Origin: Gammaproteobacteria bacterium
Lineage (GTDB): Bacteria; Pseudomonadota; Gammaproteobacteria; Ga0077536
Reading direction: 5' to 3'
Length of the DNA stretch: 64,000 bases
Assembly (NCBI GenBank): GCA_009692365.1
Contig: SHZJ01000004.1
Coordinates: 62,001-126,000 of the forward strand
Shown here: positions 1 to 64,000 of the stretch, piece after piece
Numbering within the stretch: position 1 is the stretch's first letter
Layout of the letters: every line of letters starts with the position of its first letter
Notes under the pieces: generated by a model
The model's input: the letters and a program-made list of their open reading frames with translations, nothing else
The model's database searches: none
Told to the model about the DNA's origin: nothing
Made by a program: the position numbers and the translations under genes

Positions 1-1
1 G

Positions 2-3000
2 CGCGGCGGCCATCTCAGCCTGTCCCTAGAGCGCCTGGCCGCCTTGACGCCGGTGCCGCCGCAGCGCGTGGGGCTGTCTGCGACCCAAAAACCGCTGGCC
101 ACGATCGCGCGTTTCTTGGTGGGTCCTAGCGCGCCCTGCACGATCATCGATGAGGGCCATTTGCGTGCGCGTGAACTGGTCATCGAGTTACCGCCCGCGC
201 CCCTCGAGGCCGTGCTCGCGGGGGAGTCGGCGGCCGACATCCACGACCGCATGGCAGCACTCATTCGCGCGCACCGCACGACCCTGGTGTTCGTCAATAC
301 CCGGCGCTTGGCGGAACGCGTGGCCCGCGCCCTCACCGAACGTCTCGGCGAGAATGCGGTGACTTCGCACCACGGCAGCATGTCGCGCGACCGGCGGCTG
401 CTCGCCGAGCAGCGCCTGAAAGGCGGCCAGCTCCAAGCGCTGGTGGCCACCGCGTCGCTAGAACTCGGCATCGATATCGGCGCAGTCGATCTCGTGTGCC
501 AGTTGGGCTCAACGCGTTCGCTGGCGATGTTTTTGCAACGTGTGGGACGCTCTGGCCACGCCGTGGGCGCGCTCGCCAAGGGTCGACTTTTCCCCCAAAC
601 CCGCGACGAGCTAGTGGAATGTGCAGCGCTGTTGGATATGACCCGCCGGGGCGAACTCGACAGCATCGAAGTGGTGGGGCCGGCGCTCGACGTGTTGGCC
701 CAGCAGTTAGTGGCCGAAGTGGCCTGTCGGGACGCCAGTCTGGATGAACTCTACGCCCTGGTCTGCCGCGCCTATCCCTACCGCGACCTGCCGCGCGCCA
801 CTTTTAACAACGTCATCACGATGCTGGCCGAGGGCTATAGTTTTGCGCCGGGCCGGCGCAGCGCGTATTTGCATCTGGATGCGGTAAACGGCTTGGTGCG
901 GGCGCGGCGCGGGGCGCGGCTCACTGCCCTGACCTGCGGCGGGGCGATCCCGGATACGGCGGACTACGATGTCATCGCCGAGCCCATGGGCCATGTCGTG
1001 GGCACGGTCAACGAGGATTTTGCCATCGACAGTTTGCCGGGCAGTATTTTCCAATTGGGCAACACGGCGTGGCGAATTTTAAAAGTGGAGGCCGCGGCGA
1101 TGCGCGTGGTGGACGCCGCAGGCCAGCCGCCCAATATTCCGTTTTGGTTTGGCGAGGCGCCCGCGCGCAGCGTGGAGATGTCCCAGGCGGTGTCGCGGCT
1201 GCGCGAGGAATTCATCGCCCGGGTAGATGCCGCGACGGGGGATGCGCGCGTAGCCGTTGAGTCGTGGTTGGCGCTGGAGGTCGGGGCGGGCCCGGTGGCC
1301 GCGCGCCAGCTCTACGACTACCTGCTGGGCGGCTGTCGCGCGCTGGCCGCCATGCCCACCAATAGGCGCTTAGTGCTAGAGCGTTTTTTCGACGAATCGG
1401 GCGGGATGCAGCTGGTCATCCATTCGCCGCTGGGCGCGCGCGTCAATCGGGCGTGGGGACTCGCGCTGCGTAAACGCTTTTGTCGCCAGTTCAACTTTGA
1501 GCTGCAGGCGGCGGCGGTCGAAGACGCCATCGTGATCTCGCTGGGCGCGGTGCACAGTTTTCCGCTGGAGGAGGTGTGGCGTTATTTGAAGGCTGAGACG
1601 GTGCGCGAGGTGCTCATCCAAGCGCTGTTAGACGCGCCGATGTTTGGCATTCGCTGGCGCTGGGTGGCCTGCTGCGCGCTGGCGATCCAACGTTTTCGGC
1701 AGGGCAAGAAAACCCCGCCGCGCCTGCTGCGCATGCAGGCCGAAGATCTGGTTTCGCTAGTCTTCCCAGAGCAATTAGCCTGTGCCGAGAATCTTCAGGG
1801 CCGGCGCGAAATCCCCGACCACCCACTGGTGCAGCAGGCGATTTTCGATTGCCTCAACGAGGTGATGGACATTGCGGGTCTCGAAGCCCTGCTGGGTCAA
1901 ATCGAGGCGGGTGCCATCGAACTGGTGTGTCGTGATCAGGTGGAACCCTCGCCCTTCGCGCAGGCGGTACTCAACGCCAATCCCTACGCCTTTCTCGATG
2001 ACGCGCCGCTGGAGGAACGCCGCACGCAGGCCGTGCAGTCGCGGCGCTGGCTCGATCCCGATACTGCGCGCAGCCTCGGTGCCCTAGATTCGGCCGCCAT
2101 CGCCCGGGTCCGCAGCGAAGTGTGGCCGGCGCCCGAGAGTCTCGAAGAAAGCCACGATGCGCTGCTGGTCGCCGGGGTGCTCAGCGCCGCGGAACTCGCG
2201 GGAGAAAACGTCGGGCGCAGCGCAGTGCTGGCCTGGTTGGCGGCCCTGAGCCTGGCAGGCCGAGCGAGTTGCATCGAACTGCCGGGCGGGACGCAGCTGC
2301 GGTGGGTCGCCACCGAGCGTTTTGCCGAGGCGCGGGCGGTGTGGCCGGCGCTGCAACTGCGCCAAGGTCGCGGCGAGTTTGTGGGGCTGGGGCTGCGTGC
2401 CGTCACCGGCCGCGACGACGCCCTGCGCGAGTTGGTGCGCGGACGGCTGGCCATCGGCGGGCCACTCACGGCCGGCATGCTCGGGGAGTATCTGGGTTTA
2501 GCGGTGGGTGACATCGACCCGGCGCTCTACCGCCTCGAACAAGAGGGCAGCATCCTGCGCGGTACTTTTAGCGCCGCGGCGCAGGGCACGGAATGGTGTG
2601 ACCGCCGCCTGCTCGCCCGCATCCATCGCTACACGCTCAATCGGCTGCGCGCCGAGATCGAACCGGTGCCGGCGGCGGCCTACCTGCGCTTCGTGCTGGG
2701 TTGGCAATACCTCACGCCTGGCACCCGGGTGGAAGGGCTGGAGGCGACGCGGGCGGTGATCGAAACCCTCGCCGGCTTCGAGGCCCCCGCAGCGGCCTGG
2801 GAGTCGGCGCTGCTGCCGGCGCGCATCAGCGATTACTCTCCTGACTATCTGGACGCTCTCATGGCCAGCGGGCGCAGCACTTGGGCCCGGCTGAGCGCCA
2901 AAATGGACCTTGGGGCGCGCAGCGCAGGCCCGCTCAAGAGCACCCCGTTGGCGCTTTTGCCCCGCCTGCAGTTGCCGGATTGGCTGGCGTTCGCCACCCC

Positions 3001-3811
3001 GTCCAGCAGCCCCCCCAGCGTGGCCGCGCAGCGGGTGGTCGAGTATCTGCGCAGCGGTGGGGCGGCGTTTTTTGAAGACATCACCGCCGACAACGGACTC
3101 TTACGCACCCAGACCGAAAACATCCTCGGGGAGCTGGCGAGCTTAGGACTGGTGACGGCCGATAGCTTCGCGGGCCTGCGCGCGCTGCTGCTGCCCTCGG
3201 CCCTGCGCCGACCGCTGCACGGCGCCCGCCGTGGGCGCGCGCCCACGGCCCTCGAAGCGGTGGGCCGCTGGGATTTGGTCCGGCGCCGCACGCCCGATCC
3301 TCTGCTAGAAATAGAGGCGGCACCCGCACGTCTGGAGCGCATCGCACTGGTGCTGGTCAAGCGCTACGGCATCGTGTTCCGGCGCCTGCTCGAGCGAGAA
3401 TCCTTGTTGCCGCCGTGGCGGGATTTACTCCCTGCGCTACGCCGGCTCGAGGCGCGCGGGGAACTGCGCGGGGGGCGCTTCGTGGCAGGCTTTTCGGGTG
3501 AGCAATTTGCCGCGCCCACGGCGGTGGAGGCGCTGCGGGCCGCGCGCGAACGCGGCAGCGCCAAGCAGTTCGTGGGGCTGCACGCGGCGGACCCCGCCAA
3601 CCTGGTCGGCATCGTATTGCCCGGGCCCAAAATCCCCGCCACGCTCAACAACCGTCTGGTGCTCTTGGATGGCGAACTGGTGGCCGTGCAGTTGGGCGAC
3701 GAGATTAGCTTTCTGCGGCCGCTCAGCAGTGATGAGCAAATCCGCGCCCGCACGGCGCTGACCGGCGCGCGTCAGCCCAAACCCGGCCGCGCTTGGCGGC
3801 GCGCGCGCTGA
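2..3811 (+). CDS. lhr: Lhr-type ATP-dependent helicase, long form (5' truncated)
   Basis: Superfamily 2 helicase of the Lhr group, acting on nucleic acids in the cytoplasm in DNA repair or RNA metabolism. The reading frame is open from base 2, so the gene begins outside the window; the first in-window Met (44) is not its start. Visible helicase motifs are III (VGLSAT), IV (VFVNTRR), V (TASLELGIDIG) and VI (QRVGRSGH). The Walker A and DExH boxes must lie upstream. About 1000 residues follow motif VI. That matches the long bacterial Lhr with its winged-helix/Lhr-core region and large C-terminal extension, rather than the short archaeal form. The stop is 6 bp before the glycerate kinase start, so the two may be co-transcribed. 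The family call is firm; the cellular role is inferred. Confidence 0.93.
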   Translation, partial: RGGHLSLSLERLAALTPVPPQRVGLSATQKPLATIARFLVGPSAPCTIIDEGHLRARELVIELPPAPLEAVLAGESAADIHDRMAALIRAHRTTLVFVNTRRLAERVARALTERLGENAVTSHHGSMSRDRRLLAEQRLKGGQLQALVATASLELGIDIGAVDLVCQLGSTRSLAMFLQRVGRSGHAVGALAKGRLFPQTRDELVECAALLDMTRRGELDSIEVVGPALDVLAQQLVAEVACRDASLDELYALVCRAYPYRDLPRATFNNVITMLAEGYSFAPGRRSAYLHLDAVNGLVRARRGARLTALTCGGAIPDTADYDVIAEPMGHVVGTVNEDFAIDSLPGSIFQLGNTAWRILKVEAAAMRVVDAAGQPPNIPFWFGEAPARSVEMSQAVSRLREEFIARVDAATGDARVAVESWLALEVGAGPVAARQLYDYLLGGCRALAAMPTNRRLVLERFFDESGGMQLVIHSPLGARVNRAWGLALRKRFCRQFNFELQAAAVEDAIVISLGAVHSFPLEEVWRYLKAETVREVLIQALLDAPMFGIRWRWVACCALAIQRFRQGKKTPPRLLRMQAEDLVSLVFPEQLACAENLQGRREIPDHPLVQQAIFDCLNEVMDIAGLEALLGQIEAGAIELVCRDQVEPSPFAQAVLNANPYAFLDDAPLEERRTQAVQSRRWLDPDTARSLGALDSAAIARVRSEVWPAPESLEESHDALLVAGVLSAAELAGENVGRSAVLAWLAALSLAGRASCIELPGGTQLRWVATERFAEARAVWPALQLRQGRGEFVGLGLRAVTGRDDALRELVRGRLAIGGPLTAGMLGEYLGLAVGDIDPALYRLEQEGSILRGTFSAAAQGTEWCDRRLLARIHRYTLNRLRAEIEPVPAAAYLRFVLGWQYLTPGTRVEGLEATRAVIETLAGFEAPAAAWESALLPARISDYSPDYLDALMASGRSTWARLSAKMDLGARSAGPLKSTPLALLPRLQLPDWLAFATPSSSPPSVAAQRVVEYLRSGGAAFFEDITADNGLLRTQTENILGELASLGLVTADSFAGLRALLLPSALRRPLHGARRGRAPTALEAVGRWDLVRRRTPDPLLEIEAAPARLERIALVLVKRYGIVFRRLLERESLLPPWRDLLPALRRLEARGELRGGRFVAGFSGEQFAAPTAVEALRAARERGSAKQFVGLHAADPANLVGIVLPGPKIPATLNNRLVLLDGELVAVQLGDEISFLRPLSSDEQIRARTALTGARQPKPGRAWRRAR

Positions 3812-3817
3812 GCGCTC

Positions 3818-4990
3818 ATGAGAATCGTCATCGCGCCCGATTCTTTTAAGGAAAGCCTCAGCGCACAGGCGGCGGCCAACGCCATCGAGAGTGGTCTGCG
3901 GCGGGTCTTGCCGACCGCCGAACTGGTCAAAATCCCGCTGGCGGACGGCGGTGAGGGCACGGTGGACGCGCTGTTAACGGCGCTGGGTGGACGGCGGGTT
4001 CGCGTGCGGGTGATGGGGCCGCTCGGGACCCCCGTGAGCGCGGTCTATGGGCGCTTGCGGGACGGCAGCGTGGTGCTGGAGATGGCCCAGGCGGCGGGTT
4101 TGCCGCTGGTGCCCCTGGCGCGGCGCAACCCGCTTAAGACCACCACTTATGGCGTGGGCGAGTTGCTGGCCCACGCGCTGGCCCGGGGCGCACGGCGGGT
4201 GGTGCTAGGTCTCGGCGGCTCGGCGACCAACGATGGCGGTGCGGGCTTGCTGCAGGCGTTGGGCGCGCGGCTGCTCGACGCCCGCGGGCGGCCGCTGGTG
4301 GCTGGCGTCACGGGTGGGGATTTAGTCCGCGTGCGGGCTATCGACCTCGGCGCCCTCGACCCGCGGCTGGCCCACAGCGAGATCCTGATCGCCTGCGATG
4401 TCCGCAACCCGCTGGTGGGGCCGCGCGGTGCGGCGGCTATTTATGGGCCGCAAAAGGGCGCGAACCCCGCCCAAGTGCGTCTGCTCGACGCCCACTTACG
4501 CCACTTTGGTGGCCTGCTCGAGCAGGCGACGGGCGCACGGCTGCTGCAGCGCGCGGGGGCCGGCGCCGCCGGGGGCTTGGGCGCCGCGCTGCTGGGCGTC
4601 GCCGGCGGGGAAATTCACAGCGGGGCGGATTTAGTGCTGCGCTGGGTGGGCTTCGAAGCCGCGCTGCAGGGGGCTGACTTGGTCGTCACCGGCGAGGGTC
4701 GCTTGGATGACCAGACCCGCTTTGGCAAGACGCCCGCGGCCGTGGCGGCAGTCGCGCAGCGCCTGGGGATCCCCGTGGTGGGCTTGGCGGGTTCGCTCTC
4801 GACTAACGTTAACGTCAATTTCAGGCATGGATTTGACGCGCTGATGGCAGCCGTCGTCCATCCCACAACCCCTGCCGCCGCCCTCAGCCGCGCCCGCCCC
4901 GCGCTGCGCGCCGCCGCGGAACGCCTGGCACGCTGGCTGCTGCTCGCCCAGCGGTTCACGCCGCCACCCACCGCTCAGCCTGCGCGCTAG
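3818..4990 (+). CDS. glxK: glycerate kinase (GarK/GlxK family)
   Basis: Phosphorylates D-glycerate with ATP in the cytoplasm, feeding glyoxylate or glycerate carbon into glycolysis. The 390-residue length and the N-terminus (MRIVIAPDSFKESLSA) are typical of the GarK/GlxK family. So are the DGGEGT segment near residue 47 and the GLGGSATNDGG signature near residue 130. ATG follows the lhr stop by 6 bp with only a weak ribosome site, suggesting translation coupled to lhr. The C-terminal 25 residues are Pro/Ala-rich. No glyoxylate carboligase or tartronate semialdehyde reductase is nearby, so the pathway is not shown by context. Whether the product is 2- or 3-phosphoglycerate cannot be read from the sequence. 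Confidence 0.93.
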   Translation: MRIVIAPDSFKESLSAQAAANAIESGLRRVLPTAELVKIPLADGGEGTVDALLTALGGRRVRVRVMGPLGTPVSAVYGRLRDGSVVLEMAQAAGLPLVPLARRNPLKTTTYGVGELLAHALARGARRVVLGLGGSATNDGGAGLLQALGARLLDARGRPLVAGVTGGDLVRVRAIDLGALDPRLAHSEILIACDVRNPLVGPRGAAAIYGPQKGANPAQVRLLDAHLRHFGGLLEQATGARLLQRAGAGAAGGLGAALLGVAGGEIHSGADLVLRWVGFEAALQGADLVVTGEGRLDDQTRFGKTPAAVAAVAQRLGIPVVGLAGSLSTNVNVNFRHGFDALMAAVVHPTTPAAALSRARPALRAAAERLARWLLLAQRFTPPPTAQPAR

Positions 4991-5150
4991 CGACTCCTCG
5001 CGCCCGGCGACACGGGCTGCAACGCCCGCCGCCCGCGCCCGCTTTAGTGCCGGTGCAGGCGTCGAGAGTGGCGCTAAGCCCAGCTGCCTGTCCCTCGCCT
5101 GAGTCTCTTTGCGCAGGTGGACCGTGGCGACATCGCGTTTAAAAGAAAAC

Positions 5151-5162
5151 TCCCGTACGGGA
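5151..5162. promoter_or_regulatory. perfect 12-bp palindrome, candidate HipB operator
   Basis: TCCCGTACGGGA is a perfect palindrome 58 bp before the TTG start of the HipB-like gene, in an unusually AT-rich pocket of this GC-rich window. HipB proteins are known to bind palindromes upstream of their own operon, and the E. coli site has inward TATCC/GGATA half-sites. That this one is the operator is inferred from position and symmetry. Confidence 0.4.
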
Positions 5163-5191
5163 ATAATAATTAGATAAACTACTTTGGCTAT

Positions 5192-5207
5192 TTAAAGCTC
5201 GCTTTAA
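5192..5207. promoter_or_regulatory. 7-bp inverted repeat before the HipB-like start
   Basis: TTAAAGC, a 2-base spacer, then GCTTTAA forms a perfect inverted repeat ending 12 bp before the TTG start at 5220. It could be a second operator or an mRNA hairpin covering the leader. It differs in sequence from the palindrome at 5151-5162. Confidence 0.3.
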
Positions 5208-5219
5208 GGCGTTTAACCA

Positions 5220-5483
5220 TTGAAAACAATCTTAGAAGAGAAAAACACGATTTTAGGACAAAGTCCGGCCCTCACCGAGCTCGGTCTCGCGGTACGGCTG
5301 CGGCGGCGCTCAGTGCAACTCAAACAAAATGAACTCGCCGGTTTGGCCGGCGTGGGCCTGCGTTTCATCTCCGATCTCGAGCACGGCAAGCCGGGCCTGG
5401 AGATCGGTCGGGTGGTGCGGGTGCTCACGGCGTTGGGTCTAGAACTGCTGGTCGCGCCGCGTCGATGGTGGGCGCCGCGTTGA
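5220..5483 (+). CDS. HipB-like XRE-family antitoxin/repressor
   Basis: Small 87-residue DNA-binding protein. Residues about 22-75 form an XRE/Cro helix-turn-helix (LKQNELAGLAGVGLRFISDLEHGK) like that of HipB antitoxins, which repress their own operon and bind HipA. It starts with TTG at 5220; no ATG lies in a suitable place. The last 19 bp overlap the ATG of the HipA-like gene, as is usual in hipBA operons. Two inverted repeats lie just upstream and may be its operators. The final residues (APRRWWAPR) are basic and aromatic, and may be shaped by the overlap. Function rests on the fold and the pairing with the next gene. Confidence 0.82.
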   Translation: MKTILEEKNTILGQSPALTELGLAVRLRRRSVQLKQNELAGLAGVGLRFISDLEHGKPGLEIGRVVRVLTALGLELLVAPRRWWAPR

Positions 5484-6730
5484 CCCTCCCGGCCTTGGAA
5501 CTACGACTGGCGGGGACGTTGCGCGGGCAGCTCGTCCAGCAGGCCCCGGACTACTGGTCTTATCGCCCCTTGGTGGCCGGACCTCCGGCGGGCTTGGGGG
5601 CGTTCTGGTCAATTCGACAGTTAACGTCAATAACTAATCAAGAGACTGCTAACGTGCGCGCCTGGTTTCGACATTTACTGCCTGACGCCAGCGTCTGCCA
5701 CCAGTTGGCGCAGCGCCTGGGGTTTTCGGTGGGTAATGATTTTGCGCTCCTCGGCGCTCTGGGCGCCGATGCCCCGGGTGCGCTGAGTCTGCGCTGGCCG
5801 GGCGCGCGCTCGGCGGACCCGCCGGGATGTTTGACGGTGGCTGAAGTCGCCGCGCTGCTCGTCGCCTTGCGCGCAGCGCAGCCGCCCCCCCGGATTGCCG
5901 AGGCCACGGCGCCCGGCGATGCCGGCTGTGTGCCGCTGTGCCAGACGGCGCAGGGCTGGTGGTATCCGACGGCCGAGCGCCCGAGCAATGTGTGGCTGCG
6001 CGCGGGGCGCCACGGCTGGCCGGATGCCGTCCACAACGAAGCCTTCTGTCTGGGGCTAGCAGCGCGGGCCGGGGTGCCGGTGTTGGCCAGCGAGTGGGTG
6101 CAAAAGCCACTGCCGTGCTTGATCACAGCGCGTTCAGACCGCCAACGGAGTGGCCCGGAGCCCGTATTGGCGTGGGTGCACGAGGAGAACTTCGGGCAAA
6201 TTGCCGGTCTGGCGCCGGAGCAGGCGTTTGAGCGCGAAGGAGGACTGGCGCTGCGCGACTGTGTCGCTCTGATGAGGCGCCACAGCGCGGTGCCGGCGCT
6301 GGATTTGCGCACGCTGCTGCGGTGGGTGGTGTTCAATCACCTCGTGGGGAACGGTCTGGCCACCGCGCGCGATCTGCGCTTTCACTACACCGCGCAGGGC
6401 CCCAGGCTCGCCCCTTTCGCCAACCTGCTCTCCACCCATGTGTATGCGCAGGTGAGTGAGCGGCTGGGGATGATGGTCGGGCAGGAGGACCGCCCGGACT
6501 GGATCAGGCCGGCACGCTGGCGGGGACTCGCGCAGGAATTGGATTTGAACGCCCACTACGTGCTCGCGCTGGTCGGCGAACTCGCGCTCGCCATGCCGGG
6601 GTGGTTGGCGGCGCAGGTGCAGGCTTGGCAGGCGACGAACAGCTGGTCGCCGGTGCTGGCGCAGGTGCGCGAACTCGTGCTCAAACGTGCGCGGCAGCTG
6701 GCGGTGAGCTTAGCGGCAGAGCGTGCGTAA
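5465..6730 (+). CDS. HipA-like protein with degraded kinase motifs (putative pseudokinase)
   Basis: The 421-residue protein matches HipA serine/threonine kinases in layout. It has the N-subdomain with VRAWFRHLLPD near residue 64, the NEAFCLGLAARAGVPV helix near 191, and the FNHLVGN segment near 290 followed by RLAPF near 314. The catalytic loop, usually D-x-H-x-K-N, reads GLATARDL (297-304) here. The metal-binding F-Y-D reads FAN (318-320). Both catalytic aspartates therefore look absent. HipA normally phosphorylates glutamyl-tRNA synthetase and causes dormancy; this copy probably cannot phosphorylate. The frame is intact over its whole length, which argues against a recent dead gene. It overlaps the HipB-like gene by 19 bp. 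Confidence 0.78.
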   Translation: MVGAALTLPALELRLAGTLRGQLVQQAPDYWSYRPLVAGPPAGLGAFWSIRQLTSITNQETANVRAWFRHLLPDASVCHQLAQRLGFSVGNDFALLGALGADAPGALSLRWPGARSADPPGCLTVAEVAALLVALRAAQPPPRIAEATAPGDAGCVPLCQTAQGWWYPTAERPSNVWLRAGRHGWPDAVHNEAFCLGLAARAGVPVLASEWVQKPLPCLITARSDRQRSGPEPVLAWVHEENFGQIAGLAPEQAFEREGGLALRDCVALMRRHSAVPALDLRTLLRWVVFNHLVGNGLATARDLRFHYTAQGPRLAPFANLLSTHVYAQVSERLGMMVGQEDRPDWIRPARWRGLAQELDLNAHYVLALVGELALAMPGWLAAQVQAWQATNSWSPVLAQVRELVLKRARQLAVSLAAERA

Positions 6731-6766
6731 CCGGCATCGGTAGTCCGCGCCACACCCTCGCCGGCC

Positions 6767-7105
6767 TTAGTCGAACAACGGAAAACCAAAGAGGCGAGCC
6801 AGAAATGGCGTCCAGGCCCCCACCATCACCAGCAGCGCCCACAGGTCGAGGCGGCTCGCGTGGTACAGGTCGGCGCGCCGGTCTGGGGTTGCGTCCATGG
6901 CAAAAATGCGGGTCATGGTGAAATCGAGCAAAAGCACGAAGACCATGATCACCATCAGCGCCGGTGCGACCACCGAGGTCACGATTCGCCAGTCCCGCAC
7001 ATAGGTTAGGCCATCTTGAAAAGGGCCGGGTAGCGCCAATAGCGCGGCGCAGGCCAGCATGGCGAGGCGATGCGGGTTCAAGCCGCGCAGCAAATTTTTT
7101 GTCAT
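6767..7105 (-). CDS. small integral membrane protein, unknown function
   Basis: A 112-residue protein with three likely membrane segments: residues about 11-26, a long one near 40-58 (SVVAPALMVIMVFVLLLDF), and one near 86-105. I do not recognise the family. The frame extends further upstream, but hydrophobic protein-like sequence begins only at the MM pair (7108/7105), and the extension would run into the divergent avtA gene. It may be transcribed from the roughly 80-bp region shared with avtA. Convergent with the HipA-like gene, with a 36-bp gap. Confidence 0.6.
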   Translation of the reverse strand: MTKNLLRGLNPHRLAMLACAALLALPGPFQDGLTYVRDWRIVTSVVAPALMVIMVFVLLLDFTMTRIFAMDATPDRRADLYHASRLDLWALLVMVGAWTPFLARLFGFPLFD

Positions 7106-7184
7106 CATGCGGGGATTATCCACCAATCCCCGCCGGTGGCGTAGCCTGCGTTTGAGCGCACACCCTCGCGTTGAGGAACACTGC

Positions 7185-8423
7185 ATGTATTCACGCTTCG
7201 GCGCCGGATTTGCTGCGAAAAGTGGTACCCGCCAACTCATGGACGACCTCGGTGAGGTCGCACGGGGCGGGGCTGGATTGATCAACTTAGGGGGCGGTAA
7301 CCCGGCCTCGATCCCGGCGCTGGAGGCGCGCTTTGAGGCGGCATGGTCGGCGGTGCCGACGGTCGACTGGCTGCGACTCCTCGGCGGTTACGACGCCCCG
7401 CAGGGCCATCAGCCCTTTCTCGAAGCCTTGGCGCAGACCCTCCGAGAGGGTCTGGGTTGGCCCCTGAGCGCGCGTAATTTTTTGGTCACCGGCGGCTCTC
7501 AGGCGTCGTTTTTTTTGCTGTTCAACCTGTTTGGGGGGACCACCGCCACCGGCCAGCGCAAGCAAATTTTGTTGCCCCAAGCCCCGGAATACATCGGTTA
7601 CGCCCAAAGCGGGATCGAGCCCGCGATGCTAGTTTCTCATCCCGCCCTGATCGAGCGGGTGTCGCCGCACCGCTTCAAATATCGCCCGGATTTCGCCGCC
7701 ATCACCGTGGATGAACGCTTTGGCGCGCTCTGCGTCAGCCGCCCGTGTAATCCCACCGGGAATGTCCTCAGCGATGACGAAATCGCCCGTTTACGCGCCT
7801 TGACGCGCCTCGCCGGCGTGCCGCTGATCGTGGACTGCGCGTACGGCGAGCCTTTCCCTGGGATTAGTTTTGTCCCGACATCGCTCGTGTGGGACGAGGA
7901 TTTGGTGCTCTGCCTAAGCCTCTCCAAGCTGGGACTGCCCGGCGTGCGGACGGGGCTCGTGGTCGCCTCGGAGCCGGTTATCGAGGTGCTCACCAGCCTG
8001 CATGCGATGTTAGCGCTGTCGGTCAACCCGGTGGGGTCGCGCCTCGCGCTAGAACTCATGCGCAGCAACGACCTGCTGGCGCTTGGGCGGGAGATTATCG
8101 CCCCGCACTATGCCGCCCACTCTGCCACGGCGCTCGCGCTATGCGACGAATTACTGGCCGGCACCGACTATCTCATCCACCTCTCACAGGGCGCGATTTT
8201 TCTGTGGCTCTGGTTCCCGAGCTTGCCGGTGTCCGTGCAGGTGCTCTACGAAGCGCTCAAAGGGCGCGGCGTGCTGGTCATCCCGGGGCATCATTTTGGT
8301 CCCGGGCTAGCCGCGCCGTGGCCGCATTTGGCGCAGTGTTTGCGGATTTCTTACGCGCAGCCGGCCGCGACCCTACGCGCTGGGCTGACGGTGTTGGCGC
8401 AAACGCTGCGTGACTTGGGTTGA
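7185..8423 (+). CDS. avtA: valine--pyruvate aminotransferase
   Basis: PLP-dependent class I/II aminotransferase of 412 residues, close to the length of E. coli AvtA. AvtA interconverts valine/2-oxoisovalerate with alanine/pyruvate in branched-chain amino acid metabolism. The N-terminus (SRFGAGFAAKSGTRQLMDDLGE) and the LGGGNPA signature are characteristic of AvtA. The PLP lysine lies in LSLSKLGLPGVRTG. An upstream extension to 7059 is open, but the GAGGA ribosome site 7-11 bp before ATG 7185 and the AvtA-like N-terminus fix the start there. An unusually folded intergenic region follows. Confidence 0.9.
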   Translation: MYSRFGAGFAAKSGTRQLMDDLGEVARGGAGLINLGGGNPASIPALEARFEAAWSAVPTVDWLRLLGGYDAPQGHQPFLEALAQTLREGLGWPLSARNFLVTGGSQASFFLLFNLFGGTTATGQRKQILLPQAPEYIGYAQSGIEPAMLVSHPALIERVSPHRFKYRPDFAAITVDERFGALCVSRPCNPTGNVLSDDEIARLRALTRLAGVPLIVDCAYGEPFPGISFVPTSLVWDEDLVLCLSLSKLGLPGVRTGLVVASEPVIEVLTSLHAMLALSVNPVGSRLALELMRSNDLLALGREIIAPHYAAHSATALALCDELLAGTDYLIHLSQGAIFLWLWFPSLPVSVQVLYEALKGRGVLVIPGHHFGPGLAAPWPHLAQCLRISYAQPAATLRAGLTVLAQTLRDLG

Positions 8424-8445
8424 GGCGGGTGGCAGATAAAGGGGT

Positions 8446-8663
8446 TCGCGCGGAGAGCCGGCGTGGTTATTGATTGGAATAACCGACCTCCGCGCGACAC
8501 GAAGGGACTAATTGGGCCACCGCCGCGGCTGCGGTAAGGTGTGAAAGAATCACGGGCCGGGGTGCGCATGGACTAGACCCCCGGACGGTTCTTTCCTATG
8601 AAAGAGAGTTATTTACGAGCCTAATTTCTAGCTTTTTATCAGGCTTCAGTCAAGCCCTGAAGC
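8446..8663. other. cluster of intergenic inverted repeats, possible structured RNA
   Basis: Perfect 10-bp arms at 8446-8455 and 8488-8497 enclose a second perfect 7-bp stem (8465-8471 with 8478-8484, loop GATTGG). Further hairpins follow: CCGGGGT with ACCCCCGG near 8555-8584, TCTTTC/GAAAGA at 8590-8605, and GCTTCAG/CTGAAGC at 8643-8663. There is no T-tract after the first stem, so it is not a simple terminator. The segment lies between avtA and a same-strand nucleotidyltransferase gene. I do not recognise a known riboswitch or small RNA. The strand is unknown. Confidence 0.35.
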
Positions 8664-8711
8664 GCCCCCCACGGCTGGGGCCGCCGGCGCGCGCGGCCCG
8701 GAGAGTGCTCT

Positions 8712-9710
8712 ATGTCCCCACTGGATCTGTCGGGCAGCCCGGCCCTGGCGGCCAGCCGTCGTTTTTCGCTGGCCGCGCTGGCGCAGTTACAAGCGCGGCT
8801 CGCGGCGGCCTGCCCGGTGGCGGGCGACCGGTCGACCTTGCTGGCCGCCGGCTCGTTGGGGCGACTGGAAGCCCACGCCCAGTCGGACTGCGATGCCATC
8901 ATCATCGTCCCCGCCGCGGCGCCGCCGGCGTGGCCGGTGGCGAGCTTTTTTGACGAGGTGGCGGCCTGCGGGCTGCGGCCCTCGAAGCCGGGGGGAATTT
9001 ATCGCACCCCGCTGGACGCACTGGCGCTGACGCGGCCGCAAGACCGGGGTAGCCTCGAGGAGGCGCCGGCGATCTTTGGTCGACGCATGGCCTTATTGCT
9101 GGATGCGCGCGCGATCACCGGTGAGGTGGCGTTTCTGGCGCTGCGCGAGAGCGTTCTGGCATGGTATGCGGGCGATTATCTTGCGCACTACCCGCAGGCC
9201 CAGTGGACGCTGCTGATCAACGATGTGGCGCGCTACCTACACGCCTACGCGGGCTGGCAGCAGTACGACTTTGGGCGCACGCCAGACGACGGCTGGTATT
9301 TGCGGCAGGCCAAGCTGCGCAGCTCGCGCCTGCTGACGTTTGCCGGTTTGTTATTGCTGCTGGGGGCGAGCAGCCAGCGCGGTGGCGAGAAACGGGACTG
9401 GCTGACCCAGCACTTGCCGTTGACCCCGTTAGAGCGGGTGGCCGCGGTGATGCAACCGCTAGATCCGGCGGGTTTCGAGCGCCTGCTCGGCGCCTACGAG
9501 GCGGTCCACGCCCAGTTGTGCGAGCCTGAGATCCGCGCCCAGTTGCTGGCGCTTAGCCCACCCGCCGGGGGCGTTTTACCGCGCTATTTTCCCGAACCCT
9601 ACGCCAGCATTCACGCCAGCTCGGGCTGTTTGCTGCGCGAGTTGACGCGCTTCGTGCTGGCGCGGGGGGACGACTGGCATCCCGATTTCTTTAGCTACTG
9701 GTTGTTCTAA
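8712..9710 (+). CDS. predicted nucleotidyltransferase-fold protein
   Basis: A 332-residue protein. Residues 47-61 (GSLGRLEAHAQSDCD) match the GS-x2-R-x-E-x4-SD-x-D motif of the polymerase-beta-like nucleotidyltransferase fold, with metal-binding D59 and D61. The rest is mostly helical, including a Leu-rich stretch near 212-221. This resembles GlnD-type or DUF294-like predicted transferases, which modify proteins or small molecules with nucleotides. No regulatory CBS, HD or ACT domain can be seen, so it is not GlnD itself. GGAGAG lies a few bases before ATG 8712. It ends exactly where the convergent LolC/E-like gene ends. The substrate is unknown. Confidence 0.62.
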   Translation: MSPLDLSGSPALAASRRFSLAALAQLQARLAAACPVAGDRSTLLAAGSLGRLEAHAQSDCDAIIIVPAAAPPAWPVASFFDEVAACGLRPSKPGGIYRTPLDALALTRPQDRGSLEEAPAIFGRRMALLLDARAITGEVAFLALRESVLAWYAGDYLAHYPQAQWTLLINDVARYLHAYAGWQQYDFGRTPDDGWYLRQAKLRSSRLLTFAGLLLLLGASSQRGGEKRDWLTQHLPLTPLERVAAVMQPLDPAGFERLLGAYEAVHAQLCEPEIRAQLLALSPPAGGVLPRYFPEPYASIHASSGCLLRELTRFVLARGDDWHPDFFSYWLF

Positions 9711-10964
9711 TCACTCGTAGCGGAGCGCTTCTACCGGGGCAATCTGCGCTGCCCGCCAAGCGGGGTAGAGGGTCGCCACGACGCAGATAGTGAAAGTCGC
9801 CAAGGCCACCCCCAAGGCGTCCGTGAGGCGCACTTCGGTGGGCAGGTAATTGATGTAGTAGACATCGGGCTTGATGAACTGGATGCCAAACAAACGCTCG
9901 ACGAGATGCATGAAGTCGTTGGCGTAATCCGCGCCGACCAGCCCGAGCGCGACCCCCAAAGCCACCCCCAGGCCGGTGACGATCGCGCCCTGCAAGAGAA
10001 AGGCGCACAGCACGCTCGACGGCGCGAGCCCCAAGGTGCGCAGAATCGCAATATCGCGCTGCTTTTCTTTCACAATCATGATCATCGAGGCCACGACGTT
10101 GAACGCCGCGACCGCCACGATGAGCGACAAAATAACGAACATGATGCGTTTCTGCGATTTAATCGCCAGAAAGAAATTGCGGTGGTAGCGGGTCCAGTCG
10201 ATCACCAGAAACCCGGGGCCGAGCTGCTGGCCGATGGCCGCCGCCACTGCGGGTGCCAGCCGGGAGTCTCGCAGCTTGATGCGCAGGCCGGAGACCGTGC
10301 CCTCGAGTTTAAAGATTCTCGCCGCGTCGCTCAAAGACATGATCCCGAACGCGGAATCGAACTCATGCATGCCCGCGAGAAAACTGCCCACGCTCGTCAG
10401 CCGCTCGTAGGCGGGTAGCCCGAGTTGCTGCGCGCTGTCCCATTGCGGCGAGATGAGCGTCACCATCTCGCCCGCGTGCACGCCCAGTTCGTCGGCCAGG
10501 GTGCGCCCCAGAATAATGCCCGCGGGCTGCGCCGGACGGGTGAGCGCGCCGAGGGTTACATTTTGGAGATAGTGCTCGAGTTCCGAGACTGCGCCTTCGC
10601 CCTGCGTTGGCACGCCATACACCATGATGCCCCGCACTTTACCGCGCACGCTCAACATGCCACTGCCGCGCACAAAGGGCCGCACGGCCAGCACCTGCGG
10701 GTCGCGCTCGAGTCGCTGGGCCAGTGCGGGCCAGTCCCGCAGGTCGGCGGGGGAGCCAAACACGGTGGCGTCGGCCGTCATGCCGAGGATGCGCGCCGAA
10801 ATTTCGCGTTCAAAGCCGTTCATCACCGACAGCACGATGATAAGCACCGCCACCCCTAGCCCGATGCCGGCCACCGACACGCCCGTCACCAGCGCGGCGA
10901 AGCGGTTTTTACGTTTGGCGCGCAGGTAGCGCGCAGCGATGAACAAGGGGAGGGGGCGGAACAC
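9711..10964 (-). CDS. lolC: lipoprotein-releasing ABC transporter permease (LolC/LolE family)
   Basis: Inner-membrane permease of the Lol system, which extracts lipoproteins for transfer to LolA. The N-terminus (FRPLPLFIAARYLRAKRKNRF) and first membrane helix (VSVAGIGLGVAVLIIVLSVMNGF) are diagnostic. Three more helices sit near the C-terminus, in the FtsX/MacB permease layout. I chose GTG 10964, giving 417 residues, because GAAAGG lies about 8 bp upstream and family members start right before FRPLP; a longer ATG start at 10997 is open. No LolD ATPase or second permease adjoins it. It may therefore be a single LolF-like permease, or its partners may be elsewhere. It abuts the convergent gene with no gap. 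Confidence 0.9.
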   Translation of the reverse strand: MFRPLPLFIAARYLRAKRKNRFAALVTGVSVAGIGLGVAVLIIVLSVMNGFEREISARILGMTADATVFGSPADLRDWPALAQRLERDPQVLAVRPFVRGSGMLSVRGKVRGIMVYGVPTQGEGAVSELEHYLQNVTLGALTRPAQPAGIILGRTLADELGVHAGEMVTLISPQWDSAQQLGLPAYERLTSVGSFLAGMHEFDSAFGIMSLSDAARIFKLEGTVSGLRIKLRDSRLAPAVAAAIGQQLGPGFLVIDWTRYHRNFFLAIKSQKRIMFVILSLIVAVAAFNVVASMIMIVKEKQRDIAILRTLGLAPSSVLCAFLLQGAIVTGLGVALGVALGLVGADYANDFMHLVERLFGIQFIKPDVYYINYLPTEVRLTDALGVALATFTICVVATLYPAWRAAQIAPVEALRYE

Positions 10965-11107
10965 TGGCAACCTTTCAAAACACGGGCGCGGCGCCATGGT
11001 AGCACCGCCGCCTGCGCCGCACGCCCCGGCCCAACGCCAGCTCAGAGCAAGCCGGGCGCCAGCACAGCGCAAGCCCGGCGCAAGCTTGGGGCAGCCCCGC
11101 CGCCAGC

Positions 11108-11638
11108 CTAGAGCAAGCCTTCGATCCGGCGCCGCAAGCGGCCGGAACCCGGGCCGGTGATGCTGCTGTAAGCCTTGACCACGCGCCCCTCGCGGTCGAT
11201 GAGGTATTTGTAGAAGTTCCAGCGTGGGGCGGTGCCGGTGACCGCGGCGAGGTGCGCAAAGAGGGGGTTAGCCGAGCCCTTTTTGACGGAAGTTTTCTCG
11301 AACATCGGGAACTCAATGCCGTAGATGGAGCGGCAGAACTTTTGGATGTCGGCCTCGCTACCCGGCTCTTGGCCGCCAAAGTCATTCGACGGGAAACCCA
11401 ACACCACGAAGCCGCGCGCGCCAAATTCCTGATAAAGCTTTTCCAGCCCCTCGTACTGGGGCGTGAAGCCGCACTGGCTGGCGGTGTTGACGACCAGCAC
11501 GACTTTCCCGGCGTATTCCTCGCACAGGTGCACCGGTGCGCTCGCCAGCAGGGGCCGGAAGGAGAAGTCGAGACTGGTGGGGCAGGCTTCAGCTTGCATG
11601 GCCAGTACCCCTAGAACGAAGGCGATCAATGTGCGCAT
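11108..11638 (-). CDS. exported glutathione peroxidase family protein
   Basis: Thiol peroxidase of the GPx/BtuE family, reducing hydroperoxides with thioredoxin or glutathione. The 176 residues begin with a signal peptide (MRTLIAFVLGVLAMQAEA), so it probably acts in the periplasm. Residues 51-61 (NTASQCGFTPQ) carry the catalytic Cys56, a Cys-type rather than Sec-type enzyme. FPSNDFGGQEPG and WNFYKYLI supply the Gln, Trp and Asn of the catalytic tetrad. It stands divergent from msrA, another oxidative-repair gene, with a 128-bp shared promoter region. Its physiological reductant is not evident. Confidence 0.9.
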   Translation of the reverse strand: MRTLIAFVLGVLAMQAEACPTSLDFSFRPLLASAPVHLCEEYAGKVVLVVNTASQCGFTPQYEGLEKLYQEFGARGFVVLGFPSNDFGGQEPGSEADIQKFCRSIYGIEFPMFEKTSVKKGSANPLFAHLAAVTGTAPRWNFYKYLIDREGRVVKAYSSITGPGSGRLRRRIEGLL

Positions 11639-11766
11639 GGGGGACCTCGCGTTGACGGCAGAAATTTACGCTGGGCGGAGGGCACTGGTTCATCGGCGCT
11701 GACCTTGATTTTTGGTGGGCGAGCGGCCATCGTGCCACGACAAGTGTCTAGTGCGGAGGATTCGCA

Positions 11767-12399
11767 ATGTTCGGGTTAAAGAAGAAACAGGAATTACCGC
11801 CGTCAAATCAGGCCCTGCCGGGGCGGGCGGCAGCGGTGAGCATCGTCGACCGGCATTTCGTGTTGGGCACCAAGCTGCTGCCGCCGTTTCCAGTGGGCAC
11901 CGAGTTGGCGCTGTTCGGACTGGGTTGTTTTTGGGGTGCAGAGCGCAAGTTCTGGCAGCTGCCGGGCATTTACGCCACGGCGGTGGGATATGCGGGGGGT
12001 TACACGCCCAATCCCAGCTACCAGGAAGTGTGCAGCGGCATGACCGGGCATAACGAAGTCGTGCGGGTGGTGTTCGACCCTACCCTGACCACCTTCGCGA
12101 GCCTGCTGAAAGTTTTCTGGGAGTCCCACAACCCCACCCAGGGCATGCAGCAGGGTAACGATGTGGGCACCCAATACCGCTCCGGCATTTATGCGGGTAG
12201 CGCCCAGCAAAGCCGCCTGAGTGAGGCGAGTCGGGTGGCGTTCGAGCGTGCGCTGCGGGCGGCCGGTTTTGGGCCCATCACCACCGAAATCGTGGCGGCC
12301 CCAGAATTTTTCTACGCCGAGGATTACCACCAGCAATATCTGGCGAAGAATCCAGGCGGCTACTGCGGCTTGGGCGGCACCGGGGTGGCCTGCGCGTGA
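11767..12399 (+). CDS. msrA: peptide methionine sulfoxide reductase A
   Basis: Reduces methionine-S-sulfoxide in proteins using thioredoxin. The catalytic GCFWGAE motif is at residues 53-59 with Cys54. Further family segments are [18 protein letters not shown], and the C-terminal [20 protein letters not shown], which supplies a recycling Cys. It has about 45 extra residues before the core, similar to E. coli MsrA. No signal peptide is visible, so it should be cytoplasmic. GCGGAGGA lies 7-14 bp before the ATG. It is divergent from the glutathione peroxidase gene, hinting at a shared oxidative-stress setting. Confidence 0.95.
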
Positions 12400-12463
12400 G
12401 CCGAGCGTGACAGTCGCTGGCTGGCGCTCGCGCAACGCCAGCGGGACTCACGGCGGCGCAGGC

Positions 12464-13633
12464 TTAGTCGCGCCGCAGATCATCGCGCACCGCCATGGGG
12501 GTTGGATAGCGCATGACGATAAAATAGCTCGACGCGACCAGCGTGAGCACGACGGCGAGTTGGAGCACGTTCGATGCGAGGCTCCCCAGCAGGCCAATCT
12601 GCGTCGCCAGCACCGCGATCAAGAGGCTAAATTCGCTGATCTGACCCAAGCGCACGCCAGCTTCGCGCGCCAGTGCCGGGGTTTCTTGCTCACGCACAAA
12701 CAAGCGCTGAAATACCCAGGGTTTTGCGACCAACATCAACGCCGCGAGCGTGAGGGCCGGCAGCAGGGTCTGCGCCAGCAGGCCCAGTTCCAGACTCGCG
12801 CCCACCGAGAAAAAAAACAGGATCAGAAAGAAATCGCGCAGCGGCCGCAGGCTATCGGCGATGAACAAAGACACCGGACAGTTCGCCAGCGCCACCCCGG
12901 CGATGAACGCCCCGATCTCGTGGGAGAGCCCCAGCCGGGACGCTAACTCAGCGATCGACAAACACCAGGCGATCACCACCAAAAATAGATATTCCTGAAT
13001 CTGGTCAAAGCGCGCCAGCAGCGGTTCCAGAACCCAGCGTTCGAGCCCGTAGGCAACGCCGATCAATACCGGCAGGGCCAACAGCTGGAGGCTGAAAGTG
13101 GTCGCGTCGGGATGGCTGTTGGCGCTCGCTTGGAGCCCTAATAACACCAGAATCGCGAGCAAGTCTTGGAGTAGCAGCACGCTGATCAGCACCTGCCCGA
13201 TGTGTTGGTGGTGCAGCGTGGTCGTGGGCAGCAATTTCAGTCCAATGATGGTGCTGGAAAACATCATGGCGGCCCCAATAACGAGGGCTTCGCGCGGCGT
13301 AAATCCATACGCCAAGGCCACGGCCACACCGCTGCAAAAGAAAACCAGTGAACTCAGACAGACGACGACCACCGCTTCGCGCAGCATTTTCAGTAACTGC
13401 CTGGGCACCATGTTGAGCCCCAGCAGGTAGAGCAAAAATAGGATGCCGATGTCGGCGATGTCTTGCAGCCAAGCAGCGTCGTTAACCACCGCCAAGCCGG
13501 ACGGTCCGAGGAGCATACCGACCACGATGTAGGCCACGATCATGGCCTGACGCGCCAAGAGCGCGAGCGTCGCGAGCACCGCAGCGCCCGCGAAAATCAC
13601 GAAAATGAGGAACGCCGCCGAGGTTGAATTCAC
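12464..13633 (-). CDS. CPA2-family cation:proton antiporter (Kef-type)
   Basis: Polytopic inner-membrane antiporter of about 389 residues with roughly 12 hydrophobic segments. The VGMLLGPSGL, ILFLLYLLGLNM, and LGLSHEIGAFIAGVALAN segments match the Kef/CPA2 membrane domain that exchanges K+ or Na+ for H+. The C-terminal TrkA-N/RCK nucleotide-binding domain found in KefB/KefC is missing: the protein ends soon after the last helix. I place the start at GTG 13633, just before the first helix. An upstream extension to 13816 is Pro/Arg-rich and unlike a protein start. The ribosome site is weak. Ion specificity is not readable. Confidence 0.83.
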   Translation of the reverse strand: MNSTSAAFLIFVIFAGAAVLATLALLARQAMIVAYIVVGMLLGPSGLAVVNDAAWLQDIADIGILFLLYLLGLNMVPRQLLKMLREAVVVVCLSSLVFFCSGVAVALAYGFTPREALVIGAAMMFSSTIIGLKLLPTTTLHHQHIGQVLISVLLLQDLLAILVLLGLQASANSHPDATTFSLQLLALPVLIGVAYGLERWVLEPLLARFDQIQEYLFLVVIAWCLSIAELASRLGLSHEIGAFIAGVALANCPVSLFIADSLRPLRDFFLILFFFSVGASLELGLLAQTLLPALTLAALMLVAKPWVFQRLFVREQETPALAREAGVRLGQISEFSLLIAVLATQIGLLGSLASNVLQLAVVLTLVASSYFIVMRYPTPMAVRDDLRRD

Positions 13634-14075
13634 CGGGGGCCGGTCCCCGCGACACCGGGCAGACGGCCGACCCGCGTGCGCGGCGGCCGTGCGGCAGACC
13701 GGTCCCCGTGGCGGGGTGTGCCGCGCCAGCGCCGGGCGCTCAGGGGCCGGTAATGGCGTCCGGTAGAGGGGCGGAGTGGCAGTGCTGCCGCGCGAATTTT
13801 GCGCGGCCTCAGGCAACCCCGTGCTGGCCGTGGCTTCGGATTATCCTCAGGTCGCATGGTTTTTTTTCACCGTGACGCTAGAGCCCCGCGCTAGCCTACC
13901 TCACCGTTGGGCCCGCCACGAACTGCGGTGGCACTGGGGCTGGCAGCACGGGGGTACAGGACGGTGCCCGGGTGCCGGATGGCCGGCCCACGCCCGCCGC
14001 GCAACCCAGCAAGAGCGGGGGGAACGGGCGCTGCTGATGCCCAACAGCAGGCACCGCACGGGCCGGCGCCCGCGC
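13634..14075. other. 442-bp GC-rich gap without a supported gene
   Basis: The open frames here have no recognisable domain, no ribosome site, and the composition of random GC-rich DNA. A 10-bp direct repeat (CCGGTCCCCG) occurs at 13640-13649 and 13699-13708. An 8-base T run lies at about 13860. It presumably holds the promoter of the minus-strand antiporter gene. Confidence 0.5.
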
Positions 14076-14579
14076 TCAGGTCAACCGCCGGGTGTCGCCG
14101 GCTAGGTCAGGCACCAGGGTCTGCAGGTCGAGCGGCAGTCCGGTGGCGATCACCTCCTGCAGCTCGAAGATATTGCCGTCGGGGTCGCGCCCGTAAGTGG
14201 TGCGCACCACCCCGCCGATGTCGAGCGGCGCGGTGTGAAATTCAACCCCCGCGGCGCACAGGCGCGTGTATTCGCCGATGACGTCGACCACGTCAAAGCA
14301 AATATGGGTAATGCCGGCATCGCAGGCGCGCCGCCCAGCCAGCGGTGGCGTGCCCAGCGGATGCAGGTACTCAAAAATTTCCACAAAAGTATTGCCGGCC
14401 TTGAGCAGCGCCGTTCTGACGGCTGAATCGGTGAGCCCGACGACTTGGTCGGCCGCCGTGCTACCACGCTCCCAGTCGTAGCTGGTCGCAAACGGCAAGC
14501 CCAAAAGGTCGCGGTAAAAATGCAGCAGCCGAGCGAAGTTGCGGGTCGACAATGAAACGTGATGGACGCCTCTGATCAT
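14076..14579 (-). CDS. VOC-family (glyoxalase/dioxygenase fold) protein
   Basis: A 167-residue protein of the vicinal oxygen chelate superfamily. Two beta-alpha-beta-beta-beta modules are visible. The first begins RGVHHVSLSTRNF and continues FYRDLLGLPF. The second begins ITHICFDVVDV and ends DPDGNIFELQE. Likely metal ligands are the His near residue 7, Glu near 69, the His in ITHICF and the Glu in FELQE. Such proteins include glyoxalase I, methylmalonyl-CoA epimerase and ring-cleaving dioxygenases; the sequence does not show which. It is flanked by gaps of over 280 bp on both sides, so it appears monocistronic. Confidence 0.85.
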   Translation of the reverse strand: MIRGVHHVSLSTRNFARLLHFYRDLLGLPFATSYDWERGSTAADQVVGLTDSAVRTALLKAGNTFVEIFEYLHPLGTPPLAGRRACDAGITHICFDVVDVIGEYTRLCAAGVEFHTAPLDIGGVVRTTYGRDPDGNIFELQEVIATGLPLDLQTLVPDLAGDTRRLT

Positions 14580-14860
14580 GATGTTACATCCCCGTTCGCA
14601 GAGTGGTTAAGTGGTGTCGATTCTGACGCTGACGGCGGCGCGGCCGATCGCACGAGTGGTCTGCGCCCGCCCAGCATCGGATAGGACTTGCAGCGCGGTC
14701 AATCGCGCCTTGTTGCCCCACCGGCGAGGCTAGATTTTCCGCTGCGGGGGGGGCTAGGATCGGCGCGACAACAACGCCTGCTGGGCGTACCCCAAGGCCG
14801 CGCAGGCCGACATTTCTGCGCGACTCCCGTCTCCTTGTTCAAGCTCAGAGAGGTAGGAAA

Positions 14861-15406
14861 ATGGCCCGCAGAATCGTGGAAAGTCCGGCGACCGGTGAAC
14901 AATTTACGTTTGATGACGATTGGAACACCCCGCGCGGTGAGGTGGGCCGCATCGACTATGTGCTCCACCCCAAGCACGCCGTGCCGCCGCACTTTCATCC
15001 GGGTGTGGCGCAAAGTTTCGAGGTGCTGACGGGGCGCCTGCACATTTCAGTCAGTGGCCGCACCAGCACCCTCACGGCGGGTGAAACCGCCAAGACCGCG
15101 CTGGGCGAGGTGCACGCGCAGTGGAACGAAGGGCCGGCCACGGTGTACACGGTGGAATACTACGACCCGCCCATCGCCATCGAACCTTTCTTCACCGTGC
15201 TGCCCTGCGCGTTGGGCACGAAGAACCCCTGCAAGCTCGCGGTTTTTCTCGCCGATTTCGCGACGATCACCAGCTTACTGCCGTTTCGGCTCAGGCTCCT
15301 CAGGGCACTCGCGCCACTGGCTCGGCTGTGTGGTTTTAAAATGTGGTACCGGCCCATTCTGGCGGCAGCGGGCCTGACCTGGCCCCCACCGCCGGCGGCG
15401 CCCTAA
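14861..15406 (+). CDS. cupin-domain protein
   Basis: A 181-residue protein whose first 115 residues form a cupin barrel. Motif 1 is PPHFHPGVAQSFEVLTGRLHI, with two His and a Glu as likely metal ligands. Motif 2 is around GEVHAQWNEG. The C-terminal 50 residues are hydrophobic and rich in Leu/Arg (LLPFRLRLLRALAPLARL), perhaps amphipathic helices, then a Pro-rich end. A good ribosome site (GAGAGGTAGG) precedes ATG. Cupins include dioxygenases, isomerases and storage or regulatory proteins. No neighbour narrows the function. Confidence 0.8.
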   Translation: MARRIVESPATGEQFTFDDDWNTPRGEVGRIDYVLHPKHAVPPHFHPGVAQSFEVLTGRLHISVSGRTSTLTAGETAKTALGEVHAQWNEGPATVYTVEYYDPPIAIEPFFTVLPCALGTKNPCKLAVFLADFATITSLLPFRLRLLRALAPLARLCGFKMWYRPILAAAGLTWPPPPAAP

Positions 15407-15545
15407 GTGCCTGCGCCGCGCGCCTGCCAGCGGCCCCCGACGCTGGCGCGGCCGGTACGCGCGGCCCCGATAATGACGCGCCTCACGCCGGGGGCAGCCA
15501 CTTGGCTGGTAGCCCACCCCGGCGCCGCCGCTAGCCCCGCGGGCG

Positions 15546-16274
15546 TTAGGCGTCTAGCTCTGGATAGTGGCGAAAAATCCCGTTCTCGTTGAACGCGAGG
15601 CGCCGGCTCGACGCCAAGTAAGCCGCAAGTTTCGGCCGCTGGGCCACCCGGTCGTGCAGCGTGATGAGCAGGGGCACGGTCTTCTCAGCGCGCGCCATGG
15701 CCTTAGGAAAAGCGTAGCGCAGGCCTTCGACCAGCTGGAACATCGAGGTATCCACATAGCTGATCAGGCTGCCGACCATGTGGCTGGAACCGTGACTATT
15801 GCGCGCCAAAACGCCCTCGAAATACCCGAGATAGCCGGGCAGGCGCTGGGCGAGAAAATGCTGGGTGTAGCGCAGCGCTTCGGGTTTTTGCTCGTCGTAA
15901 TACCAGTTGACGGCGATGGGATGGTGCGTGTCGTGCACTTCTTTGATGAGGTCGGTGACCACCAACTGCAGTTGGTGCGCCCAGCCGCGCCCCGCCTCGT
16001 CGGATGGTGCGAGGCCAATTTTGGGGCCGAGATAGCGCAGGATATTCGCGGACTGGGAAATCACTTGCGACCCATCTCTGAGGAAGGGCGGCGCGTAAGG
16101 CGGGTGTTCTGCGTTGGGATCGCGCAGCGCCTGCAGCAAGGCCGCCACCCCGCCGCCCTGCGCTGCGGGAGCGCGCGCGACATCGCGATAGGGCGCCCCG
16201 GCGTCTTCTAGGGCGAGGCGCACAAATTCGCCGCGGCCTTGAATACCCGGCCAGTAGAAAAGTTCAAACGCCAT
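15546..16274 (-). CDS. glutathione S-transferase family protein
   Basis: A 242-residue GST. The N-terminal thioredoxin-like half begins MAFELFYWPGIQGRGEFVRLALEDAG, with Tyr7 in the place of the activating Tyr. It has PFLRDGSQVISQSANILRYL, where the cis-Pro position and the Ser contact glutathione. The C-terminal half is all-helical and includes DTSMFQLVEGL, the usual Asp-containing core motif. This arrangement resembles Sigma- or Alpha-like GSTs. Start ATG 16274 gives a canonical N-terminus; the frame is open further upstream but is not protein-like. It lies downstream of the MFS gene's end on the opposite side of a strong hairpin (16299-16333). Confidence 0.88.
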   Translation of the reverse strand: MAFELFYWPGIQGRGEFVRLALEDAGAPYRDVARAPAAQGGGVAALLQALRDPNAEHPPYAPPFLRDGSQVISQSANILRYLGPKIGLAPSDEAGRGWAHQLQLVVTDLIKEVHDTHHPIAVNWYYDEQKPEALRYTQHFLAQRLPGYLGYFEGVLARNSHGSSHMVGSLISYVDTSMFQLVEGLRYAFPKAMARAEKTVPLLITLHDRVAQRPKLAAYLASSRRLAFNENGIFRHYPELDA

Positions 16275-16298
16275 GGTGGTTTCCTGGTGGTTGTGAGG

Positions 16299-16333
16299 GC
16301 GCCGGGGTGCGCCCAGTGCGCTCGCCCCGGCGC
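16299..16333. other. perfect 9-bp GC-rich hairpin between GST and MFS genes
   Basis: GCGCCGGGG at 16299-16307 pairs perfectly with CCCCGGCGC at 16325-16333 across a 17-base loop. It lies between two same-strand genes. No T-run follows on either strand, so it is not a standard intrinsic terminator. It could act as an mRNA processing or stability element. Confidence 0.35.
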
Positions 16334-16357
16334 TGGATGGGCGGGCGTGCAGGGTGC

Positions 16358-17995
16358 CTAGGCACTGCGCAGCCCGGCGACCCGACACCCCAGTATCGCC
16401 AGCAAAGGCAACAAAAGGCCGCCTGTCAGCACGCAGATCAAAAGCCCGCCGAGCGCGCTGTAATCCGCCGGGGTGGTAATGGCGTGGGTGAGGGGGTCGC
16501 GCATTTCGCGGGTCACGACAAAAATTTGGTTCAAATAGCGGGTCCCTAGCTGTGCGGCGGAGAGCGCGAGATTGGTAAACGATGCCATGACCGCAAAGTA
16601 AGTCGCCTTTAAATGCGCGGGGGCCGAGTTGGCGATCCACGCCAGCAGCGGCACCATGGCGATCTGCCCCAACGGCGATTCCAGTGCCGTATCCACCAGC
16701 GCGATAAACCGCGCATCAACAATCCCGCCGGTGTGGGCCGCGGTCCACAGGTGCAGGCCATAGTACATGCCCAGGGTGGGCAGACCCAGAATAAAACTGG
16801 CGAGTGTCAGTCCGCCCACAATGAAGGCCAGCGAACGCTCGGCCATGAGCCGCCGAAAAGCGAATAGCCCCCCCAGCGTGAGCAGGCTTGCGACCAGCGA
16901 CAGCCGGGCGAGGAAGCTTTGGTCAAAACCCAACTGGTCGATCATCCACCACGTGGAACCCGCGCCCGGCCCGGGCATCGCGCGGAAGACAAAAATAACG
17001 ATGGCCGTGCCGAGCAGGGTGCGTCTGGCCTCGTCGTCGAGCTCGCCGAGCAGCCGCCACATTAGACCGCCAATGACCAATAGGGAGCCGCCGAAAATAA
17101 ATTCCTGCGCATAGGTCAACGTGGACAGTCCGAGGCCCAGCGTCAGTGCTAAGAAAACGACGCTGCCGCCCAAAATCCACCAGTTCGGCGCGGTTGCGGC
17201 GCCCCGGTCGTCGAGTAAGGCGACGCTGGCCGCCGCGCTGAACCCCTGCGCGGCGAGCTGCTGCCGCTGCCTGCGACGCAGCCACGCGGCGACCACTACG
17301 CCCAGCACCGATACCACGGGGATCACGAGAGCGGAGGTATAAATCTGTGCATAAATAGCCATTTTGCCCGCCGCCGGCAGGCCTTCCGCGCCTGTAAACA
17401 GCACGACATTCAGTGCCGACACCAACACCCCGCCGCCGATAATGGCCACCCGCCCCAGCGTTTGCAGGGTGGTATTCATACGGCGGCGCGCAGCGGGCGG
17501 AATGGGTTCGCCACGGCTATCGACGCGCGGCACCGCTTCCACCGTCATGGCGTCGGCCACGGTGTCTTGGGTCATATAGCCCACGGGTGAGAGCAGCGCG
17601 CTGAGCACATACCACCAGGCGCTGGGCATCACGCTCGCCATGGCGGTGGGGCGAGTGATGAGGCCTATCATGATGAGCAGGCTGGCCGCGATGAGGCTGG
17701 CCCCTAACACCACCAGCGCGGCTTTGTAGCGCCAAATCAAATCCACCAAATGGCCCATGGGCACTTTGAGCGCCCAGGGAATGCCCGCCCAAAAACCGAG
17801 GGCCGCGAGGAAGGCCGCCGACAGGTCGAGATAGTCTTTGATAAAAAAGGTGCCGACGATGCCGGTCAAACCGGAGATGCCGGCCGCTAAATACACCATC
17901 AGGGGCGGCAGGTAGGACCAGCGCAGTTCGCGCAGCAGGGCGAGCAGATGACGCTCGATAAAGGCAGCAATCGCGGCGGGCATAGGTCGATCCAT
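16358..17995 (-). CDS. MFS transporter, possibly folate/biopterin-transporter (BT1)-like
   Basis: A 545-residue inner-membrane carrier with about 12 hydrophobic helices. The segment after helix 2 (ALGFWAGIPWALKVPMGHLVD) resembles the BT1/folate-biopterin branch of the major facilitator superfamily, where W-x-x-P-W-x-x-K and G-x-x-x-D recur. A charged loop of about 30 residues (near 160-190, ending ARRRMNTTLQTLGR) lies between helices. I chose ATG 17995; ATG 17983 is also possible, and the longer frame to 18100 overlaps the SMR gene. The substrate is not readable, and the BT1 link is a resemblance only. Confidence 0.68.
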   Translation of the reverse strand: MDRPMPAAIAAFIERHLLALLRELRWSYLPPLMVYLAAGISGLTGIVGTFFIKDYLDLSAAFLAALGFWAGIPWALKVPMGHLVDLIWRYKAALVVLGASLIAASLLIMIGLITRPTAMASVMPSAWWYVLSALLSPVGYMTQDTVADAMTVEAVPRVDSRGEPIPPAARRRMNTTLQTLGRVAIIGGGVLVSALNVVLFTGAEGLPAAGKMAIYAQIYTSALVIPVVSVLGVVVAAWLRRRQRQQLAAQGFSAAASVALLDDRGAATAPNWWILGGSVVFLALTLGLGLSTLTYAQEFIFGGSLLVIGGLMWRLLGELDDEARRTLLGTAIVIFVFRAMPGPGAGSTWWMIDQLGFDQSFLARLSLVASLLTLGGLFAFRRLMAERSLAFIVGGLTLASFILGLPTLGMYYGLHLWTAAHTGGIVDARFIALVDTALESPLGQIAMVPLLAWIANSAPAHLKATYFAVMASFTNLALSAAQLGTRYLNQIFVVTREMRDPLTHAITTPADYSALGGLLICVLTGGLLLPLLAILGCRVAGLRSA

Positions 17996-18094
17996 GGTGG
18001 CGCAGAAGTCGCCGCCAGCTTGCGACGCGGCCGATGGCTTGGCAATGGTCGTCGGGTGTGGGTAAGCTTGGTCGCATTCCCGCCAGCAGCGACC

Positions 18095-18424
18095 GTGCAA
18101 TACGTTTACTTAGTCACCGCGATCGTCTGCGAAGTCGTCGCGACCAGCGCGCTCAAGGCGTCAGATGGTTTTCGGGTGCTCGGCCCCACGGTGCTGGTGC
18201 TGGTGGGTTACACGGCGGCGTTTTTTCTCCTCAGCCTCACGCTGCGGACGATCCCCGTGGGCATTGCCTACGCGATTTGGTCCGGGGTAGGGCAGGTGCT
18301 GGTGATGTGCCTGGCGTGGGTGCTCTACCGGCAGACCTTAGACACCGCCGCCCTCGTGGGCATCGCGCTCATTTTGTTGGGGGTGATCGTGCTCAGTTTA
18401 TTTTCTAAATCGATGCCACACTAA
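18095..18424 (+). CDS. emrE: small multidrug resistance (EmrE-like) efflux protein
   Basis: Proton-coupled exporter of cationic drugs, four helices, inner membrane, dimeric. The 109 residues starting at GTG 18095 match EmrE in length and sequence: YVYLVTAIVCEVVATSALK with the essential membrane Glu (residue 13), GIAYAIWSGVG, and a C-terminus LFSKSMPH like that of EmrE. An upstream extension of the frame to 17948 is antisense to the MFS gene and not protein-like. It is divergent from that MFS gene with about 100 bp between starts. The Gly/Ala/Trp signature favours EmrE over SugE/Gdx. Confidence 0.9.
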   Translation: MQYVYLVTAIVCEVVATSALKASDGFRVLGPTVLVLVGYTAAFFLLSLTLRTIPVGIAYAIWSGVGQVLVMCLAWVLYRQTLDTAALVGIALILLGVIVLSLFSKSMPH

Positions 18425-18485
18425 AAGTCCGGCCCGGCCGGCGCGTGAGTCACGACCTCCAGACCCCCCTATCAGGAGCAGGCGT

Positions 18486-19487
18486 ATGAGCGACCACCAG
18501 ATTTTTGAGATCCCGCGCTACCCCACCCAATCCGGCGTGACGCTCGATTTGAGGCTGAGCTATCGGACTTTTGGGCAGCTCTCACCGCAACGAGACAATG
18601 TGGTCGTGGTGCCTACTTTCTACGGCGGTCGCCATCCCGAGACCCAGTACATGGTGTCTCCCGAGCGGGCCATCGACCCCACCCGGTATTTTGTCATCAT
18701 CCCCGATATGTTCTGCAACGGGCTGTCCTCTTCGCCCAGCAACACGCCCGCGCCCTATGGTCGGGGTGGTTTTCCGCTCATGTCCCTGTACGACAATGTG
18801 CTCTGCCAACACCGTCTGCTGACCGAACATTTAGGGGTGAACCGCATCCAGTTGGTGGCGGGGTTTTCGATGGGCGGCATGCAGGCCTATCAATGGGGCG
18901 CGCTGTATTCCGGGCTGGTCGAGGCGATAGCGCCGATTTGCTGCGCGGCGCGAATTTCTGACCACAATTATCTGTTTGTCGACAGCGCCAAGGCGACGCT
19001 GATGCTTGATCCCGATTACAAAGACGGCTGGTACGAGACCCCACCGTTACGCGGCCTGCTGACCTTCGGCAAGGTGTACGCGGCGTGGCTGTTCTCGCAA
19101 GATTTCCTGCGCGAAAAACTTTATCGCAGCCTAGGATTACAGTCGCGGCGCGATGTCGTGCTGCTAACCCAGAACTATTTTCTGCAAAACGACGCCAACG
19201 ATTTGCTGGCGATGGCCGACACTTGGCTCACCGGCGATATCAGTGCTAACCCGCACTTCGAAGGGGATTTCAAGCGCGCGCTGGCCGCCATCACCTGTCG
19301 GGCCATCGTCATGCCCGCGCTCACCGACCAATACTTTCCGCCTGCCGACAGCGCCTTGGAAGTGCAGCAGATGCCGCGGGCCGAATTGCGCCCGATCCCG
19401 TCCGGCTGGGGCCATGGGGCGGGTTTCGGCTTGGCGCCGGCCGATAATGCGTTCATCGATACCGCCCTGCGCGAGCTGCTGGGCTAG
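18486..19487 (+). CDS. alpha/beta hydrolase of the MetX (homoserine O-acetyltransferase) superfamily
   Basis: A 333-residue alpha/beta-hydrolase. The nucleophile elbow is GFSMGG (near residue 126-131, Ser128); the acid is probably Asp in LTDQYFPP and the base His in GWGHGAGFG. The N-terminal half (LRLSYRTFGQLSPQRDNVVVVPTFYGG) follows the MetX layout. The MetX substrate-binding signature is altered (PTFYGG instead of HALTG), and the protein is shorter than true homoserine acetyltransferases. I therefore expect an esterase or acyltransferase with another substrate. It is the first gene of a same-strand run; the methyltransferase follows by 15 bp. Confidence 0.8.
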   Translation: MSDHQIFEIPRYPTQSGVTLDLRLSYRTFGQLSPQRDNVVVVPTFYGGRHPETQYMVSPERAIDPTRYFVIIPDMFCNGLSSSPSNTPAPYGRGGFPLMSLYDNVLCQHRLLTEHLGVNRIQLVAGFSMGGMQAYQWGALYSGLVEAIAPICCAARISDHNYLFVDSAKATLMLDPDYKDGWYETPPLRGLLTFGKVYAAWLFSQDFLREKLYRSLGLQSRRDVVLLTQNYFLQNDANDLLAMADTWLTGDISANPHFEGDFKRALAAITCRAIVMPALTDQYFPPADSALEVQQMPRAELRPIPSGWGHGAGFGLAPADNAFIDTALRELLG

Positions 19488-19502
19488 GGGCGGGGGTGCG
19501 GC

Positions 19503-20360
19503 GTGCCCAGCTCCGATAATCAGGCCCTAAGCCTTGCGCTCAACGCCCACTACGCGCCCGGCGATGTCTCCCGCCGGATCCTCGCTGCGGTACGCGCCGC
19601 GGGGCTCGATCCGCAGGAAATCTCGCGCGATGCCGCGGCGCTGTTTGATGAATTTCACGGTGGTGGGCGCGAATCCACCCGGGCCTTGGCACGGGCCGTG
19701 GGGCTGGCGAGCGGCGAGCGGGTGTTAGATGTGGGCTGCGGGGTAGGCGGCCCCGCGCGCACGCTGTGCGCCGAGTTTGGCTGTGCGGTGACGGGGGTCG
19801 ATTTAACCCACGAGTTCATCCTGGCGGCCAAGCTGCTTTCGCAGCGGGTGGGGATGGCGGAGCGCGTCACTTTTTTACACGGCTCTGCCCTGGCGCTGCC
19901 GGTAGCCGATGCGTCTTTCGATTGGGTCTGGTCGCAAAATATGTTGATGAACATCCCCGACAAACAGCGCTTCGCCCAGGAGATTAGACGGGTGCTAAAA
20001 CCGGGTGGGCGGTGTGCGATCGAGACGGTGGTAGCCGGGCAGGGCGACATCCTCTATCCCTGCTTTTGGGCGGCAGAGCCCGCGTTGAGCTTTGTCGCGA
20101 CCCCTGCAGCATTGCGCGCCGCCTTCAGCGCGGCCGGGCTGGAAGAGCAATCTTGGACCGACACCACGGCGCTGGTGCTGGCCCACGGCCAACGCCGGCT
20201 GGCGGGTATGCTGCCGGTGCCGGCGGGCGAGGCCGCCTCGGCAGCGCTGGGGATAGGCGTGTTAGTGCCAGACCGAGTGCTCGACAAAACGCGTAACGCT
20301 GTGCGCAACAACGAGGAAGGCCGCACGCTCGCCGTGCAGAGCGTCTGGCGGAGTCCCTGA
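19503..20360 (+). CDS. SAM-dependent methyltransferase (sarcosine/dimethylglycine N-methyltransferase-like)
   Basis: Class I methyltransferase of 285 residues. Motif I VLDVGCGVGG is at 74-83, the acidic post-I residue lies in GVDLTHEF (98-105), and motif II-like SFDWVWSQNMLMNIPDK is at 138-154. The DLT-EF and WSQ patterns resemble glycine/sarcosine/dimethylglycine N-methyltransferases and related small-molecule enzymes. It starts with GTG at 19503, 15 bp after the hydrolase, and the next gene begins 2 bp after its stop, so the three are surely co-transcribed. The methyl acceptor is unknown; an amine or amide is tempting given the dimethylformamidase-like genes downstream. Confidence 0.82.
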   Translation: MPSSDNQALSLALNAHYAPGDVSRRILAAVRAAGLDPQEISRDAAALFDEFHGGGRESTRALARAVGLASGERVLDVGCGVGGPARTLCAEFGCAVTGVDLTHEFILAAKLLSQRVGMAERVTFLHGSALALPVADASFDWVWSQNMLMNIPDKQRFAQEIRRVLKPGGRCAIETVVAGQGDILYPCFWAAEPALSFVATPAALRAAFSAAGLEEQSWTDTTALVLAHGQRRLAGMLPVPAGEAASAALGIGVLVPDRVLDKTRNAVRNNEEGRTLAVQSVWRSP

Positions 20361-20361
20361 G

Positions 20362-20751
20362 ATGTGGCGAGGCCAAGCCTTGGGTATTGCGCTGGCCGCC
20401 ACACTCGGCGTTGGGTGCAGCGAAGCAGCCCGCGAAACCGAGTTCGCGCGGGTTTCAGCACCCAGGGGCGAGTGGCAGATCATCACCACCGTTATCGAAC
20501 CCTGGGCGCCGCAGGGCCCACATTTCGTGGTGGTTTACGCCCAACTCGGCGCGCAGGGCGCACGCCTGCGGGTGGGTCGCGCAGAACTCGCCTACGACGG
20601 CATTCCGTTTTCGCGCCATAACATCAACCTGCGCTGGACCAGTGACACCGAGGCCTTGGTGTGCCTGCGGGCGAGCGACCGACCCGACCAAAGCGTGCAT
20701 GTCAATATCCGCAGCGCCGTTGCCACGGGCGTGCTGCGTAAGGGTTGTTAA
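20362..20751 (+). CDS. small exported protein, possible lipoprotein
   Basis: A 129-residue protein whose N-terminus (MWRGQALGIALAATLGVGCSEA) is a signal peptide ending in a near-lipobox (LGVGC). The spacing is imperfect, with Leu at -4 instead of -3, so either lipidation at Cys19 or ordinary cleavage is possible. The mature part has alternating hydrophobic residues suggesting a small beta domain and ends in Cys129. I do not recognise the family. It begins right at the methyltransferase stop. The 89-bp gap to the next gene could hold an internal promoter for the amidohydrolase genes. Confidence 0.6.
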   Translation: MWRGQALGIALAATLGVGCSEAARETEFARVSAPRGEWQIITTVIEPWAPQGPHFVVVYAQLGAQGARLRVGRAELAYDGIPFSRHNINLRWTSDTEALVCLRASDRPDQSVHVNIRSAVATGVLRKGC

Positions 20752-20840
20752 GACGAGTTCTGGCGGAGGATGACGCGGGGACCCGGGGTATGCCAGTCTG
20801 GGCACTGGGTTTAATGGTGAAAAAAAACGGAGGACGCCGT

Positions 20841-21287
20841 ATGCAGGACAAACGACATGCAGGCCCCGACACCGCGCTGGCGCGTAATTACGGCGCCAGC
20901 GCGGTTGACGACTACGACACCCAAACCTACATTTTGCCGCCACTACGCGACGCCGTGAGCCGCGCGCGGATCATCGCCGAGCATCGTGCACATCCGCGTG
21001 GCGCGGCGGCGCAGCCTGGCCACCGGCCACCTAATCACAGCCTTGACCTCAAACGGCTGAGCGACAAACTGCGCGTCTCGCCACAGGCCGGCAAACACAC
21101 CATCGTGGAAACCGTGCCGTGGCAGGAATATTCGATCGGTCTGCTGCCCGGCCGGCGTGGGGGTGTGATTCGCATCACCAAGGAGCGCTACGCCACCCGC
21201 GAGGACGCGGAGCACGCGATTTTTCTCAAGCGCCTGCGCTTGCTGCTGGACCAGTACGGGGTGGATTACTCAGCGTCGAATTCTTAA
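20841..21287 (+). CDS. N,N-dimethylformamidase small (alpha) subunit-like protein
   Basis: A 148-residue protein placed directly before a dimethylformamidase large-subunit homologue. Known enzymes consist of a small subunit of about 130 residues and a large one of about 760, encoded in this order. The N-terminal 65 residues are polar and probably extended. The C-terminal half (VETVPWQEYSIGLLPGRRGGVIRITKERYATREDAE) is a compact alpha/beta segment. CGGAGGA 6 bp before ATG 20841 fixes the start; the open frame upstream is not used. Identification depends mainly on gene order and length, so the subunit name is an inference. It should be cytoplasmic. Confidence 0.62.
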   Translation: MQDKRHAGPDTALARNYGASAVDDYDTQTYILPPLRDAVSRARIIAEHRAHPRGAAAQPGHRPPNHSLDLKRLSDKLRVSPQAGKHTIVETVPWQEYSIGLLPGRRGGVIRITKERYATREDAEHAIFLKRLRLLLDQYGVDYSASNS

Positions 21288-21304
21288 TTCTAGGGGCTGC
21301 TTTC

Positions 21305-23719
21305 ATGACTACGACCCAGCAGATGATGTTGCGAATCACCGGCTACACCGACCGTTGCTCGGTGCGTCCCGGTGAGGCCGTGACTTTTCACATTCACAGC
21401 GAATTCAACGAGCCCTATCAAGCCGACATCGTTCGCTTGATCCACGGCGATACCAATCCGGAGGGCCCCGGCTTCAAGGAAAAAATCGTCCGTTCGGCGG
21501 TCAGCGGGGAATATCAGGGCCAGCATCAGGCGGTGCACGCGGGCAGCTACCTATTGGTGCCACACGATCCGCGTTTGAACCTCCAGAGTTTTACGCTGTG
21601 CGCTTATCTGTATCCCACCACCCCGGTGGTGGACGTCGAAGGCGTGGCCGTGGGCGCCCAAGCCATTCTCTCCAAACTCAATGCCCGGGCTGGCACCGGG
21701 TATGGCCTATTCATCAACGAACGTGGTGAGCTTGCCCTGCGCATCGGGCGAGGACGGGGCCGGGTGGAGGAGTTCTCTACCGGCAAACCGCTGTTTCGCA
21801 AGGTTTGGTACAAAGTGGCGGCGAGCTATGACGCGCGCACCGGCGAGGTCTGCATTTCGCAAACGCCGTTTGTGACGATGACCAACGGTGGCCATGGTCT
21901 AAGTCTACTGCACCCGGCCGATGACACCGCTGCCAGCGTGCGTCATCGCACGACCAAAGGCGCACCGAAGGCCGCCGAAGGGCCGCTGCTGATGGCGGCC
22001 AGTACGCTCGCGCCGCACTCTGGCCGCCACGTGAGTGGTGCGCATTTTCGCCACCTCGATTCCCCGTGGGAGGTGCCGGTCCACTGCCATAAGTTCAACG
22101 GCAAGATCGAGCGTCCTAAAATTGCGAATACGGCGTTAGACGCCGCTCAAATTGAGTGCTTACTGGCCGGCGCGGGCATGGAGCTCATCCCGGCGGAACT
22201 ACGCGGGGCGATCGTCGCGGCGTGGGATTTCAGCGCCAATATCGCCGACCACGCGGCCTCCACCCATATCGTAGAAACCAGTCCCAATCGCTTGCACGGG
22301 GTGGGCATCAACCTGCCGGTGCGCGGTGTGACGGGCTTTAATTGGTCCTCGGACTACATGAGCTTTCGCCACGCGCCACAAGAATACGGCGCGATCCACT
22401 TCCACGACGAATCCGTAGACGACGCCCGCTGGACGCCATCGTTTACTTTCAAAGTGCCCAAGACGCTCAAGAGCGGCGTTTATGCGGCGCGCCTGCGCGT
22501 CAAAGGTTCCACCAGCGCTGAGTGCGAAGACTATGTGCCGTTCTTTGTGCGGCCGCCGGCCGCAGGTCCTACCGCGCGGATCGCCCTGGTGATGGCGATG
22601 CACAGCTACCTGGCTTACGCCAACGATAACCTCAGCGTGAACTCGGTGATTGCCCAATTGCTAACCGGGCAAGTGCCGTTGTTGCAACCGGGGGACCTCC
22701 TGCTCAATAAAGAGCGCGGCTATGGTTTGGGTACCTACACCAGCTACCGCGATGGTTGGGGGGTCAATATTTCCTCGCGCCTGCGGCCTATTCTCAATAT
22801 GCGCCCCAAATATATCCACGTGCTCTCGCCGTCGCTGTGGCAGTTCAACGCCGATTTGCATCTGGTCGATTGGCTCTACGAAATGGGCTACGAGGTCGAC
22901 ATCCTCACCGATGAAGATGTCCAACGCGAAGGCGTTGCGTTGCTCCAGCAGTACCGCATCGTGTTGACCGGCCACCACCCGGAATACATGTCTGAACAAC
23001 AAATGCAGGCCTATCAGGATTACCAGCAATGTGGTGGCCGTTTCATGTATTTGGCGGCTAATGGTTTCTACTGGGTTTGCCAGCCGCACCCGGAGAATCC
23101 CAACATTGTGGAGGTGCGCAAAGGCGATAACGGCACCCGCGCCTGGACCGTCTCGCCGGGCGAATATTGCAATGCCTTTGATGGCAAACACGGCGGGCTA
23201 TGGCGGGTCCGTGGCCGCGTCATGAGCAAACTGCTAGGCGTGACTTTTACCTCTTTTGGCCTGACGTATTCGTCCTACTACCGGCGCGCACCCGACAGCG
23301 AACTGCCGGAATGCAGCTGGATGTTTCGTGGCATTGGGCGCAATGAACCCATCGGCAACTTTGGTTTGGTGGGCGACGGCGCGGCGGGTTTGGAGTTGGA
23401 CCGCTACGACTTGGAACTTGGCACGCCGCATCGCGCTTATCTGCTGGCGAACTCCGAAGGCCACTCAGATATGTACGTCTCGGTGACCGAGGAATCCACC
23501 TTCAACGCGCGTGGTTATATCCCCGGCGGGACCGGCGATAACAACCCGAACACGCGTGCCGACATCGTCTACTACAAAACTCCAAGGGACGGCGCGGTGT
23601 TCTCGGTCGGGTCCATGGCGTGGTGCGGGTCCCTGTCGCATAACCGATACAACAATAATGTCTCGCGCCTGCTGCGTAATACTATCGATGGTTTCCTCAA
23701 GCCGGGGGCCTTGCCTTGA
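21305..23719 (+). CDS. N,N-dimethylformamidase large (beta) subunit-like amidohydrolase
   Basis: An 804-residue protein with two parts. Residues about 80-320 form a LamG/jelly-roll-like region (SFTLCAYLYPTTP, VWYKVAASYDARTGEV, AAWDFSAN). Residues about 345-800 form the dimethylformamidase beta-subunit catalytic domain. The known enzyme hydrolyses DMF to dimethylamine and formate with a mononuclear iron held by two Tyr and a carboxylate. Candidate ligands here are Tyr438 (HSYLAYAND), Tyr478 (GTYTSYRDG) and Glu560 (GHHPEYMS), with His558 adjacent. No signal peptide is seen. The start at ATG 21305 follows AGGGG. The next gene overlaps its stop (TGATG). The true substrate may be another small amide. 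Confidence 0.85.
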   Translation: MTTTQQMMLRITGYTDRCSVRPGEAVTFHIHSEFNEPYQADIVRLIHGDTNPEGPGFKEKIVRSAVSGEYQGQHQAVHAGSYLLVPHDPRLNLQSFTLCAYLYPTTPVVDVEGVAVGAQAILSKLNARAGTGYGLFINERGELALRIGRGRGRVEEFSTGKPLFRKVWYKVAASYDARTGEVCISQTPFVTMTNGGHGLSLLHPADDTAASVRHRTTKGAPKAAEGPLLMAASTLAPHSGRHVSGAHFRHLDSPWEVPVHCHKFNGKIERPKIANTALDAAQIECLLAGAGMELIPAELRGAIVAAWDFSANIADHAASTHIVETSPNRLHGVGINLPVRGVTGFNWSSDYMSFRHAPQEYGAIHFHDESVDDARWTPSFTFKVPKTLKSGVYAARLRVKGSTSAECEDYVPFFVRPPAAGPTARIALVMAMHSYLAYANDNLSVNSVIAQLLTGQVPLLQPGDLLLNKERGYGLGTYTSYRDGWGVNISSRLRPILNMRPKYIHVLSPSLWQFNADLHLVDWLYEMGYEVDILTDEDVQREGVALLQQYRIVLTGHHPEYMSEQQMQAYQDYQQCGGRFMYLAANGFYWVCQPHPENPNIVEVRKGDNGTRAWTVSPGEYCNAFDGKHGGLWRVRGRVMSKLLGVTFTSFGLTYSSYYRRAPDSELPECSWMFRGIGRNEPIGNFGLVGDGAAGLELDRYDLELGTPHRAYLLANSEGHSDMYVSVTEESTFNARGYIPGGTGDNNPNTRADIVYYKTPRDGAVFSVGSMAWCGSLSHNRYNNNVSRLLRNTIDGFLKPGALP

Positions 23720-24135
23720 TGGCTAGGCGCAGGGCCGTCGAGGTAGCCCTCAAACGCGATGAAAACTGGTGGTTACACCCGGTACTGCGCGGCCAGCAAT
23801 CGCTGCCGCTGAACGCCGGGGCCGGGGCGATGCCGCATCGCTGGGTGCGTTCCGACGGCACCCTCGAACCCCTCGAAACGTCGCTGGAGGTGGACAGCCC
23901 CTACGCTGACTTCGCCAAAATTCTCTACCGCTTGAACGGTGCTCGACCCGGTCCGGTGCGCGGCTTTTATGTAATCGTGGAGATTGAGAAAGGGCGCTTT
24001 GCGGTGGGCCAACTCTGTGCGGACCCGGCGCTGCCAGTGCATCTATTCGAAGACTTGGTGTACCCCTGCGAAGCACAGGCGAGAACGAAGGCTGCCGAAT
24101 TACGCGCCCTGGCGCCGGGTATCGGGGCGCTATGA
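23719..24135 (+). CDS. unrecognised small protein of the dimethylformamidase-like operon
   Basis: A 138-residue, apparently soluble protein that I do not recognise. Its ATG overlaps the stop of the large amidohydrolase subunit, and its own stop overlaps the crotonase ATG by 4 bp, so it is translationally coupled on both sides. The N-terminal third is basic with NWWLHPV; the middle contains a regular beta-like stretch (GFYVIVEIEKGRFAVGQLC); the C-terminus is helical (CEAQARTKAAELRALAPG). No metal motif, signal peptide or membrane segment is evident. Tight coupling suggests an accessory or third subunit, or a chaperone-like partner. Confidence 0.66.
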   Translation: MARRRAVEVALKRDENWWLHPVLRGQQSLPLNAGAGAMPHRWVRSDGTLEPLETSLEVDSPYADFAKILYRLNGARPGPVRGFYVIVEIEKGRFAVGQLCADPALPVHLFEDLVYPCEAQARTKAAELRALAPGIGAL

Positions 24136-24908
24136 GTCTGGGCGTGGAAGTTCAGCGGCACCCACGGGCGCCCGGCGAGGTGGTGGTCTTTGTGCTCCAC
24201 GGCCGCACGGCGCTGAACGTCGTGGGCAGCGAGTCGCTGCGCGCGGGTACCGCCACTATTCGCCGCGCCGCACAGGACCCCAAGCTGCGTTGCGCGGTCT
24301 TGGCGGGCCCCACCCCAGACAGTTTTATCGGCGGAGCCGACCTCAAAGAACTCGGTGCGCTCACCACGCAAACCGCCGAGGCGTTTATCCGCAGCATCCA
24401 CGATTTTTGCACCGCCCTGCGCGAATTCCCCACCCCCGTGATCGCCCGCATCGCGGGCCATTGTTTGGGCGGTGGCTTGGAGATCGCTGTGGCCTGCGAT
24501 CTGCGCGTCGCGGCCAGCGACAGCCGCTTCGGCATGCCCGAAGTACGGCTGGGTGTGCCCTCGGTGGTCGAAGCCGCCCTGTTGCCAACGCTCATTGGCT
24601 GGGGCCGCACGCGCGAATTACTCTTGCGTGGACATCTCATCGAGGCCCAGACCGCACAGGCGATTGGCCTGGTGGAACAGGTGGCGAGTCCGGCAATGCT
24701 AGAGGCCAGCCTAGATCGGGTCATCGATGACCTCCTCGCCGGCGCCCCGGGGGCTATTCGAGCCCAGAAAAAACTGCTCCAGCGCTGGGAACAACTGCCC
24801 TTGGACGAGGCGATAGAGGCGGGCGTGGCCGCCTTCGTGGCGTCCTACGAGACCGCCGAGCCCGCTACTTACTGCGCCCGTTTTTTTGCCCGCCGCCGCC
24901 CTGAATAA
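24132..24908 (+). CDS. enoyl-CoA hydratase/isomerase (crotonase) family protein
   Basis: A 258-residue crotonase. The oxyanion-hole segments FIGGADLKEL (65-74) and GHCLGGGLEIAVACD (109-123) are present. So are both acid/base glutamates expected of a hydratase, Glu117 and Glu137 (FGMPEVRLGVP). The usual glycine pair after LG-x-x-P is replaced by SVVEAALL, so the active-site floor differs from housekeeping hydratases. It starts within the stop of the preceding gene (ATGA). The enzyme acts on CoA esters in the cytoplasm, suggesting that the operon handles an acyl-CoA as well as an amide. The substrate is unknown. Confidence 0.86.
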   Translation: MSLGVEVQRHPRAPGEVVVFVLHGRTALNVVGSESLRAGTATIRRAAQDPKLRCAVLAGPTPDSFIGGADLKELGALTTQTAEAFIRSIHDFCTALREFPTPVIARIAGHCLGGGLEIAVACDLRVAASDSRFGMPEVRLGVPSVVEAALLPTLIGWGRTRELLLRGHLIEAQTAQAIGLVEQVASPAMLEASLDRVIDDLLAGAPGAIRAQKKLLQRWEQLPLDEAIEAGVAAFVASYETAEPATYCARFFARRRPE

Positions 24909-24955
24909 GTCCTGGTGGGGCGTTTCACGCCATCTCGAAGTCCGGAGGTCGACCG

Positions 24956-25894
24956 ATGCCTAACTCACCGCTGTTCGTACTCAATGCCTTGGTGGTGCGG
25001 GGGGATAGCTCGCCGCCGCAGGGCGAGCGCCGGGCACGCCCCGGCTACAACGTTAATCGCGCCGGCGAGGGGATAGAAGACCCCGCCACCCGCGATCGCA
25101 CCTTGGCGATGTCGCCCACGCCGCAACTCGAGTGGGAAGCCTATGACGAGTATTGGCGCAAGGTGCACGGCCCTAAAATTCTGCATCCCGATGGCCCGCA
25201 CGACCAGCAAACCGGGGTGCTGACCTATTATCTACAGCAGCACCGCCTCCCGGCAGGGCCCTGTAGCCAGCGCGCCCCGCCTTACGCGCCGCCGCTCGAT
25301 GCTCAGGGCTTGTTGCCGCGGGCGCCGGCCGCGAGTTGCGCGGTTCATGTGCGCCCGGCCTTCGATGGCATGGCGCAGCTGGGCTACCGTACGCGGACCG
25401 ATTTGGAAGCCTTCTTTGCGACGGAGGGCACCAAGTACGGCGAGAAAATCATGCCGGACGAAGCGGTGTTTATCCGCGGTTTTGCCTTCCATGTGGCCGA
25501 AGAACATGTGGTGATCCAGCGTGGCGAGGGCCGCCGCGATCCGGTCATTTTGACCAAGCTGCACCAGCGTGCCAGCGGCTGGTCGCGGGAGGCGTTTCGC
25601 GCACGCTGGATGGCCCAACATGCCGATCTGCTCCGCAGCTTGAGCGGCGGGGCCGGTTTGGTGCGGCGTTACGCGCAACTGGTGAACGTCGGCCGGGAGG
25701 GCGACACGCTGTTTGATCCGGTGGGCGACCGCTATGACGGGATCGGGGTTTATTCGTTCGCTAACATGAACGACTGCGAGGACTTCGTCGGCGGCGCGGA
25801 CCATGCCGCGTTAGTGGCAGACGAACACCACTTCGCGGCGGCGTCCAGTTTTTTTACGACCCTTAATTACGTCATTTGCGATCACACGACCTAA
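24956..25894 (+). CDS. protein with two EthD-like ferredoxin-fold modules
   Basis: A 312-residue protein that reads as a tandem of two dimeric-alpha/beta-barrel (EthD-like) halves. The first has WEAYDEYWRKVHGPKI near residue 60, matching the W-x-x-YW-x-x-HGP pattern. The second has WSREAFRARWMAQHADLLRSL near 210 and VRRYAQLVNV after it. EthD proteins accompany oxygenases and hydrolases in degradation loci, and related folds act as small-ring isomerases or monooxygenases. GGAGG lies 10 bp before ATG 24956. It is 47 bp after the crotonase gene and probably ends the operon. The catalytic role is not shown. Confidence 0.75.
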   Translation: MPNSPLFVLNALVVRGDSSPPQGERRARPGYNVNRAGEGIEDPATRDRTLAMSPTPQLEWEAYDEYWRKVHGPKILHPDGPHDQQTGVLTYYLQQHRLPAGPCSQRAPPYAPPLDAQGLLPRAPAASCAVHVRPAFDGMAQLGYRTRTDLEAFFATEGTKYGEKIMPDEAVFIRGFAFHVAEEHVVIQRGEGRRDPVILTKLHQRASGWSREAFRARWMAQHADLLRSLSGGAGLVRRYAQLVNVGREGDTLFDPVGDRYDGIGVYSFANMNDCEDFVGGADHAALVADEHHFAAASSFFTTLNYVICDHTT

Positions 25895-25931
25895 GGCGTG
25901 CGGACGCCCAGATTTTGCCTGGGGGCAGATA

Positions 25932-26636
25932 GTGCTGAAGTCTATTTTGAACATGAGCGCGCTGACCAACTTGGTAGCGCTGCTAATCGCAGTGGTGGGG
26001 TATTTCATGCCGCGCTACGGCGACCTCGTCACTGCCGCTGGGGTGTTTGCGCTCTCGGGCGCTATCACCAACTGGCTCGCGATTTACATGCTCTTTGACC
26101 GGGTGCCCTATTTGTACGGATCGGGTGTCATTCCGATGCGCTTCGAAGAATTTAAGGCCGGAATTAAACACCTCATCGTGACGGAGTTTTTCTCGCGTGC
26201 CCATATCGAGCGTTTCTTCGCGCAACACGGTGCGAGTTCCGCCGCTGCCCTGAGCGCGCGCATCGATTTCGACCGCGTGTTTGTGCTGTTGGTGGACGCC
26301 ATCACCGAGTCGCCCATGGGGCCGGCGCTCAATATGATGGGTGGACGCAAGGCGCTGGAACCCCTGAAAGACCCCATCGTGGCCAAACTCCGCGGCGTGC
26401 TGGAGGAATTAGCGACGAATCCGGGCGGTGCGGGCGAGGGGGACTTTACCGACGGCCTAGTCCGCCAAGTCGAGCAAATCATCGACAGCCGGTTGGCCGA
26501 ACTCACCCCCCAGAAGGTCAAGGAAATCGTCGAAGAAATGATCCGCCGCCATCTGGGTTGGCTGGTGTTGTGGGGTGGCGTGTTTGGTGGCTTGATCGGT
26601 CTGGCGGTGCAGTTGCTCGAACGCTGGCAGGCTTAG
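25932..26636 (+). CDS. DUF445-family inner-membrane protein
   Basis: A 234-residue membrane protein with an N-terminal pair of helices (LVALLIAVVGYFMPR and AGVFALSGAITNWLAIYMLF), a helical soluble middle, and a C-terminal helix (LGWLVLWGGVFGGLIGLAVQLL). The GAITNWLAIYMLF segment followed by GSGVIPMRFEEFK is typical of the DUF445 (YheB/YjiN-like) group, whose function is unknown. The start is GTG 25932; an ATG seven codons later is possible. It lies 37 bp after the EthD gene but shares no obvious function with it, and is convergent with the broken acyltransferase. Confidence 0.75.
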   Translation: MLKSILNMSALTNLVALLIAVVGYFMPRYGDLVTAAGVFALSGAITNWLAIYMLFDRVPYLYGSGVIPMRFEEFKAGIKHLIVTEFFSRAHIERFFAQHGASSAAALSARIDFDRVFVLLVDAITESPMGPALNMMGGRKALEPLKDPIVAKLRGVLEELATNPGGAGEGDFTDGLVRQVEQIIDSRLAELTPQKVKEIVEEMIRRHLGWLVLWGGVFGGLIGLAVQLLERWQA

Positions 26637-26669
26637 CCGGCTGACGCACCGCGTTAGGCGCGTGCCAGC

Positions 26670-27720
26670 TCACCAACCAAGCAGAAAACGGCTGCGACTT
26701 TTTAAGCCTAGTTTAATCAGCTGCGCCAGCAAGATGCTCAGGGCTAATACCGTGGGTGCTGTCAGCACGAAACTAAAAAAGCCTGGCAGCACTTGGGCCG
26801 CATTCAGCACGCCGCTCCGCTTAAGCAAGACCAACACCCAAGGGTGCAGAAAATAGATAGCGAAGCTCAGCGTGGCAAGATAATCTAAGCCCGCAATATG
26901 GCGTTGTTCGTAGCGCTTGAGCACAGACAACGCAAACAAACACAGGACTAGTTTCTGGACGAGGATAAGGTCGATGCCAGCAAACGAAAATATTGAGTGT
27001 TTGTGAAAATTGCCAAAGCCGGGTTCCAGGATGGCTTGCCCCACGGCCAGTGCGAATACCCCCAGCCCGAGTGCTACCGTTTTGTTCTCGAGGAATTTAA
27101 ACAGCCGCACTCGCGCGGCCGAACACATAATGCCGGCCAGGTAAGCCGGCAAAAAATAAATCACCGAATGCACGGGTGAAAAATTGCCCGTGGGCCGCCT
27201 TGCCAGCAGCGCCAACCCCAGAAAACTTACGAAAAATAGCCAGTTGTGTGCGGCGCGGGAGGGTTGTCTGCCAGACACACAGCGGTGCCAGAAAAAAAAT
27301 TATCCTGATAAAAGTGACGTACCAGTAACCCCTAAAAAGCTCGCCGGTCCACAGGCGGCGCGCGGCCAGCGCCAGATATTCTGCCCAGCCCGCCGCCCAA
27401 CTGGCCGCCAGCGCTTGGTTGCCGTCGCTGGTGCCGGGCTGCGCGGTAAATAACAGGAGGCCGGCCAGAGACAGGATTAAGTACGGCCCGAGAACGTATT
27501 TTATTTTCTGGCTGATAAACCGCGCATGGTCGAATTGGCGGGCATTCAAATGATGAAAAAGAAATCCTGAGATAAAAACAAACAGCGCCGACCCACCCTT
27601 AATGAGGTTGGCAAGGATTTTCTCGCCCACGGTGTCGATATGCCAGAAAGCATAAGAATGGCCGGCCACTATCAGGAGGATTGCTACCCCTCTAAAATAA
27701 TTTAGCGAATTAATTTGCAC
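26670..27720 (-). pseudogene. acyltransferase 3 (OafA-like) gene split by a frameshift
   Basis: Two overlapping minus-strand frames together make one polytopic acyltransferase-3 protein, a membrane enzyme that O-acylates surface glycans. The N-terminal part (from GTG 27720; an upstream TTG at 27837 is less likely) has LNYFRGVAILLIVAGHSYAFW with the essential Arg and His, then GSALFVFISGFLF and GYWYVTFIRIIFFLAPL. The C-terminal part resumes in another frame at about 27278 (RAAHNWLFFVSFLGLALL) and ends YFLHPWVLVLL. The frame changes at about 27250-27275. This is either a real lesion, recoding, or a base-calling error. Composition is more AT-rich than its neighbours, as often in surface-glycan genes. 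Confidence 0.75.
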
Positions 27721-28079
27721 GGCCTGGGTGCTGGCTTCAAGGTTTGGGCTGCGTCGAATAACTCGGCGACGGTCGGTGTTGGCGTGTCGCCCGGTCGTGG
27801 CCGGGCCCGCCGCCGCACCGCCAGCCAGGCGCGGCAATGATGCGCGGCGGTTAAGCGCCCTCGCGGCGCCGCCGTTCCGGGTTGGTTGGGGTTTTTCAGC
27901 CTACTGAAGTCGAGCGGGGTTGGGCGCCAGTCATCGTGGCGTCAACAATAGCGCACCCGCAGCCCAAATGGGGGCCGCCGGCGAGCAGGAACCGGGCGGG
28001 GCAAAAAGACAGGACTGCAGGTCAACGGGCCGTTTATAGTTCCCCTAGACAACGCTCGGGGTCGGGCGGGAGGCTGAAA

Positions 28080-30110
28080 ATGAAGAGGCTTGAGGAAACG
28101 CAAGAGGTTTTTGGCCCGCGCGCGCAGCGCACCGGGGGGCGCCTGTGGGGGCTGTCGCGGCGGGGCTGGCTGTTCATGATCTTGCTGGCGCTGAGCGCGA
28201 CGGGTGGGCTGGGGTTCACCTTTGCGCGCGCGCCGGTGTATCGCAGTTCGGCAACCCTGCTGGTGGAGCCGGCGCGCAATCGCGCGGACTCCCTGCGCTC
28301 GCAGGACGACCAGAACGGTTTCCTCAGTGCGCCGCCGGACAACCTACAGGCGCTGGCCACTGAACGACAGCGCTTTTTGAGCCCCGTGGTGGTGGCGCAG
28401 GTGGCCCAGCAATTCACGGCGGAATTACGCGCGCTGGGCGCCGAATTGAGCCCCGAGGCCGGCTTGCAGGCCATGCTCAACGTCGAATATGACGCCGCCA
28501 CCAACCTGATACAAGTGGGGCTGGACGGGGCAAACCCGGCCCTGCAACAGCGCCTATTGGTCGCTTGGTTAGCAGCCTATGAGGTGGCGCGCACGGTCTC
28601 GAACACCACGACGCACAGCACGACTGGGGCGGGGTTGCAGCTTGAGCTACAGCAACTCGAGGCGCGCATTGCGACCCAACGTAGCGCGCTCGACGCCTAC
28701 CGGGAGCGCCACGGGATTGTCTCGAGCGACCGCACCGAGAACCGCGAAGCGGCGAAGTTACGGGGCCTGAATGACTCGCTCAACACCGCTGAGGAAGAAG
28801 AATTAAAAGCGACGGCCTATCTGGCCGCCGTCACGCGGGCGATTGAGCTCGGCGAGCCGGTGACCCAAGACCGCGACCGCGCCGCGCTTGAGCGCTTGAC
28901 CGAGCGCATCGCGGTGCTGCGCGATCAGGTGCGCGCCAACGCCGATCGCTACACCGATAAATTTGCCCAGATCGCGCCGGAAATTATGGATTCGCAAAAG
29001 GCGCTAGCGCAGGCCGAACGTGACCTCGCCGCCCAGCAAGAAACCGCGACCCGGGAGGTGCGCAGCCAGGCGCAAACGCAGTTGGCCAGCGTGCGTAGCC
29101 ACAAGGCTTCGTTGCTCGTGGAACAAGCGGCGCTGCGGGGTGCGCTGACCCGCTTTGCGCAGCACTTCGAGGCATTCACCCTGCAGCAAGAGCAACTGCT
29201 GGATCTCGAAGCGCAGGCTAAGCCGCTGCGCGAACGGCTGGTTCAAACCGAAGTAGCCGGTGCTGAATTGCTACCCACCGTCAGTGTGCTGTCGCCCCCC
29301 GACCTGCCGTTGCAGTCCAGTCGGCCGGACTATGGGCGAGATGCCGCGATCAGCGTCGCCGGCGCCTTTGCCTTCGCCCTGCTGGGGGTGTGGCTGACGG
29401 AGTTTCTGAGTCGACGGGCGCTGGCCGAGCCCAGTGCGAACGAGGCGCCGCCGGTGGTCTATGCGGCGAATCCCCCAACGGTGTGGCCCGTGCTGTCGCC
29501 GCCCGCCCCGAATGCCTACGCGCAGGCGGCCCCAGGGACGTTGGCGTTGCCACCCGCCGCGGCGGGGCTGCCGCGCGAACTGCTGCCGGCCGAGGTGCGG
29601 GCGCTGCTGGCTACCGCCGACGACCCCACCAAGCTGATGATCGCGATGCTGATGAGCGGCGTGGACGGTGTGGAGTTAGGCCAGTTTGAGTGGGCCAACG
29701 CGCGTGCTGACGGCGTGCTGCAGGTTGGTATGCCACCGCGTGAGGTGCGCTTAAATGCGCCTTATGCGGCGCTTTTGGGTCGCCTTGCGCAGGAGGATGC
29801 CGCCTCGGGTGGCGTGGTGGTGCCCGGTTTGACGCGCGCGCGCGACCCCACCGAACTCTCAGCCGTGTTGCTGTACCTCGCCCATGACGCCGGGCTTGCG
29901 CACCCGGAGGAAATCACCTTGGAGGCCCTGCGGCATACCTATTTTGCGTTTCTTGTACGCCAAGGGTTAAAGCTCGGCGAGTTGCCGCGGCTGGGGGGGC
30001 CGCTCGCGCCCGGCGTGCTGGCCAGCTACGCGCGCTACTCGCCCCCCGGCGTGGCGCTCGCGCTGGAAGAGGTACCTCTAGACTATCCGGGGTTGACGGC
30101 GGCGGCGTGA
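28080..30110 (+). CDS. Wzz/GumC-like chain-length protein fused to a degenerate tyrosine-recombinase domain
   Basis: A 676-residue protein. TM1 is at about 29-49. A periplasmic Wzz-type part follows, with the conserved YRSSATLLVEP and coiled coils near 185-250 and 300-390. TM2 is at about 421-441 and a Pro/Ala-rich linker at 447-498. The cytoplasmic tail, 499-660, aligns with the catalytic domain of XerD-like recombinases: LLPAEVRALLATAD, GVDGVELGQFEW for GLR-x-SEL-x-x-L, EALRHTYFAFLVRQG for H-x-LRH-x-FATHL, RLGGP for LLGH, and Tyr650. ArgI is Asp529, the first His is Glu615, and the H/W is Gly640, so strand exchange is unlikely. A BY-kinase usually occupies this position. GGGAGG lies about 7 bp before ATG 28080. 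Confidence 0.75.
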   Translation: MKRLEETQEVFGPRAQRTGGRLWGLSRRGWLFMILLALSATGGLGFTFARAPVYRSSATLLVEPARNRADSLRSQDDQNGFLSAPPDNLQALATERQRFLSPVVVAQVAQQFTAELRALGAELSPEAGLQAMLNVEYDAATNLIQVGLDGANPALQQRLLVAWLAAYEVARTVSNTTTHSTTGAGLQLELQQLEARIATQRSALDAYRERHGIVSSDRTENREAAKLRGLNDSLNTAEEEELKATAYLAAVTRAIELGEPVTQDRDRAALERLTERIAVLRDQVRANADRYTDKFAQIAPEIMDSQKALAQAERDLAAQQETATREVRSQAQTQLASVRSHKASLLVEQAALRGALTRFAQHFEAFTLQQEQLLDLEAQAKPLRERLVQTEVAGAELLPTVSVLSPPDLPLQSSRPDYGRDAAISVAGAFAFALLGVWLTEFLSRRALAEPSANEAPPVVYAANPPTVWPVLSPPAPNAYAQAAPGTLALPPAAAGLPRELLPAEVRALLATADDPTKLMIAMLMSGVDGVELGQFEWANARADGVLQVGMPPREVRLNAPYAALLGRLAQEDAASGGVVVPGLTRARDPTELSAVLLYLAHDAGLAHPEEITLEALRHTYFAFLVRQGLKLGELPRLGGPLAPGVLASYARYSPPGVALALEEVPLDYPGLTAAA

Positions 30111-30841
30111 CGGTGCGCCGGCGACGTATTTTTCGGCTCCGGGAGCGCTGCTGTTATCGCCGCTGGGGGCGGGCTGGCTGCGGGCGGCACGGAGCCGGTT
30201 TTGGCGGCCGTGGCCGACGCTTATCTAGGCTGACGCCGGAGCCGGCGAGGCCACTCTAGCGCTCGCCGTGGTGGGCTCAGTAAACCCCCATCCGCAAACC
30301 CCTGACTGCGTGCGATGGTGCGGCCTTGGTGGTGGTTCGGCATCGCAGTTCTCGCCGTCAAGGTTTTTGCGGAGCACCGTGTCCGTGAGCCCACCGCTCG
30401 GTGGCCGCAGCAGCTTGCGCTGACGGCGCGGGCCGCGCCGCTGGCGGCCCCCCCAGGCCCGCGGCGAGCCGCCGCCACGCCCTTGGCGGGTCCCCGGCGG
30501 CGGCGCCCAGCCACCCCCAACGCACCCGCGTGCCCGCCCGTGCCATCCATGCGCGGCCGACCGACGTACCGAGCTCATGTTGACGACCGTTAGTGCCCGC
30601 CGTGCCGCGCGCGCCGCGCGCCGTCCAAGCTCCGTGCGGGGGACTGGCCGGCGCACCGAGGGCAAGCGGCAGTCCCCGCTGCCGGGCCGGGCGCGACCCG
30701 GGGCACTGACGTCGCGCCCGCGGCGCCCCACCGCCCAGCGCCCCACCGCGGCGCACGCACCGGCCGCCGTGACTAAACCGGTCCCCCAGGCTGGTGCGCA
30801 ACCCGTGGTCGCGCGCGCCTGGCCCACCCCGGCGCCTGCGC
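30111..30841. other. 731-bp GC-rich gap without a supported gene
   Basis: Long open frames exist on both strands, but they are Arg/Pro/Ala-rich and typical of random GC-rich DNA. The one possible gene is 30315-30593 (+). Its N-terminus (RPWWWFGIAVLAVKVFA) could be a membrane anchor ahead of a Pro/Arg-rich tail, but it has no ribosome site or family match. No terminator hairpin with a T-run was seen after the Wzz-like gene. Confidence 0.45.
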
Positions 30842-32398
30842 ATGGCGCGCGCTAAAGGTCTGCGCCGGCTCGTTCTGGTGCTGGGCGACCAGCTGAACCT
30901 CGATGCGGCCGCTTTCGATGGCTTCGATGCCGCGCAAGACGCCGTGTGGATGGCCGAAGTGGCGGCAGAATCCACCCACGTGACGGCGTCTAAACCGCGC
31001 ACGGCGATGTTCTTGGCGGCCATGCGCCATGCCGCGCTGGCGCTGCGGGCGAAGGGGATCACGCTGCACTATACCCGGCTGGAGGATGCTGCCAATCGGG
31101 GTTCGCTGGCGGGCGAACTGGCAGCCGCCATCGAACGGTGCTCGCCCCAGTGCTTGGTCATGACCGAGCCCGGTGATTGGCGGGTGCGCACCGCCCTGGA
31201 AGGGGTGGCTGCGGCCGCCGGCTGTCCTCTGGAAATTCGCACTGACCGCTATTTTTTTAGCACCCTCGCAGACTTCGCCGCCCACGCGCACGGCCGCAAG
31301 CAGCTGCGTATGGAGTATTTTTATCGCGCGCTGCGCAAGCGTCATCAGGTGTTGATGGAGGGGGATCAGCCCCTTGGCGGGAGGTGGAATTTCGACGCCG
31401 AAAATCGCCAAGCCTTTGGCCGGACGGGCCCTCAGGGGGTGCCGGCGCGGGCCACCTTTGCGCCCGATGACGTGACCCGTGAGGTGCTGGCGCTGGTCGA
31501 CACGCACTTTGCCGACCATCCCGGCAGCCTGACCTCGTTTGCTTGGCCGGTGACCCGGGTCGCGGCACTCGAGGCTCTGCGGAGTTTTATCGCTGAGCGG
31601 CTGCCGCAGTTCGGCCGTTGGCAGGATGCGCTGTGGCCGGCAGAACCGTGGCTGTGGCACGCGCATTTATCTGCCGCCCTCAATTTGAAGTCGCTCAGTC
31701 CGCAGGAAGTGGTGGCGGCGGCCGTCGCGGCGCAGCGCGCGGGCCACGTGCCGCTGGCGAGCGTCGCGGGCTTTATCCGGCAGATTTTAGGCTGGCGCGA
31801 ATATGTGCGCGGCGTCTATTGGACCCAGATGCCGGGCTATCAGGCGCACAACGCGCTGGGCGCGACGGTGCCACTGCCGGAGTTTTACTGGACCGGGGAC
31901 ACCCCGCTGGTGTGTCTGGCCGACGCGCTCCAGCAGACCCTGGCGCACGGCTACGCCCACCACATTCAGCGCCTCATGGTAACCGGGCTGTACGCGCTGC
32001 TGTTGGGGGTGGCGCCGCAGGCCGTGCACGCGTGGTATCTCGGGGTGTATGTGGATGCAGTGGAGTGGGTGGAGTTGCCCAATACGCTCGGCATGAGCCA
32101 GGCCGCGGACGGTGGGCTGCTCGCCAGTAAGCCCTATATCGCCAGCGGCAAATATATCGAACGCATGAGCGGCGGCAGCCTGTGTGCGCGCTGTCGCTAC
32201 CAACCAGCGCTGCGCAGCGGCCCGGCGGCGTGCCCGTTCACCACCCTGTACTGGGATTTTCTGCTGCGCCACACCGCCTTACTGGCCGCCAATCCGCGCA
32301 CGGCGCTGCAGGTCAAGAATCTGGCCCGCCTCGGCGACGCGGAGCGCGCGGCGATTAGCGCACAGGCCGCCGTCATTCGCAGCGGTGACCTGCCCTAA
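30842..32398 (+). CDS. phrB: FeS-containing bacterial cryptochrome/(6-4) photolyase (PhrB-type)
   Basis: Flavoprotein that uses light to repair UV photoproducts, of the deoxyribodipyrimidine photolyase-related (FeS-BCP) group. The 518 residues include the N-terminal Rossmann part (LRRLVLVLGDQLN) and the helical FAD domain (GFIRQILGWREYVRGVYW, NTLGMSQAADGGLLASKPY). Four cysteines (Cys358, Cys448, Cys451, Cys464) have nearly the same spacing as the 4Fe-4S ligands of Agrobacterium PhrB. This group also binds a lumazine-type antenna. The start ATG 30842 is chosen because MARAKGLRRLVLVLGDQLN begins as the family does; the ribosome site is poor. It appears monocistronic. Confidence 0.9.
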   Translation: MARAKGLRRLVLVLGDQLNLDAAAFDGFDAAQDAVWMAEVAAESTHVTASKPRTAMFLAAMRHAALALRAKGITLHYTRLEDAANRGSLAGELAAAIERCSPQCLVMTEPGDWRVRTALEGVAAAAGCPLEIRTDRYFFSTLADFAAHAHGRKQLRMEYFYRALRKRHQVLMEGDQPLGGRWNFDAENRQAFGRTGPQGVPARATFAPDDVTREVLALVDTHFADHPGSLTSFAWPVTRVAALEALRSFIAERLPQFGRWQDALWPAEPWLWHAHLSAALNLKSLSPQEVVAAAVAAQRAGHVPLASVAGFIRQILGWREYVRGVYWTQMPGYQAHNALGATVPLPEFYWTGDTPLVCLADALQQTLAHGYAHHIQRLMVTGLYALLLGVAPQAVHAWYLGVYVDAVEWVELPNTLGMSQAADGGLLASKPYIASGKYIERMSGGSLCARCRYQPALRSGPAACPFTTLYWDFLLRHTALLAANPRTALQVKNLARLGDAERAAISAQAAVIRSGDLP

Positions 32399-32481
32399 GG
32401 CTGCCCCCGGTTATTGCAGCACCGGTGGACTGCGCGGCGGGTTGTGGCCCGGGTTGCTGGCACCACGAGCGGGCGGCCCGG

Positions 32482-33258
32482 CTATTCCAACACCTGCGGA
32501 TTGCCCTGCACGCCACCATCTACGGGCAGCACCGTGCCGGTCGTAAAGCTCGACGCTGCGCTGGCCAGGTACAGCGCCGCGCCCACGATTTCGTGCGGCT
32601 GCCCGCCGCGACCCAGCGGGATGCGGGCTTTGGCGCTGCGCTCAAAGGCGGCCAAGTCCCAAGCCTTCGAAATGTCGGTCAAGAACGGTCCCGGCATGAT
32701 GCAGTTCACCCGTACCTTAGGGCCATAGGCATAAGCCAATGAGCGCGTCAGCGCATTCAAACCCGCTTTGGCCGCGCCGTAGGGCTCGGACTTGGGACTG
32801 GGGGTTACTGCCGCAGTGCTCGACACATTGATAATCGAGCCGCCATCCCCGGCCGCCATATGCTTGCCCAGCAGCGCCGCCAAGCGAAACGGACCTTTGA
32901 GATTGATGGCCACGACTTTATCGAATAACTCTTCGGTGACTTCATCCAGCGCGGGGTATAGCGGGGAGAGCCCGGCGTTGTTGACCAGGATATCGACCTT
33001 GCCAAAGGTTTTGAGGGCCGCCTCCACCAAGCCGTCTAATTCCGCCCAGCGCCCCACATGACAGGCATAGGCGAGCGCGCGGCGGCCGCGCGCTGTCACT
33101 TCTTTGGCCACCTCGAGGCAGGCCTCGAGTTTGCGGCTGGCGATAATGACGTCGGCGCCGTGGTCGGCAAAAGCGAGCGCCATTGCGCGCCCCAAACCGC
33201 GACTGCCGCCGGTAATGAGGGCGACCTTGCCGGTAAGATCAAACAGATTATTGGGCAT
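32482..33258 (-). CDS. short-chain dehydrogenase/reductase
   Basis: Classical NAD(P)-dependent SDR of 258 residues. It has TGGSRGLG (16-23) for cofactor binding, NNAG near 92, Ser in INVSSTAAV, YGAAKAG with the catalytic Tyr and Lys, and PGPFLTD after the active site. The C-terminal VLPVDGGVQG is typical of gluconate 5-dehydrogenase or 3-oxoacyl reductase-like SDRs. GGAGGAAAC precedes the ATG. It lies downstream of the RND genes on the same strand (27-bp gap) and may be in their transcript. The substrate is not readable. Confidence 0.9.
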   Translation of the reverse strand: MPNNLFDLTGKVALITGGSRGLGRAMALAFADHGADVIIASRKLEACLEVAKEVTARGRRALAYACHVGRWAELDGLVEAALKTFGKVDILVNNAGLSPLYPALDEVTEELFDKVVAINLKGPFRLAALLGKHMAAGDGGSIINVSSTAAVTPSPKSEPYGAAKAGLNALTRSLAYAYGPKVRVNCIMPGPFLTDISKAWDLAAFERSAKARIPLGRGGQPHEIVGAALYLASAASSFTTGTVLPVDGGVQGNPQVLE

Positions 33259-33285
33259 GTTGTTTCCTCCAAAAAAACTCAGGTC

Positions 33286-36200
33286 TTAAGTTGACGGCGA
33301 CAGGCCGCGATGGTCGGTGGCTAACCACACGTAGAACGCCGGCACGACGAACAGCGTAAACAGCGTGCCGATGCCCAAGCCCGCCGCGATGGTCAGCCCA
33401 ATGTGCGAGCGGCTCATGGCGCCGGGGCCCATGGCAGCGAGCAGCGGCAGCATGGCCATGATCATCGTCACCGTCGTCATCAGGATAGGTCGCAGGCGGG
33501 TGGTGGCACCGGCGATGGCGGCTTCTATTTTGCTGAGGTGCTGGGTGCGCTGCAGATGGTTGGCAAATTCGACGATCAAAATGCCGTTTTTGGTGACCAA
33601 GCCGATGAGCGTGATCAGACCCACCTGAGTGTAGATGTTGATGGTGGCATAGCCCAGATTGATGAAGGCCAGCGCGCCGGCGATCGACATGGGCACCGAC
33701 ATCAGGATGATCAGCGGGTCGCGCCAGCTTTCGAACTGCGCGGCCAGCACCAGATAAATCACGAAGGCGGCGAGGAACAGCGTCACCACCAGCGCGTTAC
33801 CCTCCTGCCGGTACTGCCGGGAAGACCCGGCAAAATCATAGCTATAGCCGCTCGCCAGCAAGGTCCCTGCGGTGTCTTGCAGGTAGTCCAGCGCATCACC
33901 CATCGCCACCCCAGGGGCCGCGATGCCCTGCAGGGTGAGCGAGTTGAGCTGTTGGAACTGGGTGCGTTCGCTGGGTTCGACGCTTTGTTCAAAACTCACC
34001 AGTGCGGACATCGGCACCAACTCCCCGCTGCCGGCGCGCAGGTAGTAGGTATCCAGCAATTCCTGATTGGCGCGGAAGTGGTCCTCTACCTGCGCAATGA
34101 CTTTGTAGCTGCGGCCTTCGAGATTAAACCAATTGACGTTGTTACCGCCCAGGGCGGTGGCCAGTTCCCGGCCGATGTTCTCCATCGAAATGTCCAGAAT
34201 AGCCGCGCGATTGCGGTCGATGACCAAAGTCGTTTTGGGGCGTGCGAATTCGACCGACTTTTGCAAAAACATAAATTTGCCGCTTTTCATGGCGGTGGCC
34301 AGAAGGTCGTCCACGGCCCGATCCAGACTGGCGTAATCGCCCGGCGAGCGCACCACAAATTGCACCGGCAGACCCCGTCCCGCACCCGGCAGGCTAGGCC
34401 GCGGAAAAGCCGCCACCTGCTGCCCCACTTGCCGGTTGAGGCGGGCTTGCAAATCTTCCAGCACCTGCTGCTGGGACCGCTCGCGTTTGGCTATGGGCAC
34501 GATCTTGAAACCGCCAAAGGCGATATTCGGCGAACCGCCATAACCCAGGATGGAGAAGCTCTCGAAATATTCGGGAATTTTCTCGTAGGTCGCGAGGGTG
34601 TCGTCGACGTAGCGTCGGGTGTAGTCGATGGTGGCGGTTTCCGGGCCGCGTGAGGCCACCAGTAACACGCCCTGATCCTCGTTGGGGGCCAGTTCTTTCT
34701 GGCTGGTGAGATACAGCGGAAAAAGGCTGAGCAATACGCACAACGCGAACGCCACGAACACCGGCCAATAGGGCAGGTGCCGGCGCAGAAAACCCCGATA
34801 GAGTTCGGCCAGGGCGTTAAATCCGTGTTCCACGCGGCGCTCGAAGCCGGAGGGCGGGCCGTCGCTGAGGATGCGCGAGGCCAGCATGGGCGACAACGTG
34901 AGCGCAACCACGCCCGAGATGAGGACCGCGCCGGCGAGCGAGAAGGCGAACTCGGTGAACAGGGTGCCCACCAAGCCCCCCATGAAACCCACCGGCGCAT
35001 ACACCGCCATCAGGGTGGTGGTCATGGCGATGATGGGCAGCCACAACTCCCGTGCGCCGACCAGTGCGGCCTCGCGGCGGGTCTTCCCCTGGGCGATGTG
35101 CCGATGGACGTTTTCGACCACCACGATGGCGTCGTCCACCACCAGCCCAATGGCCAAGACCATGGCCAACAGCGTGAGTAAATTGATGGAAAAACCCATC
35201 AAAAACATCAAAAAAGCCGCCCCAACGACCGACAGGGGAACGGCGATAGCGGGGATTACGGCGGCCCGCAGCGAACCCAGCGACAGATAGATCACCAGCA
35301 GCACAATCAGCAGGCTTTCGGCGAGACTGGTGAAGACCTCCCAAATGGATTCCTGAATGAACACGCTGGCGTCGTAGGGGATGTAGACCTCGAGATCGGA
35401 GGGCATCTGGGTCTTGAGCACCGGCATGACCGCGCGCACGCGCGCTGCCACGGCCAAGGGATTGGCGCCCGGCGCGGCATCGATGCCGATGTAGGTCGCG
35501 GTTTTATTTTTGTACAGGCTGGTGGAGTTGTAGTCCTCCGCCCCCAGTTCTGCGCGAGCCACATCCCCGATGCGCACCAGCGCGTTGTTTTGCGTGCGGA
35601 CCACCAAGTCGTTGAAGTCCTGGGTGCGATTGACGTCCGTGGTGGTGGTGAGGTCCATAGCAACCAGTTTGCCGCGGGTCGCGCCCACGCCCGCCAAGTA
35701 ATTGTTTTTCTCCAACACCTCGCGCACATCGTTGGCCGTGACGTTATGCGCCGCCATGCGCCGGGGGTCGAGCCAAATGCGCATCGCGAACGCCTGGTTG
35801 CCGAAGATTTGCGCCTTGGCCACGCCCGTGATCGCTTGCAGTTGCGGGCGCACCACCCGCAAGAGGTAGTCGGCGATTTGTTGCCGCGACATGCTGGTGC
35901 TGTAGAAAGCGATGTACATGAGTGCGGTGGCGTCGCCGGTCACGGACTCGATGATGGGGTCGTCTGCCTGCTCGGGCAGGACATTGCGCTGGCTGGCCAC
36001 TTTGGATTGAATTTCCGACACCGCCGCGTGGGCGTCGTAGTTCAACTTCATGTAGACCTCGATCGTGGATAGCCCCTGTTTGCTGCTGGAGGTGATGTAG
36101 TCGATGCCATCGGCTTCGGCGATCGCCTGCTGCAGGGGCGTGGTGATAAAGCCTTTTACCAGTTCGCTGCTGGCCCCCGGATAGGGCGTGCGGACGGTGA

Positions 36201-36336
36201 CGATGGTGTTTTCGGTTTTGGGATATTGCCGCACATCGAGGCTGACGATAGCGCGCAGACCCAGCACAAAAATCAGCAGGCTGACGACGCTCGCCAGCAC
36301 CGGCCGGCGGATGAAAATATCGGTGAAGTGATTCAC
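33286..36336 (-). CDS. RND (HAE1-family) multidrug efflux permease
   Basis: Proton-driven inner-membrane pump of 1016 residues, AcrB-like. It has an N-terminal helix (FIRRPVLASVVSLLIFVLGL), two large periplasmic loops, and two bundles of helices. GLVVDDAIVVVEN in helix 4 carries the proton-relay Asp pair, and a homologous Lys-bearing helix follows later. The sequence around SLDVRQYPKTENTIVTV resembles the MexF/MexQ-like and other two-gene HAE1 pumps. It overlaps the adaptor gene stop by 4 bp. No outer-membrane factor gene is linked, so a TolC-like channel must come from elsewhere. The substrates are unknown. Confidence 0.93.
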   Translation of the reverse strand: MNHFTDIFIRRPVLASVVSLLIFVLGLRAIVSLDVRQYPKTENTIVTVRTPYPGASSELVKGFITTPLQQAIAEADGIDYITSSSKQGLSTIEVYMKLNYDAHAAVSEIQSKVASQRNVLPEQADDPIIESVTGDATALMYIAFYSTSMSRQQIADYLLRVVRPQLQAITGVAKAQIFGNQAFAMRIWLDPRRMAAHNVTANDVREVLEKNNYLAGVGATRGKLVAMDLTTTTDVNRTQDFNDLVVRTQNNALVRIGDVARAELGAEDYNSTSLYKNKTATYIGIDAAPGANPLAVAARVRAVMPVLKTQMPSDLEVYIPYDASVFIQESIWEVFTSLAESLLIVLLVIYLSLGSLRAAVIPAIAVPLSVVGAAFLMFLMGFSINLLTLLAMVLAIGLVVDDAIVVVENVHRHIAQGKTRREAALVGARELWLPIIAMTTTLMAVYAPVGFMGGLVGTLFTEFAFSLAGAVLISGVVALTLSPMLASRILSDGPPSGFERRVEHGFNALAELYRGFLRRHLPYWPVFVAFALCVLLSLFPLYLTSQKELAPNEDQGVLLVASRGPETATIDYTRRYVDDTLATYEKIPEYFESFSILGYGGSPNIAFGGFKIVPIAKRERSQQQVLEDLQARLNRQVGQQVAAFPRPSLPGAGRGLPVQFVVRSPGDYASLDRAVDDLLATAMKSGKFMFLQKSVEFARPKTTLVIDRNRAAILDISMENIGRELATALGGNNVNWFNLEGRSYKVIAQVEDHFRANQELLDTYYLRAGSGELVPMSALVSFEQSVEPSERTQFQQLNSLTLQGIAAPGVAMGDALDYLQDTAGTLLASGYSYDFAGSSRQYRQEGNALVVTLFLAAFVIYLVLAAQFESWRDPLIILMSVPMSIAGALAFINLGYATINIYTQVGLITLIGLVTKNGILIVEFANHLQRTQHLSKIEAAIAGATTRLRPILMTTVTMIMAMLPLLAAMGPGAMSRSHIGLTIAAGLGIGTLFTLFVVPAFYVWLATDHRGLSPST

Positions 36337-37424
36337 GGGCCCGCCGCCGCGCCCACGGGGCTAGTGGCGATAACGACGTTAAGGTCGTTGCGGAGTTTGT
36401 TTTGTCCCACGGCCACGACGCGTTCTCCGGCGCTGAGACCTTTGCTCACGGCGACCCAGCCGGCCCGGACTTCGCCCGTGGTGATCGGCCGCCGGTTGAC
36501 CTTCAGCCCGCCGTCGTGGCGCTCGATAACAAACACGGAACTGCCGTAAGGGCTGTAAGTGACTGCGGTTTCGGGCACGACCAGCACCTCATCCTCGGTG
36601 GTTTCCACGAGGTTCACTTCGGCGAACATCCCCGGGCGCAGTTTGCCCTCGGGGTTGGGCAGTTTGGCCCGTACCTTAACCATCCGGGTCGCGACATCCA
36701 CTGCCGGATCGATGGCAGTCACGTGGCTGGTAAACACTTCGTCGGGGCGCGCCTGGACGCGCACAGTGGCCGTTTGGTCCTTCGCGATGCGGGTGATGAA
36801 ACGCTCGGGCAGCCGAAAATCGACGAACATCGGGTCCATGGCTTGCAGCGTCACCACCGGCGAGCCGGGTGCCAGGTAATCGCCGAGATCGATGCGTCGG
36901 ATGCCAAGTGTGCCGGTAATCGGGGCGCGGATGGATTTTTTAGCAAGGTAGGCTCGTTTGGCTGCGACCAAGGCGTCTGCCTCGGCGCGTCGGGCGGCAG
37001 CTTCGTCGTACTGGGCGCGCGACATCGTGTGTTTACGCTGGAGTTCTGCGGCCCGCTGGAACTGAATGTCGGCCAGCCGGAGCAGGGCTTCGTGGCCCCG
37101 CAGTTCGGCCTCATCGATGCTGGCATCGAGCGTTACCAGCACGTCGCCCGCGTGCACTTCTTTACCCGATTCAAAATGGATGGCCGCGATTTGCCCCGGC
37201 ACTTCGCTCATCACGTGCACGTCTTGCACCGCGCTGAGGGAACCCACAGCAAACAAAGAACGGCCCCAACGCTGGGTCTCAACGGTTGCGGCGGCGATCT
37301 GGGTGGGCGGCTGCGGCTGGGAAAACTGAGCCTTCATGGCCGTAATTTGCCGATATTTGGCGAGCCCGAGGCCACCGAAGAGGAGCACTGAGACAAGGAT
37401 TAAGACGAGTACGCGGTTAACCAT
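36333..37424 (-). CDS. RND efflux periplasmic adaptor (membrane fusion protein)
   Basis: A 363-residue adaptor bridging the RND pump to an outer-membrane channel. It begins with a membrane anchor or signal (VNRVLVLILVSVLLFGGLGLA). The lipoyl-like half-motifs follow (HVMSEVPGQIAAIHFESGKEVHAGDVLVTLD), then an alpha-hairpin (LRLADIQFQRAAELQRK and onward), a second lipoyl half (IRAPITGTLGIRRIDLGDYL) and beta-barrel/MP domains. No lipobox is present. It is first in the minus-strand operon with the pump; no TetR or other regulator is adjacent. The family is HlyD/AcrA-like with high certainty. Confidence 0.92.
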   Translation of the reverse strand: MVNRVLVLILVSVLLFGGLGLAKYRQITAMKAQFSQPQPPTQIAAATVETQRWGRSLFAVGSLSAVQDVHVMSEVPGQIAAIHFESGKEVHAGDVLVTLDASIDEAELRGHEALLRLADIQFQRAAELQRKHTMSRAQYDEAAARRAEADALVAAKRAYLAKKSIRAPITGTLGIRRIDLGDYLAPGSPVVTLQAMDPMFVDFRLPERFITRIAKDQTATVRVQARPDEVFTSHVTAIDPAVDVATRMVKVRAKLPNPEGKLRPGMFAEVNLVETTEDEVLVVPETAVTYSPYGSSVFVIERHDGGLKVNRRPITTGEVRAGWVAVSKGLSAGERVVAVGQNKLRNDLNVVIATSPVGAAAGP

Positions 37425-37543
37425 GGCGGGGCCTGTTTAGGAGGCAGTGGGGGGACGGGCTGGCCGGTCGCGGGCCAGCGCGGTCATGGGAGGTGGGCAG
37501 TTTAGCAGTTTCGCGCCATGCCCCACCGGCCGCGCGGCGGGCC

Positions 37544-38515
37544 TCAAGCCGATAGCGCGCCGCTCAGCACGCCGAGGTGACGGGCAATACATTCGCCGGT
37601 GCGCTGCAGGTGATAGCCACCTTCCAGCAGCGAGAGCACCCGCCCCCCGGCGTGCAGCGCGGCGACTTCCATGACACGCGCGGTCATCCAGCCATAGCAG
37701 TCGGTCGACAAATTGACCGCGGCCAGCGGGTCGTCACGATGCGCATCGAAGCCGGCCGAAATCAGCACGACTTCGGGCTGGAACTGCGTGAGGGCGGGCA
37801 GCACCCGGGCGTGGAAGGCCGCCTCATAATCCGCATCGGTGGCGCCCGCCGCCATGGGACAGTTGAGCGTGGCGCCGCTGCCCGCACCCTGCCCGGTTTC
37901 GGCCGCGCCGCCCGTGCCCGGGTAGTAGGGGTATTGATGCAGACTCACGTAGAGCACCGAGGGATCGCTTTCAAAACTGTGCTGCGTCCCATTGCCGTGG
38001 TGGACATCCCAGTCGAGGATCGCGACTTTGTCTAGCCCGTACTGGCGCTGCAGATAGCGGGCCAGAATCGCCACGTTGTTGAACAGGCAGAACCCCAGCG
38101 CAGCGGCGGTTTCCGCGTGATGCCCCGGCGGGCGGACCAAACCGAAACCGTTGCGGATTTCGCCGCTCATCAGGGCATCGGCTAGCCGTAACCCCGCGCC
38201 GGCGGCGAGCAGCGCGGCGTCAAACGACTGGGCTGAAATGGCAACATCCGGGGTGTCCAAAAACGGCGCGCCCTGCGCGCAGGCTTGGGCCGCCCGTTGG
38301 ATGTAGGCCAGCCGATGGGTGGTCTCGAGCCAGCTGAGGTCGGGCGGCTCGGCCGTGAGCGTGCGCAGCTGGGTGTGCCATGGCTGGCGGGCGAGCTCAG
38401 CGCGCGCCGCCGTGAGCCGCGCGGGCCGCTCCGGGTGACCGGCGCCGGTGTCGTGGGCCAGAAACAAAGGGTCGTATAGCAAACCGGTTGGCAGCAGGCT
38501 GGGGGTCGTCAACAC
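37544..38515 (-). CDS. histone deacetylase-family (acetylpolyamine amidohydrolase-like) protein
   Basis: Zn-dependent deacetylase of 323 residues, bacterial class II HDAC-like. Active-site segments are present in order: GHPERPARL near 25, the tandem His of RPPGHHAE, the ILDWDVHHGNGTQ zinc ligands, SLHQYPYYPGTG, and ISAGFDAHRDDPLA with the third ligand Asp. LLEGGYHL supplies the C-terminal GGY signature. Bacterial members deacetylate polyamines or other small acetyl-amides, or cleave N-acyl groups. It starts with GTG at 38515. The gene is followed on the same strand by the RND set but has no stated link with it. Confidence 0.9.
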   Translation of the reverse strand: MLTTPSLLPTGLLYDPLFLAHDTGAGHPERPARLTAARAELARQPWHTQLRTLTAEPPDLSWLETTHRLAYIQRAAQACAQGAPFLDTPDVAISAQSFDAALLAAGAGLRLADALMSGEIRNGFGLVRPPGHHAETAAALGFCLFNNVAILARYLQRQYGLDKVAILDWDVHHGNGTQHSFESDPSVLYVSLHQYPYYPGTGGAAETGQGAGSGATLNCPMAAGATDADYEAAFHARVLPALTQFQPEVVLISAGFDAHRDDPLAAVNLSTDCYGWMTARVMEVAALHAGGRVLSLLEGGYHLQRTGECIARHLGVLSGALSA

Positions 38516-38660
38516 AGCTTGGCCCTCGGCGCGGCGCGGGTCGCGGGGGGCAGCGTGGGCGCTGCGCGCACGGCGGGCGGGTCTGCCGCTCGCCGCGCGG
38601 CCTGCGGCCGAGCCGCCTGGCGCATCACGTGGGGCGGTGGTCTTGCCAAGGTGTCGGCAC

Positions 38661-40823
38661 TCAGCGGGTCGCTGGTGGCGCGTTCGTCGTTGGCACTGCA
38701 GGCGGGGTCAGAGTGGCCGCCTGGGCGCTAGTCGGGGCGCTCAGCTCGACCTCGTCGCGCAGCACTTTGGAGGCTTCTTCCAACACGACATCAAAGTCGC
38801 CCGCCGGCTCGTCGCGCTCCTCGGCGTCGGGGCCGCTGGCGTCTTCGTCGTCCTCTTCCTCCAGCGTCGGCGCGGCCGGGAGTGCCGGCTTGCCGTGGGC
38901 GACGCGGATGGCGTTTTCGCGGGTGCGCTGGTCTAGCCGCGACTGGAGATGTTCTTGGCGGCGCTGTGTCTCCAGCAGGGAGACGGATTTCCTATCGGTC
39001 ACTTCCTGTACCGCGCGTTCTTGATCCAGCAGCGCGAGATAGGCCTTGTCGGTTTTGACGCGGGCCTCGTGCTGGGCCTGCAGCTGCGCCAGATGCGGCA
39101 AGTGATCGGTGTTGGGAACGAATTCTGCCGGCGGGATATGCGCAAAAGGCAGCGCCTGTTTGAGCGCACGTTCGCCCTGATCTTTGGTGCTGAGGTTGGA
39201 GGGGAATACCACATCTGGAATGACGCCGAGATGTTGCGTGCTGTCGCCGTCCACCCGAAAAAATTGTGCGATCGTGGCTTTGAGTTGCCCCAGTTTGCCT
39301 GTGGACTCCTCGTCGAAGCGGTTGAGGTCGACCAGGTTCTGGACGGTGCCTTTACCGAAGGTTGTTTCGCCGAGGATCAGGCCCCGCCGGTAGTCTTGAA
39401 TGGCGGCCGCAAAAATTTCTGAGGCCGAGGCGCTGTTGCGGTCTACCAGCACCGCGAGGGGGCCGGCATAGGCCACGGCCTCGTCGTTGTCTTTCTCTAA
39501 CTGCACCCGGCCCTGTGAATTGCGGACTTGGACCACCGGGCCGCTGGGGATAAACAGTCCGGTGAGCTCGACCGCCTCGGGCAGCGAGCCACCGCCGTTG
39601 CTGCGCAGGTCGATGATCAGTCCGATGACGCCTTCTTTCGTCAATTCCGCGATGAGGCGGCGCACATCCCGCGTGGTGCTGCGGTAATTTTCGTCCCCGC
39701 GCATCCGGGCTTCGAAATCCATGTAGAAAGTGGGGATTTCCACCACCCCAATTTTCTGCGGGCCGTTGGGACCCTCGACTTCCAGCACTTTGCGCCGGGC
39801 CGCCTGGTCTTCCAGTTGAATGGTGTTGCGGGTCAGGCTGATGAGCTTGGCCGGGCCGTCGGGGCCGGCGTTTTTGGGCAAGATCTGCAGGCGCACGATG
39901 GAGTCTTTGGGGCCGCGGATTAAATCGACTACTTCATCCAGACGCCAGCCGACGACGTCCACTAGCTCCCCTGCGGCACCCTGACCAATGCCGCTGATGC
40001 GGTCGCCTTTTTGCAGTTTATGGCTGAGATCGGCGGGGCCGCCTTTCACCACTTCGTTAACGATGGTGTACTCGTTATCGCTTTGGAGTACCGCGCCGAT
40101 GCCCTCCAGCGACAGGCTCATCCGAATTTTGAAATTCTCGGAGGTCCGGGGCGAGAAATAGGAACTGTGCGGGTCGATCGCCGTGGTGTAAGCATTGATG
40201 AAGGTTTGGAACACATCCTCGCTGTTGTACTGGGCGGTCTGGCGGACGATGCCTTGGTAGCGCTTGCTCAGGGTTTCGACAATCTTGGCCGGTTTGCGTC
40301 CCGACAGCTTTAGCGACAGCACGTCGTTCTTCAGGCGCTTGCGCCAGAGTTCGTCGAGTTCGGCTTCGTTTTTAGCCCAGGCCACTGTTTCACGCTGGAA
40401 TTCAAAGCTCTCGTCGAGCGTGAAGTCGATGGGGGCGGCGAGGCTGGCGAGGGTTTTCGTCATCCGAGCGGTCACCCGTTGCCGGAAGCGAACAAATATA
40501 TCGAAGACGGACTGCAGGTCGGAATTGCGCAAATCGTCGTCGAGTTCATGCGCGTAGGCGCTAAATTCGTCGATGTCCGACTGGATGAAATAGCTCTTGC
40601 TGGGGTCGAGGGCCGTCAGGTAGTTGTCGAAAATTGTCTGCGAGAGCTGGTCGTCCAGCGGCGCCTTCTTGTAGTGATAGTTGCTGATGAAGTGAGTGAT
40701 GAGCCGCGTGGCGCGGCGATGTTCAGCCTGCGGGGTGAGGTCTGTCAGGGGCACCACCGGCGCGAGGGCGTAGGTGACGGCAGAAAATCCCAGCAGCACC
40801 GCGGCGGCGAACAAATTTTTCAT
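38661..40823 (-). CDS. prc: carboxy-terminal processing (tail-specific) protease Prc
   Basis: Periplasmic S41 protease that trims C-termini and degrades tagged proteins. The 720-residue length matches E. coli Prc/Tsp. A signal sequence (KNLFAAAVLLGFSAVTYALA) starts at ATG 40823; the open TTG six codons upstream is less likely. The PDZ domain (LSLEGIGAVLQ to KGDRI) is near 238-275. The Ser/Lys dyad is Ser466 (NSASASE) and Lys491 (TTFGKGTVQ), with the same 25-residue spacing as E. coli. The C-terminal 70 residues include an acidic stretch (EEEDDEDASGPDAEERDE) and a Pro/Thr-rich tail that look specific to this lineage. Confidence 0.95.
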   Translation of the reverse strand: MKNLFAAAVLLGFSAVTYALAPVVPLTDLTPQAEHRRATRLITHFISNYHYKKAPLDDQLSQTIFDNYLTALDPSKSYFIQSDIDEFSAYAHELDDDLRNSDLQSVFDIFVRFRQRVTARMTKTLASLAAPIDFTLDESFEFQRETVAWAKNEAELDELWRKRLKNDVLSLKLSGRKPAKIVETLSKRYQGIVRQTAQYNSEDVFQTFINAYTTAIDPHSSYFSPRTSENFKIRMSLSLEGIGAVLQSDNEYTIVNEVVKGGPADLSHKLQKGDRISGIGQGAAGELVDVVGWRLDEVVDLIRGPKDSIVRLQILPKNAGPDGPAKLISLTRNTIQLEDQAARRKVLEVEGPNGPQKIGVVEIPTFYMDFEARMRGDENYRSTTRDVRRLIAELTKEGVIGLIIDLRSNGGGSLPEAVELTGLFIPSGPVVQVRNSQGRVQLEKDNDEAVAYAGPLAVLVDRNSASASEIFAAAIQDYRRGLILGETTFGKGTVQNLVDLNRFDEESTGKLGQLKATIAQFFRVDGDSTQHLGVIPDVVFPSNLSTKDQGERALKQALPFAHIPPAEFVPNTDHLPHLAQLQAQHEARVKTDKAYLALLDQERAVQEVTDRKSVSLLETQRRQEHLQSRLDQRTRENAIRVAHGKPALPAAPTLEEEDDEDASGPDAEERDEPAGDFDVVLEEASKVLRDEVELSAPTSAQAATLTPPAVPTTNAPPATR

Positions 40824-40995
40824 GCGATTAGTGGTTAACAACTGTAGATTGAAGGGCGCCGGCGACGGAACCTAGGGTTGGAGACGGTGCGCCGCTAGTG
40901 TAGCGTAACCAGTGGTCGGGTAGCGGCGCAGATCTGCTGGCTGCCCCCGGCGGCCGCCAATAAGGCGCGCACCTGGCGAACCTTGCAAGGAATGT

Positions 40996-42102
40996 ATGAC
41001 GACTGCCCATGTCCCCACCTTCGTCCAGACAGAGTCCGACCTGCTCGACGCCGTGGCGGTGCTCGAAGGTGCGCGCCGCTGGGCGCTGGATACCGAGTTT
41101 ATGCGGGTCGACACCTACTTCCCGCAGTTGTGCCTGCTACAGATCGCCAGCGAGACGCACACTTTCTGCATCGACCCCATCGCCGTGCCGGACCTCTCGG
41201 CGCTGGACGGTGCGCTGCAGAGTCCGCTGTGCCTGAAGGTGATGCACGCCGCCCGTCAGGACCTGGAAGTACTCGCCGTGCACGGCGGCCACCAGATCAG
41301 CGCGCTGGCCGATACCCAAGTGGCCGCGGCGTTGCTCGGCTTGCCCGAGCAGGTGGGTTATGCCTGGCTGGTGGAGCACTACCGCGGCGTGGTGCTCGAT
41401 AAATCACAAACCCGCACCGATTGGGCCCGGCGACCGCTCACCGACGCCCAGTGGCGGTACGCGGCGCAAGACGTCGAATGGCTGCTGTCGGTGTGGGATG
41501 AAATGGCGGCGGCCCTGGCAACCCAAGGCAAGCTGGCTTGGCTAGAAGAGGAATGCCTGCGGGTTCCCGCCGAGGAAAATCAGCCAGTCTGGCAGCGCCT
41601 GAAAGGTATTGCGCAGTTTGTCGGGGCGGGGTTGGCGGTGGCGCAGGCGGTCTGCAAATGGCGTGAATCCGTGGCCCGTGAAGTCAATCGACCGCGCACT
41701 TGGATTTTGCGAGATGAAACCGTCTTAGCGTTCGCCCGTTCCCTGCCGCATTCGGTGAGCGAATTGGCGCGTCTGCCGGGCATGCCGCCCGCGACGGTGC
41801 GCCGCTACGGGGAGCTGTTGTTGCAGTTGGGCCGCGAGGCGGCGGCGCGCGGGCCCACCGGGGAACCGATGTTGGTAGTCAAGCTCAGCAGCGCACAGTC
41901 GGCAGCCCTGGTGCGGGCGCAAGAAATGATCCGCCTGCGGGCCATCGAACTCAGCGTGGCCCCCACTTTGCTGGCCGCTCGGCGTGATTTGGAGCGACTA
42001 CTCGGTGGCCAGCCGGTGCCTAAATTGACTACCGGCTGGCGCGCGCAAGTGCTCGAGGCGGCGTTGTCTGTGCTGCGGGAAGCCAGCACCAGCGCCAAGT
42101 GA
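40996..42102 (+). CDS. rnd: ribonuclease D
   Basis: 3'-5' exoribonuclease that trims the 3' ends of tRNA precursors. The 368 residues hold the DEDD exonuclease domain: DTEF with Asp32/Glu34, HAARQDLEVL, and the Tyr-type motif III RYAAQDVEWL. HRDC-like helical domains follow (ENQPVWQRLKGI and LPGMPPATVRRYGEL). It is divergent from prc with about 170 bp between starts and convergent with the FKBP gene. The ribosome site is AAGGA, 6-10 bp before ATG 40996. Confidence 0.95.
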   Translation: MTTAHVPTFVQTESDLLDAVAVLEGARRWALDTEFMRVDTYFPQLCLLQIASETHTFCIDPIAVPDLSALDGALQSPLCLKVMHAARQDLEVLAVHGGHQISALADTQVAAALLGLPEQVGYAWLVEHYRGVVLDKSQTRTDWARRPLTDAQWRYAAQDVEWLLSVWDEMAAALATQGKLAWLEEECLRVPAEENQPVWQRLKGIAQFVGAGLAVAQAVCKWRESVAREVNRPRTWILRDETVLAFARSLPHSVSELARLPGMPPATVRRYGELLLQLGREAAARGPTGEPMLVVKLSSAQSAALVRAQEMIRLRAIELSVAPTLLAARRDLERLLGGQPVPKLTTGWRAQVLEAALSVLREASTSAK

Positions 42103-42109
42103 AGCGCCG

Positions 42110-42784
42110 TTATTTCTTGATTTCCAGCAGTTCTATCTCAAAGAGCAGCGTCTGGTTGGGGCCGATGGAGCCGGAACCCTTGGGGCCGTAAGCCAGACTA
42201 GACGGCACCGTGATTTCCCACACCGAGCCCACGCTCATCAGCGGGATCGCCTCTTGCCAGCCCTTGATAACGCTACTCAGGGGCAGCGTGGCCGGCTCTC
42301 CGCGTCGCCGTGAACTGTCAAATTCGCTCCCGTCGATGAAAGTTCCCACGTAATGGGCGACCACCGTAGCGCCGGCTTTGGGATGCGGACCCGTGCCTTT
42401 GCGCACTTCCTTGTATTGCAGCCCGTTGGGTAACTCGACCACGCCCTTGGTTTGCTTGTTCTTAGCCACATAGGCGCGGCCGGCCTCGAGGTTGGTTTTG
42501 GCATCGGCGGCCATGCGCTCGTTGACCGACTTTGAAGCGTTTTCCAGCGCCGTTTCAAACTCCGTTTGGGTCAAACGGGGCCGGGTTTTTTCGAGCGCGT
42601 CGCGCACGCCCAGCACAAAGGCATCCACGTCCAGCGTCACGCCCTGCCGGGCGATGCTTTGCGCGCTCGTCACGCCAATGGCGTAGCTGCTTTTTTTGAC
42701 GTCGGAATCCAGCGCCGTGCTGTCTTGCGCACAGGCATGGCTGGCCGTGAGCAGCCCACAGGCGGCCAGTAGATAGAATTTCAT
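42110..42784 (-). CDS. FKBP-type peptidyl-prolyl isomerase, exported (FkpA/Mip-like)
   Basis: Periplasmic proline isomerase and chaperone of 224 residues. A signal peptide (MKFYLLAACGLLTASHACA) is followed by the helical FKBP_N dimerisation domain (SYAIGVTSAQSIARQGVTLDVDAFVLG) to about residue 110. The FKBP domain follows: GTGPHPKAGATVVAHYVGTFIDGSEFDSS, the VIKGWQEAIPLM loop and LAYGPKGSG. The C-terminus LLFEIELLEIKK is canonical. The order matches FkpA, FklB and Mip. It is 7 bp from the convergent rnd stop. Confidence 0.94.
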   Translation of the reverse strand: MKFYLLAACGLLTASHACAQDSTALDSDVKKSSYAIGVTSAQSIARQGVTLDVDAFVLGVRDALEKTRPRLTQTEFETALENASKSVNERMAADAKTNLEAGRAYVAKNKQTKGVVELPNGLQYKEVRKGTGPHPKAGATVVAHYVGTFIDGSEFDSSRRRGEPATLPLSSVIKGWQEAIPLMSVGSVWEITVPSSLAYGPKGSGSIGPNQTLLFEIELLEIKK

Positions 42785-42898
42785 GAAATAGAAGCTCCTG
42801 AGAGAAACGAATATAAAACGAGAGAAACAAGGCTGACTTCGGGTCGCGGCGGGGGCGCTAACCGGCAGCAGGTATTTTTTCCGGCGGTAGTCTAGCCC

Positions 42899-44485
42899 TT
42901 ACTGGAGCTGCATGGCGGTAAATTTAAGCACGGCTCGAGTTCCCACTACGGTCATGGCGAGCGTCGTCCCCGCCGGCAACACGACGCAGTCCCCGCCCTT
43001 GATGCTCATCGTGTGTCCTTCGAGTTCGAGGCACAGTTCCCCGGTCAGCACGGCGATGATGGAGTCTGCTTCGAACGTTTGGGATTCCGTCGGGCTGCCA
43101 GCGGCCAACACCTGGCGGTGTGTGTCGTAACCCCAGACCAGTAGTTTCTGGGTCATGGCTTGCTCGCTAAGTAGCCCGTTCGTCGCCTGATCCCAGCGTT
43201 CGATCCGCAACGCACTGAGGGGCCGGTAGGCGGTCACCGTGTTGCCTTCCTGAAAATTGGCCTCGTAGAGCGCGGCTTCAGTGCGCCTCAGCAGTTCTTC
43301 AAAGCTTCGGTTTTTCGCCGGCTTGACGGTGGCCACGCCAATATGAGTGGTCAGTGTCTGGCCAGCTTTTGCCCGGACGTGCGGGATGTTGGCGTTGGCG
43401 ACTTTCGTTCGCAGGGCTTCGGCCAAGCGTTCGGCGTTGCGGGCATCGCAGTTGGGCAGCAGCAGCGCCAGACGGGTTTCGTCGTAGCGCGCCGCGGTGT
43501 CGCCAGCGCGGCGGCCGAATCCGCGCAGGCTCAGCCCCAAGCGTTTAAACAAGGCATCGGCCGACGGGCGGCTATAGGCCTCCACGTAGGCGTCCATGTC
43601 GTCCAGCTCGAGGATGATCAGCGACATCAGCTTGCCTTCGCGGAACGCACGTCGCCATTCGGCGTCGACGCTGGACTCAAAGTGGCGGCGATTGTCCAGC
43701 CCGGTCACCTGATCGATGGGGGAGACCCGCGTGAGCATGTCTGCCAGGGCTTTTGACTTGCCCTGCGCCATGCCGACATCTGCCGACAGGCGCCGCAGTT
43801 CGATTTCGGCTTCCTCGCATTTCTGCAGCGTGGCTTTTGTTTCAACCTGAAGTTTGCCCACCTGCTCCCGGCGCTGGTCGAGATACAGGCGCAATTGTTC
43901 GGTTTCCTCGGCGGCCGCCGCCACCAGCCAAGACGCCTGCCGGCGCCGCCACGCGCCTGCTACTAGCACCACGCTCACACCTAGCAGCGCGCTCATGAAG
44001 GGGATGCTGGCGCCGCTGGGGAGCTGGCTTAAGGCCAGCAGTGGTGGTCCTAGCACGCTTAAATTGACCGCCCAAACGACCGGCACAGCGCCACCGTAAA
44101 CGCTCAGGGAGAGCGCCCCGAGCGCGACCAGCAGCAGCAGCAAAGGGCCAGCCGCCGCCGCGCCGGACTGCCAGACGATCCACGCGGCGAGCCCGCCGAA
44201 GGCGAGCCCAGTGGCCGCGAGGCTGATGATGAAGGGCATAAAAATGGTCTGCCCGAGGTCGGGCTGGGCGGCGAATTTTTCTAGCAGCATGAAGCGTGCG
44301 AGGTAAGTGAGACCGCAGCCCACCAGCCAGCCTGCCAGCACCTCGAGGGTGATGTTCGCCGCGGCGATGCCGGCGGCCAACAGCATGAGGCCCACGCCCC
44401 CCACGCACTCCAGCCGACCAGCGCGCAGCGGTTCGTCGAGCTGCAAAGCCGTGATCTTGCTGCTAGTGGCGTCGCTAAGGTCCAT
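42899..44485 (-). CDS. membrane protein with a degenerate GGDEF domain and C-terminal cupin
   Basis: A 528-residue protein. About six membrane helices lie at 28-180, a coiled coil at 192-250, and a GGDEF-fold domain at about 252-420 (SPIDQVTGLDNRRHFE is the normal start). A cupin-like barrel at about 448-525 ends it (SIIAVLTGELCLELEG, IKGGDCVVLPAGTTL). The signature that should read ARY-GGEEF-ALLLP reads ARY-DETRL-ALLLP (331-344). The usual FK-x-x-ND-x-x-GH segment is also altered, so cyclic-di-GMP synthesis is unlikely. It may bind GTP or act by protein contact. The cupin could sense a small ligand. It is monocistronic. Confidence 0.85.
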   Translation of the reverse strand: MDLSDATSSKITALQLDEPLRAGRLECVGGVGLMLLAAGIAAANITLEVLAGWLVGCGLTYLARFMLLEKFAAQPDLGQTIFMPFIISLAATGLAFGGLAAWIVWQSGAAAAGPLLLLLVALGALSLSVYGGAVPVVWAVNLSVLGPPLLALSQLPSGASIPFMSALLGVSVVLVAGAWRRRQASWLVAAAAEETEQLRLYLDQRREQVGKLQVETKATLQKCEEAEIELRRLSADVGMAQGKSKALADMLTRVSPIDQVTGLDNRRHFESSVDAEWRRAFREGKLMSLIILELDDMDAYVEAYSRPSADALFKRLGLSLRGFGRRAGDTAARYDETRLALLLPNCDARNAERLAEALRTKVANANIPHVRAKAGQTLTTHIGVATVKPAKNRSFEELLRRTEAALYEANFQEGNTVTAYRPLSALRIERWDQATNGLLSEQAMTQKLLVWGYDTHRQVLAAGSPTESQTFEADSIIAVLTGELCLELEGHTMSIKGGDCVVLPAGTTLAMTVVGTRAVLKFTAMQLQ

Positions 44486-44746
44486 GTGGATTTTTTACAG
44501 CTACCGATTGCAGAGCAGTTTTTCGCCCGTCTTAAACCCGCGACCCGAGCAACCAGCCGACACCTCTAAAAAGTCTACTGGGATTCATAAGTTTCTGACA
44601 GTGTTTTTTAGAAGTCAGTTGCTTACAATTTATTCTTAATCTCACTTAATCTCACGACGTACTGCTTTATGGCGCACGCTCGACGCGGCTTGCGAGCGGC
44701 GTGTCGGCACTAATGGCAGACCCGCCTGGGGCGATCTGCCGTTGGC

Positions 44747-45319
44747 TCAGGCTGGCTGCGGGTCGCACACAAAGCCGAAGTGCTGGGGCAGCGCGGCGCG
44801 GGAGATCCGCTCTACCCGCAGCAGATGCGCGCCTAGGCGCAGGCTCGCCTGCGCGTCGCCCTGCAGCACGCGGTGGGGATCCGTGCCGTCCGGCCCCGCG
44901 GCGAGCAGCGCCGTCAAGCCTTCCAGATCCCGGTCCACCACGTTGCCTAGCCCGAGTTCACTGGCGATGAGCACCTCGCCGCAGTCGGTCAGGACGAGGG
45001 TGTGCGGCGCGTGCACCGGCCGGCCCCCTTGGGCGAGCAGTTGGCCGTCCGGCTGGACGCTGAGGACCCATGGGGCGAGGTCTAGCGTCACATAAGCCCG
45101 CTGCGGCCCGTTCTGCACGAACCAGCCGCCGGTGGCATCCCTGGCGTAATGCTGGTTAAGAAAGGCCAAGGCCCGGACGTGCGTAATCAGGCCGTCGCGC
45201 ACAAACCAGCGCGCCCGGCGATCCAGTCGCAGCCAGCCATAGGCCGCGGGCACTGTCGGCCAGCGCCGCAGGGCACGCTGGACTGCCGGGGAAAAATTGT
45301 TCGGGTCGGGGTCGCTCAT
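44747..45319 (-). CDS. conserved protein of unknown function (DUF2946-type, tentative)
   Basis: A 190-residue soluble protein. The N-terminal part (RRWPTVPAAYGWLRLDRRARWFVRDG) and the central WFVQNGPQRAYVTLDLAPWVL match a conserved proteobacterial family of unknown role. I believe it is the DUF2946 group but am not certain of the number. No signal peptide or membrane helix is seen. Its ATG overlaps the stop of the Lrp-family regulator by 4 bp (ATGA), so the two are translationally coupled. Confidence 0.62.
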   Translation of the reverse strand: MSDPDPNNFSPAVQRALRRWPTVPAAYGWLRLDRRARWFVRDGLITHVRALAFLNQHYARDATGGWFVQNGPQRAYVTLDLAPWVLSVQPDGQLLAQGGRPVHAPHTLVLTDCGEVLIASELGLGNVVDRDLEGLTALLAAGPDGTDPHRVLQGDAQASLRLGAHLLRVERISRAALPQHFGFVCDPQPA

Positions 45320-45813
45320 GCGTGGCGGGTGCTCGCGCTCGGTTGACTAGATACGGGCACTTCGGTCTTTTTGACCACCGTGCGCAGCGCAAAACTGGAG
45401 TGCACGCGCGCTACCCCGGGCAGTCGCGTGAGATGACGGGTGTGGATGCGTTCGTAGTCCGTGGCGTCGGCCGCGATGACCCGCAAAAGATAGTCAGCCT
45501 CCCCGGTCATGAGGTAACACTCCATGATTTCAGGGACTTCGCGTACCGCCGCCTCAAATTGCGCGAGGTCTTCGCCCTGCTGTCGATTCAAGCTGATGCG
45601 CACGAAAACATCGCTGGGGTAGCCCACGTGGGCCTGATTCACCAGCATCACATAACGGGCGATGACCCCGGCTTCCTCCAACTGCCGCACCCGCCGCAGG
45701 CAGGCGGATTCCGAGAGGTTCACGGCCGCCGACAACGTCACGTTGCTGGTGCGACCATCACGCTGTAGCGCGCTAAGGATGGCGCGGTCGGTGCGGTCAA
45801 ACCTGCTGCTCAT
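45316..45813 (-). CDS. Lrp/AsnC-family transcriptional regulator
   Basis: A 165-residue regulator. It has an N-terminal helix-turn-helix (DRTDRAILSALQRDGRTSN to ESACLRRVRQLEEAGVI) and a C-terminal RAM ligand-binding domain (VRISLNRQQGEDLAQFEAAV, PEIMECYLMTGEADYLLRV). It is divergent from alanine dehydrogenase with a 143-bp shared region. This is the common arrangement in which an Lrp-like protein controls ald in response to an amino acid, probably alanine. Paired GCTAATT repeats in that region are candidate sites. The control relationship is inferred from position. Confidence 0.9.
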   Translation of the reverse strand: MSSRFDRTDRAILSALQRDGRTSNVTLSAAVNLSESACLRRVRQLEEAGVIARYVMLVNQAHVGYPSDVFVRISLNRQQGEDLAQFEAAVREVPEIMECYLMTGEADYLLRVIAADATDYERIHTRHLTRLPGVARVHSSFALRTVVKKTEVPVSSQPSASTRHA

Positions 45814-45836
45814 GGTGGTTTCTTTCTGGAGTGGGC

Positions 45837-45895
45837 GCTAATTGGGCGTTTACTTGCGGATCACGCCGAAAAAGCCCGCAGTTTGCAAGCTAATT
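45837..45895. promoter_or_regulatory. direct repeats GCTAATT between lrp-like and ald genes
   Basis: GCTAATT occurs at 45837-45843 and 45889-45895, 52 bp apart, which is about five helical turns. Each sits in a local AT-rich patch within a GC-rich flank. Same-face spacing fits binding of an octameric Lrp-type regulator. The sites are candidates only. Confidence 0.3.
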
Positions 45896-45956
45896 CTGCG
45901 CCCAAACCCCTACGCTTTGCCCATAGCCGACACCGTGTCAGGCACTGGAGAAAGCG

Positions 45957-47063
45957 ATGGATATTGGAGTCCCCAAAGAAATCAAAGCGAGCGAGTACCG
46001 GGTGGGTCTCACCCCGGCCAGCGTGCGCGAACTGGTGGCCTTAGGTCATCAAGTGCTGGTGGAAACCCAAGCCGGGGCCGGCATCGGCGCGGGTGACGAG
46101 GTCTACGCACAGGCCGGTGCGCGCTTACTGCCCAGCGCGGCCCACGTGTTTGCGCAGGCCGAGATGATCGTCAAAGTGAAAGAACCACAGCCGGAGGAAG
46201 TGGCGCTGCTAGGGCCCCAGCACGTCCTGTTTACCTATCTGCACTTGGCCGCCGCGCCGGCCCTCACGCGGGCGCTGGCCGCTCGCGGTGTGTGTGCCAT
46301 TGCGTACGAGACCGTCACGGCCCCCGATGGCTCTTTGCCGTTATTGGCGCCCATGAGTGAAGTGGCGGGCCGCCTGGCGATTACCGCCGGGGCCCGTTGC
46401 CTGGAGCGCGAGATGGGCGGCAGCGGCCTGTTGCTGGGCGGCGTGCCGGGGGTAGCCGCCGCACAGGTCGTGGTGCTGGGCGGTGGGGTGGTGGGCACTA
46501 ACGCCATCCAGATGGCGCTGGGCTTACAGGCGCAGGTCACGGTGCTGGATAAATCCTTGCCGCGACTGCGCGCGCTGGCCGCCCAGTTCGGCGCCCAACT
46601 CACGACGGTTTTTGCGACCAGCGACGCGTTGGAGCACTACGCCGCGCAGGCTGATTTACTCATCGGGGCGGTCTTGGTGCCCGGGGCGGCGGCCCCCAAA
46701 CTCATCACCCGCGAGATTTTGGCGCGGATGAAGCCCGGCAGCGTCCTCGTGGATGTCGCCATCGACCAGGGCGGGTGCGCGCAAACCAGTCGGCCTACGA
46801 CCCACGCCGCACCCACCTTTGTGGTGGACGGGGTGGTGCACTACTGCGTGGCCAATATGCCGGGCGCGGTGCCACGCACCTCTGCCCATGCGCTCAACAA
46901 CGCCACCCTGCCCTATGTCCAAACCTTGGCCCGGGGCTGGCGGGCGGCCTTGGCGGGCGATCAACATCTCCGCAATGGCCTGAATTTATTGGCGGGCAGC
47001 GTGACCCATCGGGCGGTCGCGCAGGCGGCGGAATTACCGTATGTGGAGCCCATCCTGAACTGA
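45957..47063 (+). CDS. ald: alanine dehydrogenase
   Basis: NAD-dependent enzyme converting L-alanine to pyruvate and ammonia, and the reverse. The 368-residue length and the N-terminus MDIGVPKEIKASEYRVGLTP are typical. Lys75 (KVKEP) and His96 (TYLHLA), the catalytic pair, fall at their canonical positions. The NAD-binding Rossmann motif VLGGGVVGTNA lies near 172-182, and TSRPTTHAAPTFVVDGVVHYCVANMPGAVPRTS near the C-terminus is diagnostic. It is divergent from an Lrp-family regulator that probably controls it. GAGAAAGCG precedes the ATG. Confidence 0.96.
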   Translation: MDIGVPKEIKASEYRVGLTPASVRELVALGHQVLVETQAGAGIGAGDEVYAQAGARLLPSAAHVFAQAEMIVKVKEPQPEEVALLGPQHVLFTYLHLAAAPALTRALAARGVCAIAYETVTAPDGSLPLLAPMSEVAGRLAITAGARCLEREMGGSGLLLGGVPGVAAAQVVVLGGGVVGTNAIQMALGLQAQVTVLDKSLPRLRALAAQFGAQLTTVFATSDALEHYAAQADLLIGAVLVPGAAAPKLITREILARMKPGSVLVDVAIDQGGCAQTSRPTTHAAPTFVVDGVVHYCVANMPGAVPRTSAHALNNATLPYVQTLARGWRAALAGDQHLRNGLNLLAGSVTHRAVAQAAELPYVEPILN

Positions 47064-47091
47064 CCGGGCGCTCTGGCGGGTGGCCCTGCGC

Positions 47092-48384
47092 TTAGGGCAG
47101 GGCGCTGACCACCGCGACGATGGCGGCGGTGAGTTGCGCCAAATCGGCGGCCGACATGACGTAGGCCGGCATGACATAGACCAACCGACCAAAAGGTCGC
47201 ACCCACACGCCGCGCGCCACGAACGCCGCGGGCAGGGTGCGCAGGTCGACCGGGTGGTGGAGTTCCACCACCCCGATGGCGCCGAGCACGCGCACCTCGG
47301 CCACCGGCGGCAAATCGCGACAGGGGGCGAGGCCGGCGCGCAGTCCGGCTTCGAGGGCGGCCACGCGGCCACGCCAGTCCGAGGCCTGCAGCAGGGCGAT
47401 GCTGGCCAGTGCTGCGCGGCAAGCCAGGGGATTGCCCATGAAAGTAGGCCCATGCATGAACACGCCAGGGCTGCCGCCCGAAATGGTGGCGGCCACCGCG
47501 CGCGTGGTCAGCGTTGCCGCCAAGCTCAGATAGCCCCCGGTGAGGGCTTTCCCGAGGGTCAGAATGTCCGGGGAGATGCCGGCGTGGTTGCAGGCAAATA
47601 ACTCGCCGGTGCGCCCGAAACCGGTCGCAATTTCATCGCAAATGAGCAGCACATCGTGCTGGTCGCACAGCGCCCGCAGCGCGGCCAGCCACGCCGGGTG
47701 GTAGAACCACATGCCGCCCGCACCCTGCACAATGGGTTCTACGATGACGGCGGCCAGTTCGTCGGCGTGGGCCGCCAGGAGTTGGGCGCAGGCCGCGATG
47801 TCGGCCGGGTCCCACACCGCCCCAAAGCGCACGCTGGGGCGCGGTGCAAATAGCTGGGTGGGCAGCGACCCTTGAAACAGCGAATGCATGCCGGTTACGG
47901 GGTCGCAAACCGCCATCGCACCGAAAGTATCACCGTGGTAGCCACCGCGCAGGCTCAGCAGACGGCGCTTACCCGGACGGCCGCGCGCCACCTGATATTG
48001 CAGCGCCATTTTGATAGCGACTTCGACCGCCACGGAGCCAGAATCGGCAAAGAAGACGGTGGCCAGCCCCGGCGGGGCGATGGCGACCAGTTGCTGTGCC
48101 AGCGCGACCGCCGGCTCGTGGGTCAGCCCGCCAAACATGACATGCGGCAGGCGCTCGATTTGCTCGTGCAAGGCGGCGTTGATGGTAGGTTCGCCGTAAC
48201 CGTGGATGACCGACCACCAAGAGGCCATGCCGTCGATGAGTTCACGGCCATCGGTCAGGGTGATCCGCACCCCCCGCGCGGAGGCGACGCCAAACATCGG
48301 CGGTGGGTCCACAAAGCTGCTGTAGGGATGCCAGACGTGGGCGCGGTCGAGCGCGCTGAGTTCGGTGGGTGTCAGCGGGGGCAT
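47092..48384 (-). CDS. bioA: adenosylmethionine--8-amino-7-oxononanoate aminotransferase
   Basis: Biotin-pathway enzyme making 7,8-diaminopelargonate with SAM as amino donor. The 430-residue class III aminotransferase opens with the BioA-typical VWHPYSSF near residue 17 and has DGMASWWSVIHGYGEP near 51-66. The PLP lysine is in LTLGKALTGGYL. ICDEIATGFGRTGELFACNHAGISPDI is also BioA-like. No other bio gene is present. It follows pyrC by 10 bp on the same strand, so they are co-transcribed. Confidence 0.92.
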   Translation of the reverse strand: MPPLTPTELSALDRAHVWHPYSSFVDPPPMFGVASARGVRITLTDGRELIDGMASWWSVIHGYGEPTINAALHEQIERLPHVMFGGLTHEPAVALAQQLVAIAPPGLATVFFADSGSVAVEVAIKMALQYQVARGRPGKRRLLSLRGGYHGDTFGAMAVCDPVTGMHSLFQGSLPTQLFAPRPSVRFGAVWDPADIAACAQLLAAHADELAAVIVEPIVQGAGGMWFYHPAWLAALRALCDQHDVLLICDEIATGFGRTGELFACNHAGISPDILTLGKALTGGYLSLAATLTTRAVAATISGGSPGVFMHGPTFMGNPLACRAALASIALLQASDWRGRVAALEAGLRAGLAPCRDLPPVAEVRVLGAIGVVELHHPVDLRTLPAAFVARGVWVRPFGRLVYVMPAYVMSAADLAQLTAAIVAVVSALP

Positions 48385-48394
48385 GGCGGCGCGC

Positions 48395-49441
48395 TCAGGG
48401 TTTCACGACCCGCCAGCACAGCCCACCCGGCGGCACAAACTGCTTGATCGGCCCCAGCGGGCTGGGCCAATCGGGGAGCGCGGCGACGCTCGCCACGCGT
48501 TCTAAGGTCACGGTGCCGGCGTTGGGCGGCAAGCCATAGAAGGCGGGGCCGAAGTGCGAGGCAAAGTCTTCTAAGCGGGCCAGAGCGTCTTCCTCGTCGA
48601 AAACCTGCGCGTAGCAGGCCAGCGCGGATCCCGCGTTAAAGACCCCCGCGCAGCCGCAATCATGTTCCTTCAGGTGCCGCAGATGGGGCGCCGAATCGGT
48701 GCCTAAAAAAAATCGGGGGTCACCCGAGACCGCGGCCCCGCGCAAGGCCAGCCGATGTGCCTCGCGCTTGGCGACCGGCAGGCAATACAAATGGGGCCGG
48801 ATCCCCTGCTCAAACATCGCGTTGCGATTAATCATGAGGTGATGGGGGGTGATGGTCGCGGCGATGGCACCGCTAGCTGCGCGCACGAACTGCACCGCCT
48901 CGCGCGAGGTAATGTGCTCAAACACGATCCGCAGCGCCGGGAAGTCGGTGTGCAGGGGGATGAGTTCGTCCTCGATGAACACCGCTTCGCGGTCGAAAAT
49001 ATCGACGTTTGGCGCCACACTTTCGCCGTGGATTAGCAGCGGCAGGCCGATGCGCTGCATGCGCTCAAGCACGGGATAAATTTGCCGGAGTTGTTTGACT
49101 CCGGCTTCCGAATGGGTAGTGGCGCCGGCCGGGTAGAGCTTCGCGGCGCTAAAAATACCGGCGGCATGGCCGGCGGCGAGGTCGTCGGGCGCGACGCTCG
49201 GGGTGAGGTAGCAGGTCATCAGCGGCGTGAAATCGCTCGCTGCCGGCAGCAGCCCAAGAATACGTGAGCGATAGGCCAAGGCCGCCGCGGTGGTCGTAAT
49301 CGGTGGCTGGAGATTGGGCATGACGATGGCCCGGGTGAAGTCGCGGGCGGTCGCGGCGAGCACGGTGGCGAGCATCTCGCCGTCACGTAAATGCACGTGC
49401 CAATCGTCGGGACGCCGGATAACCAGTGAGGATTGCAGCAT
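48395..49441 (-). CDS. pyrC: dihydroorotase
   Basis: Zn enzyme closing carbamoyl-aspartate to dihydroorotate in pyrimidine synthesis. The 348-residue length and sequence match the class II (E. coli PyrC) type. It has [12 protein letters not shown] with the metal HxH near 14-16, [12 protein letters not shown], a carboxylated Lys in [20 protein letters not shown], and FLGTDSAPH with the catalytic Asp. It heads a two-gene unit with bioA, an unusual pairing that probably has no metabolic meaning. Confidence 0.96.
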
Positions 49442-49497
49442 GGCGCAACTTTAACATGGGCCCGCGAACAGCGGCGGGCCACGCGCGGCGGCGCGTG

Positions 49498-49953
49498 TCA
49501 GCCCGGGGCGGTGGGCAACAGCTGGCCGAGGTGCGCGCGCAGCGCCGCGGGAATGGGTTGGGGCCGAGAACTCACGCGGTCCACGAACACATCCACGAAA
49601 TAGCCGGTGGCATGGACGGGCGCTGCGCCCGCGCGAAACAGGCCTATTTCATAGCGCACGCTGCTGCGGCCCAAGCGCGCCACCCGCAGCCCGGCATCGA
49701 CCACGTCCGGGAAAGTAAACGAGCGATGGAAGCGACAGCAGTTTTCCACCGTGAACGGCACGACCTCGCCGGCGAGGACATCAAAGCCACCCGCCACGCT
49801 CAGGTAGTGCATGATCAGCGTGTCGAAGAAGGTGTGGTAGCGCGCGTTGTTGAGGTGGCGATAAGGGTCGAGGTCGTTCCAACGCAGGGGGATGGCGAGA
49901 AAATAGTTGAAATGGCGGCGGCGCTCGGTCGCATCCAGCGGGTAATCAGACAC
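49498..49953 (-). CDS. 4HBT-family acyl-CoA thioesterase
   Basis: Hot-dog-fold thioesterase of 151 residues. LRWNDLDPYRHLNNARYHTFFDT carries the W-x-D-x-D-x-x-x-H-x-NN active-site pattern of the YbgC/4-hydroxybenzoyl-CoA thioesterase group. RSFTFPDVVDAGLRVARLGRSSVRYEIGLF continues the fold. I prefer GTG 49953, with GCGAGG 6 bp upstream, to the longer ATG frame from 50031, whose first 26 residues are basic and unlike the family. The acyl-CoA substrate is unknown. Confidence 0.87.
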   Translation of the reverse strand: MSDYPLDATERRRHFNYFLAIPLRWNDLDPYRHLNNARYHTFFDTLIMHYLSVAGGFDVLAGEVVPFTVENCCRFHRSFTFPDVVDAGLRVARLGRSSVRYEIGLFRAGAAPVHATGYFVDVFVDRVSSRPQPIPAALRAHLGQLLPTAPG

Positions 49954-50199
49954 GGCAGCCTCGCAGGGTGGACGCAGGGGCCGCTTATACCACGACAGTG
50001 GCGGTTTGCGCGGTCTTGTTGCGACGCGCAAAATTATTCTGTTTTACCGCTGCCCGCGCCCGCCTCTTCTTTGTATCATGTGCGCCCGTTGCGCTGAAGG
50101 TCTGGCTTCGAAGGTCCCACGGCCCGCGCGCCCAGGCCGCCGCCCGACTGCTTGCCGGCGCCAAAAACTGTCGAGGGTGTAACTTTTGAGAATATTTAG

Positions 50200-51126
50200 A
50201 TGACGGCTGAAATATCGGTGTCCTTGGCCCCCAAAGTCCCCGATGGCACGCTGGGTGAGGTCAACGGCAAACGCTGTATTTGCTACGACGGCTACTGGAT
50301 CCGTTTCTACGAGGTCCCCACCAACGAGGACGTGGCGCGGCGCGAACTCATCGACCAGCTGACCAAACGGGTGTTTCACAACACCGAGTCCGGGATCAAT
50401 ACGCCCGGGCATAAAGTGAAATATGCGCGCGAGGCGTTCGATACCCAGCGCGAGCCCGAGCGCCGCCGGGTCAACGCGGCGATGCTGGCCGGCGCGCTGC
50501 TCAACCGGGGCTCCGATATTTTCAATATTCTGTTTGAGCTGCGCCAGCGCGGCATTGAAATCCATGAAGACAACGAACTGCTGCGGGAATGCGAATCGTG
50601 CTTTCTCGAGGCCTTCGATCTGGGCAAGCAGGTGCGCCATTATTCCGGCGAAGAAGGGCTAGATGAACTCTGGGGAGAGCCGCTGAAAGCCTTCTATATG
50701 CCCATCGCCGATTTCTACGAGAGCCGCTACATCAAAGTCAGTCAGTCCATGAAGGCCATCGATCAAATTGCCGGCAAGCTGATTGAAACCTTCGCCAATC
50801 TCCCGGAATTTCAGGGTGTGCAGGCCGACATCGTGGCCTATGCGCTGGCCGCGAAGCAGGAAAGCGAAACCATGAAAACCGACCCTTCGATTTTCAAGGT
50901 GTGGCCAGAATTTGTCGCCTCAGGCGACCAGCTATACCACTTCGCGCCCCAACGGGACGCCCACGGGGAGTTCAGTCGCAACGGTGCGCGGGGACTCGAA
51001 ATTCTTCGCGAGGGTAAAAAAATCGTCGAATGGGTGGCGGTGGCACGGGTGCCCATGCCCAAGACCACCCACAATTTTCTGCAGCGCTGTGATGCCTATA
51101 CACAGGCTGTACGCCGCGGTGTCTAG
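50200..51126 (+). CDS. unrecognised soluble protein, 308 residues
   Basis: I do not recognise this family. It opens with a small beta-rich part (GEVNGKRCICYDGYWIRFYEVPTNED), then a long helical region rich in Glu, Arg and Leu (residues about 55-240), then a beta-like C-terminus (GARGLEILREGKKIVEWVAVARVPMPKTTHNF). No signal peptide, membrane segment or obvious metal motif is present. The leader upstream (about 50165-50199) is AT-rich for this genome, with a weak ribosome site. Its codon usage looks native and the frame is intact over 927 bp, so it is very likely expressed. Confidence 0.75.
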   Translation: MTAEISVSLAPKVPDGTLGEVNGKRCICYDGYWIRFYEVPTNEDVARRELIDQLTKRVFHNTESGINTPGHKVKYAREAFDTQREPERRRVNAAMLAGALLNRGSDIFNILFELRQRGIEIHEDNELLRECESCFLEAFDLGKQVRHYSGEEGLDELWGEPLKAFYMPIADFYESRYIKVSQSMKAIDQIAGKLIETFANLPEFQGVQADIVAYALAAKQESETMKTDPSIFKVWPEFVASGDQLYHFAPQRDAHGEFSRNGARGLEILREGKKIVEWVAVARVPMPKTTHNFLQRCDAYTQAVRRGV

Positions 51127-51198
51127 GTCCTGCGGGCGGCGCGCCGGCGGCGGGCTCGCGGCCAGCCGGTGGCCCCCACGCAGCACCCGCCAGTAGCC

Positions 51199-52449
51199 AT
51201 GAACACCGCGCCCGCAGTCGACTTCGTGGTGGTGGGGGGCGGCATCGTCGGGCTCGCCACAGCCTATGTGCTGCTCCAAGAGGCGCCCGGCGCAAGCCTC
51301 GTGCTGGTGGAGAAGGAAAGCCGCCTGGCGGCCCACCAAAGCGGGCACAACAGCGGGGTGATCCACGCCGGCGTGTACTACGAGCCCGGCAGCCTGAAAG
51401 CGCGTTTGGCGCAGGCCGGGCTGCAGCGCACGCTCGCCTTCTGCCAAGCACACGCAGTGACCCATCAACAGTGCGGTAAATTGATCCTCGCGGTGAGCCC
51501 CGCCGAGGTCGCGCCACTGACGGTGCTACACCGGCGCGCGCTGGCGAACGGGGCCGCAGTGCGCTGGCTGGAGGGGCCTGAGATTCAGGCGCTCGAGCCC
51601 AACGTGCTGGGCGTCGCCGGCCTGTTGGTGGCGGCCACCGGGATCGTTGATTACGTGGGGATGTGTCACGCCTTGGCGCGCCAAATGACCTTGGCCGGCG
51701 GTGAGATCCAGCTCGATACCCAGGTGCAGGCGCTGCGCGAAGGTGCCGCGGAGGTGGTGTTGGAGACCTCCCGAGGAACCCTGCGCGCGCGGCAACTCAT
51801 CGTGTGCGGGGGGCTGCAGGCCGACCGCCTGCTCAGCGCGAGCGGCATCACCCCAGACTTCGCCATCGTGCCGTTTCGCGGCGACTACTACCGCCTGCCG
51901 GCGAGCCGCAACGCGATCGTCAAGCATCTCATCTACCCCGTGCCCGACCCCCGGCTGCCATTTTTAGGGATCCATCTCACGCGCTTGTTTGACGGTGGGG
52001 TGAGTGTCGGACCGAGCGCCATGCTGGCGCTGTCGCGCGAGGATTATCGCCAGCACGCGTTTGACCGGCGTGATGCCTGGGCGGTGGCGCGCTACCCTGG
52101 GACCTGGCGGCTGTTGGCGCGCTATCCCGGAGCCGGGCTGCGGGAACTGGCGTGCGCGCTGAGCCGGCGGCACTATCTGCACGCGGTACAGCGCTACTGC
52201 CCCATGCTGACGCAAGCGGACTTACTGCCCTGCGCGCCGGGGATCCGGGCGCAGGCGGTGTCGCCTTCTGGCCACCTGATCCACGATTTTTTGCTCAAGC
52301 AAACCGCCCGCATGCTCCACGTTTGCAACGCGCCGTCGCCCGCCGCGACGGCGGCCCTGCCGATTGCCAGCGAGATCGTGGCGCGCGTGCTGGATCGCGC
52401 CCACAAGCCTAGTGCGCGGCCGCTCGGCCCGCTAGACTCGCCCGCTTAA
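51199..52449 (+). CDS. lhgO: L-2-hydroxyglutarate oxidase-like FAD-dependent oxidoreductase
   Basis: DAO-family flavoprotein of 416 residues that resembles LhgO, which oxidises L-2-hydroxyglutarate to 2-oxoglutarate and passes electrons to quinones. The N-terminal FAD motif is DFVVVGGGIVGLATAY. HQSGHNSGVIHAGVYYEPGSLKARL is highly typical of LhgO. VPFRGDYYRL and the C-terminal HVCNAPSPAATAALPIA also fit. The start ATG 51199 is chosen over an open ATG ten codons upstream, because the FAD motif then sits at residues 9-24. It is followed by a thiolase gene after 21 bp. Confidence 0.87.
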   Translation: MNTAPAVDFVVVGGGIVGLATAYVLLQEAPGASLVLVEKESRLAAHQSGHNSGVIHAGVYYEPGSLKARLAQAGLQRTLAFCQAHAVTHQQCGKLILAVSPAEVAPLTVLHRRALANGAAVRWLEGPEIQALEPNVLGVAGLLVAATGIVDYVGMCHALARQMTLAGGEIQLDTQVQALREGAAEVVLETSRGTLRARQLIVCGGLQADRLLSASGITPDFAIVPFRGDYYRLPASRNAIVKHLIYPVPDPRLPFLGIHLTRLFDGGVSVGPSAMLALSREDYRQHAFDRRDAWAVARYPGTWRLLARYPGAGLRELACALSRRHYLHAVQRYCPMLTQADLLPCAPGIRAQAVSPSGHLIHDFLLKQTARMLHVCNAPSPAATAALPIASEIVARVLDRAHKPSARPLGPLDSPA

Positions 52450-52470
52450 ACTTTCCACAGGAGACAGACC

Positions 52471-53652
52471 ATGCAAGACAACGTAGTGGTGGTAGGGCTG
52501 GCCCGTACCCCGATGGGTGGCATGCAGGGCGATTTTTCGAGTGTGACCGCCCCGCAGTTGGGGGCTGCGGCCATCAAGGCTGCCCTCGAGCGCGCCGGGG
52601 TTGCCCCCGACACCGTAGATGAAACCATCATGGGCTGCGTGCTACCGGCCGGTCTTGGCCAAGCCCCGGCCCGCCAAGCCTCGATGGGGGCGGGCATTCC
52701 CACCAGCGTGGGCTGCACAACCATCAACAAAATGTGCGGTTCCGGCATGAAAGCCGTGATGCAGGCCCACGACGCCATCCTCGCTGGCTCGGCGCATATC
52801 GTGGTGGCGGGCGGCATGGAGAACATGACCAACGCACCCTACCTGCTGCCCAAAATGCGGGGTGGCGCGCGGCTGGGTCACGGCGAAGTGTTAGATCATA
52901 TGTTTTTCGACGGTCTTGAAGACGCCTTCCAACGCGGCCGTTTGATGGGGACTTTCGCCGAGGACTGCGCGCGCAAGTACGGTTTTACCCGCGAGGCGCA
53001 GGATGGCTTTGCCATCGAGTCTTTGCTGCGCGCGCAACGCGCGATCACGGGCGGCCATTTCAAGGCCGAAATTGTCGCCGTGCCCCTGCCCGGCGGCAAA
53101 GCGCCGCGGGTCATCGATACCGATGAGCAACCCGGCAAAGCCAAGCTCGACAAAATCCCCCAGCTCAAACCGGCCTTTGCCAAAGATGGCACGGTCACCG
53201 CCGCCAATTCCAGTTCTATTTCCGATGGCGCGGCCGCGCTAGTGCTCAGTTCTGGTGCCCGCGCGGCGGCCATGGGCTTAGCGCCGGTGGCCCGCATCTT
53301 GGCTCATTCAACCCACGCCCAAGAGCCGGGTTGGTTTACCACCGCGCCGGTGTCGGCCATCGATAAATTACTCAAGCGGCTGGGTTGGACGGTGGCGGAG
53401 GTGGATTTGTTTGAGGTTAACGAAGCTTTTGCGGTAGTGGCCATGGCCGCGATGCACGACCTTAAAATTCCGCACGAGAAATTAAATGTTCGCGGCGGCG
53501 CGTGCGCACTGGGCCATCCGGTTGGGGCATCGGGTGCGCGCATCATCGTGACGCTGGTGCACGCGCTGCGCGACCATGGTTTAAAGCGTGGGGTCGCCAG
53601 TTTGTGTATTGGTGGCGGTGAAGCCACCGCAATCGCCCTCGAACTGCTGTAG
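52471..53652 (+). CDS. acetyl-CoA C-acetyltransferase (thiolase)
   Basis: Thiolase II of 393 residues, condensing or cleaving acetoacetyl-CoA-type substrates. The acyl-accepting Cys89 is in NKMCGSGMKAVM. The catalytic His is in GGACALGHPVGASGAR, and the second Cys in SLCIGGGEATAI. VNEAFAVVAMAAMHDL is the NEAFA signature. AGGAGA lies 6 bp or so before ATG 52471. It could serve ketone-body, poly-hydroxybutyrate or beta-oxidation metabolism; the HSD10-like SDR downstream favours beta-oxidation or branched-chain acyl-CoA breakdown. Confidence 0.94.
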   Translation: MQDNVVVVGLARTPMGGMQGDFSSVTAPQLGAAAIKAALERAGVAPDTVDETIMGCVLPAGLGQAPARQASMGAGIPTSVGCTTINKMCGSGMKAVMQAHDAILAGSAHIVVAGGMENMTNAPYLLPKMRGGARLGHGEVLDHMFFDGLEDAFQRGRLMGTFAEDCARKYGFTREAQDGFAIESLLRAQRAITGGHFKAEIVAVPLPGGKAPRVIDTDEQPGKAKLDKIPQLKPAFAKDGTVTAANSSSISDGAAALVLSSGARAAAMGLAPVARILAHSTHAQEPGWFTTAPVSAIDKLLKRLGWTVAEVDLFEVNEAFAVVAMAAMHDLKIPHEKLNVRGGACALGHPVGASGARIIVTLVHALRDHGLKRGVASLCIGGGEATAIALELL

Positions 53653-53680
53653 GTTCGCGGGCGATTAGCGGGCGGCAGGC

Positions 53681-54310
53681 TTAGGCGGCCGCGCTGGGCC
53701 GCGCGGCGACGGCGGCGCGCCAACGTGCAATGTGCACGTGGCCGGCCGCCGGTTCTTCCTCTACGTTGACCGCGAATCCCACCACCACGAAAGCGGTGAT
53801 GTCGGCCACCGAGAAATGCTCGCCGGCCAGCCACGTTTGGCCGTTCAGTCCGCTTTCTAAATCGTCAAAAAACGCCCGCAGGCGCGCTTTCCCCCGTTCG
53901 ACCAGCGCAGGAATCTGTGCGTAGTCACGCGGGCCGGGGAGGGCACGATTCACAAACCGCGGGGCGGCGTTGCGCAGTGCTTCGGCCGCTCCCGCTAAGC
54001 CCTCGAGTTCGGCGCGCCGGCTCCACATCTCAACCAAAGCCTGCTCTTTAGGAGTACTGCCAAACAGCACGGGGGCGGGATGCAGCGCGTCCAAGTAGCG
54101 GCAAATTGCCATGGTTTCGGTTAACAGCGTGCCGTCGTCCAGCAGCAGCGCCGGCACGACCATGCCGGGATTGTCCTGCTTGAATTGCGCCTCAAACTGC
54201 TCGCCTTGGCGCAAATTGATTTGCACGCTGGGGATTTCCAGACCTTTCTCTGCCATAAACATGCGCACGCGGCGTGGGTTTGGGGCGAGCACAAAATCGT
54301 AGAGTTTCAT
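53681..54310 (-). CDS. glutathione S-transferase family protein
   Basis: A 209-residue GST with an N-terminal MKLYDFVLAPNPRRVRMFMAEKGLEI. The PNPRRVRMF helix is typical of bacterial and plant GSTs with a Ser/Asn rather than a Tyr activating residue. It also has GMVVPALLLDDGTLLTETMAICRYLD, which includes the cis-Pro and the Glu-Thr glutathione contact. The helical half contains WLAGEHFSVADITAFVVV, the conserved core motif. The start at 54310 gives this N-terminus; the longer frame overlaps the divergent SDR's promoter. It shares a 122-bp divergent region with that SDR. Confidence 0.9.
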   Translation of the reverse strand: MKLYDFVLAPNPRRVRMFMAEKGLEIPSVQINLRQGEQFEAQFKQDNPGMVVPALLLDDGTLLTETMAICRYLDALHPAPVLFGSTPKEQALVEMWSRRAELEGLAGAAEALRNAAPRFVNRALPGPRDYAQIPALVERGKARLRAFFDDLESGLNGQTWLAGEHFSVADITAFVVVGFAVNVEEEPAAGHVHIARWRAAVAARPSAAA

Positions 54311-54432
54311 CGCGAAGCTTCTCCTAAAAAGACCGTGGCAAGTGTTGGTTGGGCGCGCAGCGGCTATCATACCTGCCGCAGGACGGACGTCGCTCGGCGT
54401 TCGCAACATGACTATCACGAGGAGAATGGGTA

Positions 54433-55203
54433 ATGCAGGTGCAAGGCAAAGTGGCAATTGTCACCGGTGGGGCGTCGGGCTTGGGACGGGCAACGGCGGA
54501 GGCCTTAGTGGCGGGTGGTGCGCGCGTCGCCATCTTCGATTTAAGCGACGACTTGGGCCAAACCTTGGCGGGGCAACTCGGCTCAGCGGCAATCTACCAG
54601 CATGTGAATGTGACTTCCGAAGCAGAGGTCAAGGCGGCCATCGCCGCCACCCTGCAGGCGTTGGGTGCCATTCATTTTTGTATCAACTGCGCGGGCATCG
54701 GCAGTGCGGCTAAAACCGTGAGCAAGGGCGAGCCCCATACGCTAGAGCAATTCCAGCGCATCGTCGGCGTCAATCTTATTGGCACCTTCAACGTGCTGCG
54801 TCTGGCAGCGGTAGCGATGACCAAGAACGCCCCCGAAGGGGCCAGCGGCGAGCGTGGGGTGGTGATCAACACCGCCTCGATAGCCGCGTGGGATGGCCAG
54901 ATGGGGCAGGCCGCCTACGCCGCCAGCAAGGCCGGGGTGGTGGGGCTGTCCCTGCCGGTTGCGCGTGACCTGGCGCGCGATGGCATTCGCTGTAACTGCA
55001 TTGCGCCCGGCTTGTTCGAAACCCCGATGATGCGCGGCCTACCGGATAAGATTCGCGAGGGGATTCAACTCCAAATCGAATACCCCAAACGCTTCGGTCT
55101 GGCCGAGGAATACGCCAAGTTGGCGTTGGCTATCATTGATAACCCCTATCTCAATGGGGAATCCATCCGACTGGATGCTGCCAGCCGTTTGCCGCCGCGT
55201 TAA
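54433..55203 (+). CDS. SDR, HSD10-like 3-hydroxyacyl-CoA dehydrogenase
   Basis: A 256-residue NAD-dependent SDR resembling type II 3-hydroxyacyl-CoA dehydrogenase (HSD17B10). Residues are TGGASGLG for cofactor, CAGIGSA after strand 4, and an unusually long insert (LAAVAMTKNAPEGASGERGVVINTASIAA). YAASKAGVVGLSLPVARDLA carries the active-site Tyr/Lys. The APGLFETPMM and NGESIRLDAASRLPPR C-terminus is typical of this branch. Together with the thiolase it could complete a round of acyl-CoA oxidation. Ribosome site GAGGAGAATGGG lies before the ATG. Confidence 0.88.
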   Translation: MQVQGKVAIVTGGASGLGRATAEALVAGGARVAIFDLSDDLGQTLAGQLGSAAIYQHVNVTSEAEVKAAIAATLQALGAIHFCINCAGIGSAAKTVSKGEPHTLEQFQRIVGVNLIGTFNVLRLAAVAMTKNAPEGASGERGVVINTASIAAWDGQMGQAAYAASKAGVVGLSLPVARDLARDGIRCNCIAPGLFETPMMRGLPDKIREGIQLQIEYPKRFGLAEEYAKLALAIIDNPYLNGESIRLDAASRLPPR

Positions 55204-55285
55204 GGACTGCTGTTGCAGCCCGTGGCCAGCATTTAGCAGCGGGCTTCAGTCACCAACCTGCCCCATTCTCAGTGGAGAACGCTAG

Positions 55286-55882
55286 ATGTCAGACGCCGCC
55301 GTGCTCGGGTTGACGCGCTGCGCGTGGGCCACCCCGCAGCGACCTGAAGAACTGCTTTACCACGACACCGAATGGGGTGTCCCGGTGCGCGACGATCGCG
55401 TGCATTTTGAGTTTTTGGTGCTGGAGTCCGCCCAAGCAGGGCTGAGTTGGTACAGCATTCTACGGCGCCGGGCCGCCTATCGGCGAGCCTTCGCGGCGTT
55501 TGATCCGGTGCAGGTCGCCGGCTATCCCGCAAGCGCGGTGGACGCGCTCCTGCACGACGAGGGCATCATCCGAAACCGCGCCAAAATTACCGCCGCCATC
55601 AACAATGCCGCGCGCTTGCTGGAGGTTCAGCAAGCCTTTGGGAGCTTCAACACCTACGTGTGGGGTTTTGTGGGCGGCGGCCCATTGCATATCCCCAGAA
55701 CGAACTGGGCCGACGTGCCGGCTACCAGCCCCGAGTCCATCGCGCTGGCGCGCGACCTAAAAGCCCGCGGCTTTCAATTTTTAGGCCCAACCACCTTGTA
55801 CGCCTATCTGCAGGCCACCGGTTTGGTTAACGACCATCTGCAAAGTTGTTTCCGTTACCCGCAGGTGGCCGCCTTAGGCTGA
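55286..55882 (+). CDS. tag: DNA-3-methyladenine glycosylase I
   Basis: Base-excision repair glycosylase of 198 residues that removes 3-methyladenine. Diagnostic segments are RCAWA near residue 12, YHDTEWGVPVRDD, FEFLVLESAQAGLSWYSIL, and the Tag-specific HhH-like region. NYxxGF-type YVWGFVGG and FLGPTTLYAYLQATGLVNDH follow. Zn-binding Cys and His appear at C12 and near the C-terminus (NDHLQSCFRYP). It stands apart from its neighbours on the plus strand with an 82-bp leader. Confidence 0.94.
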   Translation: MSDAAVLGLTRCAWATPQRPEELLYHDTEWGVPVRDDRVHFEFLVLESAQAGLSWYSILRRRAAYRRAFAAFDPVQVAGYPASAVDALLHDEGIIRNRAKITAAINNAARLLEVQQAFGSFNTYVWGFVGGGPLHIPRTNWADVPATSPESIALARDLKARGFQFLGPTTLYAYLQATGLVNDHLQSCFRYPQVAALG

Positions 55883-56216
55883 GCCTCCAACGCGACTAGG
55901 CGGCGTGCCCAAGGCCAGTCGGGAGCGGGCCCGCTGCCCACCGGTGCTGGCCGCTGGTGGTCGCAAGCGGCGCCTCGGGCAAGCCGAATCGCCAAGTAAG
56001 ACTGCTCAACCGGGCGGCGGCACTGCTCGCACGCGCCCTTGCGTCGCGGCCATTGGTGACGAGCGGAGGCCGCGCTGTGCCCGGCGACATGGGCTGAGTG
56101 CGAGGGGTTGCGAGGGCGTGCGGTTGCGGCACTCCCCAAACAACTGCGGCACCCACAGGCGCCGCAGTGTAGCTGATGGCAAGCGAGGCTTATTTGGCCT
56201 TCGCGGCGCCTTCGTT
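55883..56216. other. 334-bp intergenic region without a supported gene
   Basis: This region lies between the convergent ends of tag and the YCF48-like gene. Short frames are Arg/Ala/Pro-rich with no motif or ribosome site. No hairpin followed by a T-run was found, so how the two converging transcripts end is not clear. Confidence 0.5.
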
Positions 56217-57530
56217 TCAGTCCCCAGGGGTACGGTCTAGTGTCTCTGCGATGGCGACATCGCCCGCCGTCTTAACCGGTACCCGGTGCCACTCGCAGGC
56301 GGCACTCAAGCCACATTTGAGTACGAGTACCGTCTGGCGACCGCCCAGCAGCAGGGTTGTGCCATTGGGCATCTTTACCGGGTTTTTCAACCACGACAGC
56401 AGCTTGAGTTGGCTGCGGTCGGCGAGTAGCCATTGGTCGTCGACGAAGGTGCCCACCATGCCCACCGCGCCCGCGATGACGGGGACGGTTGAGCCACTGC
56501 CGTCCTTAATCAGGGCCACGCCGAAGAGGCCTTCCGCGCTGGGAGGCGGCAGACGCGTCCAAGTTAGCCCGGCGTCGGTGCTTCGGTGCACCGCGCCTGC
56601 GGCGCCGACGAGTACCATGGTTTTGCCCTCCTGCGTGCCCGTAATCCAGTAAGGCTGTTCAGGCTCTTTGGGCGTGAACACGCTGTCGCGACGGGTCCAA
56701 GTGGCACCGCCATCGGCGCTCTGGACTATCATGCCGAATTCACCCGCGATGGTGACGTTGTCGCCCTCAAACATCACCACGTTCCAAGACACGTCATCAT
56801 GTTTGAACGCCGGGCCCGGGTGGAACTGGAAGCTGATGGAGGGTGCTGGTTCGGCGTCCAAATCGGCGTTGATTTGGATAAAGCCTTCGTCTGGATAGAA
56901 GGTGTAATCGGTGTCGGCTACCAGCGGTGCGCCACCCTTGGTCGCGGTGATTTTCACGGTCTCCGGTATGATGTTGGCCACGCCGAAATACCATTCGCTG
57001 GCGGTGTTGGCCGGCAGTTTCACTTCGGGCTGCTGGATTTCGGTAATGGTGACGGGGTCCCATTTTCTACCATCCGCGCTCTTAGCCAACATGCCGCGTG
57101 AGCCTACTGCCCAACCTTTGCCGCCCGAAATGGCGATGTCGAGCACGGGTTCATCGAACTCCGTAATTTTGCCGAGGTCGGTCAGGGTCTTGCCATCGAA
57201 GCTGTAGAGCCTGCCGGTCGAAGTGCCCAGTAGCACTTCGCTGTTGGTCAGTTTTTCCACTGCCGTGAAATCGATGTTTTCGTTGGCTTCAAAGCGGCTG
57301 AGTTCCGCCACGCCTTCGTCGTCGACTCGCAACGCGCCCAGCAGGCCGTGCAGGCCTGCCACCAACACGCCCTTTTGGCCGGGGAGGTAGGTGGCGGTGG
57401 TGAAATCAACCACCAGTGGGCTGCGATTGTCCTTCAGTTCTTCCGTTGCGGCGTAAGCGGTTGAGGTTGCCGCTGCGAAGACGGCGGGCCACATGGCATG
57501 AAGAAACGGACGTTTGGTGCGGTTCTGCAT
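56217..57530 (-). CDS. exported YCF48/BNR-repeat beta-propeller protein
   Basis: A 437-residue protein with a signal peptide (HAMWPAVFAAATSTAYA). The rest has repeated propeller-like blocks: GWAVGSRGMLAKSADGRKW, GEFGMIVQSADGGATWTRR, and GAAGAVHRSTDAGLTWTRLPPP. The Asp-box S-x-DGG-x-TW pattern is the YCF48/BNR type. Related proteins, often named photosynthesis or PSII-assembly-like factors, recur beside DUF1302, DUF1329 and RND exporter genes in proteobacteria. The start ATG 57530 is chosen because the signal peptide begins there. Here it lies on the strand opposite the DUF1302 genes, 1.1 kb away. Confidence 0.82.
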   Translation of the reverse strand: MQNRTKRPFLHAMWPAVFAAATSTAYAATEELKDNRSPLVVDFTTATYLPGQKGVLVAGLHGLLGALRVDDEGVAELSRFEANENIDFTAVEKLTNSEVLLGTSTGRLYSFDGKTLTDLGKITEFDEPVLDIAISGGKGWAVGSRGMLAKSADGRKWDPVTITEIQQPEVKLPANTASEWYFGVANIIPETVKITATKGGAPLVADTDYTFYPDEGFIQINADLDAEPAPSISFQFHPGPAFKHDDVSWNVVMFEGDNVTIAGEFGMIVQSADGGATWTRRDSVFTPKEPEQPYWITGTQEGKTMVLVGAAGAVHRSTDAGLTWTRLPPPSAEGLFGVALIKDGSGSTVPVIAGAVGMVGTFVDDQWLLADRSQLKLLSWLKNPVKMPNGTTLLLGGRQTVLVLKCGLSAACEWHRVPVKTAGDVAIAETLDRTPGD

Positions 57531-57662
57531 CGTGCAAGCCTTCAAAATTTTATCGATTGAAATCGTGAGCCTCGCGAGAGTCGTGCAGGGCTCGCCTAGT
57601 TGCTGCTGGCAACCATAGCAATAACGCTTCCTCAGGTACAAGTAAAAATGCGCCCGGGGTGT

Positions 57663-58157
57663 TCAGCCGGGGCCTAGGAGTTCTGCGTAGCGTCCGCGGT
57701 AGTACAGCAACGGGGCTGCGTCGGGGTCGGCGGTCGGGGTTAAATGCGTGACTGCGCCCACAAAAATCTGGTGATCGCCCTCCGGGTACGCCGCCCGCAC
57801 GCGGCACTCGATGCCCAATAATCGGCCCGTGAGCAGTGGTGCCCCGCTTTTCCCCCACTCGAAGGAGACTGCGGCAAATTTGTCTGGATTCTTTTTCGCA
57901 AACGCATTGGAGAGCGCCTGCTGCGGCTGCGCTAGGATATTGATCGCGAACACCCCGCTGCGTTTGATGGCTGCTAGCGTGTCGGACTTGTTGTCCACGC
58001 AGATGACAAACAACGGTGGGTCCAGCGATAGCGAGGTCACGGCGTTCATGGTGAGGCCGTAGGGCTGGCCCTCAGGGTCGCGGGTGGTCACGATGGATAC
58101 GCCGCTGGCCCAGACGCCGCAGGCCTTGCGAAATTCATCAGCGGAAAAAGCTGTCAT
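57663..58157 (-). CDS. flavin reductase domain protein (FMN-binding, HpaC-like)
   Basis: A 164-residue protein of the flavin reductase family that supplies reduced FMN or FAD to a partner monooxygenase. Typical segments are FRKACGVWASGVSIVTTRD, GLTMNAVTSLSLDPPLFVICVDNKSDT, FAINIL and GDHQIFVGAV. The start ATG 58157 gives the standard N-terminus, whereas the longer frame reads into the divergent promoter region. No two-component monooxygenase is encoded nearby, so its partner is unknown. It may be co-transcribed with the YCF48-like gene 132 bp downstream. Confidence 0.9.
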   Translation of the reverse strand: MTAFSADEFRKACGVWASGVSIVTTRDPEGQPYGLTMNAVTSLSLDPPLFVICVDNKSDTLAAIKRSGVFAINILAQPQQALSNAFAKKNPDKFAAVSFEWGKSGAPLLTGRLLGIECRVRAAYPEGDHQIFVGAVTHLTPTADPDAAPLLYYRGRYAELLGPG

Positions 58158-58628
58158 GTTGGCGCTCTGGCTGGATTGGAAAGGATGAGGATTCGGCTGG
58201 CTGGCACGCCGCGCGGCATGATACATGCCGTTGCCAGCGCAGGAAATCTCGGCGGCGGCGCTCGCCGGTCTGCGGGCGAGTTGGCTGGCACGCGGCCCCC
58301 TGGCTAGCCCCGCCCGCGCGCGCTTGAGTTCAGCGCGGCACCTGACGCCCGCCCATCGAAAACCGGCCGCACTGAGCCCGCTGTCCGCCGCCGCCAGGGC
58401 AGTCTGTGGTGAAAAAACCACGTTTCGACACTTCACTTGGCGATAATTGCAAATTAGTGTTTACGATTTACAACAGCTGTGCCAGACTCCGACCCAATTA
58501 GCATCCGTCCGCGCTCCGAGCGCGCGGGGCGTGAGCGGGCCAGCGAGCCCGGGATGCGAAAACGGTGTGAATACGCCCGGGTTTCTGGCCCGGGCGATGT
58601 GTAAGGTAGAAAAATGGGAGACGACACA
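58158..58628. other. 471-bp divergent promoter region
   Basis: It separates the flavin reductase (minus) from the DUF1302 gene (plus) and must carry both promoters. The stretch at about 58440-58490 is AT-rich compared with its surroundings, which suits a promoter, but no convincing -35/-10 pair can be fixed. The minus-side 200 bp are GC-rich with only chance frames. Confidence 0.45.
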
Positions 58629-61148
58629 ATGAAGAGCATATTCCGCGCTTTGTCATTGAGTGCTGCGGTCTCGACCGCGCTGCTAGTGGCAGCGCCGGCC
58701 GAAGCCCGCATTTTGATTGATGCACTCGGTGGTGAAGTTAAAATTGAAGGCGCGCTGAGTTCTGACGCGCGGGCGCGTTTCGGGTCTGGCGACTCATACC
58801 TGAATCAGTGGATTCAGCGCCTCGAAATCAACGCCGAGGTCAACTATCAAAACGTCGGCATGTTCGACACCCTGAGCTTCGTCACCGTAATCCGGCCCGA
58901 GTTCGACGCCGCCTATTACATGGGCGAAACCTTCGGCAGCGGCACCGCCAACAACAGCGGCCAGCCTTCCTACATGGGCCGCGCGTCTACCTACACCAAT
59001 AGCCCCATCGAGCACGGCGGGTTTGACGTCTATCAGGCAACGGACTTCGGCTACAGTGGCGCAAACGGCACTACGCCGGGCACGGTGCCGCGCGACAGCC
59101 CACTGGGCTTTGGCTACAACGCCACGGGCGGCTTGGGCAAAATTGTTCAGCAGGGCTACCAAGACCAGTCCTGGTTGACCAACAACTCCGAGTCCATTCT
59201 TTTCCGTGCGCCTGACCGCGGCAAATATAACCCGAGAAACGTCGGGAAGGGCGGCTTCCCGGTCACCGCCGTGACGAGCAACAAGCTCTACGGCAACGCG
59301 CCGGGCCAAGGCCTGCTGCCGTTCCAGTGCATCCGTTGTTCCGACCAGAACGTCGGCCCGCTCGACGTTGCCATGAACAACACGGACGCCAGCGGTCGCC
59401 TGTATCCGTTCCGCGAACTCTATATGGACGCCACCCTAGGCGACTGGTGGATTCGGATCGGTAAACAGCAGGTGGTGTGGGGCAAGACCGACTTCTTCCG
59501 CCTCCAAGACGTGGTTAACCCGGTGGACTACGGCCAGCATTTGTTCTTCGATTCCTTCGAAGACATTCGCATTCCCCAGTGGATAGCCTCTTTTCAGTAC
59601 AAGTTTGGCGCCGTGGGTCCTACCACCGACAACGCCGTCACGGTGCTGTGGAACTTTGACCAATTCCAGCAAACCGGTTTAGGCAACCCTTCGCAGGGCT
59701 GGGCCCACCCGTTTTCCAAAGACATCAGCGTTTTCGCGATGTACAACTCCTACTTCGCCGTCGAGCCTTGCATTAGCGGCGCCACGGAAAACGCGCGTTC
59801 GCAGGCGGCGGCGGCCGGGACAATTCCGTTCTTGGGTACTCCGCTTCCCGGTGGGTCGTTCAACAACGACAACATCTGCGGTTCGCGGGGTCCTCGCGAC
59901 TATCGTTCGCCGGCTGGCTTCGGCTCGCCCGCGGGTCTGCGCATCAATGACCGCCCAGAATGGGCCATTGAGAACACCGAGCCCGGCATGCGTTGGGAGT
60001 TCCGTCTGGGCGAAGTGCACACCGCGATATCCTACTATTACGGTTGGAACGACGTGGGGGCTTTCCAGTTCGAGAACATCAACGTGCTCAACACGGGCCT
60101 CGACGCCTTTAACGCGCTGGGCACCGGCGCCACCTCTGGTGTTCGTCAGAACAACGCAGCGTTCGGCAAAACCGACTGCACGGTGTCTGACTTGACGGGC
60201 GGTCTTCTTACCGGCCACGCGTTTGCTGGCTTCGGCACGTTCCTCGATCCTAACGGCGCGTGCCCGCAGGGTTCCTTGGGCTTCCCCATCCAGGTGATGA
60301 AGCCGGGTGATGCGATCGCAGCGATTGCGGCCGGCGGCAGCACAGCCCGCGCGGTGGACGACCTGACCGGCGAAGCATCCACCATCTCCGACTTCGCCCA
60401 ACGCGCCATCGCCGGTAAGGACGCCACCCTGTTCTACCGCGCCAGCGCCGGCGCGCTCACCGGTGGGCATGTGAAGCAGTCCTACAAGCAGTCCCACATT
60501 CCGGGCTTGTCGTTCGACTACTTTGAAAACTACACCGGCGTGGTGTTTCGGGTGGAGTCCTCCTGGACCCTCGACGAACTCGTGATGAACACTCGCAAGG
60601 CCGACTGGGCCGACACGAGCAATGTCATGCGTTGGTCGATTGGTTTAGACCGTCCCACGTGGATCAAGTGGCTGAACAAAGACCGCACCTTCTTCTTGTC
60701 CATGCAGATATTCGACACTTGGTACATGGACTACGAGGGCACCAAGCACACGGGCTACCTGTTCGAAGAACACAACTTCATCACCACCTTCTTCTATATC
60801 GCCAACTACCTGCGCGATACCCTGAAGCCGGTTGGTTTTGCCGTGTGGGAAGAGGACAGCAACTCCTTTGTGGCCGGTCAGAGCCTAGAATGGTTTATCG
60901 ACAACCATTGGTCTATCAAGGGTGGGTTTAACCTCATCTGGGGCGGCACCAATAACTTCCAGCACGATGCGGGCCCGTACCACGCGTACATCATTCCGGA
61001 TGGTGGAGCGGCCCAGTTCGCCAGCGACGGCGGGGCTTGGAACCGGCGTCACCCCTACCAGGAAGGCCCGCTCGGCCTTGCGCACGAGGGCTTGGGCGCA
61101 CTGCGTGACAACGACGAGCTCTTCTTCCAGCTGAAGTACCAGTTCTGA
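58629..61148 (+). CDS. DUF1302-family outer-membrane-like protein
   Basis: An 839-residue exported protein. The signal peptide (MKSIFRALSLSAAVSTALLVAAPAEA) is followed by long stretches of alternating, aromatic-rich strands (for example YLNQWIQRLEINAEVNYQNVG, ELYMDATLGDWWIRIGKQQVVWGKTD). It ends in Phe (ELFFQLKYQF), as outer-membrane barrels do. These features fit DUF1302, and WWIRIGKQQVVWG is typical. GGGAG about 8 bp before ATG 58629 favours this start over ATG 58614. DUF1302 is usually encoded with DUF1329 and RND exporters; its role is unproven, perhaps handling hydrophobic compounds. Confidence 0.85.
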   Translation: MKSIFRALSLSAAVSTALLVAAPAEARILIDALGGEVKIEGALSSDARARFGSGDSYLNQWIQRLEINAEVNYQNVGMFDTLSFVTVIRPEFDAAYYMGETFGSGTANNSGQPSYMGRASTYTNSPIEHGGFDVYQATDFGYSGANGTTPGTVPRDSPLGFGYNATGGLGKIVQQGYQDQSWLTNNSESILFRAPDRGKYNPRNVGKGGFPVTAVTSNKLYGNAPGQGLLPFQCIRCSDQNVGPLDVAMNNTDASGRLYPFRELYMDATLGDWWIRIGKQQVVWGKTDFFRLQDVVNPVDYGQHLFFDSFEDIRIPQWIASFQYKFGAVGPTTDNAVTVLWNFDQFQQTGLGNPSQGWAHPFSKDISVFAMYNSYFAVEPCISGATENARSQAAAAGTIPFLGTPLPGGSFNNDNICGSRGPRDYRSPAGFGSPAGLRINDRPEWAIENTEPGMRWEFRLGEVHTAISYYYGWNDVGAFQFENINVLNTGLDAFNALGTGATSGVRQNNAAFGKTDCTVSDLTGGLLTGHAFAGFGTFLDPNGACPQGSLGFPIQVMKPGDAIAAIAAGGSTARAVDDLTGEASTISDFAQRAIAGKDATLFYRASAGALTGGHVKQSYKQSHIPGLSFDYFENYTGVVFRVESSWTLDELVMNTRKADWADTSNVMRWSIGLDRPTWIKWLNKDRTFFLSMQIFDTWYMDYEGTKHTGYLFEEHNFITTFFYIANYLRDTLKPVGFAVWEEDSNSFVAGQSLEWFIDNHWSIKGGFNLIWGGTNNFQHDAGPYHAYIIPDGGAAQFASDGGAWNRRHPYQEGPLGLAHEGLGALRDNDELFFQLKYQF

Positions 61149-61184
61149 GCACGCGCTAGAAAAGATACAACGAAGTGTCATCCT

Positions 61185-61217
61185 CGTAGCATCGGCTTGA
61201 ACCAAGCGGGTGCTACG
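61185..61217 (+). other. intercistronic hairpin between DUF1302 and DUF1329 genes
   Basis: CGTAGCA (61185-61191) pairs with TGCTACG (61211-61217), and inside it GCTTG (61195-61199) pairs with CAAGC (61203-61207) across a 3-base loop. A TCG/GGG internal loop lies between the stems. No T-run follows, so read-through is expected; the hairpin may protect the upstream mRNA or set relative expression. Confidence 0.45.
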
Positions 61218-61254
61218 GGGAACTCAATGATTACCAAAGAACAGGAGCTTTTAC

Positions 61255-62628
61255 ATGAGAAATTCGATTCGGCTAGCACTGCTCGCGGCCTTCGCCGTAC
61301 AGCCGCTCGCTGCTAGCGCCTACACGCCAGAAGACCACTTGGCGTGGATCGCGGCCAACGCCGCGGCCCAGCCGCAGTTCGTCGACGGGGACACCATCAC
61401 CTTCGAGAAGGCCGACCTCATCAAGCCTTTTACGCCGGTGGAATATCAGGAAATTCAGATTTTCGAAGGCATGGAAGTCAAGATCAAAGACGCCGGCGAT
61501 CTGACCCCCAACGAGGTCTATGTGGCCGCCACCGAGAAGTTTAAAGGCACGGCCAAGATTGCAACCGATGGCGCATTGGAAAACTACACCGCCGGCCGCC
61601 CGTTCGACCCCGCTACCTTTACGGCGGGCAGCAAAGAAGACGGTTGGAAAATGGTGTGGAACTGGAATTTCCGCTGGCAGCTGGCGGGTCTTTCGGTTGG
61701 TGAAGTGCATTGGGTGTGGGTCCGTAAAGGCGGTGAGCACAGCAAGCACGAAATCATGACTGATCAGGGTGGCAAGTACGCTGGTTTCTACGAAGGCGGC
61801 GGCTCTTTCGAGCGCACGCTGACCGGCCCTTACCGCCGAGTGATGTTCTCGCACCGCTCTGACCTGCCGGAAAGCGGCTACAAGGTCAACAATGGCGAAG
61901 GTTTCGCCAAGGGGACCGAGTTCCGCGAATACACGGGTTTTACCTCGCCGTTTGACATCGCCGGTACGGCGTTCCTCATTCTGCGCTACGACGACCCGCG
62001 CAAAGGCGACGACTCTTGGGCCTATATCCCCAGCCTGCGCCGAGTTCGCCGTATTTCTGTCGAAGTGAAGTCCGACTCCCTGTTGGGTACGGACCACACG
62101 CTGGAAGACTTTTATGGCTTTAATGGCCGCCCGTTGGAGCACGACTGGGAATACGTGGGTCACGTCAAGGAACTCGCCATTGCCCGTTCGCGTAACACCA
62201 ATGCGGTGTACTACGGTCCTAATGGCTGGGCGATGAAGGACGACTGGGCGCTGCGCGAACTGGACATCGTGAAGCAGACCCCCAAGCGTTCTAACCACCC
62301 GTACTCGATGAAGTACATCCACCTCGACCGTCAGTCGGGTGAGTGCTACTACGCGAATGCGTTCGACCAAGCGGGCCAGCTGTGGAAAGTGTGGCAGCTG
62401 TCGAAGCTGTGGGCCGATGACCCGCAGGCCAAAGGCCAGGTTACCGATTGGAAAGCCCTGCCTAGCCCGGAGGGCGTCAAGTTCGGTATCTTCCAGAGCA
62501 TTAACGTCATCGACCTCCAGAATTCGCGCGGCACGTTAGTGCCCTGCCGCGGCATCGGTGCCCCCACGACCGATCTGGAGAAGGTGAAGAAGCTGCTGGA
62601 CGTTAACTATCTGACCGAAGGCCGCTAG
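61255..62628 (+). CDS. DUF1329-family exported protein
   Basis: A 457-residue protein with a signal peptide (RNSIRLALLAAFAVQPLAASA). DUF1329 proteins have a LolA/LolB-like half-barrel that holds hydrophobic ligands in the periplasm. Characteristic segments are REYTGFTSPFDIAGTAFLILRYDDP, DDSWAYIPSLRRVRRIS, and GTDHTLEDFYGFNGRPLEHDWEYVG. CAGGAG lies about 9 bp before ATG 61255. The gene follows DUF1302 by 106 bp, with a hairpin between, and is followed by a strong intrinsic terminator. The two proteins probably act together at the outer membrane. Confidence 0.88.
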   Translation: MRNSIRLALLAAFAVQPLAASAYTPEDHLAWIAANAAAQPQFVDGDTITFEKADLIKPFTPVEYQEIQIFEGMEVKIKDAGDLTPNEVYVAATEKFKGTAKIATDGALENYTAGRPFDPATFTAGSKEDGWKMVWNWNFRWQLAGLSVGEVHWVWVRKGGEHSKHEIMTDQGGKYAGFYEGGGSFERTLTGPYRRVMFSHRSDLPESGYKVNNGEGFAKGTEFREYTGFTSPFDIAGTAFLILRYDDPRKGDDSWAYIPSLRRVRRISVEVKSDSLLGTDHTLEDFYGFNGRPLEHDWEYVGHVKELAIARSRNTNAVYYGPNGWAMKDDWALRELDIVKQTPKRSNHPYSMKYIHLDRQSGECYYANAFDQAGQLWKVWQLSKLWADDPQAKGQVTDWKALPSPEGVKFGIFQSINVIDLQNSRGTLVPCRGIGAPTTDLEKVKKLLDVNYLTEGR

Positions 62629-62664
62629 ACCGAGTTGCGCCGGTTCGCCGGCGCAGCGTCCAAT

Positions 62665-62694
62665 AAACGGGCCGCTCTGCGGCCCGTTTTTTTT
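62665..62694 (+). terminator. intrinsic terminator after the DUF1329 gene
   Basis: ACGGGCCGC (62667-62675) and GCGGCCCGT (62679-62687) form a perfect 9-bp stem with a TCT loop, extended by A/T pairs. It is followed by a run of eight T (62687-62694). It sits 36 bp after the DUF1329 stop and should end most transcription from the DUF1302 promoter. Confidence 0.9.
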
Positions 62695-62749
62695 GAGTCC
62701 AAGTACCGCCAAACGAGAGGCAGCAACTGTGCTGCAACGGAGTGATGAG

Positions 62750-63895
62750 ATGCGCCTTATGCTTGTTTGTTGCCTGATGTCCCTCGCCCTGACCTGCAGC
62801 GGGCCGGCCGCGGCGGCAGCGCCCGATAAGGAACTTTATGCGGCGGTAAAAGTGGCGAAAACCATGATGGATTCGCCGGATATTTACGACCGTATTTTGG
62901 CCGCGGGCGCGTTGGCTGACATCGGTGATAAGCAGGCCTTGACGCTGCTGGCGAAATGTCTGGAGGTGGACGACCCCGTCGTCCAGCGTTCGGCCATCGA
63001 TACGCTGCTGACCGGCGTGCACCCCAACAGCATCGACATGTTGTTTAAATCTGCCGAACGCAATCCCGTGGTGTTGGGTCTGATGGCCGAATCTCTAGCC
63101 TCGGTCCCCCGCGAGGGGATGGGCGAACTGCTGGCCAAGGCGTTGCGCGAGCAAAGCGATTTCGTCAAGAAGCACGCGCTGCAGGCGCTAGCGCGGGCCC
63201 CAGGCTCGGGGCAGGATGCCGCAGTCCGAGAACTCATCGACTCAACGCAGACTGCCAATTCGATCCGCGCTTACGGCAAATATGTGCTACTGGCGGATGG
63301 GCAAAAAGATTTGGCCGCCGATTTTTTACTGGCCGCCAAATCGGGCAACCCCGACATTCGCGAAGTGGCCGCGGTGGCCTTGGGCTTGGTAGATACCAAG
63401 GCGTCGCGCGCGGCGCTACTGGTGCTCACCAAAGAAGAGGACCAACGAGTGGCGTTGGCCGCCTTAGGCAGCAGTGCGGCGCTGGGTGATCCGGACGCAC
63501 CGGGCAAAATTATCCATACCATTGCCTACGGCAAGCCCCTACAGGCCTCGGTGATGGCCGGCGCCATGAAACGCCTGCCCGGCCCGCTGGCTCTGCAGAT
63601 CACCACGACCCTGCTTAAGTGCTGCCGGCTAACCGGCGATGGGGCCACTAGGCTGTTGGAATCCTGGGGCTTTATTCGCGCTGACGCGACGAGCGTTTAC
63701 GCCTGGGGTTTGGCCCATCCAGAGGCCGATGTGCGCATGCAGACGCTGTGGCTGATAGGTCAACGTCGCGATGAGCTTGCGCTAGGACGCGTGGCGGCGT
63801 TTCTCGCCGACGCGGACGCGGGCATCCGCGGCATGGCCGCCTGGGCCATTGTGCGCATTCGCTACGAGCACTACCTCGGTGGTGTAGAGACCTGA
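62750..63895 (+). CDS. exported HEAT-repeat protein
   Basis: A 381-residue protein. It has a signal peptide (MRLMLVCCLMSLALTCSGPAAAAA) and then consecutive helical pairs of HEAT/ARM type (AAGALADIGDKQALTLLAKCLEVDDP, AVALGLVDTKASRAALLVLTKEEDQ, WLIGQRRDELALGRVAAFLADADAGIRGMAAWAI). The start at ATG 62750, after CGGAG, gives the signal peptide; an open frame to 62693 runs into the terminator region. It probably is a scaffold for protein contacts in the envelope. It follows the DUF1329 terminator, so it may have its own promoter, though the genes likely work together. Confidence 0.8.
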   Translation: MRLMLVCCLMSLALTCSGPAAAAAPDKELYAAVKVAKTMMDSPDIYDRILAAGALADIGDKQALTLLAKCLEVDDPVVQRSAIDTLLTGVHPNSIDMLFKSAERNPVVLGLMAESLASVPREGMGELLAKALREQSDFVKKHALQALARAPGSGQDAAVRELIDSTQTANSIRAYGKYVLLADGQKDLAADFLLAAKSGNPDIREVAAVALGLVDTKASRAALLVLTKEEDQRVALAALGSSAALGDPDAPGKIIHTIAYGKPLQASVMAGAMKRLPGPLALQITTTLLKCCRLTGDGATRLLESWGFIRADATSVYAWGLAHPEADVRMQTLWLIGQRRDELALGRVAAFLADADAGIRGMAAWAIVRIRYEHYLGGVET

Positions 63896-63955
63896 ACGCT
63901 GACCCCAGACGTACTGCTAGGTTAGGCACAGTTGGCAAGCAAGAGGACGGCACTC

Positions 63956-64000
63956 ATGGCGATGAGCATTTTGAAAGTTTTGGCGGCGCCGCGCGCGGGC
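63956..64000 (+). CDS. start of a gene cut by the window edge
   Basis: ATG 63956 follows an AAGAGGA ribosome site by about 9 bp and starts an open frame reading MAMSILKVLAAPRAG to the window end. Sixty bp separate it from the HEAT-repeat gene. In related loci an RND/MMPL exporter is often encoded here, but 15 residues do not identify it. Confidence 0.5.
   Translation, partial: MAMSILKVLAAPRAG

Follow-up and report, generated by a model that had tools for sequence, protein, structure and literature searches.

Gene layout of the locus

In the window (the whole 64,000-nucleotide stretch of DNA that was analysed), eight genes on the + strand span positions 18486-25894 (Table 1), and their coordinates confirm the spacing of -4 to 89 bp given in an earlier note on this DNA, the successive gaps from the MetX-like to the EthD gene being 15, 1, 89, 17, -1, -4 and 47 bp. 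The homologues named in that note are also recovered, by the Pfam and NCBIfam families, by the matches to 6lvb_A and 6lvb_B and by the two EthD stretches. A transporter gene (SMR), for which the GTG start is taken from the beginning of the profile match, lies 61 bp upstream of the MetX-like gene on the same strand; it is a member of the conserved unit and probably its first gene. For the large subunit (β), the mechanical open reading frame begins at 21119, and the matched protein begins at the ATG at 21305.

Table 1. Genes of the conserved unit, with the matches on which their assignment rests
Product	Position	Strand	Evidence
SMR (EmrE/Qac-like) small multidrug transporter	about 18095..18424	+	Pfam Multi_Drug_Res 4.4e-29
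MetX-like α/β hydrolase, PRK07581 subfamily	18486..19487	+	NCBIfam NF005757 414.8 bits, cut-off 332
SAM-dependent methyltransferase, GTG start	19503..20360	+	Pfam Methyltransf_11 5.3e-25
Small lipoprotein-like protein	20362..20751	+	N-terminal hydrophobic stretch then Cys (sequence)
DMFase-type small subunit α	20841..21287	+	6lvb_B 2.1e-6; profile 6.5e-16
DMFase-type large catalytic subunit β, class A	21305..23719	+	PF20254 4.1e-89; 6lvb_A 1.4e-169
α′, second small subunit, homologous to α	23719..24135	+	hhalign 96.3%, score 61.4
Crotonase (enoyl-CoA hydratase family, PRK06143 subfamily)	24132..24908	+	NF004795 291.3 bits, cut-off 283
Double EthD-domain protein	24956..25894	+	PF07110 1.4e-20, 2 stretches

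The longest same-strand run comprises 10 of 51 genes and is equalled in 5% of strand shuffles, which is weak evidence for an operon, and conservation across genomes is therefore relied on. A scan for promoter-like sites (2 versus 2.1 expected) and terminator-like sites (13 versus 9.1 expected) is uninformative. When the gene order was compared among genomes, a check proposed in the earlier note, it was found to be kept in seven of the nine genomes of the genus (unbroken in three, split by contig ends in four), so that it is not unique to the source genome, which is that of a lake bacterium. The eight genes are probably co-transcribed.

The large subunit and its iron site

The β-subunit is a full-length homologue of the large subunit of dimethylformamidase (DMFase), with residues 9-801 aligning to 6lvb_A and a score of 300 bits against PF20254, for which the curated cut-off is 27. 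The DMFase residues Tyr399, Tyr440 and Glu521, which are described as iron ligands in the text of PMC7686228, and His519 have equivalents in all 90 usable rows of the alignment (93 rows, from which L010_g, L022_g and L029_g were dropped for wrong reading frames). In the window β-subunit, these are Tyr438, Tyr478 and Glu560 and the catalytic His558. By sequence, the β-subunit belongs to the DMFase family and keeps its iron ligands.

The pocket residues of DMFase are not all kept. The equivalent of Phe693, which narrows the DMF pocket, is preserved, but Leu394 is replaced by a histidine, and at position 518, which corresponds to residue 557 of the window β-subunit and lies beside the metal and the catalytic histidine, the serine of DMFase is also replaced by a histidine. 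This His518 occurs in 31/31 class A rows (at least 61% identical to the window protein) and in 0/59 other rows. In the tree, calculated from 79 of the 93 rows after numerous class B rows of marine cells, nearly identical to one another, had been omitted, class A groups with class B in a single clade that excludes DMFase.

A probable second small subunit

The earlier note described a two-subunit amidohydrolase; the α- and β-subunits are as it proposed, but the gene before the crotonase, which it left unnamed, encodes a second small subunit. The hhalign score of α against α′ exceeds those of all controls, which reach at most 18.4 for seven unrelated families, 16.2 for the reversed profile and 27.5 as the maximum of 200 column shuffles. 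In reciprocal profile searches, 35 open reading frames are matched by both the α and the α′ profile, and all of them adjoin a β gene. The two proteins are homologous as judged from these profiles, and since α′ is thus related to the small subunit of DMFase, the amidohydrolase corresponds to three genes, not two. Comparisons with solved structures give less support: Foldseek with the α′ model gave no solved fold at E 0.001, VIA-align placed the DMFase small subunit 6lvv_B fourth and weakly (Z 3.3, 71 residues, tied with unrelated chains), and the α′ profile did not match the DMFase small subunit among the PDB sequences.

An α′ gene adjoins 98/117 β genes, a count of places and not of genomes, because the loci partly overlap and the same contig was in some cases fetched twice (for example, L036 and L067). 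It is absent from the class A members L069-L073, L075, L077 and L078, and α′ is therefore dispensable for some class A enzymes. A literature search, with most subscription journals outside its reach, did not turn up any account of a DMFase with two kinds of small subunit.

Comparison with named systems

The unit shares with the Paracoccus DmfA1A2 enzyme (6lvb) a small and a large subunit, homology over the full length of β, the iron ligands and the catalytic histidine. It differs in the second homologous small subunit, in the histidine in place of Ser518, in its separate clade and in having no LuxR-type regulator gene adjoining the operon. DMFase has the composition α2β2, whereas the window carries genes for α, β and a third, α-homologous protein. 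A second dmfA1-dmfA2 locus, on pAMI5 of Paracoccus aminophilus (L134), has α and β as in the window but no α′ was found there, and no link of this locus to DMF use has been found (PMC4543880). N-acetyl-(R)-β-phenylalanine acylase (8huy) shares the large-subunit family (5.6e-124) and the iron ligands but is more distant, and it carries a serine at position 693, which is Phe or Tyr in DMFase and class A.

The sister clade, class B, is that of the 'N,N-dimethylformamidase' which SAR11, HIMB59 and Pseudothioglobus carry in their FArhodopsin cluster, as described in the text of PMC10308929. Its α-β-α′ unit is shared with the window, with β about 56-58% identical, but in the SAR11-type loci the neighbours are rhodopsin, flotillin and an SSF symporter and not MetX, crotonase and EthD genes. 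From the common gene set and taxa, these class B loci would be the published FArhodopsin clusters.

The flanking genes form a separable module

The MetX-like protein scores below the cut-offs of the MetX equivalogs (128.4 versus 500 and 120.4 versus 331), and its nearest solved relative is 5e4y. The 25 best NCBIfam matches of the methyltransferase are all below their own cut-offs, and the lipoprotein-like protein has no Pfam match. The crotonase belongs, by its profile and by both catalytic glutamates, to the enoyl-CoA hydratase/crotonase family; the glutamates are found in an alignment with 5z7r, in what we take to be the hydratase motifs. For the EthD protein, the sequence search gave no PDB relative, and the AlphaFold model (pLDDT 49) is too poor to use.

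An SMR gene lies directly upstream of MetX in the related loci L035, L038, L160-L163, L166, L168, L173 and L177, and relatives of the lipoprotein-like gene are present in L035, L049, L162, L163, L172 and L173. Several of these loci have no amidohydrolase: an SMR-MetX-lipoprotein-EthD arrangement occurs in genus g8 (L162, L163), MetX-lipoprotein in L172 and L173, and SMR-MetX-MCP-SDR-methyltransferase-crotonase-EthD in G002 and G016 (L160, L161; in L161 the methyltransferase and EthD genes, missed by the gene caller, were placed by tblastn-type searches); L164 is a further locus without the amidohydrolase. In L036, L037, L039 and L040, from other genera, the amidohydrolase stands beside glutamine-synthetase-like (GS-like), PhyH and GATase genes. 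Since the SMR/MetX-like/lipoprotein/EthD module, with methyltransferase and crotonase, is found elsewhere without the three genes, the two units have been joined in this genus; the direction of the joining is conjectural. By gene content, the flanking genes belong to a module of their own and are not obligate partners of the amidohydrolase, and with neighbours drawn from another module, guilt by association could mislead for this operon.

Amine metabolism in the source genome and its relatives

A GMAS/N-methylglutamate cluster for methylamine lies outside the operon in the source genome (L187), with GMAS above its cut-off. When 23 genomes of the family were searched, 20 had such a cluster (19 above the cut-off), which is thus family-wide and not specific to operon carriers. 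No HODM-type dimethylamine demethylase was found in the source genome, at a completeness of 93%, so that gene absences there are not final. In G004, the closest relative, genes for a dimethylamine monooxygenase are clustered as DmmA/reductase/HODM/GCV_T (L189). With these two clusters, the absence of an amine-oxidising gene from the window, to which the earlier note had given weight, proves little.

The HODM family PF11927 is present in 5/7 operon carriers (G001, G003, G004, G005, G008) and in 0/16 other family genomes (Fisher p 6e-4), and none was found in 10 further family genomes. This co-occurrence was considered as support for DMF use and dropped, because the copy of G003 adjoins DUF1501/DUF1800 and not dmm genes, and because identity to the G004 copy is no more than 26-27% for those of G001, G003, G005 and G008. 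Neighbour families were looked up for G003 and G004, and a dmm-type cluster was seen at G004 alone.

Proposed function and alternative explanations

The best explanation, to which a probability of about 0.58 is given, is that β, α and α′ constitute an Fe(III) amidohydrolase of the DMFase family acting on a small N-substituted amide. β and the two different small subunits would form a three-protein complex, in which a single Fe(III) would be held in β by two tyrosines and one glutamate. The substrate is, as far as sequence can tell, most likely a small N-substituted amide, and hydrolysis of its C-N bond would release an amine together with formate or a short acid. An N-methylformamide-like mono-N-methyl amide, giving methylamine, is the most economical guess, because the genome has GMAS/N-methylglutamate genes with which methylamine can be processed but none of the known dimethylamine demethylase family. 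DMFase itself shows its highest catalytic efficiency with N-methylformamide in the table of PMC7686228. In the genus, the three genes are nested in a transport/hydrolase module, the enzymes of which are not obligate partners.

The doubt about DMF expressed in the earlier note agrees with the invariant histidine of class A beside the catalytic histidine, with the separate clade and with the lack of HODM in the source genome. That the enzyme hydrolyses DMF to formate and dimethylamine, with dimethylamine handled elsewhere, is accordingly unlikely, even with the iron site and Phe693 kept and with the dimethylamine monooxygenase cluster of G004. Class A three-gene units are also plasmid-borne in Aminobacter niigataensis DMFA1 and MD1, a point in favour of DMF; the literature search gave nothing on the physiology of DMFA1, and no dimethylamine genes are among those listed for its plasmid at 168000-216559 and 25000-74000 (about 97/217 kb in addition to the region of the unit, from an incomplete gene table). 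The replacement of both Ser518 and Leu394 and the position of the G003 HODM gene also argue against DMF. It is distinctly improbable that all eight enzymes handle an amide and a CoA ester jointly, the single pathway in which the earlier note had placed the crotonase, the MetX-like hydrolase and the methyltransferase. The tight spacing, the conserved order and the catalytic glutamates of the crotonase would suit such a pathway, as would the methyltransferase-lipoprotein-α-β-α′-crotonase block in G023 and that from lipoprotein to crotonase in G028, but the modules occur apart in other genera, and searches of the operon genes against Pfam and NCBIfam gave no CoA ligase, acyl-CoA dehydrogenase or thiolase.

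Less probable still is a γ-glutamyl-amine pathway shared with class B, GS-like ligases, a PhyH oxygenase and GATase, for which the operon would be a mere genomic location. In the source genome (L033), the genes concerned adjoin class B, and in G002, G021, G027, G030 and G035 they adjoin class A, class B or both. The two classes co-occur in 20/36 family genomes, while 3 have only A, 1 has only B and 12 have neither (a tally read by eye, with Fisher p 4e-6 not corrected for relatedness). However, the SAR11-type clusters have no GS-like, PhyH or GATase genes beside class B, and the GS-like proteins score below the type III cut-off, which leaves their ligase role putative.

DMFase is known from the breakdown of an industrial solvent. 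In the present data, the family divides into clades in which an additional, homologous small subunit occurs; their carriers live in lakes and the ocean, where DMF would be an unlikely diet. As a rather doubtful extension, the three-protein enzymes may be a natural, pre-industrial DMFase branch serving a widespread aquatic use of N-methylated small amides, in lakes through operons like the present one and in SAR11/marine neighbours through the rhodopsin/flotillin cluster, with methylamine passing to the N-methylglutamate pathway. The substrate of one complex would identify the small amide used by these bacteria and also the compound that is handled by the rhodopsin/flotillin cluster. In favour of an amide substrate, nitrile hydratase genes adjoin class A in L069, L070 and L078, and a branched-chain-type ABC transporter accompanies it on an Aminobacter plasmid (L132).

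Architecture of the operon and properties of the β-subunit

The window corresponds to C36:62001-126000 of its assembly, which is assigned to the Gammaproteobacteria by its nearest named relatives. The earlier note described eight same-strand genes, spaced −4 to 89 bp apart, around the N,N-dimethylformamidase (DMFase)-type amidohydrolase, and this is the arrangement that is found.

Features of the operon, the window and the compared loci
Feature	Location	Strand	Description
Operon	window:18486-25894	+	eight genes
MetX-like protein		+	PRK07581 family
Methyltransferase		+	
Lipoprotein-like protein		+	
α	window:20841-21287	+	DMFase-type, small subunit
β	window:21305-23719	+	DMFase-type, large catalytic subunit
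α'	window:23719-24135	+	unnamed protein, 138 residues
Crotonase		+	PRK06143
EthD protein		+	double domain
HipA-like protein	window:5465-6730		HipA_C and Couple_hipA domains
Photolyase-related protein	window:30794-32398		PF04244
Photolyase-related protein	L160:14051-15592		PF04244
Chemoreceptor	L160:6563-10051		dCache/PAS, ~1100 residues
Chemoreceptor	L161:7108-10347		dCache/PAS, ~1100 residues
Class B β	C36:4759-7143 (L033)		same genome, outside the window
Class C β	C13:7527-9782 (L034)		same genome, outside the window
N-demethylase-like protein	L193:3675-7634		haem-dependent, PF11927

The β-subunit aligns end to end with the large subunit of DMFase (1.4e-169); its match to N-acetyl-(R)-β-phenylalanine acylase is weaker (5.6e-124). 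The iron ligands and the catalytic histidine of DMFase, as named in PMC7686228, are conserved in every one of the 90 rows that were usable among the 93 aligned. Position 518, which adjoins the catalytic histidine, is a serine in DMFase, whereas it is a histidine in the window-type (class A) β-subunits: in 31/31 rows at least 61% identical to the window sequence and in none of the remaining 59. In a tree of 79 rows, classes A and B form one clade, separate from DMFase, and the third copy in this genome (C13, class C) clusters with DMFase; the DMFase and acylase rows are on long branches and their placement is uncertain. The class B copy lies beside GS-like, PhyH and GATase genes, and the class C copy beside a luciferase-like monooxygenase.

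A probable second small subunit

The α' protein has no Pfam match and no significant PDB match, and its predicted model is confident for residues 61-138 only. Searched by structure, this model has no Foldseek match at E 0.001, and in a second comparison the DMFase small subunit ranks fourth (Z 3.3), level with unrelated chains; α' may share its fold. In a profile-profile comparison it matches the α family with a probability of 96.3% (score 61.4, 73 columns); the controls score at most 18.4 (seven unrelated families), 16.2 (reversed profile) and at most 27.5 (200 column shuffles). Among 9368 ORFs searched, 35 are matched by both profiles, every one adjoining a β gene. An α' gene adjoins 98 of the 117 β genes; the other 19 are class C (6), alphaproteobacterial (4; L069-L071, L078), from Binatia/Deltaproteobacteria (4; L072, L073, L075, L077), plasmid copies (2; L134, L135) or at contig ends (3).

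A scan of the genome collection gave 442 related stretches; the 80 best, corresponding to 79 loci, were retained. Among these and related loci, class B is frequent in SAR11, HIMB59-like and other marine genomes, with rhodopsin, flotillin, an α/β hydrolase and an SSF symporter as neighbours; in L088-L131, from SAR11, HIMB59-like and other genomes, α-β-α' is mostly within the rhodopsin/flotillin cluster. Such neighbours agree with the FArhodopsin cluster; PMC10308929 lists an 'N,N-dimethylformamidase' among the genes of that cluster. The probable duplication of the small subunit, common to the operons from lakes and the rhodopsin cluster of marine bacteria, is the most useful new point of this analysis.

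Flotillin also adjoins class A in L061, L068 and the Aminobacter plasmid L132. Nitrile hydratase genes adjoin class A in L069, L070 and L078, where a class II aldolase gene is followed by α-β and directly by nitrile hydratase α and β-N genes, without α'.

Conservation of the gene order

The order MetX-methyltransferase-α-β-α'-crotonase-EthD, whose conservation the earlier note had proposed checking, occurs in 7/9 genomes of the genus, unbroken in G000 (this genome), G001 and G004 and divided by contig ends in G003, G005, G006 and G008; among these seven, the lipoprotein gene is called only in G000 and G004. In G002 and in G016, the latter from another genus, the flanking genes are present, and the place of the amidohydrolase is taken by a dCache chemoreceptor and an SDR. 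In G007 the order is MetX-SDR-methyltransferase-crotonase, and a class A β was not found. In genus g8, SMR (small multidrug transporter)-MetX-lipoprotein-EthD occurs on its own (L162, L163), as does MetX-lipoprotein (L172, L173). Partial forms, with methyltransferase and/or lipoprotein plus crotonase, are seen in G023 and G028, and class A instead adjoins class B and/or GS-like, PhyH and GATase genes in G002, G027, G030 and G035. Since the parts occur apart in other genomes, this genus has brought two modules together, with flanking enzymes that are not obligate partners. The metabolic reading in the earlier note is at best partly right: its DMFase-type core is supported, and the joint processing of an amide and a CoA ester is not.

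In L160 and L161, which have no amidohydrolase there, the chemoreceptor occupies the slot after MetX. In other genera (L174, L175, L176), methyltransferase and MetX-like relatives (36-52%) lie near an acetoacetate decarboxylase-family protein, an SDR and a GNAT protein.

Substrate and fate of the amine

In the gammaproteobacterial assembly holding the window (3.45 Mb, 93% complete), PF11927 was not found. GMAS scores above its cut-off and is accompanied by GATase_6, GXGXG, glutamate-synthase and sarcosine-oxidase-like genes, a set that we take to fit the N-methylglutamate methylamine pathway. GMAS is a possible sink and not a specific link, because it is family-wide (20/23 genomes searched, 19 above cut-off). 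Given this possible sink, and since the catalytic efficiency of DMFase is highest on N-methylformamide in a table of PMC7686228, a mono-N-methyl amide may be the substrate, as a reasoned guess.

The PF11927 protein in L193 lies beside DUF1501 and DUF1800, a setting unlike that of dimethylamine monooxygenase. Three public contigs with these genes (L053, L058, L085) are titled Klebsiella pneumoniae MAGs; the titles look wrong, and the contigs match uncultured gammaproteobacteria. A photolyase-related protein is encoded near the module in two genomes.

Follow-up and report, generated by a model that had tools for sequence, protein, structure and literature searches.

What would a polysaccharide chain-length protein do with a domain that resembles a DNA recombinase? 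The question is raised by one open frame in the 64,000-nucleotide stretch of gammaproteobacterial DNA analyzed here (the window), which a sequence-only reading had described as a Wzz-like co-polymerase (PCP) with a degenerate tyrosine-recombinase tail, at the position where related proteins carry a BY-kinase. Sequence profiles and structure prediction bear out the first part of that description, and BY-kinases are indeed present in the nearest relatives of the PCP part (TIGR01007, E 1e-43 to 1e-51). The anatomy is close to certain: a two-TM, PCP-2-like co-polymerase with a dead tyrosine-recombinase catalytic domain at the BY-kinase position. Its features, all on the forward strand, are listed below.

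28080..30110, forward strand: coding sequence of the fusion protein, an open frame of 676 aa plus stop, with an ATG start common to the close homologues L002 and L003
28158..28226, forward strand: TM1, residues 27-49 (AlphaFold2, AF2, helix H27-49; Pfam Wzz at 25-111)
28227..29330, forward strand: periplasmic PCP domain, residues 50-417, an alpha/beta base with long coiled-coil helices (family and fold matches)
29331..29411, forward strand: TM2, residues 418-444 (AF2 helix H418-444), with a conserved P..Y.RD motif at its start
29412..29564, forward strand: Pro/Ala-rich disordered linker, residues 445-495 (pLDDT<50 at 446-494), where most pairs show the protein's top dN/dS
29565..30107, forward strand: cytoplasmic pseudo-tyrosine-recombinase domain, residues 496-676 (181 aa; profile, AF2 fold, and relatives)
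29664..29666, forward strand: ArgI position, Asp529 (Arg in 0/50 members)
29922..29924, forward strand: HisII position, Glu615 (His in 0/50 members)
29931..29936, forward strand: ArgII, Arg618, and the next residue, His619, both kept (48/50 and 43/50 members)
30000..30002, forward strand: H/W position, Pro641 (His in 4/50 members)
30027..30029, forward strand: nucleophile-equivalent Tyr650, kept (47/50 members)

The full-length AF2 model, which is of lower confidence (overall pTM 0.36), places TM1, long periplasmic helices, TM2, a disordered linker, and a folded tail in that order. The N-terminal part belongs with the Wzz/PCP proteins, having a Wzz domain between two TM helices and a periplasmic coiled coil. 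Residues 25-111 match Pfam Wzz above its curated cut-off (E 1.1e-7), and the best Foldseek matches of the whole model are Wzc (E 6.8e-9), KpsE, and WzzE. Residues 26-381 also match the XrtA-system chain-length model TIGR03007 weakly (E 1.2e-9), but with 37 bits for the window protein and at most 63 bits for the scanned relatives, against a curated cut-off of 278.85 bits, these proteins fall outside that family. They resemble PCP-2a or Wzc-type proteins with a BY-kinase (TIGR01005/TIGR01007; EpsF TIGR03017; XrtA TIGR03007) in their two TM helices, Wzz domain, long periplasmic coiled coil, and cytoplasmic domain after TM2. In the fusion, however, that last domain has a tyrosine-recombinase fold, and the BY-kinase models TIGR01007, TIGR03018, and EpsG find no match in it, unlike in L072-L075, which places the protein outside PCP-2a. 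A BY-kinase was rejected as the identity of the tail on the same two grounds, the fold and the lack of a model match.

The homology of the tail is easily missed. Scanned as a single sequence against Pfam, PHROG, and NCBIfam, the window tail matches no recombinase family. The profile search that had been proposed as a check succeeded once seven homologous tails were combined: against the PDB, the matches at E<0.02 were integrases and Xer proteins only (best 3nkh, 1.6e-5; P2 Int, 8.5e-5; XerA, 1.6e-3). Scanned singly, 8 of 16 member tails match PF00589 (Phage_integrase) at E up to 0.1, with a best E of 2.2e-7, and the remaining half give no recombinase match. In two full-length proteins (L020 and L021), the tail matches the XerA model NF040815 (E 2e-7 and 9e-7), while the N-terminal part matches PCP models. 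Structure prediction confirmed the fold. The AF2 model of the tail (pLDDT 86.7, pTM 0.83) has tyrosine recombinases as all of its best 50 Foldseek matches (XerA 5hxy, E 8.0e-6, TM 0.70), and structural realignment gives Z 16.0 to the archaeal Xer proteins 4a8e and 5hxy. In both fold and homology, the tail is a catalytic domain of the tyrosine recombinase superfamily; it runs from about residue 497 to 676, and not from 499 to 660 as first proposed. Since existing libraries name no such family and half of the scanned tails give no recombinase match, the tail probably goes unannotated.

An alignment of 50 distinct family members shows what has become of the active site. Asp529 and Glu615 had been correctly identified as the lost ArgI and HisII, and Arg618 and His619 as kept; across the family, ArgI is mostly replaced by Thr or Ser. 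The third proposed loss, at the H/W site, stands in that the site is not His, but its position is better taken as Pro641 than as Gly640, which is the Gly of an 'LGH' motif invariant in all 50 members. Similarly, of the two candidates for the nucleophile, Tyr650 is supported, and Tyr653 is not (Tyr in 23/50). The family tolerates loss of the His in the ArgII motif, whereas loss of the Arg is very rare. Eighteen fusions were aligned with four genuine recombinases, and in every fusion the beta-turn carrying the catalytic Lys is shortened or deleted. With ArgI and HisII lost and the Lys turn shortened, recombination is not expected. The tail shares its fold (Z 16 to XerA) and catalytic-domain sequence profile with XerA/XerC/XerD and the integron integrases; lacking ArgI and HisII, and with them the full R-K-H-R-H/W-Y set, as well as the core-binding domain, it is not a recombinase. 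One member (L060, 8386-10386, genome G355) has LRQT for LRHT at the ArgII motif.

If the tail does not recombine DNA, what might it do beneath the membrane? Tyrosine recombinases such as Cre and Xer assemble into rings in which each subunit hands a C-terminal segment to its neighbor. We propose that the dead recombinase tail stands in for the BY-kinase and serves beneath the membrane as a scaffold that would control assembly of the PCP ring without phosphorylation. It could hold that ring together, or it could recruit a cytoplasmic component of the polysaccharide synthesis machinery. The ring-forming exchange of C-terminal tails would then substitute for the neighbor-to-neighbor tail contact of the Wzc octamer, where the C-terminal tail reaches the neighbor's active site and holds the cytoplasmic kinase ring, and phosphorylation breaks the octamer (PMC8285477). 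We give the scaffold a probability of about 0.5. There is a partial precedent in Myxococcus, where the pseudokinase EcpK has been proposed as a phosphorylation-independent PCP scaffold (PMC12004946). The EpsV-EcpK and HfsA-HfsB systems (PCP-2 with a BY pseudokinase) resemble the fusion in this proposed control by a dead cytoplasmic domain, but EcpK, which has a kinase fold, is not part of the PCP chain, whereas the fusion carries a recombinase fold in cis.

A pure scaffold does not explain why ArgII and the Tyr are kept, for which a phosphate-ligand pocket and a structural role are both possible. The residual ArgII-His-Tyr pocket might bind a phosphorylated ligand, such as a lipid-linked sugar, a nucleotide, or a phosphotyrosine, with the tail acting as a sensor, and Tyr650 could be a substrate for a BY-kinase acting in trans. 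Retention of Arg618 (48/50), His619 (43/50), Tyr650 (47/50), and Gly640 (50/50) despite the loss of ArgI and HisII speaks for such a pocket. However, the kept residues may be structural, and none of the 32 loci links a partner kinase to the gene; we regard a sensor as unlikely.

The genomic setting bears on whether the fusion works in polysaccharide production at all. It is a solitary gene with no conserved neighbor or operon partner across the 32 loci, and its host genomes have other OPX or polysaccharide export genes elsewhere, several with a second Wzz gene. Such a protein could be an orphan of the PCP fold that serves some envelope process other than polysaccharide polymerization or export. 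Against this stand the PCP profile and fold matches, as well as the polysaccharide genes beside the fusion in Methylomicrobium (L019), where it abuts asnB-galE-GT-GT-asnB (asparagine synthases, an epimerase, and two glycosyltransferases), and near it in L011 (a polysaccharide deacetylase and a glycosyltransferase). Co-occurrence with exosortase and OPX also argues against an orphan. In the order of G282 (methanotroph-like), exosortase was found in 36/37 genomes with the fusion and in 49/84 without it (p 3e-6); counted by genus, the figures are 17/17 versus 12/19 (p 0.008). These statistics ignore phylogeny. The OPX family is present in 36/37 fusion genomes of that order and 64/84 others. Within the window's own order, 6/7 fusion genomes have exosortase. 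Overall, two genomes with the fusion, G818 and G007, have no detected exosortase. The fusion therefore co-occurs with exosortase-type exopolysaccharide systems, though exosortase is also common in genomes without it. An envelope role apart from polysaccharides seems improbable to us, and we infer a polysaccharide role for the fusion as an extra PCP in its hosts.

The flanking genes of the window add some observations of their own. Upstream of the fusion and divergent from it lies an acyltransferase-3 gene (26670-27837, reverse strand) made of two overlapping frames that cover profile positions 152-325 and 2-148 of Acyl_transf_3; it looks frameshifted, and a relative (L009, 4777-5847) has a longer single Acyl_transf_3 frame. 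After the fusion comes a gene for a deoxyribodipyrimidine photolyase-related protein (DPRP; 30794-32398, forward strand), with no functional link seen.

DNA binding had also been suggested for the tail, and as a membrane-tethered module it might anchor the chromosome or regulate transcription from the membrane. In tyrosine recombinases, an N-terminal core-binding domain completes the DNA clamp. None precedes the tail in the full-length model, where TM2 and the disordered linker come before the domain. The tails are also acidic, with a median pI of 5.3 and a median net charge of -5 (range -12 to +1); in the catalytic domains of four genuine recombinases, the pI is 8.9-10.4 and the net charge +2 to +13. 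The Lys turn of the tail is also shortened. DNA-binding pseudo-recombinases do exist: MrpR/YopR of SPbeta and SroF (PMC10516654) are among the fold matches of the tail, and MrpR, like the fusion, has lost ArgI and HisII and kept the Tyr; in the fusion, the Tyr and ArgII are both kept. MrpR, however, is a soluble two-domain repressor, whereas the fusion has the catalytic domain only, acidic and attached to the membrane. Because the tail is acidic and lacks a core-binding domain, DNA binding is quite unlikely, and the tail is probably both catalytically dead and not DNA-binding. These same properties, together with the fact that MrpR retains both domains, would favor a protein-protein role, and binding a partner or acting as a regulator at the membrane is a better guess than DNA binding.

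The search for other fusions of this kind yielded 50 distinct tails, all with the PCP part in the same frame. In a tree with 26 recombinases, the fusion tails form one clade (support 99/95; some rows carry a long-branch warning). Full-length homologues are present in the window's genus and family and further afield in Methylobacter, Methylomicrobium, Methylococcaceae, Lamprocystis, other Chromatiaceae, Nitrosospira, and a MAG labelled Nitrospirae. The order of G282 has the fusion in 37/121 genomes and 17/36 genera, as a single copy in each genome. The two parts travel together: among the 369 genomes of the class, high scores for the PCP part and for the tail fall in the same 6, and no genome has a high score for just one of them. 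No standalone close tail was found in those genomes (scores fall from 168 to 61 bits), and no PCP relative lacking the tail yet close in score was found in the class (509 to 110 bits). One further fusion has a score of 108 bits. By sequence, the fusion is a discrete family of single origin. The tail is under purifying selection and is not decaying, because its pairwise dN/dS of 0.11-0.34 is near that of the PCP part (0.09-0.23; linker, 0.10-0.79). A tail that is a neutral relic, as loss of the active site in all 50 members might suggest, or a frame joined by sequencing or assembly error is refuted by the single clade of 50 distinct fusions, all in frame, and by these dN/dS values. Two records deserve a remark. 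The fusion of genome G002 lies in two frames (L012, 4697-5791 and 5136-6719) because of a frameshift in the N-terminal PCP part, either an assembly error or a real mutation. The record of L009 is titled Klebsiella pneumoniae, but its fusion is 85% identical to the window's and its DNA fits the window's genus; the label looks wrong.

We found no description of a Wzz-recombinase or Wzz-integrase fusion in the open literature, subscription journals being outside the search. If the scaffold is correct, the family would represent a further kind of PCP-2, controlled by a fused inactive tyrosine-recombinase domain in place of a BY-kinase (in cis or in trans) or a pseudokinase, with the ring-forming habit of recombinases used to assemble or gate a polysaccharide machine without phosphorylation; the chances of this are, in our view, about even. 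A DNA recombinase fold would then have been taken into the service of the cell envelope, with no DNA involved, and the family would offer a natural test of whether a PCP depends on its cytoplasmic domain for catalysis or simply for assembly. The family is present in cultivated bacteria, namely Lamprocystis purpurea, Nitrosospira, and Methylomicrobium, and is testable there.
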